This document shows, piece by piece, positions 1 to 34,890 of a DNA stretch of 34,890 nt; positions within the stretch are counted from its first letter, which is position 1; each line of letters begins with the position of its first letter. The position numbers were made by a program, and so were the translations under genes. The notes below the pieces were generated by a model that saw only the letters and a program-made list of their open reading frames with translations, did no database searches and was not told where the DNA came from. The stretch comes from Massiliimicrobium timonense (lineage in GTDB: Bacteria > Bacillota_I > Bacilli_A > Erysipelotrichales > Coprobacillaceae), in assembly GCF_002160865.1 (NCBI RefSeq), contig NZ_NFLJ01000035.1:1-34890 (forward strand). Direction: 5' to 3'.

Positions 1-119
1 AGAACATTATACAAGTAATACAACATTAGCTGCATAAAGAAAAATGAAGTTGTCTCCTCGGCAACTTCATCAAAAACATTTTTAATTATTTCACCTGTCT
101 ACTTGACAGGGGCGGTTCA
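1..119 (+). mobile_element. 3' end of an IS3-family (IS150-like) insertion sequence
   Basis: The window opens inside what looks like the right end of an IS3-family element. Positions 2-37 read on the + strand as the tail of an ORF, EHYTSNTTLAA then TAA, which resembles the C-terminus of IS150-type transposases after their SPVxYR motif. A terminator hairpin follows. The terminal sequence, read inward on the minus strand from 119, begins TGAACCGCCCCTGTCAAGTA; the TG-start, CCCC block and AAGTAGACA-like core are typical of IS3-family inverted repeats. The inner part also contains a 6-bp inverted repeat (94-99 with 105-110). Most of the element lies outside the window, so the family call rests on the terminus and eleven residues. 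Confidence 0.55.
44..70. terminator. Bidirectional hairpin terminator
   Basis: ATGAAGTTG (44-52) and CAACTTCAT (62-70) form a perfect 9-bp stem with a 9-nt loop. On the minus strand the stem is followed by TTTTTCTTT, a good intrinsic terminator for the leftward polysaccharide genes. On the + strand it is followed by CAAAAACATTTTT, so it may also close the transposase transcript. Confidence 0.7.
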
Positions 120-1178
120 GTCTATAGATTTTTTTCTTTCTTTCTCTATCTTCATATTTATTGGATTATATTCAATATCTTTTATTTCTGAAATATATTC
201 TATGTTTCTATCACTAAACCCAAATTTGTTAGCTAAATCAATAATACGTGAATTATTATTAATTTTTTCCTTGTTAAGTCCAAAATAGAAATTTTTATTA
301 AAAATCATAGAGAATATAATACCATGAAATGAAGAAGTAACTACATATTCACTCTTTGCTATTAAATCTATAAACTCATCTGGACCAGCAGAAAAAATGT
401 TTTTTGCTCCTTTTATTCGTTGAAATGACGAGTTAATAGAAATTACATCCAATTTTGTTTCTTTTGACAGTTTGAATGCAAATTCTTTTAATTCATTGGA
501 ACAAATTAAATCATACAATAATATATATTTTGTTTTTTCCCTTGATTTTATAAAAGGTTCATAGTCATTTTTCGTTAATAATAATGTTGGATCTAACACT
601 TGATCTGCGTGTGTATTAATATTTAATTGATTTATTATATCAATACCTGTTCTTTCTCTAAGCAATAAATATGTAAATTGTCTTAATAAATTGAAACTGA
701 TATCTTTATAAATACTTGGAATTTCCATATAGCCAAAACTGGCTGCATAAGATCCTTTCTTAGAATTATCTTTCACAAAATCTAACATATATGATGTATC
801 TCCATTATGTATGTTTAAATTCCACACTTGATCACTTCCTGTGATAAACAAATCATATTTATCTTCAGCCGTTGGTAAATCTTCCCTGTTGTATTGCTTA
901 CTGATTTTTAAATTAGTCGAAACAAAATTATCAAATTTTTTATATCTTTTTCTTTGAAAAAAGAATAAAAAATATTTAATTTTATCTTTTGCTGTTTTAC
1001 ATAATTTAAAAGAACGATAATAATTTTTTTCTACTCTCATACTTTTATAGTTTAATATTTCACTTTCAACAGACAATTTTTCCAAAGCTTTTTGCAAGGC
1101 ATAAGCTTGAAGAACAGCTCCAAAGTTTGGAACAGTATGATGTGTCATTGTGCACACATTGATTTTTTTCTTTATCAT
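117..1178 (-). CDS. Polysaccharide pyruvyl transferase family protein
   Basis: 353 residues of the polysaccharide pyruvyl transferase family (CsaB/ExoV/WcaK type), which adds ketal-linked pyruvate from phosphoenolpyruvate to a sugar of the repeat unit. The N-terminus has the family signature (NFGAVLQAYALQ, residues 18-29), followed by GSDQVWN (114-120), DPTLLL (about 196-201) and the C-terminal SSFHG motif (282-286). It overlaps the flippase gene by four bases (ATGA), so the two are translationally coupled in one transcript. The TGA stop at 117-119 is the first three bases of the IS3-type terminus, so the present C-terminus (KKSID) may be truncated or replaced relative to the ancestral protein. 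All recognisable motifs are intact. Acceptor sugar unknown. Confidence 0.85.
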   Translation of the reverse strand: MIKKKINVCTMTHHTVPNFGAVLQAYALQKALEKLSVESEILNYKSMRVEKNYYRSFKLCKTAKDKIKYFLFFFQRKRYKKFDNFVSTNLKISKQYNREDLPTAEDKYDLFITGSDQVWNLNIHNGDTSYMLDFVKDNSKKGSYAASFGYMEIPSIYKDISFNLLRQFTYLLLRERTGIDIINQLNINTHADQVLDPTLLLTKNDYEPFIKSREKTKYILLYDLICSNELKEFAFKLSKETKLDVISINSSFQRIKGAKNIFSAGPDEFIDLIAKSEYVVTSSFHGIIFSMIFNKNFYFGLNKEKINNNSRIIDLANKFGFSDRNIEYISEIKDIEYNPINMKIEKERKKSID

Positions 1179-2515
1179 AATATAACTCCTTCAAAAAATT
1201 GATTAAACACTAAACTTAAAATAACAGACAGTGTGATTATTAATAATAGACATAACATAACATTTTTAAGATATCTCATAGGAGATATATTCATTGCTTT
1301 AAAAATAAAACAAAAGTATACAATTTGGATAATAGAATAGATTATTGTCGTAATATACAACGCTAGAACTACATCATTGAATATAAATTTTCCTAATCCA
1401 AATCCTATAATATATCCTAACATTTGAGCAATGACTGATTTTAGTGCATAATTTTGTTTTTTTATAACTATGTAAATTCCAGATAAAGATGCCATTAAAA
1501 AAGTAAAGATAGCTTGAATAGATGATGCTTGAAGCATTTGGGAAGCAACATCATTAAAATACCCCATAATGATATATATAGCTATGTTACTTAAAGATAT
1601 AAGAAGTGTGATTGGAACTATAGAAATATAAGTTGCTCTTTTTAAATTTTGAAAAACATATTCTCCTATTTTTTCACCGTTTTGTACCATTTTTGATATA
1701 TTGCTAAAGAAAACTTTACCTATCGCATTAGCTAAAAGGTTAATAGGAATATTTAAAATTTTTTGAGTTATAGAGTAGTAACCTAGTATTGTAGTTCCAA
1801 AAAAATTATTTATCAAAAAAGTTGGTAATTGATTTTTTACATTTGTTAATATTGTTGTTGGAAGTTGATAGAAAACAAAATCTTTATTTTCATTAATAAC
1901 GTTTTTATATTTTGACAAATTAAAAACAATTTTACTTTTGGGTAAGCATCTTTTCATATTAATTAGTGTTAAAAGTTGACCAACTAAAGTTCCAATAAAG
2001 TATCCGTATTTATTAACTCCTATAAAATATAATCCAACAGCAATTACAAAAATTGAAACTTGATTAATTACAGGGTTTTTCATCAAAATATTATATTTTT
2101 GATTTTTATTTAACCATGTATAACTTATTTGTATTTGTTGTTGAGTTAAAACTATGATAGAAACCATAAAACCAATAAAAAAAGGATTATATTGCTTCTC
2201 ACCACTGTATATTAATGGAATTATAAAAAAAGAAATTATTGAAATAAAAAAATTTATCGATGAAACTACTTTATATATTTGATAAGATTTTTCTTCATTT
2301 TTAGCTATCATAATTGCATTAGTTAATCCTAAATCTGAAAAAGAATTAATTACAGTAGCAATTGACGTAAATAATGTCATATAACCAATAATTTCTGAGC
2401 CATAAAGTCTAGTAAGTATAGGTAATGAAACAATAGCTATTAGTTGACCTAATAGAGTTCCTGAAGAAATTTTTCCCACATTCTTTAATCCATTTGATAT
2501 TTTAACTTTTTTCAT
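1175..2515 (-). CDS. wzx: Wzx-type oligosaccharide flippase
   Basis: 446 residues, almost entirely hydrophobic helices (about 12-14 predicted membrane segments), matching the length and N-terminal pattern of Wzx/RfbX flippases of the MOP superfamily (SSGTLLGQLIAIVSLPILTRLYG, residues 17-39, with the usual LPILTRLY). Its role is to move the undecaprenyl-diphosphate-linked repeat unit across the cytoplasmic membrane before Wzy polymerisation. It sits between the UDP-glucose dehydrogenase and pyruvyl transferase genes and overlaps the latter by four bases. A 164-bp AT-rich gap separates it from ugd; no terminator is obvious there. The function is confident as a family call; substrate specificity cannot be read. 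Confidence 0.88.
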   Translation of the reverse strand: MKKVKISNGLKNVGKISSGTLLGQLIAIVSLPILTRLYGSEIIGYMTLFTSIATVINSFSDLGLTNAIMIAKNEEKSYQIYKVVSSINFFISIISFFIIPLIYSGEKQYNPFFIGFMVSIIVLTQQQIQISYTWLNKNQKYNILMKNPVINQVSIFVIAVGLYFIGVNKYGYFIGTLVGQLLTLINMKRCLPKSKIVFNLSKYKNVINENKDFVFYQLPTTILTNVKNQLPTFLINNFFGTTILGYYSITQKILNIPINLLANAIGKVFFSNISKMVQNGEKIGEYVFQNLKRATYISIVPITLLISLSNIAIYIIMGYFNDVASQMLQASSIQAIFTFLMASLSGIYIVIKKQNYALKSVIAQMLGYIIGFGLGKFIFNDVVLALYITTIIYSIIQIVYFCFIFKAMNISPMRYLKNVMLCLLLIITLSVILSLVFNQFFEGVIL

Positions 2516-2679
2516 AAGCTTCTATCACACACCCCTTACATAATACATTTTGAAATACAATGAGCTTATATTCTAAATGTTTCATTTCATTTTGCACTTA
2601 TCTTTTATATTGATTTAATAATATCTTATTATAGTAATAAAATAGTATATAAAACATATAAATTATTTTACTTATTATT

Positions 2680-3846
2680 TTAATCTCTTTCGTATAAATC
2701 TCTAGTATATATTTTATCTTTGACATCTTTGATTTCATTAGTCATTCTGTTTACAACTATGACATCACTCACCTGCTTAAATTCACTTAAATCTCTAATA
2801 ACTTTACTATTAAAGAACATATCATCCTTTAATGTTGGTTCATAAACTATGACTTCAATACCTTTGGCTTTGATTCTTTTCATGATACCCTGTATTGCAC
2901 TCGCTCTGAAGTTATCTGATCCACTTTTCATTGTTAATCTATAGATTCCTACAACATTTGGATTTCTATTCAATATCTCCTGTGCAATATGATCTTTTCT
3001 TGTTGTATTAGATGCGACGATTGCTGATATTAAGTTCTCTGGTACATCCTTATAATTAGCCTTTAATTGTTTCGTATCCTTTGGTAAGCAATATCCGCCA
3101 TATCCAAATGATGGATTGTTGTAATGATTACCAATTCTAGGATCTAGACATACACCTTCAATAATCTGCTTTGTATTCAACCCTTTCATTTCTGCATAAG
3201 TATCTAATTCATTAAAATATGCTACTCTTAATGCAAGGTATGTGTTCGCAAATAGTTTAATAGCTTCTGCTTCTGTACTATCTGTAAACAAGACAGGAAT
3301 ATCTTTCTTGATAGCCCCTTCCTGTAATAAATCAGCAAATACCTTTGCTCTTTCACTTTGTTCACCAACAACAATTCTTGAAGGATAAAGATTATCGTAT
3401 AATGCTTTTCCTTCTCTTAAGAATTCTGGTGAAAAGATAATTCTATCAGTATTAAACATTTTATTAACCTGTTTTGTATAACCAACAGGTATCGTACTTT
3501 TAATAACAATAAAAGCTTTGGAATTATATTTTAACGCCAATTCAATAACATTTTCTACTGCACTTGTATCAAATGAATTCGTTTCATCATCATAGTTCGT
3601 AGGTGCAGCTACAACTATGATATCTGCATCACTGTATGCCTCTTTAGCATCAGTAGTAGCATAAAGCTCTAAATCTTTGTTTAATAAAAAGTCTTCTATT
3701 TCTTTATCTTGAATAGGAGACTTTTTATTGTTAATCATATTTACTTTTTCTTGAATAATATCTATAGCTACAACATGATGATGTTGAGCAAATAATGTAG
3801 CGATACTTAATCCTACATATCCTGTTCCTGCTATTGTAATGTTCAT
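2680..3846 (-). CDS. ugd: UDP-glucose 6-dehydrogenase
   Basis: 388 residues, the same length as the E. coli Ugd subtype and very similar to it throughout as I recall that sequence. It oxidises UDP-glucose to UDP-glucuronate with two NAD+, in the cytoplasm. Visible are the Rossmann glycine motif GTGYVG (7-12), the SPEFLREG block (139-146), and the catalytic-cysteine motif [10 protein letters not shown] with Cys253. It supplies the acidic sugar of the polymer. The start is fixed by homology ([13 protein letters not shown]), but no Shine-Dalgarno sequence lies just upstream; instead a strong one sits before a 10-codon leader ORF that ends two bases before this ATG. The gene looks less AT-rich than its glycosyltransferase neighbours, as expected of a conserved gene. 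Confidence 0.95.
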
Positions 3847-3848
3847 GT

Positions 3849-3881
3849 TTATTTTAGTATGATAATTATATAAATTCTCAT
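3849..3881 (-). CDS. Possible isoleucine-rich leader peptide upstream of ugd
   Basis: A 10-codon ORF ([10 protein letters not shown]) starts four bases after a strong ribosome site (GAAAGGAG) and stops (TAA, 3849-3851) two bases before the ugd ATG. The ugd start itself has no ribosome site, so this short ORF probably delivers ribosomes to ugd by termination-reinitiation. Five of ten codons are isoleucine (ATT, ATA, ATC), which is notable but could reflect AT-rich composition. It is not in frame with ugd, so it is not an N-terminal extension. Not a recognised family. Confidence 0.4.
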
Positions 3882-3922
3882 ACTTCTCCTTTCTATTTTA
3901 AAGTGATGTTCATCAAATATAA

Positions 3923-3950
3923 ATTATACATTCATAATAGAATTGCTTAA
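3923..3950 (-). promoter_or_regulatory. Candidate promoter of ugd
   Basis: On the minus strand a perfect -10 TATAAT (3923-3928) lies 16 bp from a weak -35 TTAAGC (3945-3950), about 40 bp upstream of the leader ORF start. The -35 matches poorly, so this is tentative. A promoter here would let ugd-wzx-pyruvyl transferase be expressed despite the IS110 remnant upstream. Confidence 0.35.
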
Positions 3951-4016
3951 TTTCATATGTGTTTATTTTTTGACTTTAGTCTTCCTTTTTAATTATTTTC
4001 AAATAGCTTTGTTATT

Positions 4017-4045
4017 AATCAAATGATAAACTCTATCATTTGATT
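4017..4045. repeat. Perfect 12-bp inverted repeat
   Basis: AATCAAATGATA (4017-4028) and TATCATTTGATT (4034-4045) form a perfect 12-bp stem around the loop AACTC. Neither strand has a T-run directly after it, so it is not a standard intrinsic terminator. It lies between ugd and the IS110 remnant and could be a regulator site, an mRNA 5' stabilising hairpin or a piece of mobile DNA. Confidence 0.6.
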
Positions 4046-4085
4046 GCTATATTTATACTCTAATAAATATCAATAGAACTTTTAA

Positions 4086-5018
4086 CTATATTTTTCCTGT
4101 TTTCATTCTCCATATTAAATCTGTAATATCTCTTACTATTGCCACAATAACTACATTATATAGTTTACCTTTTAATATTGTTTTCTTGAATGTTTTCTGC
4201 AATCTTTCAACTAGTTTATTAGCATAAGCTATGGACGTATCATTCTGTCCTTTTTATAGTACTTTTTATTTCATTCCTGTTGTTCCTTATACCAGTGGCT
4301 GTATACATTCTTCCGGCATTTTTCCAATCAGAATATTTCTCATCTTAGCCATTAGCGTATTGTATTGCTTATCTTTACTACAATATTATTTAAATAATAT
4401 AGCTAAATTAGCCACAAATGTTTTGATACTAGAAAGCGTTGAAAATCACTCTATTTTTGATTGTATTTTTTGAAGATGATTATTCAAATATTCATTCAAT
4501 GTTTTTCATATGATATCACCTAGACTAATTATTTCCAATCATTTGATATACGCAATTGTCCAATTGCATTTACCTTCGTAGCTGATTCAATCTCTTAAAG
4601 CAAGTGCACTAATTTACTGTTTGATTTGTTTTCTTGAAAAGTCAATATCTTCTCTCAATCAGATGAAGTTCTTAATTCCATTGGTACATGAACAGCTTTA
4701 TGCAATGGTAAGTTTCGATATTATAGGTATCTATCTTGCTATTATTGACATTTTTGTTTTTAATTAACCTATATATTGTTGATGATATCTATATAAATAC
4801 ATTGAACATCCCAGGCGTCCTGCTTCATATCCTGTTATAACCTCAATCTCATTATCTTCATTTATTCTTTTTTTTGCTCATTAAACAAATTGAAGAATAT
4901 TCTTTATATCATCTCTACATTATGCTAATGCAACAATTTCTCTAATTAATGAATGAATACAACATAAATTATATATGATTTTATGGATACCTATTCCAAT
5001 ATAAATCATATTTATCAT
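4086..5018 (-). pseudogene. Decayed IS110-family transposase
   Basis: Translating the minus strand piecewise recovers IS110-family blocks in the right order, but in several frames with stops. The N-terminus starting at ATG 5018 reads MIYIGIGIHK. About 4870 downward reads EIEVITGYEAGRLGCSMY, the family's GYEAG...GYxLY block. Around 4690 is KAVHVPMELRTSSD (family AVHVPTE), around 4500-4440 is KTLNEYLNNHLQKIQSKIE, and the C-terminal block YANKLVERLQKTFKKTI followed by LKGKLYNVVIVAIVRD ends at the TAG at 4086. Several frameshifts and in-frame stops are present and the total is shorter than the usual roughly 400 codons, so it cannot make an active transposase. Confidence 0.82.
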
Positions 5019-5394
5019 GGTAATTTCCTATTGTCGTTGTGATATGTACTATTTTTATAATTTTGTTTTTTACACATCTTATTACGAATGAACCTTGGAG
5101 GGTAATTTTATATCATCTTCTATGATGCTTAATATAGTAAGTATTATAAGTTTTCTAATATTTTCCATTTTAATATTATGTATTTTTAAAAGAAAATTTA
5201 TCTGCTAATATAAAATTCTAAATAAAATCTTTTCTATGTAATATTATAGATGCTTTATTTTATCAATTAACTCAATTTGAAAGTTTTATAATTACAAATT
5301 GAATTCCAGTTATTTATAAACATATTATTTAAAATTTACATTTAAAAAAAGAGAAATTTTATATGATAAATAAATAAACTAAAATATCAATAAC
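5019..5394. other. Gap upstream of the IS110 remnant
   Basis: About 380 bp of very AT-rich sequence with no convincing coding remnant. If the IS110 element was once complete, the non-coding end upstream of its transposase, where IS110-group elements encode their bridge RNA, would have lain here. I see no recognisable element end or conserved RNA fold in it. Confidence 0.4.
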
Positions 5395-6303
5395 TTATTT
5401 AAATCTAATTAGTTTATAAATTCCAAATTTTAAAAATATTTTTCTTATTCTATTTTTTATGCCAATTTTAACACCATATTTATTAAATAATGATTCAACA
5501 TAAACAATATCAGACATACTTTGATATAAGTATGCTGAATTTAATAGTGTGTTTAATGTATTAGATAATAACATAGTTTTTTTTTGTTCTGATAACAAAT
5601 TAATTTCATTTTTAAAATCATTATAAATCATTTTTTTAATAGTTATATATTTTTTTACTGTAGGAATGTTTGTGCCCCCAAGTGTTTTATTTACTAATGC
5701 TTCATTATAATTTATTATTTTAAATTGTCTAAAAAATCTTAACATGAATTCATAATCTTGATTTCTTGTATACATTACATTGAAGCCGCCTAATTGTTTT
5801 ACAGACTTTCTTGTCAAAAAAAGATTACTTCCTGTGCCAAATAAATTTTCATTCAATAATAGATCTTCAGATAATGAACCACTTTTTTTTGCCTTAATAA
5901 TATTAATTATTTTATTATTTTTAACAATGTTAACGGAAGTATAAACACCATCATATTCATTGTATTTTTTTAATTGATATACACATTTTTCTAATCTTGT
6001 CCTCTCAAAGTAATCATCATCATCCAAAAAAGTAACGAAATCTCCTTGACTTGCATTTATTCCTGTATTACGAGCATAAGCGCCATTCTGATTGGATTTA
6101 TGTTGAATATATTTTATTTTTTTATTATTATATTGTCTGATTATTTTTTTTGTTTGATTTCCACATATAGTTCCTATTCCATTATCATCTACTATTATTA
6201 TTTCAAAATTTTGATATGTTTGAATCAATACACTATTTATTGCTTTTTCTATAGTATAAATTCCTTTATAGGTTGGGATTATCACTGATACTAATTTACT
6301 CAT
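5395..6303 (-). CDS. Family 2 glycosyltransferase
   Basis: 302 residues. The GT-A fold begins immediately (SVIIPTYKGIYTIEKAINSV, residues 6-25) with the nucleotide-binding VDD motif near residue 39, the ARNTGI block around 78-83 and the metal-binding DDDD within FLDDDDYF near 92-99. These are hallmarks of GT2 inverting enzymes that transfer one sugar from a nucleotide donor to the lipid-linked repeat unit at the cytoplasmic membrane face. The C-terminal 60 residues are basic and probably membrane-associated. A clear AAGGAG site lies eight bases before the start. It is the last biosynthetic gene before the IS110 remnant, following wzy by 22 bases. Donor and acceptor cannot be assigned. Confidence 0.85.
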   Translation of the reverse strand: MSKLVSVIIPTYKGIYTIEKAINSVLIQTYQNFEIIIVDDNGIGTICGNQTKKIIRQYNNKKIKYIQHKSNQNGAYARNTGINASQGDFVTFLDDDDYFERTRLEKCVYQLKKYNEYDGVYTSVNIVKNNKIINIIKAKKSGSLSEDLLLNENLFGTGSNLFLTRKSVKQLGGFNVMYTRNQDYEFMLRFFRQFKIINYNEALVNKTLGGTNIPTVKKYITIKKMIYNDFKNEINLLSEQKKTMLLSNTLNTLLNSAYLYQSMSDIVYVESLFNKYGVKIGIKNRIRKIFLKFGIYKLIRFK

Positions 6304-6325
6304 ATTAACTCCTTATCCAAATATT

Positions 6326-7585
6326 CTAATAAATTGTTACTCTAACTTTTCTTGTTATAAAATACAGACATATCATAGTTAAAGAAGTTGATATACTGTT
6401 TAAATTATAATGCAATGGAGTATATAAAACTACTCTAATCATATATACATATAACATATTGTAGAAAAATATGTTTTTATTTGAAATTGTTTTTTTCTTT
6501 TCAATATATATTATCAATATTGCTAATATTATGGAACCAATAAAATAAAAGTTTATGCCAAAATCCATAATATATGTATATAAAGAGGTAGTATTATTAT
6601 TTATTAAATGAACAGTACTTCCTGTACCTATGTTATAAAATATCTGTGAATGAATATCAATTAGCACACTAGGTAATTGAATATTAGACTTAAAAATACT
6701 AAGAATTAATGCAATTGGAGCAAAAACGAAACCTAGCGTTATATAACCATAATATATCTTATTATTTATATCGAAAATGGAAGGATTTTCTATAATTAAT
6801 TCAAAAAAACTAAATTGTTGATAAAAATACTTTGATAACATTCCAAAAAAACCTAGATCACCAGTTCCTCTTGAAAATGTCATTACAATAATAATCAATG
6901 TGAGAGGATATGCAATTTTTTTATTAATATTTATTTTTTGATTTTTAGATTTAAATAAAAATAATGAAATAATATAATATATAATGAAATTTAACAGAAT
7001 ACCTCGGCCACCAAAACATAGAATATTAACTAACATTAAAATAATGCTATATTTTAAATTTGAATAATTCTTTCTTGCTAAATCAAATGATGATATCAAC
7101 ATAATTGTATTACAAATTCCATTTGGAATTATCTGTGTAATATATACATATACTCCTCTTCCTGCACCCATTACAGATAAATAATTTGAACGTATCGCTG
7201 CAAAAGAAAAACCAGAACTAATTAATATAGAAAAACTATCAATCAAATTTGGTAAATATAAAATAAGTGAAATAAAAAAAAACCATTTCACTAAGTTATA
7301 ATTTATAATAAAACTATCGATATTTATAACTTTATATTTATGTTTATTACTTAAAAGTAAATATGTTATATTAAAAAAAAATATTACAACAATTACCATA
7401 TTAATTACTTTATTTGAAATTTTTAAAATATCTCCATAATAGCTGTAAACTATATTTAAGATTAATGAACTTGTCCAAACAAGATTAAATAGGTTATTTA
7501 AAGTAATTATTTTATTAAATTTAAAAAATGTTAATATAGCGAAAATCAATACTTCTATAATAATTATAAAAAGATTTATACTCAT
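6326..7585 (-). CDS. wzy: Wzy-type repeat-unit polymerase
   Basis: About 419 residues with many hydrophobic helices and few charged residues, typical of Wzy/oligosaccharide repeat-unit polymerases, which join flipped repeat units on the outer face of the membrane. The motif GGRGILLNFIIYYI near residues 193-206 and FSRGTGDLG near 238-246 fit the arginine-containing loops of this family. I chose the ATG at 7585 over an upstream TTG (7591) because AAAGGA is correctly spaced before it. It sits among the glycosyltransferases in the position expected of the polymerase. Sequence conservation in this family is low, so the call rests on topology, a few motifs and context. Confidence 0.75.
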   Translation of the reverse strand: MSINLFIIIIEVLIFAILTFFKFNKIITLNNLFNLVWTSSLILNIVYSYYGDILKISNKVINMVIVVIFFFNITYLLLSNKHKYKVINIDSFIINYNLVKWFFFISLILYLPNLIDSFSILISSGFSFAAIRSNYLSVMGAGRGVYVYITQIIPNGICNTIMLISSFDLARKNYSNLKYSIILMLVNILCFGGRGILLNFIIYYIISLFLFKSKNQKININKKIAYPLTLIIIVMTFSRGTGDLGFFGMLSKYFYQQFSFFELIIENPSIFDINNKIYYGYITLGFVFAPIALILSIFKSNIQLPSVLIDIHSQIFYNIGTGSTVHLINNNTTSLYTYIMDFGINFYFIGSIILAILIIYIEKKKTISNKNIFFYNMLYVYMIRVVLYTPLHYNLNSISTSLTMICLYFITRKVRVTIY

Positions 7586-7738
7586 AACCAATTCCTTTCA
7601 ACAAAAAATTAATATTTTCAATACCTTCTTATACAAAATTTTTATATTCTGTATTTAAATTATGAAAATTATAAACTAAAATTTAAGTAAACTTGTAAAG
7701 TTCATTTTTAATATAAATTTCAATTTAATTAAGATTAA

Positions 7739-8836
7739 TCAATCTATATTTTGATTTAATATTATATCAACAATTTGTTTGCAGGCAGTTCCATCACCAT
7801 ATGGGTTAGATGCATGAGACATTTTTTTATATTCTTCTTTATTTTCTAATAACAATTTAAAATTATTATAAATTGTTTGCTGATCAGTTCCAACCAACTT
7901 TAACGTTCCGGCTTTAATTCCCTCTGGTCTTTCTGTGGTATCCCTCATTACGAGCACTGGTTTTCCCAAGGAAGGTGCCTCTTCTTGTATACCACCACTA
8001 TCTGTAAGAACCATATAACTTCTAGCTAGAAAATTGTGAAAATCTAGAACATCTAAAGGTTCTATAATATGAATTTTGTCACAATTACCTAATTCTTGAA
8101 GAGCTACCATTCTGACCATTGGATTCATATGTATTGGATATATAACCTTTACATCATCATGTTCTTCAATTATTCTTCTTATTGCTTTAAACATATGCTG
8201 CATTGGTTCTCCAAGATTTTCTCTTCTATGTGCAGTTAACATTATTAGCTTGGAATCACTAGCCCATTCTAATTCAGGATGTTGATAATCAGATTTAATT
8301 GTTGTTTTCAATGCGTCAATTGCAGTATTACCTGTTACAAAGATGCTTTCTTTTTTCTTCCCTTCATTTATCAGATTTTGTTTACTTATTTCAGTCGGTG
8401 CAAAATTATATTTAGCAATAATACTTACTGCCTGTCTATTGAATTCTTCTGGATACGGTGAATATATATTATATGTTCTTAATCCTGCTTCAACATGACC
8501 TACAGGAATTTGTAAATAATAGCATGCTAATGCCGTTGCAAAAGATGTTGTTGTATCTCCATGTATTAACACAATATCTGGCTTAACTCTCTCTAATACA
8601 TCTTTTATTTTATTTAAAATATTTGTTGTAACATCAAACAAAGTTTGCTTTTCTCTCATAATCGAAAGATTAAAATCTGGTGTTATATTAAATACATTTA
8701 ATACTTGGTCAAGCATTTCTCTATGTTGTCCAGTAACACAAACAGTTACTTTTGCATTATTTTTTTTAAATTCATTTACTAATGGGCACATTTTTATTGC
8801 TTCTGGTCTTGTGCCAAATACTATCATTATTTTCAT
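7739..8836 (-). CDS. wecB: UDP-N-acetylglucosamine 2-epimerase (non-hydrolysing)
   Basis: 365 residues, standard length for WecB/MnaA, which interconverts UDP-GlcNAc and UDP-ManNAc. Family blocks are all present: FGTRPEAIKMCPL at the N-terminus, HGDTTTSFATAL and GHVEAGLRTYN in the middle, then LTAHRREN and the TDSGGIQEEAPSLGKPVLVM block with RDTTERPE after it. The start is set at 8836 rather than the ATG at 8845: AAGGAGGT ends only one base before 8845 but is properly placed for 8836. No UDP-ManNAc dehydrogenase is present, so ManNAc itself is the likely product used, by one of the nearby glycosyltransferases or for a teichoic acid linkage unit. Confidence 0.93.
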   Translation of the reverse strand: MKIMIVFGTRPEAIKMCPLVNEFKKNNAKVTVCVTGQHREMLDQVLNVFNITPDFNLSIMREKQTLFDVTTNILNKIKDVLERVKPDIVLIHGDTTTSFATALACYYLQIPVGHVEAGLRTYNIYSPYPEEFNRQAVSIIAKYNFAPTEISKQNLINEGKKKESIFVTGNTAIDALKTTIKSDYQHPELEWASDSKLIMLTAHRRENLGEPMQHMFKAIRRIIEEHDDVKVIYPIHMNPMVRMVALQELGNCDKIHIIEPLDVLDFHNFLARSYMVLTDSGGIQEEAPSLGKPVLVMRDTTERPEGIKAGTLKLVGTDQQTIYNNFKLLLENKEEYKKMSHASNPYGDGTACKQIVDIILNQNID

Positions 8837-8889
8837 AATAAACATTACCTCCTTGTTTTTATTATGAATAAATCATATTATTTTATTGA

Positions 8890-9831
8890 TTATCTATCTT
8901 TAATATTTAGTAGAAAAAAAAGAAGACGATATGAAAAAAAAGAAATGAGTGTGACAATTTTATCCTTTAAACTAATATATCTTCTCACTTTAATGTAACT
9001 AAACTGTCTTCTAATTTCTTTTAGTTCTTTTATTTCTATTTTTTTAATATGTTTTAAAGATCTATATAAGTCTATTAGAGTCCTATATTTTTTATAATAA
9101 CAAAGCTGAATTAATAATAAATCATTACTCTTCAATGCTTTTTCTAGTATTACATCTATCGATTTTATTGGTTTAAATAAATTGTTGATACTTTTATCAT
9201 GCATTATACTTTTCTCTCTTTGTACATAATAATAAAAGGCTTCAGAAATATTATAGTATGATTTACAACAATTGAATAAATCATATGTATATATAATATC
9301 TTCAAAATTATATCCCTCTTTAAATATTAAATCTTTGATAGATTGATAATTATACAATTTGTTCCATACAGGTATAAAAGTTTTTGAACTATTAAAATAA
9401 TTATATTTAATAGTTCCAGAATATTTATGTTCTTGAAGGTAAACTTCCTTTTCAAAATTTTCATATTTATATATAAACCCACTTTGAACAAAGTCTACAT
9501 CTTTCTCAAGTATTGTTTTTAACATTTTTTCAATCATATCTTCTTTAATATAGTCATCACTATCTAGAAACATTACATATTTTCCTCTAATATACTTTAA
9601 TCCAAAATTTCTTGCAGAACTTAATCCTCCATTTTCCTTTGTAACAATTTTAAATCTAGAATCAAAATTCTTTTTAATAATTGATATGCTATTATCTAAA
9701 CTACCATCATTTATAAAAATAGCTTCAAAATTACTATAAGTTTGTCTTTTTAGGCTATTAATACAATTTAAAATGTATTTTTCAACATTATAAACTGGCA
9801 CAATTATACTTACAAGGTTTTGATTTTTCAT
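8890..9831 (-). CDS. Family 2 glycosyltransferase
   Basis: 313 residues. The N-terminal GT-A domain has SIIVPVYNVEKYILNCINSL (residues 8-27), INDGS near 40-44, SSARNFGLKYIRGKY near 75-89 and the DXD-containing FLDSDDYI near 93-100. It is typical of bacterial capsule GT2 enzymes acting on the undecaprenyl-linked intermediate. The last about 25 residues (TLISFFSYRLLFFLLNI) form a hydrophobic segment likely to hold the protein at the membrane. GGAG lies eight bases before the ATG. Donor sugar unknown. Confidence 0.85.
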   Translation of the reverse strand: MKNQNLVSIIVPVYNVEKYILNCINSLKRQTYSNFEAIFINDGSLDNSISIIKKNFDSRFKIVTKENGGLSSARNFGLKYIRGKYVMFLDSDDYIKEDMIEKMLKTILEKDVDFVQSGFIYKYENFEKEVYLQEHKYSGTIKYNYFNSSKTFIPVWNKLYNYQSIKDLIFKEGYNFEDIIYTYDLFNCCKSYYNISEAFYYYVQREKSIMHDKSINNLFKPIKSIDVILEKALKSNDLLLIQLCYYKKYRTLIDLYRSLKHIKKIEIKELKEIRRQFSYIKVRRYISLKDKIVTLISFFSYRLLFFLLNIKDR

Positions 9832-9893
9832 AAATTACTCCATATCTTTTTTTGATTTATATTAGATTGATTGCATAAATATTGCTAAAGGAT

Positions 9894-10940
9894 TTAATAA
9901 GTTTTAGCATCTTTTGCAACACATTCTCTAATTATTTCTCTAGTTTCTTTATTAATTTTTATGATTTTTTTATTAAAATTATCAAGAATTTCTTTTTTAT
10001 TATCATCCATTTTAAAACTAAGAATTTGATCTTTCAAATTATTATTAAATACTAAACCAATACCTAAATCAGCTGTAACCTTTTCCATATACGTATTTTT
10101 GCTTACAATAATAGGTAAATATAACTTAGTAGCAAAATACAATTTATTAGAAAGAGCATAATCCAATCGTGGATTATTGTTTCCATATGCATTAATAATA
10201 ACATCAGTTCCACTATATAAATCTAAAATTTGATCAGGTTTAAATTTTCCTATAAAAAAAACATTATTAATATTTTTTCTTTTGCAATATTCTTTTAAAA
10301 TTTCAGAATTTTTACCAATAAATTTCAAAATAAATCTTTCATCATTGGCAAAGTAATCTATAATTTTTTTATTTTCATCTATATATGAAATTGTACCAAT
10401 ATATGATAAAACTTTTTTTTGATTTTTATTTTTTAATGTAGGTATTTTATCTGGATTTATATTTTGAACATTGTGTAACTCATAATAATGATAATGTCTA
10501 GGTAAAAAACATCTATATGCGGGCGATGAAATAATAATAATTTTAGCTTTTTTAAATATTTTATCCTCTAAATTTTTAAATAATTTATTATTTTCAAATG
10601 TATAATCTCGAATATCAATAATATATTGTGCAGTTAATTTTTTTATTGTTTTATAATTTAATACTGCAGCAATTGTACTCAAAAAAATAACAGACTCATA
10701 TTTCTCATTTTTTATTGTCTTATACGATAGTCTTGCAAATTTTAAATATCCACATATTTTATCAAAATAATTATTTACTTTTTTATCTAACACAAATTTT
10801 CTTTTTGCTCTTGTATTTTCCATAATATTATCTCTATTCCAATAAATAATATCAAAATCTTCTTCAATAATTTCTTCATAGACTTTAATATATGGTATGG
10901 TATACAGGTTTCCCACGGAGATAAAGCATATTTTACTCAT
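9894..10940 (-). CDS. GT-B (family 4-like) glycosyltransferase
   Basis: 348 residues without the GT2 signatures. The N-terminal half looks like a Rossmann-type acceptor domain (SKICFISVGNLYTIPYIKVYEE). The second half starts with the typical GT-B linker and strand KVLSYIGTISYIDENKKII around residue 175 and contains FIGK...F, a SGTDVIINAYGNNNPR segment near 245-260 and ALSNKLYFA, which resemble the donor-binding region of family 4/1 enzymes. No classical EX7E motif is clear. It lies at the left border of a 1.1-kb non-coding stretch, so it may be transcribed by read-through from far upstream. Glycosyltransferase is likely; the family number is less sure. Confidence 0.68.
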   Translation of the reverse strand: MSKICFISVGNLYTIPYIKVYEEIIEEDFDIIYWNRDNIMENTRAKRKFVLDKKVNNYFDKICGYLKFARLSYKTIKNEKYESVIFLSTIAAVLNYKTIKKLTAQYIIDIRDYTFENNKLFKNLEDKIFKKAKIIIISSPAYRCFLPRHYHYYELHNVQNINPDKIPTLKNKNQKKVLSYIGTISYIDENKKIIDYFANDERFILKFIGKNSEILKEYCKRKNINNVFFIGKFKPDQILDLYSGTDVIINAYGNNNPRLDYALSNKLYFATKLYLPIIVSKNTYMEKVTADLGIGLVFNNNLKDQILSFKMDDNKKEILDNFNKKIIKINKETREIIRECVAKDAKTY

Positions 10941-12087
10941 ATATCTTACACTTACACCTTTCTTTTTAAGATTAATTTATAACAAATTGGTACAAAATTA
11001 CGTCATATAATAATTATATTAAATTTTTATGTCCTTTCACTTCTGATCCATATGAAAGTATAAAACAATATAATAATATTATTATTTTAAATCAATTAAT
11101 AAATTTATCTTATAATATGACTCTCAACTTTATGAATGTGATTTTTTTATGCATATTTTTTTATAATTACGCTATTTTAAATTTTATTTCTATTATTGAT
11201 AAAAAAATATCATTATTTTAAAATATATATTTTTCTTTAAGAAGTAATAGACAACATTTTTCATTAAAAAAAGAATAATTTTTATAAATCATATTTTGTG
11301 ATTGTTTCATTATTCAATATGCAATAAATCCTGATAGCGAAAATGGCTAACTTTATGAAATTACTTTAGTTAATTTAAAAAATATTACATCAATTAATAT
11401 AGACTTTTCAAATCTGTCAATCCTTTCATATTCTCACAAAAAAACCTGGAAATAACTTTAATCTTTTTTTATTTTTAATTCTACGATTGAATTTCTAAAA
11501 ATCAAATTTTTAATAGTATTAAATTTTTCAATGATTTAGATTTATATAATGTTCTTCATTTATAGAAAATATATAGTTGCATTCATATGGACAATGTACA
11601 TTATAATATTTTTGATAATGCCTACAAAAAGAATTTTTTTGATTCTTTAACATCTTAAAGTTGTTTTAAAAGATATTATGTTTTCAAATGATTAGCATCA
11701 ACCATTCTTCCTGCAATTGCTGCAAATATTTCATATTGGTCATTCTTCTATTGCTTTCCTTATCTCCTTTAGTTCTAAAAATTTTTAACAGTTTTATTTA
11801 TATTCTATAATTATGTATTATCATGAAACTTGATTAGTCTACTTCTCTCTACTACAATTGATAAATATTTATTATAAATTCAGATTTCTCTTATTTATAA
11901 ATAACTTACAGAATTTAACCATTTAGTCAGAGATTTTTATTCTTATTAAACTTTACATAAATCCTTAACATTTATTAATAATTGTAATTTTTTGTTATAA
12001 CATTGCCTGATTAATCAAACTTCTCATTACAGAATCTAACCAGTTAATATGTGAAAAACTGAATAATGACAGTTACACTTTCTTTTA
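10941..12087. other. Non-coding stretch with traces of a decayed leftward gene
   Basis: Over 1.1 kb with no intact ORF, more AT-rich than the neighbours. On the minus strand, two short open blocks look protein-like: FLELKEIRKAIEE followed in another frame by DQYEIFAAIAGRMVDANHLK (about 11785 down to 11678), and NSFCRHYQKYYNVHCPYECN continuing to a stop (about 11640-11530). I do not recognise the protein. These pieces suggest one or more frameshifted, decaying genes once belonging to the polysaccharide series. The rest shows no transposase, RNA or strong hairpin. Confidence 0.4.
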
Positions 12088-12681
12088 CTATAATCCTTTT
12101 TTTGAAATTTTTTTATTAATCCATTCTTTGCCATCCCAAATTTTTATAATTCTAGCTGGATTCCCTGCAATAATACAATTGTCTGGAAAACTTTTTGTCA
12201 CTACACTGTTCGCACCAATAATACATCCATTTCCAATTGTTACCCCTGATAATATAGAAACATTTTCGCCAATCCAGACATTACACCCTATATTAACATC
12301 TTTATAATACAACTCTCTTTGATTTGGAATAGTATTGGGATTGGCTCCATTTTTTGCTGAATAATTACCATGAGATGTATCAGATATAAAAACTCTCGAA
12401 GCTATTAAAGTATTGTCTCCAATAATCAATCTTTTTCTTCCTACGATGTGACAATAATCGCCAACAATAACATTATCTCCAAATATTAATGATGTTTCAT
12501 TATTACCTGCTTCAAGTCTAAGATTATATCCTGAAGTAAAATTTTTGCCAAATTGAATATTTTTTTTATTTCGTATATAAAAAGGCCTTCTAACTAATCT
12601 TGCATTTTTAAAAAAAAGTTTTGTAAAAATTAATGCATAAATATTTTTTATTTTTTCACCAAAAGAATAATAACTATACAT
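12088..12681 (-). CDS. WbbJ-like hexapeptide-repeat O-acetyltransferase
   Basis: 197 residues of the left-handed beta-helix acyltransferase superfamily (LacA/CysE/WbbJ). Repeating hexapeptides run from about residue 45 to 175, including IIGDNTLIASRVFISDTSHG with the catalytic-type histidine, NVWIGENVSILSGVTIGNGC and IIGANSVVTKSFPDNCIIAG, then NPARIIKIW. It most likely transfers acetyl from acetyl-CoA to a sugar of the repeat unit in the cytoplasm. The start ATG lacks an obvious ribosome site, though the N-terminal text (TKLFFKNARLVRRPFYIRN) is typical of the family, so the start is near correct. The gene lies downstream of a GT2 gene with a 116-base gap. Confidence 0.85.
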   Translation of the reverse strand: MYSYYSFGEKIKNIYALIFTKLFFKNARLVRRPFYIRNKKNIQFGKNFTSGYNLRLEAGNNETSLIFGDNVIVGDYCHIVGRKRLIIGDNTLIASRVFISDTSHGNYSAKNGANPNTIPNQRELYYKDVNIGCNVWIGENVSILSGVTIGNGCIIGANSVVTKSFPDNCIIAGNPARIIKIWDGKEWINKKISKKGL

Positions 12682-12797
12682 AATAAAAAGACTATTAACT
12701 ATTCATCAAAAAATATTTAATAATCTATTTTCTCAACTCCTATTTATTGTTAATTAAAAAAGTTATTTTACTTATCGCAATAATACCTTAAAAATCA

Positions 12798-13706
12798 TTA
12801 TTTATAAAAATTTAGCAGATATAAAATTTTAAAATACATCGTTTCTATTTTTGATTGTCGATATAGTTTTGTTTTAAAAATATATTCTATCCTAGCTAAA
12901 AAATTTTTTTTACTTTTCTCAAATTTTAACATTTCTTGCTTTTGATTATAATTTAAATCATTATAATATACATTTGTAAAATATGTTATTTGTTTTGAAT
13001 ATTGTGAAATTTCATTGTTAATAAGTTTCATAAATCTGTTTTTTATCCAAGATATATAATTCTCTCCAAATCCTAAAACATTTTGATTATGCATACGATA
13101 TAATGTATGGGGATTATTATCAAAAATAATATTACCCGTTATCGCAGCAACATTGGTTATCCATGCATCATAGACATATATATTATCATAATTCAGGTCA
13201 CATTTTATTTGTTTAAAAAGTTCATAATTAAACACTTGTGAATGCCCAGGAAGAAAATTTTGTACAATAGTATTATAAAAATTTATTTCCGTATATTTTT
13301 TTTTTGTTGTTCCAGTAATTATATTATTTTTTAGTATTTTTGAACATGAGCCATATAATAATGGTCCTTCTAACTTTGAATTTTCAATAGTAGAAATAGC
13401 AATTTGTAATTTGTCAGCATCCCATATATCATCTTGATCTGAAAACGCATAATATTTATAAACACCTGCATTTTTAAGTAAAGTAAAGTAACTTTGATTA
13501 CATCCTATATTTTCACCAACCAATATCCTAATATTGGACTTATTTTTTGCATACTTTTTTAAAATTTCTAATGTAGAATCTTTAGAACCATCGTCACGAA
13601 TTAGCAAATCAAAATCTACTGTTTGTGCCATGATACTATCTAATTGTTCTTTTATAAAATCTTCTCCATTAAAAGTTGACATCATAATTAATATCTTATT
13701 TTTCAT
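12798..13706 (-). CDS. Family 2 glycosyltransferase, rhamnosyltransferase-like
   Basis: 302 residues. The N-terminal ILIMMSTFNGEDFIKEQLDS (residues 5-24), IRDDGSKDST (36-45) and the SDQDDIW motif (93-99) match the GT2 subgroup often annotated as rhamnosyl- or alpha-L-sugar transferases; LPGHSQVFN near residue 153 and the HNQNVLG block near 208 also fit. It transfers one sugar onto the growing lipid-linked unit. The gene overlaps the upstream reductase gene by 11 bases and has a good GGAGAT site, so it is co-transcribed with the initiation genes and probably encodes an early transferase. No dTDP-rhamnose genes are in the window, so rhamnose as donor is not supported by context. Confidence 0.83.
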   Translation of the reverse strand: MKNKILIMMSTFNGEDFIKEQLDSIMAQTVDFDLLIRDDGSKDSTLEILKKYAKNKSNIRILVGENIGCNQSYFTLLKNAGVYKYYAFSDQDDIWDADKLQIAISTIENSKLEGPLLYGSCSKILKNNIITGTTKKKYTEINFYNTIVQNFLPGHSQVFNYELFKQIKCDLNYDNIYVYDAWITNVAAITGNIIFDNNPHTLYRMHNQNVLGFGENYISWIKNRFMKLINNEISQYSKQITYFTNVYYNDLNYNQKQEMLKFEKSKKNFLARIEYIFKTKLYRQSKIETMYFKILYLLNFYK

Positions 13707-14484
13707 ATTTTAAATCTCCAAAGCATTTACTTATTAAGTTTATTTTCCCTATAAATAATTTAATCAATGGATTAAATATATATATATATTTAACTTTAAT
13801 CCTTTTTTGTTTCATCTGTTTCTTTACTATTTCATAAGTACACATATATGTATCATTCTGTGGCAAATATATCTTATTAGAACATTCATCAATAATATTT
13901 TTAACTTCTTCTGATAATTTTTCTACTGTTATAGAGCTTCTTTCATTCTTTATAGTAGGAAATAAATGAATTTTTTTCACTGCTTCGAATAGTTTAGTGA
14001 GATTTCCAGGACAATTGTCTCCATAAACCATAGGTGGACGTAAAATTGAAACTACAAAATCTTTATCAATTAATTTCTGTATTTCTATTTCAGCTTCCAA
14101 TTTACTTTTACCATAATTTGTTTTTGGATGTAAGGGTGTTTGCAAATTAATCAGTTCATCTGAACAATCTAATCCATAAACACTCATAGAACTCATAAAT
14201 ATAAATTGTTTAACTCCTGATTTTTTTGATATATTTGCTGTTTTAATTGCTAAGTCTCTATTAACTTTATAGTATAAATGTGCATTTTCTTTAGTTTCCT
14301 TTTGATGTGCAATTCCAGCTACATGAAACACAACATCATAGCTGCTAAAATCATAATCTTTCCAGTTTGGATTCAACATATCCAATGTATCTATCTGATA
14401 ATCATTTGGATAGTTTTCATTCATATACTTTTCAAAGGAAGTCCCAATGTAACTGTTAGCCCCAGTAATCAATATTCTTTTCAC
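13696..14484 (-). CDS. NAD-dependent epimerase/reductase (UDP-4-ketosugar type)
   Basis: 262 residues of the extended SDR family. It shows the glycine motif TGANSYIG (7-14), DVVFHVAGIAHQ (54-65), SSMSVYG and the catalytic YGKSK (Tyr and Lys three residues apart, near 128-132), then RPPMVYG. The AGIAHQ block and the position next to the initiating sugar transferase and a WbpM-like dehydratase match the 4-reductases (WbpV/WreQ-like) that convert UDP-4-keto-6-deoxy-GlcNAc to UDP-QuiNAc or UDP-FucNAc; this pairing is an inference. It is shorter than the usual 300 or more residues. It starts with GTG, overlapping the preceding TAG by one base (TAGTG), which indicates translational coupling. Confidence 0.75.
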   Translation of the reverse strand: MKRILITGANSYIGTSFEKYMNENYPNDYQIDTLDMLNPNWKDYDFSSYDVVFHVAGIAHQKETKENAHLYYKVNRDLAIKTANISKKSGVKQFIFMSSMSVYGLDCSDELINLQTPLHPKTNYGKSKLEAEIEIQKLIDKDFVVSILRPPMVYGDNCPGNLTKLFEAVKKIHLFPTIKNERSSITVEKLSEEVKNIIDECSNKIYLPQNDTYMCTYEIVKKQMKQKRIKVKYIYIFNPLIKLFIGKINLISKCFGDLKYEK

Positions 14485-15101
14485 TAGGCTTCACCATCCC
14501 TTTTGTGAAGCTCACCTGTACCACCTTCAACAACACCATCAGATTTCAGTACTGATGTGATTGTTCCAAGGAAGCATTTCAAGTCAAATAAAAAAGATAT
14601 GCGTTCTACATATTCTCCATCCAGTCTTGCCTTGACATCAATTTCCAGTTCATCTCTGCCATTGATCTGAGCCCAGCCTGTCAGTCCTGGTCTAATATCA
14701 TTGGCATGATATTTATCTCTTTCTGCTATCAGATCATCTTGGTTCCATAATGCAGGTCGAGGGCCAATTACTGCCATTTCACCCTTCAGGATATTAATGA
14801 TCTGTGGCAGTTCATCAAGAGATGTCTTTCTAAGAAAATGACCAGCCTTTGTGATATACTGATCAGGATTTGACAGCATATGTGTCGGCATATCCTTTGG
14901 TGTATCAGTATACATGGTTCTGAATTTATATATGTTGAAATACTTTTTATTCTTGCCGACTCTTTTCTGCTTGAAAAGAATCGGTCCTTTTGAATCTAGC
15001 TTAATCCATATGCAAAGAATAAGAAAAATGGGACTGAGAACAATCAGTCCACAAAGCGACAGTATGAAATCCAGTATTCTCTTTATACAGTTTCTATACA
15101 T
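14484..15101 (-). CDS. Initiating undecaprenyl-phosphate sugar phosphotransferase (PglC/EpsL-like)
   Basis: 205 residues of the small polyprenyl-phosphate phosphoglycosyltransferase family (catalytic core only, as PglC). One N-terminal membrane helix (FILSLCGLIVLSPIFLILCI) is followed by the family blocks SKGPILFKQKRVGK, FNIYKFRTM, TSLDELPQ, GPRPAL and GLTGWAQINGRDELE. It moves a sugar-1-phosphate, probably an N-acetyl-6-deoxyhexosamine, from its UDP donor to undecaprenyl phosphate and starts repeat-unit assembly. It is the first gene after the terminator that follows loaP; AGGGAG precedes the ATG, just after a 10-bp hairpin. Its base composition is visibly richer in G and C than its neighbours, suggesting a different history. 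Confidence 0.93.
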   Translation of the reverse strand: MYRNCIKRILDFILSLCGLIVLSPIFLILCIWIKLDSKGPILFKQKRVGKNKKYFNIYKFRTMYTDTPKDMPTHMLSNPDQYITKAGHFLRKTSLDELPQIINILKGEMAVIGPRPALWNQDDLIAERDKYHANDIRPGLTGWAQINGRDELEIDVKARLDGEYVERISFLFDLKCFLGTITSVLKSDGVVEGGTGELHKRDGEA

Positions 15102-15116
15102 ATATCCACTCCCTTT

Positions 15117-15141
15117 AAAGGATAATAGCGGATTATCCTTT
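15117..15141 (-). promoter_or_regulatory. Leader hairpin just before the sugar transferase ribosome site
   Basis: AAAGGATAAT (15117-15126) and ATTATCCTTT (15132-15141) form a perfect 10-bp stem with a 5-nt loop (AGCGG on +). It lies between the loaP-distal terminator and the ribosome site of the first long-operon gene. It could shape translation initiation, protect the processed mRNA end, or be a recognition element for the antiterminator; the sequence alone cannot decide. Confidence 0.6.
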
Positions 15142-15157
15142 TGATTTTATATAAACT

Positions 15158-15185
15158 AAAAAAGTGTATAAAAAAAGATATACAC
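15158..15185 (-). terminator. Weak intrinsic terminator between loaP and the biosynthetic genes
   Basis: On the minus strand GTGTATA and TATACAC (15179-15185 with 15164-15170) form a 7-bp stem with an 8-nt loop, followed at once by six T residues (15163-15158). The stem is short and AT-rich, which suits a conditional terminator that LoaP would overcome. It lies directly after the loaP stop codon. Confidence 0.65.
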
Positions 15186-15198
15186 CTGTATAACTTCA

Positions 15199-15717
15199 CT
15201 AAGTTTTACTAATAATTTCTAATCCAACTTTAACAGTTGTTTCTCTACCAAATAACGATATATCTACATAAGCAATACGCTTATGTCTATCAATTTTCAC
15301 AATATGTCCTTCATATCCAATCAAAGGTCCTTCATTAATATGAATAACATCACCTTCAATATACCCAACAGACATATCCACAATATGCTGCTTACCTCCA
15401 AACTGTGCTAAAAACTTTGCTTCTTGTTTATATATAGGATAAATATTCTCGCCATCATTTCCTAATAGTTTTGTTAAGTCTGGGATTTTCTTTAATTCAA
15501 TAAACAAATCATCAACATGATCTGTAATCATAAAAATATAACCTTTAAATAAAATATCTTCTATATCATGCCATTTTCCTCTAAACTTCTTCATATGTTT
15601 ATATTTTGGAATAAAGCATTCTTTATAGACATCCTTTTGAATCAGAATTTCGCATTTTCTTACGATTTCTTCTTCCTGACCACTTCTTACTTGCACGGCA
15701 TACCAATTGTCATACAT
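15199..15717 (-). CDS. loaP: LoaP-type NusG-family transcription antiterminator
   Basis: 172 residues, a NusG paralogue. The NGN domain (residues 1-105) opens with WYAVQVRSGQEEEIVRKCE and has the FKGYIFM strand near 75-81. A KOW domain follows, with GDVIHINEGPLIGYEGHIVKIDRHKRIAYVDI near 124-155. The family is known from Bacillus LoaP to bind RNA polymerase and a leader RNA hairpin so that long polysaccharide or antibiotic operons escape termination. Context agrees: it precedes a 15-kb series of polysaccharide genes and a weak terminator follows it at once. AGGAAGG provides the ribosome site. It is distinct from housekeeping NusG by its partner operon and its length; Rho-type recruitment is not expected. 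Confidence 0.88.
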   Translation of the reverse strand: MYDNWYAVQVRSGQEEEIVRKCEILIQKDVYKECFIPKYKHMKKFRGKWHDIEDILFKGYIFMITDHVDDLFIELKKIPDLTKLLGNDGENIYPIYKQEAKFLAQFGGKQHIVDMSVGYIEGDVIHINEGPLIGYEGHIVKIDRHKRIAYVDISLFGRETTVKVGLEIISKT

Positions 15718-15749
15718 ATCTCAACCTTCCTGAGAATACAGTTATCCTA

Positions 15750-15769
15750 TCGAAACTTTTTTATTTCGA
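15750..15769 (-). promoter_or_regulatory. Second small hairpin in the loaP leader
   Basis: TCGAAA (15750-15755) and TTTCGA (15764-15769) form a 6-bp stem with an 8-nt A/T loop in the stretch upstream of loaP. There is no T-run after it, so it is not a terminator. Its role is unknown. Confidence 0.35.
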
Positions 15770-15786
15770 CACAGTTTTTTATAACA

Positions 15787-15832
15787 GATTATCTCAATAA
15801 CGCGACCCTGCGACGATTATTGATAAATAATC
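15787..15832 (-). promoter_or_regulatory. Long structured hairpin upstream of loaP, candidate LoaP RNA target
   Basis: Between the dehydratase stop and loaP the RNA can fold into a 46-nt hairpin. The outer stem is GATTAT/ATAATC (15787-15792 with 15827-15832) and the middle stem CAATAA/TTATTG (15795-15800 with 15817-15822). The tip is GC-rich: CG/CG pairs (15101-type numbering avoided; 15801-15802 with 15814-15815), one bulged base, then CG/CG (15803-15804 with 15811-15812) and a 6-nt loop. In transcript sense the loop is CAGGGU. The GC tip stands out sharply in this AT-rich DNA. No T-run follows, so it is not a terminator. LoaP proteins are known to need such a leader hairpin; assignment here is inference. 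Confidence 0.5.
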
Positions 15833-15836
15833 TTTT

Positions 15837-17744
15837 TTAAGATACAACAGCTTCTTGTGTTTTGATTTTTCTTTTCACTTTTTGTTTTCCAGTATCATAA
15901 TGATATGTACTTACAATATGTTTAACAGCTTTTCTCATATCACTGCTTTCATCATAAGCAATGACTTTTAATTCATCTAATTCTTTCAAAAATACAGGTA
16001 TATCCATTTCTATAGGATGTCCAATATGAATTAATTTATTCGGTGTTGTCTGCATTCCTTCTTCTTTCATCAACATTTCTTCATAAAGTTTTTCACCTGG
16101 ACGCAATCCTGTAAATTCAATTTTAATATCAACATCTGGTTCATACCCAGATAATTTAATAAGATTTCTTGCCATATCCAATATCTTTACAGGTTTACCC
16201 ATATCTAAGACAAAGATTTCTCCACCTTTAGCATAAGCACCCGCCTGTAAAACAAGAGATACTGCTTCTGGAATAGTCATAAAATATCTAATAATATCAG
16301 GATGTGTCACCGTTACTGGCCCTCCATTTTGAATTTGTTTTTTAAATAAAGGTATCACTGATCCATTAGACCCTAAAACATTTCCAAATCTTACAGCCAC
16401 ATACTCTGTTTTTGATAATTGATCATAAGCCTGAACTATCATTTCACAAATACGTTTTGATGCTCCCATAATATTTGTAGGATTAACAGCTTTATCTGTC
16501 GAAATCAAAATAAACTTTTTAACATGATACTGATCACAAGCCTTGACAACATTTAATGTACCAAAAACATTATTCTTGATAGCCTCATGTGGTGCATCTT
16601 CCATTAATGGAACATGTTTATGTGCAGCAGCATGATAAACAATATCAGGATGATATTTTTCAAATAAGTCATTGACTTTCCCTACATCTCTTACTGATGC
16701 TATCATGGTTTGTAAATCTAATTTTGGATATTTACGCTTTAATTCTAATTGAATATCGTATGCATTATTTTCATAAATATCAATAATAATCAGCTGTTTA
16801 GGTGATCTTTCAGCAATTTGTCTACATAACTCACTACCAATAGATCCCCCTCCACCAGTAACCATAATCACACGATTTGTAACATAAGACATAATTTCAT
16901 CAAGATTCACTCTAATTGGATCTCTACCAAGTAAATCCTGAACTTCTACATCTTTCAGTTTATTCAAAATAATTTCATCATTAATAAACTGATAAATACC
17001 TGGTAATCTTTTTAACTTACATTTTGTTTCTTTACAGATATTTAATATTTTAGCTACTTCTTTTTTATCCACTGATGGTAAAGCAATATATATTTCATCA
17101 ATTTTATATTTAGATACACTGTTTTTAATACTTTCTCTATTTCCCACTATAGGAATACCATGTATTCTTCTTCCTATTTTATGTGGATCATCATCAATAA
17201 AACAAACAATTGTTTTATGTAATCCTTTAGTATTCAATGTTTCTCTTAATATTTTTTCTCCAGCCGCACCAGCACCTACAATCATCACTCGTTTATTAGG
17301 AACATCTGATCTACCAAATAAAGCATGACGACTTGCATATAATCTTAAAAAGCGATAACTAAAACGTATTCCACCTACTAACAAAGTACTAATCATCCAA
17401 TAACCAATTATCATGTTTACTGGCAATTGATTGCCTGTTATCATATTGATTATCATAAATGCCATAGTACTCAACAATGTGGAAATCACAATATTAATAA
17501 GTTCATTGATTGAAGCAAACTGCCATAAGCTACTATACAGTTTCATAACTGCAAATATACCTAAACTCACAACGATAAGCGATATGACTATTGGTATTGT
17601 TTCATAGAAGGCAAATTCTTCTATCATACGATAGTCATATAACATCATGGAACCATAATAGCTTAACAATAAACTTATCATATCTACTACAACTAAAATA
17701 ATTCGTCGAATGAGTAATTGATATTTATCCCCTATATGTCGCAT
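15837..17744 (-). CDS. Membrane UDP-sugar 4,6-dehydratase (CapD/WbpM/EpsC-like)
   Basis: 635 residues. Four N-terminal membrane helices (about 10-120) are followed by a first Rossmann domain (MIVGAGAAGEK, near 150) and a second, catalytic SDR domain (VTGGGGSIGSELCRQ, near 294). The active-site segment ISTDKAVNPTNIMGASKR has Met in place of the usual catalytic Tyr, as known for WbpM/PglF-type UDP-GlcNAc 4,6-dehydratases, so the product is probably UDP-4-keto-6-deoxy-GlcNAc, made at the inner membrane face. The start at 17744 is preferred to 17750 because AAGGG is six bases before it. It is first in the leftward series and would feed the reductase and the initiating transferase. Confidence 0.92.
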   Translation of the reverse strand: MRHIGDKYQLLIRRIILVVVDMISLLLSYYGSMMLYDYRMIEEFAFYETIPIVISLIVVSLGIFAVMKLYSSLWQFASINELINIVISTLLSTMAFMIINMITGNQLPVNMIIGYWMISTLLVGGIRFSYRFLRLYASRHALFGRSDVPNKRVMIVGAGAAGEKILRETLNTKGLHKTIVCFIDDDPHKIGRRIHGIPIVGNRESIKNSVSKYKIDEIYIALPSVDKKEVAKILNICKETKCKLKRLPGIYQFINDEIILNKLKDVEVQDLLGRDPIRVNLDEIMSYVTNRVIMVTGGGGSIGSELCRQIAERSPKQLIIIDIYENNAYDIQLELKRKYPKLDLQTMIASVRDVGKVNDLFEKYHPDIVYHAAAHKHVPLMEDAPHEAIKNNVFGTLNVVKACDQYHVKKFILISTDKAVNPTNIMGASKRICEMIVQAYDQLSKTEYVAVRFGNVLGSNGSVIPLFKKQIQNGGPVTVTHPDIIRYFMTIPEAVSLVLQAGAYAKGGEIFVLDMGKPVKILDMARNLIKLSGYEPDVDIKIEFTGLRPGEKLYEEMLMKEEGMQTTPNKLIHIGHPIEMDIPVFLKELDELKVIAYDESSDMRKAVKHIVSTYHYDTGKQKVKRKIKTQEAVVS

Positions 17745-17995
17745 AATCATCCCTTTCCCTTCGTTTTTAATGCCATGACCTCATTTTTTCATAACCAATT
17801 ATGACAATATGTTTAAAACATTTGATAATGTCTTGATTTTTTTCATTGAATCACGCATAATACATATTGAAATATAAACGGTCACACAGAAGTCACATGA
17901 CATGAATAACATAACATTTTTATTATCAATAATCAAGCACTTCGTGACAATTGGCATATATTTCTACAATTTTAACAATCAACAAGGAGGTTTTT
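17745..17995. promoter_or_regulatory. Divergent promoter region of the polysaccharide locus
   Basis: This gap separates the leftward biosynthetic genes from the rightward cpsC operon. For the leftward genes a good promoter is visible: -35 GTGACC (17880-17885), 17 bp, -10 TATTAT (17857-17862), giving a leader of roughly 100 nt. For the rightward operon the best candidate is -10 TACAAT (17965-17970) with only a poor -35 around 17942-17949. AAGGAGG (17984-17990) precedes cpsC. No operator palindrome or riboswitch is evident. Confidence 0.5.
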
Positions 17996-18688
17996 ATGGT
18001 TGAACAAGAAATCATGAAAAATGAAGATGAAATTGAGATTAATTTAGGGGAATTATTTGCTTTACTTAAAGCACAATATAAGCTTATTATTATTAGTATT
18101 TTAACAATGTCCATTATTGCTGGTGTTATCACAGTTTTTTTTATCAGTCGTAAATATCAATCAACAGCCAGTATTTATCCTAAACCAGAAGTAACAGAGG
18201 GTATGGTTGATTATACGCAAATTAATGCCAATAGTTTAATGGTAAATAACTATATTGAAATGTTAAAGGGTAATAACATTCAAAGCCAGGTTGCTGAAAG
18301 TTTAGGAATAACAACTGCTGAAGTAAGCAGTAGTGTCACTATCAGCAATCAGACAAATACACAGATTATTAGTATTTCTGCAACAACAACTGATCCAGAA
18401 TTAAGTAAAAATATTGTAGATGAGCTTGTTTCTACTTTTAAAAAGGAAGCAAAAGATACTTTAAACATTAACAATATTTCTACCATTGATCAGGCTCAAA
18501 TTGCTGATGCTCCTGTATCACCTAATTTAAAAATGAATCTTGTTATTGGTGCACTCATTGGTGCTTTTCTAAGTGTTGGATATCTATTTATTAAATTTAT
18601 GTTAGACACACATATTCATAATAAGGAAGAAGCTGAAAAATACTTAGGTATTCCTTGTTTAGGTTCTATTCCTTACTTTGATAATTAA
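17996..18688 (+). CDS. cpsC: Polysaccharide co-polymerase / chain-length protein (CpsC, Wzz domain)
   Basis: 230 residues with the Wzz layout: a short cytoplasmic N-terminus (INLGELFALLKAQYKLII), a membrane helix at about 33-54, an extracytoplasmic coiled region, and a second helix at about 182-203 (LVIGALIGAFLSVGYLFIKF) preceded by the proline motif APVSPNLKMN. In Gram-positives this protein activates the cognate BY-kinase (here two genes downstream) through its cytoplasmic tail and helps control polymer length. The ATG at 17996 is chosen because AAGGAGG lies at ideal distance; an upstream TTG in frame at 17951 has no such site. First gene of the rightward operon. Confidence 0.92.
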   Translation: MVEQEIMKNEDEIEINLGELFALLKAQYKLIIISILTMSIIAGVITVFFISRKYQSTASIYPKPEVTEGMVDYTQINANSLMVNNYIEMLKGNNIQSQVAESLGITTAEVSSSVTISNQTNTQIISISATTTDPELSKNIVDELVSTFKKEAKDTLNINNISTIDQAQIADAPVSPNLKMNLVIGALIGAFLSVGYLFIKFMLDTHIHNKEEAEKYLGIPCLGSIPYFDN

Positions 18689-18689
18689 T

Positions 18690-19472
18690 ATGCAGTTTAT
18701 AGATATTCATGGACATTATGCCTGGGGTATTGATGATGGAATTGCTAATCAAGATGAAGCAATCAAAGCTTTAAAACTGGCTAAAGAAAATAACATTTCT
18801 TCTATCGTCGCAACACCTCATGTTGTTCCAGGTACACATAATGAAACAGACATCCAACATTTTAAAAAGAGAATCAATGATCTTAAGTTATTAGCTCAAC
18901 AAGAAAATATCACTGTTTATGAAGGTTGTGAATTATTTTTAAATCATGATTACATTCAAGCTATAGATCATCAGTTATTGATACCTATTGAAAATACATC
19001 TTATTTACTTGTTGAATTTGATGTAAGAAAAGAATTAGGAAAAGAATATGAAGTGGAAGATTATCTTTATGAAATTGAAATAAAGGGTTATAAACCTATT
19101 ATTGCTCATGCAGAGAGATATTTCCCTCATGGTATTGATTTACAACGTATTGAACAATGGATTGATAATGGTTATGTCATCCAAGTCAATGCTTCAAGTC
19201 TATTAGGAGTACATGGGAAAACTGTAAAAAATAATGCTTATCAATTATTAAATAATGGTTTACTTCATATTATAGCAACGGATACACATAGAAGTCAGGG
19301 ACATCGTATTCCTTGTTTATTAGAAGTTTATCAATTATTATCAAAAAAATATGACTACCAGACATTAAAAGCATTAATGTTTGATAATCCTTTACATGTT
19401 CTTCAAAATGAAGCAATAGAAACAATTCAAATGAATCAGTCTTTTTTCAAAAAATTATTTAAAAGGAGATAA
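18690..19472 (+). CDS. cpsB: PHP-type protein-tyrosine phosphatase (CpsB/YwqE-like)
   Basis: 260 residues of the CpsB/CapC metal-dependent phosphatase family, which dephosphorylates the partner BY-kinase. Metal-ligand motifs are visible: DIHGHYAWGIDDG near the N-terminus, ATPHVVPG, the GCEL block, IIAHAERY and IATDTHR near the C-terminus. The N-terminal motif reads DIHGH where DIHCH is more usual; both metal-binding histidines are kept. The ATG at 18690 follows the cpsC stop by one base and has no clear ribosome site, so it is probably translated by coupling; a TTG at 18678 would give four more residues. The next gene, the kinase, starts three bases after its stop. Confidence 0.92.
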   Translation: MQFIDIHGHYAWGIDDGIANQDEAIKALKLAKENNISSIVATPHVVPGTHNETDIQHFKKRINDLKLLAQQENITVYEGCELFLNHDYIQAIDHQLLIPIENTSYLLVEFDVRKELGKEYEVEDYLYEIEIKGYKPIIAHAERYFPHGIDLQRIEQWIDNGYVIQVNASSLLGVHGKTVKNNAYQLLNNGLLHIIATDTHRSQGHRIPCLLEVYQLLSKKYDYQTLKALMFDNPLHVLQNEAIETIQMNQSFFKKLFKRR

Positions 19473-19475
19473 TTT

Positions 19476-20186
19476 ATGGCTCAAAAGAAAAAATATCGTA
19501 AAACTTTAAACATTTTAGAAAAATCAAAAAAACAATCACAATTCGACTATACAGAAATTTTTAGACACATTCGTACAAATATTGAATTTTCTAATGTTGA
19601 TAACCCTATCAAATCTATTGCGATTACTTCATCACAACCTGGTGAAGCTAAGTCAACAACATCAATGAATCTAGCTTTTATATTTGCTACAAAGTATAAA
19701 AAGGTTTTAATTATTGACTGTGACTTAAGAAAAACAATGTTACATAAATATATGCGTTTATCTAATTCTTCAGGTCTGACTGATGCTCTTATTGAATTTG
19801 GGAAAACACATCGTTTCAATGACGAATATTTTCAAACAGTCAATGACCAATCATTTTCTGGATTGTTATATGTTCTTACTGCTGGGATTCATGTTCCTAA
19901 TCCTTCAGAATTATTAAGTTCAGATACTTTTAAAGAATATATGAAAGTTTTAAAACAGAATTTTGATTTTATTATTATCGATTGTGCTCCTATCGGATCA
20001 ATCTCTGATGCTATACCAGTAGGAAATGCTGTTGATGGAACAATCTTTGTTGTTTCTGCAAAGGATACAAAACGTAAAGATGCTGCTCAATGTGTTGATC
20101 TATTAAAACGTAGTAATGTCAATGTTATTGGGAGCGTTTTAACAAAAGCCGAATCTGGTTCTGGTTCATATCATTATTATTACTAA
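19476..20186 (+). CDS. cpsD: BY-kinase, polysaccharide tyrosine autokinase (CpsD/YwqD-like)
   Basis: 236 residues, the cytoplasmic bacterial tyrosine kinase of the Gram-positive split type that works with CpsC as its membrane activator. It shows the Walker A' motif SSQPGEAKSTTSMNLA (about 48-63), Walker A-type VLIIDCDLRK (near 77-86), Walker B FDFIIIDCAP (near 164-173) and a C-terminal tyrosine cluster (SYHYYY) that is the autophosphorylation tail. The cycle of phosphorylation here and dephosphorylation by the adjacent phosphatase controls export and polymer length. AAGGAG lies in the end of the preceding gene. The stop overlaps the next ATG by one base (TAATG). Confidence 0.94.
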   Translation: MAQKKKYRKTLNILEKSKKQSQFDYTEIFRHIRTNIEFSNVDNPIKSIAITSSQPGEAKSTTSMNLAFIFATKYKKVLIIDCDLRKTMLHKYMRLSNSSGLTDALIEFGKTHRFNDEYFQTVNDQSFSGLLYVLTAGIHVPNPSELLSSDTFKEYMKVLKQNFDFIIIDCAPIGSISDAIPVGNAVDGTIFVVSAKDTKRKDAAQCVDLLKRSNVNVIGSVLTKAESGSGSYHYYY

Positions 20187-21178
20187 TGAAGAAACTATCA
20201 TTTCCTTTAATTGTTATTCTTCTCATATGTATTATTTTAACCCTTATGGGTTATAATACATTGATTACACGTAATGAAAGCAAAAAATATCAGAACCTCC
20301 AAAAAGATCAACCCGTATCTTCAAAACAAACCAGCGATCAAACTATTTACTGCATTGGAGATAGTTTAACACTTGAATCTCATGCTTATCCCACTTATCT
20401 ATCACAGCTTACAAACTGCAACATTGAAACTTTTGGTGGTCAAAAAGATCAGACAATAGATTTAGCTATTAGAGTAGGAAGAACAAAAATATATACTCAT
20501 GATATAACAATTCCAGCTCAGACAGATCCTGTTGAAATCACTTTATATGATGAAGATCATGATAAATTAGATGTTCTCAAAAATAAAGGAAGTAATTTTT
20601 CAAATGTAGAAATCAAGGGAATCAGTGGTATTTTAAAATATGATGATGAAAAGGATATTCATACTTTTACAAGAGATGAAGCTGGTGATGAAACATCAAT
20701 TGACGATTATACACAAATCACAACTGACTTTCCTAGTTTTGATAAAAATGGTATTGCAGTTATTTTTACAGGAACCTATGATCCTTATGAATCAGGTAGC
20801 ATATTTAAAACGATTACATATCAACGCGCTATACTTAACCAACTCGGTATCAAAAAATATATTGTTGTTTCTCTTACATCTAAACGAACATTTCAAATCG
20901 TTAACGATATGAATGCAGTCTTAGAAGAAGAACATGAAGAACATTTCTTATCATTTAGAGATTATTTATTAAAGAACGGATTAAAAGATGCAAATATCAC
21001 CCCAACAGATGATGATCAGGATGATTTAGATAAAGGATATATTCCTCGCAGTTTGTTACTTGATAATCTTGTAGATGGAAATGAAGATTTCCACGAACTT
21101 CTAGCTAAACAAATCATTGAAAAAATGCAAGATTTAAAATACCTTGATAAGCAAGATATAAAAGCAACACAAGATTAA
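20186..21178 (+). CDS. Membrane-anchored protein with a GDS motif (SGNH-hydrolase-like)
   Basis: 330 residues. An N-terminal hydrophobic helix (about 6-22) without a lipobox is followed by an extracytoplasmic domain with YCIGDSLTLES (residues 55-65), which matches block I of SGNH/GDSL hydrolases with Ser60 as the candidate nucleophile. A DGNEDFHELLAKQI segment near the C-terminus could supply the Asp/His pair; the middle is rich in acidic residues. Such proteins may deacetylate or otherwise trim extracellular polymer. It is the last gene of the cpsC-cpsB-cpsD operon, linked by TAATG overlap, and a strong terminator follows. Because blocks II, III and V are unclear, enzymatic activity is an inference. 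Confidence 0.55.
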   Translation: MKKLSFPLIVILLICIILTLMGYNTLITRNESKKYQNLQKDQPVSSKQTSDQTIYCIGDSLTLESHAYPTYLSQLTNCNIETFGGQKDQTIDLAIRVGRTKIYTHDITIPAQTDPVEITLYDEDHDKLDVLKNKGSNFSNVEIKGISGILKYDDEKDIHTFTRDEAGDETSIDDYTQITTDFPSFDKNGIAVIFTGTYDPYESGSIFKTITYQRAILNQLGIKKYIVVSLTSKRTFQIVNDMNAVLEEEHEEHFLSFRDYLLKNGLKDANITPTDDDQDDLDKGYIPRSLLLDNLVDGNEDFHELLAKQIIEKMQDLKYLDKQDIKATQD

Positions 21179-21196
21179 AAATATTGATTTCAATTC

Positions 21197-21240
21197 AAAC
21201 CAGAAACTTATATCTATAGGATATTTCTTTCTGGTTTTTT
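21197..21240 (+). terminator. Strong intrinsic terminator of the cpsC operon
   Basis: AAACCAGAAA (21197-21206) pairs with TTTCTGGTTT (21228-21237) in a perfect 10-bp stem, followed by a T-run to 21240. It lies 18 bases after the last gene of the rightward operon. Confidence 0.85.
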
Positions 21241-21360
21241 AAATTCAGAAATGACAATTTATAAGTTTTAAAAATTTCAAGTAACTCTAAATAGTATTCC
21301 AAAGTAACTGACTAAAGCTTTTTCATACATATACTCATGGTATTTTATTTATGCAAATGA

Positions 21361-21366
21361 TATAAT
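21361..21366 (+). promoter_or_regulatory. Candidate -10 element of the AAA/nuclease gene
   Basis: A perfect TATAAT at 21361-21366 lies 22 bases before the gene's ATG. No good -35 is found at 16-18 bp upstream (TGGTAT-like at 21338-21343), so the promoter call is tentative. Confidence 0.4.
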
Positions 21367-21388
21367 AAAACAAGAAAGGGTGATAAGC

Positions 21389-22957
21389 ATGGGATTATAT
21401 TTCAATCCAAGAAATGATAGTTTTCAACAGGCAATTAACAATCCTATATATGTAGATAAATCATTACTGATTAACTATACGAATCAATTGATAGGTACTG
21501 GTGATAATAAATTATGCGTATCAAGACCTAGACGCTTTGGAAAGAGTACAGATGCCAATATGCTTGTTGCCTATTATTCTAAAGGTTGTGATTCTCATCA
21601 TATTTTTGATTCACTCAAAATCAGTCAGACTGATCATTATTTAGAATATCTTAATCAGCATCATGTCATTCATATTAATATGCAGGACTTTTTAAGTAAG
21701 ACTCATGACGTCAATAAAATGATCTTACTTCTCGCCAAATTGATATTTAGAGAAATTAAGAAAGTCTTTTCAGATGTCGATTATATTGATCCATCAGATC
21801 TTATTCAAATCATGGAAGATGTCTATGTTGAAGCAGATGCAAGATTTATTTTTATCCTAGATGAATGGGATTGCATCTTTAGAGAGTACAAGCAGGATAA
21901 AGAAGCACAGAAACAATATTTAGATTTCTTAAGAAACCTATTGAAAGATAAGCCCTATGTAGAACTGGCTTATATGACTGGTATACTGCCTATTAAGAAA
22001 TACGGAACACACAGTGCCTTGAATATGTTTAAGGAAATATCCATGTTGAATGCAACGCCATTAGAATCTTTCATGGGATTTACTGAACAAGAAGTTTATG
22101 ATTTATGCTTAAAATATAATATGGATTATAACGAGATGAAGCAATGGTATGATGGATATCGCATGTCAAATGACATTTCTGTCTACAATCATCGTTCTGT
22201 TGTTTATGCTCTTATGGACAGAAAGTATGAAAACTATTGGACATCTACTGAAACTTATGAAGCCTTGCAGGTTTATATAGATATGAACTTTGATGATTTG
22301 AAGGATAACATCGTTCAACTATTATCAGGAGAGAGTATAGATGTTAATACAAGTAAGTTCCAAAATGATATGACAACATTCAAATCAAAGGATGATGTCT
22401 TAACACTTCTAATACATCTTGGATATCTGGGATATAATAATTCAGATCATACCTGCTATATTCCTAACAAGGAAGTATCAACGAGTTTTATTGATTCTAT
22501 AGAAGATTCAAACTGGGAAGAAACGACAAAGGCATTGTTAAATAGTCGTGAATTATTAGAGGCAACATGGAGAAAAGATGAAGAAGCAGTTGCAAGATAT
22601 ATCGAAGAAGCCCATCTCAATACATCAATATTAACTTACAACAATGAAAATGCATTGTCATATACACTTGCTTTAGCATATATCTATGCCAGAAATCATT
22701 ATACAATGATAAGAGAAATGCCTACTGGCAAAGGTTTTGCGGATATTGTTTTGATTCCATATCGAGATAAACCAGCTATGATTATAGAGCTGAAATGGAA
22801 TCAAGAAGTCAAGACAGCGATAGATCAGATTAAAGAGAAAAAATATCCAAAAGGATTAGAAAAGTATAAAGATAACTTACTGATTGTAGGAATCAGTTAT
22901 GATAAGAAAACAAAGAAACATACATGTCATATTGAAAAGAACACCACAGAAATATAA
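21389..22957 (+). CDS. AAA-ATPase-like protein with C-terminal PD-(D/E)XK nuclease domain
   Basis: 522 residues. The N-terminal AAA-ATPase-like domain (about 3-200) has YVDKSLLI, the P-loop variant SRPRRFGKS (45-53) and a Walker B FIFILDEWDC near 152-161. The C-terminal part (about 440-510) carries the PD-(D/E)XK signature in GFADIVLIPYRDKPAMIIEL, with Asp452, Glu467 and Lys469. This two-domain family is abundant, often in many copies, in gut anaerobes; its function is not established, though a role in mobile DNA or defence is often suspected. The ATG at 21389 is chosen over GTG 21380 because AAAGGG lies eight bases upstream. It is a single-gene unit between two terminators, and all catalytic residues look intact. 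Confidence 0.85.
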   Translation: MGLYFNPRNDSFQQAINNPIYVDKSLLINYTNQLIGTGDNKLCVSRPRRFGKSTDANMLVAYYSKGCDSHHIFDSLKISQTDHYLEYLNQHHVIHINMQDFLSKTHDVNKMILLLAKLIFREIKKVFSDVDYIDPSDLIQIMEDVYVEADARFIFILDEWDCIFREYKQDKEAQKQYLDFLRNLLKDKPYVELAYMTGILPIKKYGTHSALNMFKEISMLNATPLESFMGFTEQEVYDLCLKYNMDYNEMKQWYDGYRMSNDISVYNHRSVVYALMDRKYENYWTSTETYEALQVYIDMNFDDLKDNIVQLLSGESIDVNTSKFQNDMTTFKSKDDVLTLLIHLGYLGYNNSDHTCYIPNKEVSTSFIDSIEDSNWEETTKALLNSRELLEATWRKDEEAVARYIEEAHLNTSILTYNNENALSYTLALAYIYARNHYTMIREMPTGKGFADIVLIPYRDKPAMIIELKWNQEVKTAIDQIKEKKYPKGLEKYKDNLLIVGISYDKKTKKHTCHIEKNTTEI

Positions 22958-22975
22958 CTCTGGTGTTCTTTTTAT
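22935..22975. terminator. Terminator overlapping the end of the AAA/nuclease gene
   Basis: AAAAGAACACCA (22935-22946) pairs with TGGTGTTCTTTT (22961-22972) in a 12-bp stem that includes the last codons of the gene; a T-rich tail follows on +. On the minus strand the stem also ends in a T-run, so it may close the convergent zinc-ribbon ORF too. Confidence 0.8.
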
Positions 22976-23268
22976 CTTTTATGATACAATTTTTTCAATA
23001 AATATTTATTTCTATTCCTTAAAAGGCCATCATCATCAAAATCAAACAAATCATCAAGAGTACGATATTCAATACGATTTAACTCTTTTAAATAAGAAAG
23101 ACCTACCTGTAGATTCATAATTGTATTTTGACTAAAACGAGATAAATAATGTGTACATCCAAAAAACAAACGCTTTGTTTTTCTATAATAAACTAGTTCT
23201 ATTGGTTCATTACAACAAAGACATGATAACTTCTTATATGGTAAAGAAGATTCCATCAGTTGACTCAC
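22972..23268 (-). CDS. Small zinc-ribbon protein, possibly the 3' part of a frameshifted gene
   Basis: 98 codons from GTG 23268, or 94 from ATG 23256. The sequence has LSCLCCNEPIELVYYRKTKR followed by LFFGCTHY: three cysteines, with a final Cys/His, arranged like a topoisomerase-type zinc ribbon (CxxC...GCxxY). The C-terminal half is charged and unremarkable. Neither start has a good ribosome site. Upstream, in another frame, the stretch ADRTIGEAIKILCNAKQM (about 23335-23285) looks coding and would run into this ORF after a one-base shift, so the real gene may be longer and broken, or the upstream text may be chance. Function unknown; nucleic-acid binding would be a guess from the ribbon. Confidence 0.45.
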   Translation of the reverse strand: MSQLMESSLPYKKLSCLCCNEPIELVYYRKTKRLFFGCTHYLSRFSQNTIMNLQVGLSYLKELNRIEYRTLDDLFDFDDDGLLRNRNKYLLKKLYHKR

Positions 23269-23338
23269 TGCAATGGTAACTACTTCATTTGCTTTGCATT
23301 ACACAATATTTTTATTGCTTCACCTATTGTTCTATCGG

Positions 23339-24613
23339 CTAAAAGAAATATTTTCTAAATTGTCGATAAACTTGTCGACAGGCATTTTGATCACTCGGTG
23401 TTGAAGCAAGGGTTGATTGATATCTGGAATTATCAAAGAACATGACCAGATAATGCTTACTCTTATCTCCTTTCATAAAAATACCATATTTTTTTAATTT
23501 ATTAAAATCATAACTACTAATAAGAGTTCTCAATATCTTTTCTAAATACATATCTCTTGTTCCATCTTTTGGATTTTGATTTAAAATATCTTTTAACAAA
23601 CACAAATCCTCTTTTTCAACATGATTCTTTTTCACATCATCTTCTAACATATCTAACAAAATATCTTTTTGTTCAGCTTGATAATATTCTGGAATATCTC
23701 CTTTATCTAAAAGCGTATAATTATCTTGAAAAGATAGTTCTTCTTCTAATATTTCATTTTGCATCTGTAGCACATTTAATTCACTCTCTAGTCCACTAAT
23801 CAACGCACAATATTTCTCTTTTTCTTCTTCCAATTTATCAATTTCTTCCCCTAATTGATCAATCGTCTGTTTTTCATAATCTTGTGCAAACTGTCTTAAA
23901 TTATCTAAGTAGTTTTTCTCTAAATAGCGAAAACTATATGCATTTCCATATTGTCTTTGTTTTAAATATAAAGTCAATTGATGTAAAATACGCTGCTGTA
24001 ATTGATCCTGTGATTCCTTTTTAGCAAACCTATATGTTTTATAATCTCCATTTAAATAATAAATAATCACTCGACTATTAGTCAAAATCTTTTGACAATG
24101 CTTTGCCATCCAATGGCCAACTTCTTGATTGTCTTCATAAAAAACATAAGCAATTCCCCTTAATTGTTGAGCCAGATAAAATGGATCAACAATCTTTTCA
24201 TAACGAATATAAAGAATCGGTAGTTGAATTCCTCCATCCAACCATTGTATGACCTGTTGTTTATTTTCATGACAAATTTTTATAGGTTGATTACTTAAAG
24301 AAATTTTCTTATCCTTAATCAAATGTTTTGACAATAATTCATCAATATACCGATATCCTTTTTGATAACCATCATTATGAATACATAGACCTCCCTCTTT
24401 TTCATTATAAATGTATTCCATACGATGATATAAATGGACAACAACACTTCCATCATGAGGATATTGATAAATATCATAACAATGATTTTCTATTCTTTTT
24501 TGATTATAATCTATATCTTGATACTCTATACCATAGACTTGAAACAAAGACTCTATAAATTGAGAAATTGTCCATTTCTCTTTCAATTCCAGATAAGTTG
24601 AAAATGATTTCAT
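23339..24613 (-). CDS. Coiled-coil protein of unknown function, second of a pair
   Basis: 424 residues, not recognised. An N-terminal beta-rich region of about 130 residues leads to LPILYIRYEKIVDPFYLAQQ followed by LRGIAYVFYED (about 132-162), a block that also occurs in the upstream neighbour. Charged helices follow, with a coiled coil at about 248-295 (EEIDKLEEEKEKY, SELNVLQMQNEILEEEL). A compact C-terminal domain (about 340-424) ends HYLVMFFDNSRYQSTLASTP then SDQNACRQVYRQF. There are no membrane segments or signal peptide, so it is cytoplasmic. Its start overlaps the stop of the upstream gene by four bases (ATGA), so the two proteins are made together and may form a complex. Function cannot be assigned from sequence. 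Confidence 0.7.
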   Translation of the reverse strand: MKSFSTYLELKEKWTISQFIESLFQVYGIEYQDIDYNQKRIENHCYDIYQYPHDGSVVVHLYHRMEYIYNEKEGGLCIHNDGYQKGYRYIDELLSKHLIKDKKISLSNQPIKICHENKQQVIQWLDGGIQLPILYIRYEKIVDPFYLAQQLRGIAYVFYEDNQEVGHWMAKHCQKILTNSRVIIYYLNGDYKTYRFAKKESQDQLQQRILHQLTLYLKQRQYGNAYSFRYLEKNYLDNLRQFAQDYEKQTIDQLGEEIDKLEEEKEKYCALISGLESELNVLQMQNEILEEELSFQDNYTLLDKGDIPEYYQAEQKDILLDMLEDDVKKNHVEKEDLCLLKDILNQNPKDGTRDMYLEKILRTLISSYDFNKLKKYGIFMKGDKSKHYLVMFFDNSRYQSTLASTPSDQNACRQVYRQFRKYFF

Positions 24614-25689
24614 AGTTTTCCTCCATTCTTTTCAAGAATCGCATGAAGAATATCTAAGCGACGATAAATTTCATGTGTTGCTTCTAATTCATTAGCTTTA
24701 TGTTGAATATACTGCAAAAGTTTTTGACGATAAGTAATGACCTTTTCCATATCATCAATAGCTAACAATGTCGTTCCATGATGATTATGAATTTGTGATA
24801 GTTGATCATTCTTTTGTTTTTGTTCTTCAATATCTTCCAACAGCATATGATAAAATTCTTTCAATTCATTGATTTCTTGTCGACGACGCATAATTTCTTC
24901 CTGAAATTCCTGTTGATATTCTTGACTATTCTTGATTGCTGAATTTTGTTGATGATAAAGCCATTTTTGATAGAGTGAATCATATGAAGGCATGACATTT
25001 TTATATTGTTGAATCGTCATGTTTCTTAAAAGTTCATTGATTTCTCGAATCTGATAATGATAAGCTATTTTCTTATTTAACTGATAAAAGTGACTCTCCT
25101 GACCATCTATAATTTCTATACACCCTTCTTCTTTTTGTTGTATACAATAACAAACATGTGCCAAGCCTAAGACTTCTCTTGCTAAACGATTAGCATCAAT
25201 CCATCTTGTTCGCATATAAATCAGGGGCTTTTTTGTTTTCACTTCTTTTAATTGATCAACATTAATTATACGATGTGCTTGATTATTAAAAGAATAAACA
25301 TCATCTTCAATATAAGGTGATGTCATTATTGTTTTAAATAATGCAGGTATAGATACAGCAGAAATATAACGGGATTCATTAGAAGTTTCTTTAGAAAAAC
25401 GTAAATGTATTGTTTCATCAATTAAATCATAAATAATTTCCACTATAAAGTGTGTATTTTTATAATTATCTTTTGTTGAAAAATAAAGCGTAAGATATCG
25501 CTGTTCAAAGATTTGTATATTTAATATTTTATGGTCAATCTCATATTGAAAAGGAATACGCCCATCATAATTTAAACCATTCATTTTATTTTTAGAATGT
25601 TCCAACCACTCCAGCAGCATATCAATAAGTCTATCTTGGGTTAAGTGTTTTGTTTGAAACTGACTATAATAACAAAGCATTTTTCTCAC
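24610..25689 (-). CDS. Coiled-coil protein of unknown function, first of a pair
   Basis: 359 residues, not recognised. The layout parallels the downstream gene: an N-terminal region of about 150 residues, then KPLIYMRTRWIDANRLAREV followed by LGLAHVCYCIQ (about 154-184), which lines up with the block YIRYEKIVDPFYLAQQ...GIAYVFY in its neighbour, and a long C-terminal helical region (about 255-350) rich in Glu, Gln and Lys with heptad character. It lacks the neighbour's C-terminal domain. No signal peptide or membrane helix. AAGGATGTGAG precedes the ATG and a promoter lies just upstream. The shared block suggests an ancient duplication or a common domain in a two-protein complex. Confidence 0.7.
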   Translation of the reverse strand: MRKMLCYYSQFQTKHLTQDRLIDMLLEWLEHSKNKMNGLNYDGRIPFQYEIDHKILNIQIFEQRYLTLYFSTKDNYKNTHFIVEIIYDLIDETIHLRFSKETSNESRYISAVSIPALFKTIMTSPYIEDDVYSFNNQAHRIINVDQLKEVKTKKPLIYMRTRWIDANRLAREVLGLAHVCYCIQQKEEGCIEIIDGQESHFYQLNKKIAYHYQIREINELLRNMTIQQYKNVMPSYDSLYQKWLYHQQNSAIKNSQEYQQEFQEEIMRRRQEINELKEFYHMLLEDIEEQKQKNDQLSQIHNHHGTTLLAIDDMEKVITYRQKLLQYIQHKANELEATHEIYRRLDILHAILEKNGGKL

Positions 25690-25696
25690 ATCCTTT

Positions 25697-25724
25697 TATA
25701 TAAGTATACCATGCTTTTTGCCAA
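25697..25724 (-). promoter_or_regulatory. Promoter of the coiled-coil gene pair
   Basis: Minus strand: -35 TTGGCA (25719-25724), 16-bp spacer, -10 TATATA (25697-25702), eight bases upstream of the ATG of the first gene, so transcription would start almost at the ribosome site and leave a very short leader. Confidence 0.5.
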
Positions 25725-25861
25725 ATAAAGATACTTTTTGGATAATTATGTCGAAGCACAAGAAAAACTTTTTCTAAAGCAAATCTATTCCAACATTTGC
25801 TCATTGTATGATATTTCAATACCTTATTTTTATATTTATTTAAAAAATTGATATATTCAAA

Positions 25862-25901
25862 ATATAAAGAAAGCACTTTAATCTTAATGACTAAAGTGCT
25901 T
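25862..25901 (-). terminator. Terminator of the 6-phospho-beta-glucosidase gene
   Basis: AAGCACTTTA (25871-25880) and TAAAGTGCTT (25892-25901) form a 10-bp stem eight bases after the GH4 stop codon; on the minus strand it is followed by TTCTTTATATTTT. It insulates the coiled-coil pair from the glycosidase transcript. Confidence 0.8.
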
Positions 25902-25908
25902 ATCAATA

Positions 25909-27303
25909 TTATAATCCTTTTTCAGTTAATTCTCTTGCAACATCATCTTTGATTGTCACACCTTCTGCTTCAAGCTGGGCAATCTTATCAGCAAATTGTG
26001 GTAAATATTTTTTATGGGCAAGTAATAATTCATCTAATACTCTTTTTGCTGTGGCTCCTGATGGAATCTGTGGATTTAAGATAAATGCCTGTAATGCTTT
26101 TCCATAATCCCCTGTAACAGCTGCTTCTTCTACACACCATTCCATATTTTTCATGCATTGTAACCATCCTCTTTCTGCTGGTTGCAATGGTCCAAAGGCA
26201 ATTGCTCTTGCTCCTGTAGCTCCAATGAATGAAGAAACTTCGACAGCTGCTTCTACTGGTAAATCAGGCACTGCTCCATTGTTTCTTGTTGTGACAACAA
26301 TATGTGTGTTCTTATTGGCATAGATAGAAGCAATTGTTTCACAGGCAGCATCACTATAATGTGCTCCTCCACGTTTTGCTAATTGTTCAGGTTTATGATC
26401 TAAATCAGGATTTTTATATAATTCAAACAATTCTTCTTCAGTTTGTTTAACCTGTTGTGCTCTTGTTCCAATTGTATTATATTCTTCAAGTCCATGTTTC
26501 AACATTTCTTCTTGACGATAATAATATCTATGATATCCACATGGAATCATTTGCATTGTATCAAGTTGTTCTTTAAAGAATGGAATATCATGAATATTAG
26601 CTGGAATTCCTCCATCTTTTCCTTCATACATAGCATCAATAATTTGTTGAGTCACTTCATTTCCGTGTTCATCAAAAACTTTATGCCAATGGAAGTGATT
26701 CAATCCAGCAAATTTGTATGTTAACTGGTCTAAAGTTTTTCCAATTGTTTCTGGTTCTTTCATCATTGCTCCTACAGGAACATTACATAAACCAATCACT
26801 TTATCCCATTTTCCATATTTCATAACAGCTTCAGTGACCATTCCACTTGGATTTGTAAAGTTAATTAACCATGCATCTGGACATAATTCTTTCATATCTT
26901 CTACAATACTTAAAATCACTGGAATTGTTCTGAAAGCTTTAAAAATTCCTCCAGCACCATTTGTTTCTTGTCCCAACATTCCATAAGAGAAAGGAATTCT
27001 TTCATCTTTCACACGGGCATTTAATAATCCCACTCTAAATTGAGTTGTGACAAAGTCTGCTCCAGGTAAAGCTTCTCTACGGTCTAAAGTTAAATGTACT
27101 TTGACATCATATGGTGAAGCATCCCACATACGTTGAGCCATTGCTCCAACGATTTCTAGTTTTTCTTTTCCATCTTCAATATCAACTAACCAAATTTCTT
27201 TAATTGGAAGTTCGTCATATCTTTTAATAAATCCTTCCATCAATTCAGGAGTATAACTACTTCCTCCACCAATTGTGACAATTTTTACAGGTTTCTTTTC
27301 CAT
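25909..27303 (-). CDS. 6-phospho-beta-glucosidase, glycoside hydrolase family 4
   Basis: 464 residues, typical of GH4 LicH/CelF/ChbF enzymes, which hydrolyse phosphorylated beta-glucosides such as cellobiose 6-phosphate after PTS uptake, using NAD+ and a divalent metal through an oxidation-elimination mechanism. The NAD-binding IGGGSSYTPELMEGF (11-25), TNPSGMVTEA (150-159), GLCNVPVG with metal-ligand Cys173, and GLNHFHWHK with His203 are all present. A strong AAGGAGG site precedes the ATG. It stands alone here: no PTS genes adjoin it, and only fragments of possible regulators remain upstream. Specificity for 6-phospho-beta-glucosides rather than alpha-glucosides rests on overall resemblance to LicH. 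Confidence 0.93.
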   Translation of the reverse strand: MEKKPVKIVTIGGGSSYTPELMEGFIKRYDELPIKEIWLVDIEDGKEKLEIVGAMAQRMWDASPYDVKVHLTLDRREALPGADFVTTQFRVGLLNARVKDERIPFSYGMLGQETNGAGGIFKAFRTIPVILSIVEDMKELCPDAWLINFTNPSGMVTEAVMKYGKWDKVIGLCNVPVGAMMKEPETIGKTLDQLTYKFAGLNHFHWHKVFDEHGNEVTQQIIDAMYEGKDGGIPANIHDIPFFKEQLDTMQMIPCGYHRYYYRQEEMLKHGLEEYNTIGTRAQQVKQTEEELFELYKNPDLDHKPEQLAKRGGAHYSDAACETIASIYANKNTHIVVTTRNNGAVPDLPVEAAVEVSSFIGATGARAIAFGPLQPAERGWLQCMKNMEWCVEEAAVTGDYGKALQAFILNPQIPSGATAKRVLDELLLAHKKYLPQFADKIAQLEAEGVTIKDDVARELTEKGL

Positions 27304-27576
27304 TATTTTTTCCTCCTTGTATTTACTACATATAGTATAATATCAAAAAGCTCACTTTGCATATTATTTTCATTTCTTGAAAAGAGTTTATATGAAAAAC
27401 ATTGATTTTCCGTGATATAGTGTTAATAAATACATATAAAAATGAATTTATAAGTTACAAAATCAATACTATAATTAAAAAAGTTCTAAAAGAAACTAAT
27501 ACGTTTTCTCACCTCTCATGACCATTCCTTTTTCTTTTATATTGTAGCTTTATGATTGATATTAAACTTTTCTTAA
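27304..27576. other. Upstream region of the GH4 gene
   Basis: AT-rich, with the strong ribosome site AAGGAGG and a TATACT-like -10 about 40 bp from the GH4 start but no matching -35. I see no clear catabolite-responsive element or antiterminator-binding stem. No coding remnant is convincing in this part. Confidence 0.35.
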
Positions 27577-27680
27577 TTATGTCATCATCTCTAATAAAAA
27601 AAGATATGTTTGATTACCGACTTTTCCATAAAATGTTGAAGCTGACATATTTAAGCATTTTGCCATTTCTTCATATAAAA
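27577..27680 (-). pseudogene. Fragment of an RpiR-like helix-turn-helix regulator
   Basis: The minus strand reads YEEMAKCLNMSASTFYGKVG followed by NQTYLFLLEMMT and a stop. The text resembles the helix-turn-helix of RpiR-type sugar-phosphate regulators (EMAxxCNxSxSTxxRFxKKxGYxxYxxF) with a few residues lost; a phage-repressor-type HTH is an alternative. There is no start or remainder of the protein. RpiR regulators often control GH4 operons, so it may be the decayed regulator of the adjacent gene. Low confidence because only about 33 residues remain. Confidence 0.3.
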
Positions 27681-27781
27681 TGTTTTTCCTCATTCTTCTT
27701 TTAATAATTCTTAATCCATATGTTTCCCTATGTATGCAATACAATGATCATAATTTTTTTATTCATATACCAGGATATTTA

Positions 27782-27867
27782 ATGATAGGAAAAGTACCAC
27801 TCTACTACTCTATAATGGAAGTTTTAAAAGATTCTACTATTAATGGAATCTATCCAGTAGGCACTTT
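27782..27867 (+). pseudogene. N-terminal stub of a GntR-family regulator
   Basis: From ATG 27782, with AGGA about eight bases upstream, the + strand reads MIGKVPLYYSIMEVLKDSTI followed by NGIYPVGTF, the start of a GntR DNA-binding domain (PLYxQI...L...I..G.Y..G). The match stops at about 27866 where the text changes into the ATPase fragment, which indicates a deletion joining two genes. Less than half the DNA-binding domain remains, so it cannot function. Confidence 0.45.
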
Positions 27868-29125
27868 CCATTATGTAAAGCTTTACATAAAGGTAAAACT
27901 TATATCATTAGAAAATTTGCTAAAAACAATTATAAAAATCTAGTTGAAATTAATTTTAAAAGAGATAACGAATTTCAAGAACTTTTCAAACAAACAAAAA
28001 CCTCTCATGATTTATTACAATATCTTGAATTAACATATATAAATATTCAGTTTGATCAGAATACTTTACTCTTTTTAGATGAAATTCAAGCATGCAGTGA
28101 TGCTTTTACAGCTTTAAAATTTCTTTCTGAAAATTTTCCATGTGATATTATCTGTTCTGGAAGTATGCTAGGTATTGCTTGTGGCATCAAGTTCTTCATT
28201 TCCAGTTGGCTATGTTGAAACATGGGAGATGTATCCATTAACTTTTCTAGAATTCATTGATGCAATGAGGATCAATCCATCTGTCATTGATATTATTTAT
28301 CAATCGATTGAAAATCATAAGTCTATTCCTACTGGAATTCATGAAAAATTTAATCAGTTCTTTAAAGACTATATGATTATTGGCGGCATGCCAGAAGTTG
28401 TACAGACCTATTTTCAGACAAAATCCTATAGAGAAGCTTTGATGGTTCAAAGACAGATTGTTGATGACTATAGAAATGATATGCTTAAATATGCTCATGG
28501 TTCTGAAAAAATAAAAGCAAGAGAATGTTATGATTCTATACCTCTTCAACTTGCTAAAGAAAATAAGAAGTTTCAATATAAATTAATCAAAAAAGGTGGA
28601 AATGCACGCTATTATGAATCAAGTCTTGATTGGTTGAAAGACAGTGGACTTATTATCAAAACATATAGATAAAAAAATCCAGATATTCCGTTAGAAGTCA
28701 ACAAAGAATTGCATATATTTAAAATTTATATGGCAGATACTGGTCTTCTTATATCCCAATTTGATGAAGCTGTCATTAAAGCACTGATTTTGGGAGATTT
28801 AGGATATTTCAAAGGTGCTCTATATGAAAATATCATTGCCCAAATACTTCATTCAAAAAAGAAAGAAACTTATTATTATGAACCTTCGCAATCACAGGAA
28901 ATCGATTTTATCATTTATTATCAAGGAGAAGTAACTCCTATTGAAGTCAAATCATCACGTAACACAGCATCAACATCATTTAATAATTTTATAAAAAAAT
29001 ACAATCCTTCCTTAGCTTTGAAATTTTCTCAAAAAAATATTGGTGAAAATTCTCAAAATGTACATTATTACCCATTATATACACTTGAATTTATTTTTAA
29101 TAAAGAAAAGCCTATTTTACCATAA
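27868..29125 (+). pseudogene. Broken AAA/DUF4143-type ATPase gene
   Basis: The remains of an ATP-binding protein of the AAA_14/DUF4143 family, usually near 400 residues. The P-loop is damaged (KALHKGKT where a GxRQVGKT motif is expected). Walker B LLFLDEIQAC is intact, as are CSGSMLG and the block SSSFPVGYVETWEMYPLTFL. A one-base frameshift lies at about 28180-28184 (an extra G in TGTGGCA), and an in-frame TAA at 28670-28672 interrupts the conserved stretch between LIIKTYR and NPDIPLEVNKEL. The C-terminus, with YMADTGLL, LYENIIAQ and the DFIIYYQGEVTPIEVKSSRN nuclease-like block, is otherwise well kept, so decay is recent. The 5' end is lost by fusion to the GntR stub. Confidence 0.85.
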
Positions 29126-29160
29126 AAAAAGAATGTCAGTTGAAATGACATTCCTTTTTA
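29126..29160. terminator. Bidirectional terminator between converging genes
   Basis: GAATGTCA (29131-29138) and TGACATTC (29146-29153) form an 8-bp stem with A-run before and T-run after, so it can end both the + strand ATPase pseudogene and the minus strand gntR of the acn operon. Confidence 0.8.
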
Positions 29161-29847
29161 TTTATCATTTTTCCTTTTCTTATTAGCATAATAAGCACGA
29201 ACAAGCGTCTGTGTTTTTCTAATATGTTTTTGAATAGTCTCTTTAGCTAATTTTTTATCTCCAGATACAATCGAATCTAAAATCGCACGATGCTCTTGAA
29301 TGGCTGTTTCTAATCTTTCTGGTTGTGTAATAGAATGACGACTTGTCACTGATACATAATAATGAACATCTTTTAATAATTGTTCAAAATATTGAGATTG
29401 TGTCGCTTGATAAATTGTTTCATGATATAAAATATTTAAATCATTAATTTTTTCCTGATCCTTTTTTAATGTATAAAACTCCATGAGTTCAAAAACATCT
29501 TTAATCTTAGCCAGATGTTCTTCATCCATTCTATCAATAGCCAACTGAATAGCTAATCCTTCTAAAGCACAACGAATTTCAAACATATCATCAATATCAC
29601 GTGGAGAAAATCCCTTCACATAGACTCCTTTATTAGGAATACTTTCAACAAGTCCTTCTAATTCCAATTGTTTTAAAGCTTCACGAATTGGAGTACGACT
29701 AATCTTCAGCTCATTAGCCAAAGCTAATTCATTTAACTTCTGTCCATGTTCGTATTCTTCATTTAAAATACGATCCCTTAAAATATCAAATATCTTATTT
29801 CCTAAAGAGCCATGTGATACATGTTCAAATAAACTATGTGATGGCAT
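29158..29847 (-). CDS. GntR-family transcriptional regulator, FadR-like (FCD domain)
   Basis: 229 residues. The winged helix-turn-helix covers about 15-80 (IFDILRDRILNEEYEHGQKL, LALANELKISRTPIREALKQ, GLVESIPNKGVYV). The FCD effector domain follows (DIDDMFEIRCALEGLAIQLA near 86-105, with histidines such as YHETIY and EHRAIL that in this family bind a metal and a carboxylate ligand). It is the last gene of the acn-icd-gntR operon, 11 bases after icd, with AGGAGGG before the ATG. A perfect palindrome in the operon promoter is its probable site, which would make it an autoregulator sensing citrate or a related acid; the ligand is inferred from context. Confidence 0.88.
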   Translation of the reverse strand: MPSHSLFEHVSHGSLGNKIFDILRDRILNEEYEHGQKLNELALANELKISRTPIREALKQLELEGLVESIPNKGVYVKGFSPRDIDDMFEIRCALEGLAIQLAIDRMDEEHLAKIKDVFELMEFYTLKKDQEKINDLNILYHETIYQATQSQYFEQLLKDVHYYVSVTSRHSITQPERLETAIQEHRAILDSIVSGDKKLAKETIQKHIRKTQTLVRAYYANKKRKNDK

Positions 29848-29858
29848 TGCTTTCCCTC

Positions 29859-30851
29859 CTATAATTCATTTATGATTGCTTGAACAAATTCTGTAGTTGA
29901 AGCATGGCCACCAATATCAGGAGTGACAACTTCCTGTTTTTCAACAACTTTTGCTAAAGCATCTCTTAATGTCTTCGCTGCTTCAATATTCCCTAAATCT
30001 TCTAACATTAACGCAAAAGCCAATAATAATGCACTTGGGTTAGCAATATTTTGTCCAGCAATATCTGGGGCACTGCCATGAACAGCCTCATAAATACGAT
30101 ATTCATCTCCAATGTTTCCACTAGGCGCAAAACCAAGTCCTCCAACAAGTCCAGCACATAAATCAGAAACAATATCGCCATATAAATTAGGTGCAACCAG
30201 AACATCAAAAGTTTCCGGTCTTAAAACAAGCTGCATACACATATTATCAACAATGACTTCCTGTGCTTCAATATCAGGATAATATTTAGCAACATCTCTA
30301 AAAGCCTCCAAGAAAAGTCCATCGGTATATTTCATGATATTGGCTTTATGAACAGCTGTCACTTTATGACGCTGATTGATTTTCGCATATTCAAAGGCAT
30401 AACGACAAATTTTTTCACTGGCTTCTCTTGTTATTAATTTCACTCCATTAGCCATATTCTCATTCAGTTTATATTCAATACCTTTATAAAGGTCTTCTGT
30501 ATTTTCACGAATGATGACCAGATCAATATTTTCATATCTTGATTCAACACCCTTAAAAGAACGAATCGGTCTAACATTAGCATATGTGGCAAATTTTTGT
30601 CTTAAAGCCACATTCACACTTCTAAAACCAGTTCCAATAGGTGTGGCTGTTGGACCTTTTAAAGCCCATTTATATTGCTCAATAGCTTCTACCAATCCTG
30701 GTTCAAACACTTCTCCTGTTTCTTTGGCATATTCAGCTCCCGCGCGATATTCTAACCATTCAATATCTAAATTCATTGCTTTTGTGATATCTTTAATACT
30801 TTCAGCAATCTCTGGTCCTATTCCATCTCCTGGAATTAAAACAGCTTTCAT
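29859..30851 (-). CDS. icd: Isocitrate dehydrogenase, NAD-type
   Basis: 330 residues of the isocitrate/isopropylmalate dehydrogenase family in the short form resembling NAD-dependent isocitrate dehydrogenases. It oxidatively decarboxylates isocitrate to 2-oxoglutarate. The substrate loop RSVNVALRQKFATYANVRPI has the Ser-x-Asn of isocitrate rather than isopropylmalate enzymes. RENTEDLYKGIEY, the catalytic-lysine block VHKANIMK, and the metal-binding NLYGDIVSDLCAG are present. The ATG overlaps the aconitase stop (TAATG), so the two enzymes are made together and carry out consecutive steps. Cofactor choice (NAD over NADP) is inferred from subfamily resemblance. Homoisocitrate dehydrogenase is a less likely alternative given the adjacent aconitase. 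Confidence 0.9.
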   Translation of the reverse strand: MKAVLIPGDGIGPEIAESIKDITKAMNLDIEWLEYRAGAEYAKETGEVFEPGLVEAIEQYKWALKGPTATPIGTGFRSVNVALRQKFATYANVRPIRSFKGVESRYENIDLVIIRENTEDLYKGIEYKLNENMANGVKLITREASEKICRYAFEYAKINQRHKVTAVHKANIMKYTDGLFLEAFRDVAKYYPDIEAQEVIVDNMCMQLVLRPETFDVLVAPNLYGDIVSDLCAGLVGGLGFAPSGNIGDEYRIYEAVHGSAPDIAGQNIANPSALLLAFALMLEDLGNIEAAKTLRDALAKVVEKQEVVTPDIGGHASTTEFVQAIINEL

Positions 30852-32770
30852 TAAAAATCCCCTCCCAATTCTTTAATCGCATTTAATAAACCACCTTGTA
30901 AAATCATCACTTTTTCTCTAGGTGCTAAAGTCAACTGTGTTGATAAAGTTTCTTTTGTTTGAACATTTTGAACAATGATGGGTTCATCTTTTTCAACTGA
31001 TTCTTTAACATTCAATAATACATATTCATCTTCTTCATTAAAGAAATCATAACCTTTCTGATCAATCACAATCGGTAAAATACCATTATTAATCAAATTA
31101 GAACGATGAATTCTTGCAAAAGATAAAGCAAAAATAGCTCTAATCTTTAAATAATTAGGGACTAAAGCAGCATGTTCTCTTGAAGAACCTTGTCCATAAT
31201 TATCTCCCCCAACAATAAATCCACCATGATTTTCCTTCGCTCTTGTATAGAACTGATCGTCCACTTTTGAAAAAGCAAATTTCGCAAGATGAGGGACATT
31301 TGATCTAAATGGTAAAAGTTTTGAATCTGATGGAACAATATGATCGGTTGAAATATTATCCCCTACTTTTAATACAACTTTTCCTTGAATATCATCATTT
31401 AATTTTTCACCACGAGGAACAGGTTTAATATTTGGTCCCATATAAACTTCTGTTTGTGGATCATATTCATCAATAAAGAAATTCTGATTTTTAATAAATG
31501 GCGTCATTGGTACTTCATCTAAAGACATATCATCTTCAAACTGACAAGATAAATATCCTTTAATCGCAGAAAGAGCTGCCACTTCTGGTGATACGAGATA
31601 CACTCCAGCATCATTTGTTCCTGAACGTCCCTTAAAGTTACGATTAATTGTTCTTAAAGAAATCCCTTGAGAAAGAGGGGCCTGTCCCATACCAATACAT
31701 GGTCCACATCCACATTCTAAGATTCTTGCGCCAGCATGAATCATATCAGCCAAAGCTCCATTTTGTGATAACATAGCCAAAATACTCGAAGAACCCGGTG
31801 CAATAACTAAAGACACATGATCAGCCACTTTACGTCCTTTTAAAATCTTAGCTGCACGCATCATATCTGCAAATGATGAATTCGTACATGAACCAATAAC
31901 CACCTGATGAATATGCATTCCTTCTAATTCCTTGACTGCCACAACAGCATCAGGACTATGAGGTTTTGCAACCATTGGTTCCAATGTTGATAAATCAATA
32001 TCCAATCTTTCATCATATTTTGCATCTGCATCTGCTTTGAATTCAACATAATCTTCTTCTCGACCTTGTTGCTTTAAATATTCTAAAGTTCTTTCATCAG
32101 TAGGAAAAATAGATGTTGTTGCTCCAAGTTCAGCTCCCATATTACAAATAGTTGCTCGATCCGTTAAAGATAATGAAGCGATACCTTCCCCTGTATACTC
32201 AACAATTTTATTGACACCACCTTTGACACTCAAGATTTGTAAAATCTTTAAAATGATATCTTTAGCACTCACCCAAGAAGCTTTCTTCCCTGTTAAATTC
32301 ACTTGAATTACACTTGGGCATTGTAAATAATATTTTCCTGTCGCCATAGCCACTGCAACATCCAATCCACCAGCTCCAATCGCAATCATTCCCATCGCCC
32401 CACAAGTTGGTGTATGTGAATCACTACCGACTAATGTTTTTCCTGGTTTTGAAAAATTTTCTAACTGTAACTGATGACAAACACCATTTCCCGGTTTAGA
32501 AAAAGTAATCCCATGCTTTTTCGCCACACTACGAATAAACTCATGATCATCCATATTTTCAAATCCCGTCTGCAACATATTATGATCAATATAAGCCACA
32601 GCTTTTTCAACTGCCACCTTTCCTGTATCCATGGCTTCTAACTGTAGATAAGCCATTGTTCCTGTAGAATCCTGTGTTAATGTCTGGTCGATTCCTATAC
32701 AAATAGGTGTTCCCGGAATTAACTCTCCTTCTTTTAAATGTGCCTGTAAAACTTTATATGCTAAATTCAT
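30851..32770 (-). CDS. acn: Aconitate hydratase
   Basis: 639 residues, the shorter monomeric bacterial aconitase form, converting citrate to isocitrate. The 4Fe-4S ligands are visible in IGSCTNSSFADM (one Cys) and ECGCGPCIGMGQ (two Cys). SDSHTPTCGAMGMIAIGAGG and the swivel-domain motifs GSSREHAALVPNYLKIRAIF and SFARIHRSNLINNGILP are intact. The ATG at 32770 is preferred to GTG 32779 because AAGGGG lies eight bases upstream. It heads the acn-icd-gntR operon; with icd it makes 2-oxoglutarate for glutamate synthesis, a common use of a partial TCA branch in fermenters. Citrate synthase is not in the window. Confidence 0.94.
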   Translation of the reverse strand: MNLAYKVLQAHLKEGELIPGTPICIGIDQTLTQDSTGTMAYLQLEAMDTGKVAVEKAVAYIDHNMLQTGFENMDDHEFIRSVAKKHGITFSKPGNGVCHQLQLENFSKPGKTLVGSDSHTPTCGAMGMIAIGAGGLDVAVAMATGKYYLQCPSVIQVNLTGKKASWVSAKDIILKILQILSVKGGVNKIVEYTGEGIASLSLTDRATICNMGAELGATTSIFPTDERTLEYLKQQGREEDYVEFKADADAKYDERLDIDLSTLEPMVAKPHSPDAVVAVKELEGMHIHQVVIGSCTNSSFADMMRAAKILKGRKVADHVSLVIAPGSSSILAMLSQNGALADMIHAGARILECGCGPCIGMGQAPLSQGISLRTINRNFKGRSGTNDAGVYLVSPEVAALSAIKGYLSCQFEDDMSLDEVPMTPFIKNQNFFIDEYDPQTEVYMGPNIKPVPRGEKLNDDIQGKVVLKVGDNISTDHIVPSDSKLLPFRSNVPHLAKFAFSKVDDQFYTRAKENHGGFIVGGDNYGQGSSREHAALVPNYLKIRAIFALSFARIHRSNLINNGILPIVIDQKGYDFFNEEDEYVLLNVKESVEKDEPIIVQNVQTKETLSTQLTLAPREKVMILQGGLLNAIKELGGDF

Positions 32771-32790
32771 TTTGATCACCCCTTATATTT

Positions 32791-32802
32791 ATTGTATACA
32801 AT
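32791..32802. promoter_or_regulatory. Perfect palindrome ATTGTATACAAT, probable GntR operator
   Basis: A perfect 12-bp palindrome overlaps the -10 and start region of the acn promoter. TTGTATACAA-type palindromes are typical of FadR-subfamily GntR regulators, and the operon encodes one. Binding here would block RNA polymerase, giving autoregulated repression. Confidence 0.6.
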
Positions 32803-32829
32803 TATACAAGGTTATGTTTAAACAATCAA
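32801..32829 (-). promoter_or_regulatory. Promoter of the acn-icd-gntR operon
   Basis: Minus strand: -35 TTGATT (32824-32829), exactly 17 bp, perfect -10 TATAAT (32801-32806), about 30 bp upstream of the acn ATG. This is the best sigma-A-type promoter in the window. Confidence 0.75.
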
Positions 32830-32844
32830 CAATAACTTTTAGAG

Positions 32845-32873
32845 TTTATATTTTCAATGATGTATGTTACAAT
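32845..32873 (+). promoter_or_regulatory. Candidate promoter of the ABC-F gene
   Basis: TTTATA (32845-32850), 17 bp, TACAAT (32868-32873). It would start transcription only about 10 bases before the ATG at 32890, leaving almost no leader, so either the promoter or the start choice could be slightly off. Confidence 0.35.
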
Positions 32874-32889
32874 GGACAAGGTGATAAAT

Positions 32890-34752
32890 ATGATACTAGC
32901 TTGTTCATCTTTAAAAAAATCATTTCAGGGAACTGATTTACTTAAAGATATTACTTTTAAAATTGAAAAACATGATAAATTAGCTATTATTGGTGTCAAT
33001 GGTGCTGGTAAGACAACCTTATTAAGAATCATCTGTGGTGAGGAAAGTTATGACAGCGGTGAAATCTTTATGCCTAAAAATACCAAAATAGGCTATTTAT
33101 CACAACATAATACACTCAATCCTAATTTGACTGTCTATCAGGCATTAGAGGATGTTTTTCAATCCTTAATCATGAAAGAAAAGCGTCTTCGTGAACTTGA
33201 ACAACAAATGTCCTCTCATCAACATTTAGATTCTATTATGGATGAATATGAACGCTTAACATATGAATTTGAAAGTCAGGATGGTTATAGCTACCAAAGT
33301 CAAATCAAAGGTGTTTTAAAAGGCTTAGGTTTTGATGAATCTATGTGGGATATGCCTATTTCTATTTTATCCGGTGGGCAAAAAACACGTCTTTCTTTAG
33401 GAAGATTATTATTATTAAAACCAGACCTTTTACTTTTAGATGAACCAACCAATCATTTAGATGTAGAATCCATTGAATGGCTGGAAAATTATTTAAAAAA
33501 CTATCCTCATGCCATTATTATGGTATCTCATGACCGTTATTTCATTGATCAAATTTCTAATCAGATTGTAGAAATTGAACACGGCAAAGCCACAACTTAT
33601 AAATGTTCATACCAAGAATATGCTATCATTAAAAAGCACAATCGTGAAGTTGAATTAAAACATTATATTGATAATCAAAAAGAAATCAAACGTATGCAGG
33701 AAAGCATTGATTTATTAAAGTCATTTAATCGTGAAAAACAGGTCAAACGTGCTGAAAGTAAAGAAAAAGCACTCGCAAAAATGGAAAAAGTCGAAAAACC
33801 AGATGCCCTGCCACAAGCTATACGTATTCAATTTCAACCTTTAGTAGAATCAGGCTACGATGTTCTCAAAGTCAAAGACTTAGCGATGGCATTTGATAAA
33901 CCTTTATTTGAACATATCAGCTTTGAAGTCAAAAAGCAGCAACGTGTCGCTTTAATTGGGCCTAATGGTATTGGGAAGACAACATTATTTCATCTTATTT
34001 TAAATGATTATATGCCGACTTCTGGTAAAATCAAATTAGGAACAAAAGTTATGATTGGTTACTATGATCAGGAACATACATCATTATCATTCCATAAAAC
34101 TATTTTTCAGGAAATTAGTGATACATATCCCCAAATGAATAACACGGAAATTAGAAATGCCTGTGCATCTTTTCAATTTAAAGGTGATGATGTCTTTAAA
34201 ACAATTGATGTTTTATCTGGTGGAGAACGTGGACGTATCGTTTTAATGAAACTTTTGCTGTCACGTTGTAATTTTTTGATTCTTGATGAACCAACTAATC
34301 ATTTGGATATTGAATCTAAAGAAGTTTTAGAAGATGCTTTATTATCTTTTGAAGGAACAATCTTATTTATTAGTCATGACCGTTATTTTATTAATAAACT
34401 TGCCACACAGGTGGTTGAAATGAACGCTCATGGATGTCATGTCTATACAGGAAATTACTCACAATACTTAGATAAAAAAGTAGAAACCAAAGAAACAAAA
34501 GAAAAAAATCAATCTTATATAGAAAACAAAAAAGCCCAATCATTACAACGTAAACATCAAAATCAAATCAAAAAGATAGAAAAAGAAATCTCTCATTTGG
34601 AAGAACAAATAAAAGATTTCAATCATCAACTCCAACAAGAAGATGTTTTAAATGATTATAAAAAATATAACGAAGTCACTCAAAACATCGATGAAACAAA
34701 TCGTCAACTTGAAGATCTTCTAGAACAATGGGAAAATATGCAAATGGATTAA
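32890..34752 (+). CDS. ABC-F family ATPase (YdiF/Uup-like)
   Basis: 620 residues with two ABC domains and no membrane helices, the ABC-F class that acts on ribosomes (translation factors, some antibiotic-protection proteins). Domain 1 has GVNGAGKTTLL, LSGGQKTRLSLGR and LLLLDEPTNHLD. The P-site-tRNA interaction linker (about 250-300) is basic (SFNREKQVKRAESKEKALAK). Domain 2 has GPNGIGKTTLF, LSGGERGRIVLMK and LILDEPTNHLD. A C-terminal coiled coil (about 545-620) is the Uup/YdiF-type extension. The ATG at 32890 is chosen because AAGGTGAT precedes it and homologues start near ILACSSLKKSF; an ORF start at 32857 has no ribosome site. The linker is of ordinary length, so housekeeping function is more likely than resistance. 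Confidence 0.92.
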   Translation: MILACSSLKKSFQGTDLLKDITFKIEKHDKLAIIGVNGAGKTTLLRIICGEESYDSGEIFMPKNTKIGYLSQHNTLNPNLTVYQALEDVFQSLIMKEKRLRELEQQMSSHQHLDSIMDEYERLTYEFESQDGYSYQSQIKGVLKGLGFDESMWDMPISILSGGQKTRLSLGRLLLLKPDLLLLDEPTNHLDVESIEWLENYLKNYPHAIIMVSHDRYFIDQISNQIVEIEHGKATTYKCSYQEYAIIKKHNREVELKHYIDNQKEIKRMQESIDLLKSFNREKQVKRAESKEKALAKMEKVEKPDALPQAIRIQFQPLVESGYDVLKVKDLAMAFDKPLFEHISFEVKKQQRVALIGPNGIGKTTLFHLILNDYMPTSGKIKLGTKVMIGYYDQEHTSLSFHKTIFQEISDTYPQMNNTEIRNACASFQFKGDDVFKTIDVLSGGERGRIVLMKLLLSRCNFLILDEPTNHLDIESKEVLEDALLSFEGTILFISHDRYFINKLATQVVEMNAHGCHVYTGNYSQYLDKKVETKETKEKNQSYIENKKAQSLQRKHQNQIKKIEKEISHLEEQIKDFNHQLQQEDVLNDYKKYNEVTQNIDETNRQLEDLLEQWENMQMD

Positions 34753-34770
34753 AGATAACTCTTTAATCCA
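34745..34770 (+). terminator. Hairpin spanning the ABC-F stop codon
   Basis: TGGATTAAAGA (34745-34755) and TCTTTAATCCA (34760-34770) form an 11-bp stem with a 4-nt loop that includes the stop codon. Only a short TTT follows, so alone it may be a weak terminator or an mRNA 3' protecting structure. Confidence 0.5.
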
Positions 34771-34776
34771 TTTCAG

Positions 34777-34815
34777 GCTGTTGACAAAGTAAAAAGTCAA
34801 CAGCTTTTAGTTTTC
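34777..34815 (+). terminator. Intrinsic terminator after the ABC-F gene
   Basis: GCTGTTGAC (34777-34785) and GTCAACAGC (34796-34804) form a perfect 9-bp stem followed by TTTTAGTTTT. It forms a tandem with the hairpin immediately upstream. Confidence 0.8.
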
Positions 34816-34841
34816 AAATAGAAAAATATATGGTATTATAT

Positions 34842-34890
34842 CTATTGTCGTGGATGACTTCGTTCCAAATATGCAAATTTTGAGGCTCCA
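34842..34890 (-). CDS. Possible 3' end of a leftward gene running off the window
   Basis: From the right edge the minus strand is open for 15 codons (GASKFAYLERSHPRQ) to a TAG at 34842-34844. The text is less AT-biased than random sequence here and could be the end of a converging gene or transposase, but it is too short to identify. Confidence 0.2.
   Translation of the reverse strand, partial: GASKFAYLERSHPRQ

Follow-up and report, generated by a model that had tools for sequence, protein, structure and literature searches.

Results

The Gene Pair and Its Signals

We analyzed a stretch of 34,890 nucleotides from Massiliimicrobium timonense (herein referred to as the window), in which two minus-strand genes, A and B, encode related coiled-coil proteins (table 1). 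An earlier note, made from the DNA alone, had described them as an operon overlapping by ATGA, and both the reading frames and the overlap are present where it placed them, an arrangement consistent with translational coupling. The start of gene A is most likely the ATG at 25680 and not the GTG at 25689, which would add three codons, because all homologues begin MLCYY or MLFYY and because the GTG lies too near the AGGA. The intrinsic terminator that the note attributed to the upstream GH4 gene was also found. The promoter that it proposed for the pair at 25697-25724 was not recovered: a consensus scan finds none there, and TTGGCA and TATACT do not make a valid sigma-70 pair because their spacing is just 10 bp; at most, TGGTATACT (25711-25703) could be an extended -10 element. 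Comparison between members of the genus gives dN/dS values of 0.12-0.30 for A and B both, indicating that the two genes are under purifying selection.

Table 1. Features of the gene pair, with positions in the window
Feature	Position	Strand	Remarks
Gene A (putative sensor-only paralogue)	24610..25680	-	356 aa; start ATG 25680 preferred; predicted N-terminal domain, thioredoxin-like domain, coiled coil and helical segment, without C-terminal domain
A residues 132-226, predicted thioredoxin-like fold, no CXXC	25003..25287	-	PLIYM...D...LA...GLAHV
A residues 233-300, predicted long helix/coiled coil	24781..24984	-	68 residues
Gene B (full-architecture paralogue)	23339..24613	-	424 aa
B residues 107-218, predicted thioredoxin-like fold, no CXXC	23960..24295	-	PILYI...D...LA..LRGIAYV
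B residues 228-295, predicted long helix/coiled coil	23729..23932	-	68 residues
B residues 314-366, conserved helical segment	23516..23674	-	EYYQ.EQKDILL ... ILNQN; in A too
B residues 370-424, predicted HicA-like alpha-beta-beta-beta-alpha domain	23342..23506	-	putative effector; absent from A
B His387 codon	23453..23455	-	invariant in 24/24 aligned relatives
ATGA overlap, A stop/B start (putative translational coupling)	24610..24613	-	
Possible extended -10 element TGGTATACT upstream of A	25703..25711	-	read from sequence; consensus scan negative
Intrinsic terminator of the upstream GH4 gene	25871..25901	-	stem

Distribution and Neighborhood of the Pair

The window's family was covered by 43 genomes, of which 10 encode A; B is present in exactly these 10 (all five of the window genus, all four of genus g11 and one of six in genus g8). 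The two always co-occur, with no orphan A or B seen among the 43. The g8 copy is identical to that of Faecalibacillus intestinalis (L108), and the family is therefore placed as Coprobacillaceae. The genes are adjacent in every genome with the pair except one (G023), in which both lie at contig ends, and two g10 genomes encode one longer protein (470-480 aa) in place of the pair. In g11 the chromosomal position of the pair is fixed, with a MocR-like regulator on one side and a CstA-like gene on the other; its flanks vary between members of the window genus.

The pair had been noted to lie next to a nuclease-AAA protein and a zinc-ribbon ORF, as in defense or mobile-DNA neighborhoods. The former gene is real (21380-22957, an AAA-ATPase_like plus PD-(D/E)XK_9 protein matching PF09820 and PF08011, with the capsule genes on its other side), but it flanks the pair in only two of the five genus members. 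The latter is a 98-aa ORF with paired cysteines (CLCC...GCTH; 22972-23268) that matches no family in any library and is not seen at the same place in genome G002. Neither is a conserved partner; defense and mobile-DNA neighborhoods are typical of the wider family described below, but these two genes are no part of them. The immediate neighbors of the pair in the window include no clear defense genes, and no Hma genes were found among the window ORFs around the pair or at the loci of genus mates. Elsewhere in the window, two successive ORFs (28175-29125) read like one AAA/DUF4143-type protein split in two frames.

Two copies of B appear damaged. In G002 (L004/L125) an in-frame stop falls 13 codons before the normal end and removes the last helix of the HicA-like domain, A being intact. 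In G020 (L130 5669-6953) B lacks an intact reading frame and A differs at its end, which reflects either decay of the pair or an assembly error.

A and B Descend from a Duplicated Single Gene

By BLASTP, A and B alone are not significantly similar (E 0.19). Comparison of the A-family with the B-family profile aligns A columns 32-355 with B columns 23-347 (P 5.8e-14), which indicates that the two proteins are homologous along almost all of A; the internal block that had been reported as shared (P-I/L-Y-I/M...D...LA..L.G.A.V) is real and is therefore the best-conserved piece of this longer homology. An HMM built from single-gene relatives only gives 126.8 bits for window B and 22.7 bits for window A, against a maximum of 9.5 bits among 1000 shuffled sequences. 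In a maximum-likelihood tree, inferred by a quick method and with long branches flagged by the program, A is monophyletic (SH-aLRT 99), as is B (99), and A and B group together (81) in a clade nested among single genes of Bacillota. The suggestion that the proteins are related subunits thus holds by both profiles and tree.

The simplest history is one duplication in the ancestor of Coprobacillaceae, after which the C-terminal domain was lost from A. Branching within the A subtree parallels that within the B subtree, in keeping with vertical inheritance of the two genes together. Homologues outside Coprobacillaceae are single, and a two-gene machine would therefore be the derived state.

Predicted Architecture

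AlphaFold2 models of B (48 sequences, pLDDT 81) and A (31 sequences, pLDDT 80) predict a common order of parts. In B, an N-terminal alpha/beta domain is followed by the domain at 107-218, the helix at 228-295, the segment at 314-366 and, at the C-terminus, an alpha-beta-beta-beta-alpha unit. A is modeled with these parts in the same order except for the last unit, and the extra C-terminal domain is confined to B, as had been claimed. The long helices of the two proteins are exactly equal in length.

The models place the shared block within a thioredoxin-like fold in both proteins, with best matches to thioredoxins at Z 10.7 for B 107-218 (98 aligned, rmsd 2.4) and Z 9.6 for A 132-226 (88 aligned, rmsd 2.3). 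The fold is common to thioredoxin and PDI b-type domains, but here there is no CXXC at the active-site position: the motif is absent from this block in window A, window B and the four relatives compared. Just 4 of 72 family sequences contain a CxxC at any position, which makes a redox role unlikely.

Residues 1-126 of A match the N-terminal domain of RnlA, the anti-T4 RNase LS toxin (6y2s, Z 7.5), and the RnlA/LsoA N-domain is also among the structure matches in a viral library. This likeness is within the range of chance matches and tied with START/PR-10-like folds, and no RnlA catalytic domain was found; at Z 7.5-8.5, assignments of the N-terminal domain of A as START/PR-10-like (helix-grip) or RnlA-like were rejected as too weak. 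Searches of Pfam, NCBIfam and PADLOC with A and B returned nothing beyond coiled-coil noise, with no PADLOC match to the two proteins themselves. A PDB sequence search with B, the family profile and the C-terminal profile gave no meaningful relative.

A Predicted HicA-like Domain at the C-Terminus of B

The C-terminal domain of B, as modeled, resembles HicA toxins in several respects. The alpha-beta-beta-beta-alpha order predicted for it is that of HicA (PF07927), whose fold is dsRBD-like with a catalytic histidine, and of PADLOC HicA-like; it is likewise a small C-terminal domain, with G-F before the first strand and an invariant histidine at the second. In B this is His387, at the start of the second strand and by position equivalent to the histidine of the HicA G-S-H (GSH), within the motif GF.I.EDGKHYKL.Y.GD.RY...L.KTGSD.R.G.N. 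Relatives match PADLOC HicA-like at the same C-terminal position (E 7e-4 to 8e-3), their C-terminal domain matches PHROG 2053 (down to 7e-11; a PHROG of unknown function), and HicA-like toxins are among the Foldseek matches in the viral library (prob 0.97 and 0.91). Sequence similarity is weak, however: PF07927 gives no score above cut-off and no match in the window's own genome, and profile comparison with three HicA sequences is just suggestive (hhalign P 0.003, probability 11%), because of which we call the modeled domain HicA-like without assigning it to HicA itself. B itself is changed at three conserved C-terminal positions (K404S, R410N, N414Q).

The family also differs from HicA in that the domain is fused to a long N-terminal half and has no HicB; no HicB family match was found as a partner, A being a paralogue of B. 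Class 14 SMC-HicA fusions share the order, with a HicA domain at the C-terminus after a coiled coil, but these are described as SMC proteins, some with NERD domains, whereas the family described here is of about 475 aa and shows one chance P-loop-like match among 72 sequences, with no Walker A or P-loop in A or B. A role in defense has been proposed for class 14, and HicA domains have been proposed as anti-phage effectors (Gerdes 2024, PMC10865869).

A Core in Common with HEC-07

HEC designates Hma-embedded candidate systems, some of which (e.g. HEC-04 and HEC-06) are reported to be antiviral (PMC12111858, PMC12988326); no report on HEC-07 was found in the literature searched. The HEC-07 model (PADLOC PDLC04161) matches single-gene relatives of the pair (E 8e-11 to 4e-7) over positions 39-363 of 553 only, its N-terminal two thirds, and the family profile aligns with nine HEC-07-type proteins, fetched from genomes for the comparison, over columns 67-345 (98.5%, P 3.8e-15). 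These alignments indicate that the N-terminal half of the family is a divergent relative of this candidate defense protein. The N-terminal part, the thioredoxin-like block (P...D...LA..L.G.A.V, then G..R.Y.PG) and the coiled coil all align, but HEC-07, at about 553 aa, is longer and its last domain is a different one (LRIYFxWD...VVVGxLPxHL); comparison of the C-terminal domains of HEC-07 and the family gave no significant match. A RelE identity for the HEC-07 C-terminus was unsupported (hhalign P 0.26). Run directly on the family genomes, the model is silent in the window genome; this is a limit of sensitivity, because the single genes of G018 and G290 match.

At two HEC-07 loci (L144, L145) the following gene is presumably a helicase with a RelE-like start, and at L144 the preceding gene presumably a DNA methylase; on our reading, these neighbors are as expected for Hma loci (helicase, methylase, ATPase). 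That the same core carries different toxin-like ends suggests a sensor whose effectors may be exchanged.

Single-Gene Relatives in Mobile Elements

The single-gene form (~475 residues) was found in Bacillota, Pseudomonadota, Planctomycetota, Kiritimatiellota and Synergistota, at 62 loci in a scan of one genome per species, with more copies in viral contigs, on plasmids and in 35 of 5426 E. coli genomes. The distribution of the family is patchy (8 of 395 genomes of the window's class). No copy was detectable in the INPHARED phage collection; IMG/VR and E. coli chromosomes are the sources of the prophage copies. Lambdoid prophages of E. coli have the gene between ybcN/ninB and ren/P, on the strand opposite to its neighbors, and another lambdoid phage (L121) has it at the same position. 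E. coli also has it in tRNA-Phe islands, where restriction genes lie at a greater distance. In Klebsiella it is carried on a 5.9 kb mobilizable ColRNAI plasmid, and in a P2-like element (L046) it follows the late tail genes. Several Firmicute loci have, by eye, what we take to be GmrSD, RloAB-like, SMEK-helicase, PLD-helicase or type I RM-like neighbors; many others stand alone among housekeeping genes, and no conserved neighbor of the single-gene form was found beyond closely related streptococcal islands.

In the P2-like prophage L119, the genes on either side are, as we read their translations, replication gene A and portal Q. The gpA-gpQ position of P2-like phages is a hotspot of antiviral systems, and P2 has old and tin there (Rousset et al., PMC9122126). 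Relatives of the pair thus sit in known defense hotspots of mobile elements. Literature searches by protein accession, covering the copies of E. coli, Klebsiella and the islands, found no paper.

In Citrobacter freundii plasmid p11A1213027_C_KPC (L034) the gene is in two pieces (3971-4810 and 9301-9840) that flank the blaKPC-3/Tn4401 element and were apparently separated by insertion of the transposon. A weak, decayed match with four stops (G274:C3:142284-142667, L031) occurs in another family of the class.

Discussion

We hypothesize, with about even confidence, that A and B arose by duplication and sub-functionalisation of a mobile anti-phage protein, elsewhere encoded by a single gene, with a predicted role in growth arrest. 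In the single-gene form, the N-terminal alpha/beta domain and the redox-inactive thioredoxin-like domain would sense or bind a phage-related signal, the long coiled coil would form a dimer, and the C-terminal HicA-like domain would be a latent effector that cleaves RNA, as an RNase, or blocks it, and so arrests growth. In Coprobacillaceae one copy (A) would have lost the effector domain; A and B, translated in what is probably a coupled fashion, would most likely pair as a heterodimer through their equal-length coiled coils, A as the sensing or restraining subunit and B as the carrier of the effector. Several observations weigh against an anti-phage reading: the pair is near-universal in two genera and hence less patchy than a typical defense gene, the immediate neighbors in the window are not clear defense genes and PADLOC matches neither protein, the HicA sequence signal is weak and conserved C-terminal residues are changed in B, and the B genes of G002 and G020 have, respectively, a premature stop and a broken frame.

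The near-universal occurrence, vertical inheritance in two genera, fixed locus in g11 and purifying selection would also suit a lysogenic-conversion or phage-host regulator that modulates host RNA metabolism or gene expression, domesticated in Coprobacillaceae and with no present role in defense. The defense-hotspot positions of relatives (PMC9122126) and the kinship of the family with HEC-07 speak against such a regulator, and we regard it as unlikely. To a similarly small degree we entertain a toxin-antitoxin-like pair, in which A would be an antitoxin neutralizing the HicA-like toxin of B and the pair would serve mainly in maintenance or stress arrest, not in the sensing of phage. A coupled two-gene operon with the effector domain in B only, and a HicA-like domain at its C-terminus, is what such a module might look like; however, the single-gene relatives, with no conserved neighbor, need no partner, A is homologous to the sensor half of B and not to HicB or another antitoxin, and there is no sign of addiction-module mobility in the genus. 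Weak library matches to SMC, YabA and GpsB might point to a housekeeping coiled-coil complex associated with chromosome or cell division, but we reject this similarity as coiled-coil bias, and such a complex is highly improbable, given that the matches lie in the coiled coil only and far below curated cut-offs, that the family has no consistent ATPase motif and that its distribution in the class is patchy.

Returning to the duplicated anti-phage protein, its broadest form, which we hold tentatively and at somewhat less than even confidence, is that a widespread single-gene anti-phage family, with interchangeable toxin-like effector ends on one sensing core, was split by duplication and effector loss into a sensor/effector heteromer in Coprobacillaceae. 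This would give a testable identity to an unannotated family of E. coli prophages, the P2-like hotspot, Klebsiella plasmids, streptococci and gut Firmicutes, and would tie it to the uncharacterised HEC-07 candidates by a common core. The pair would then be a clean case of a one-protein, defense-like toxin becoming a two-protein system via duplication and effector loss.
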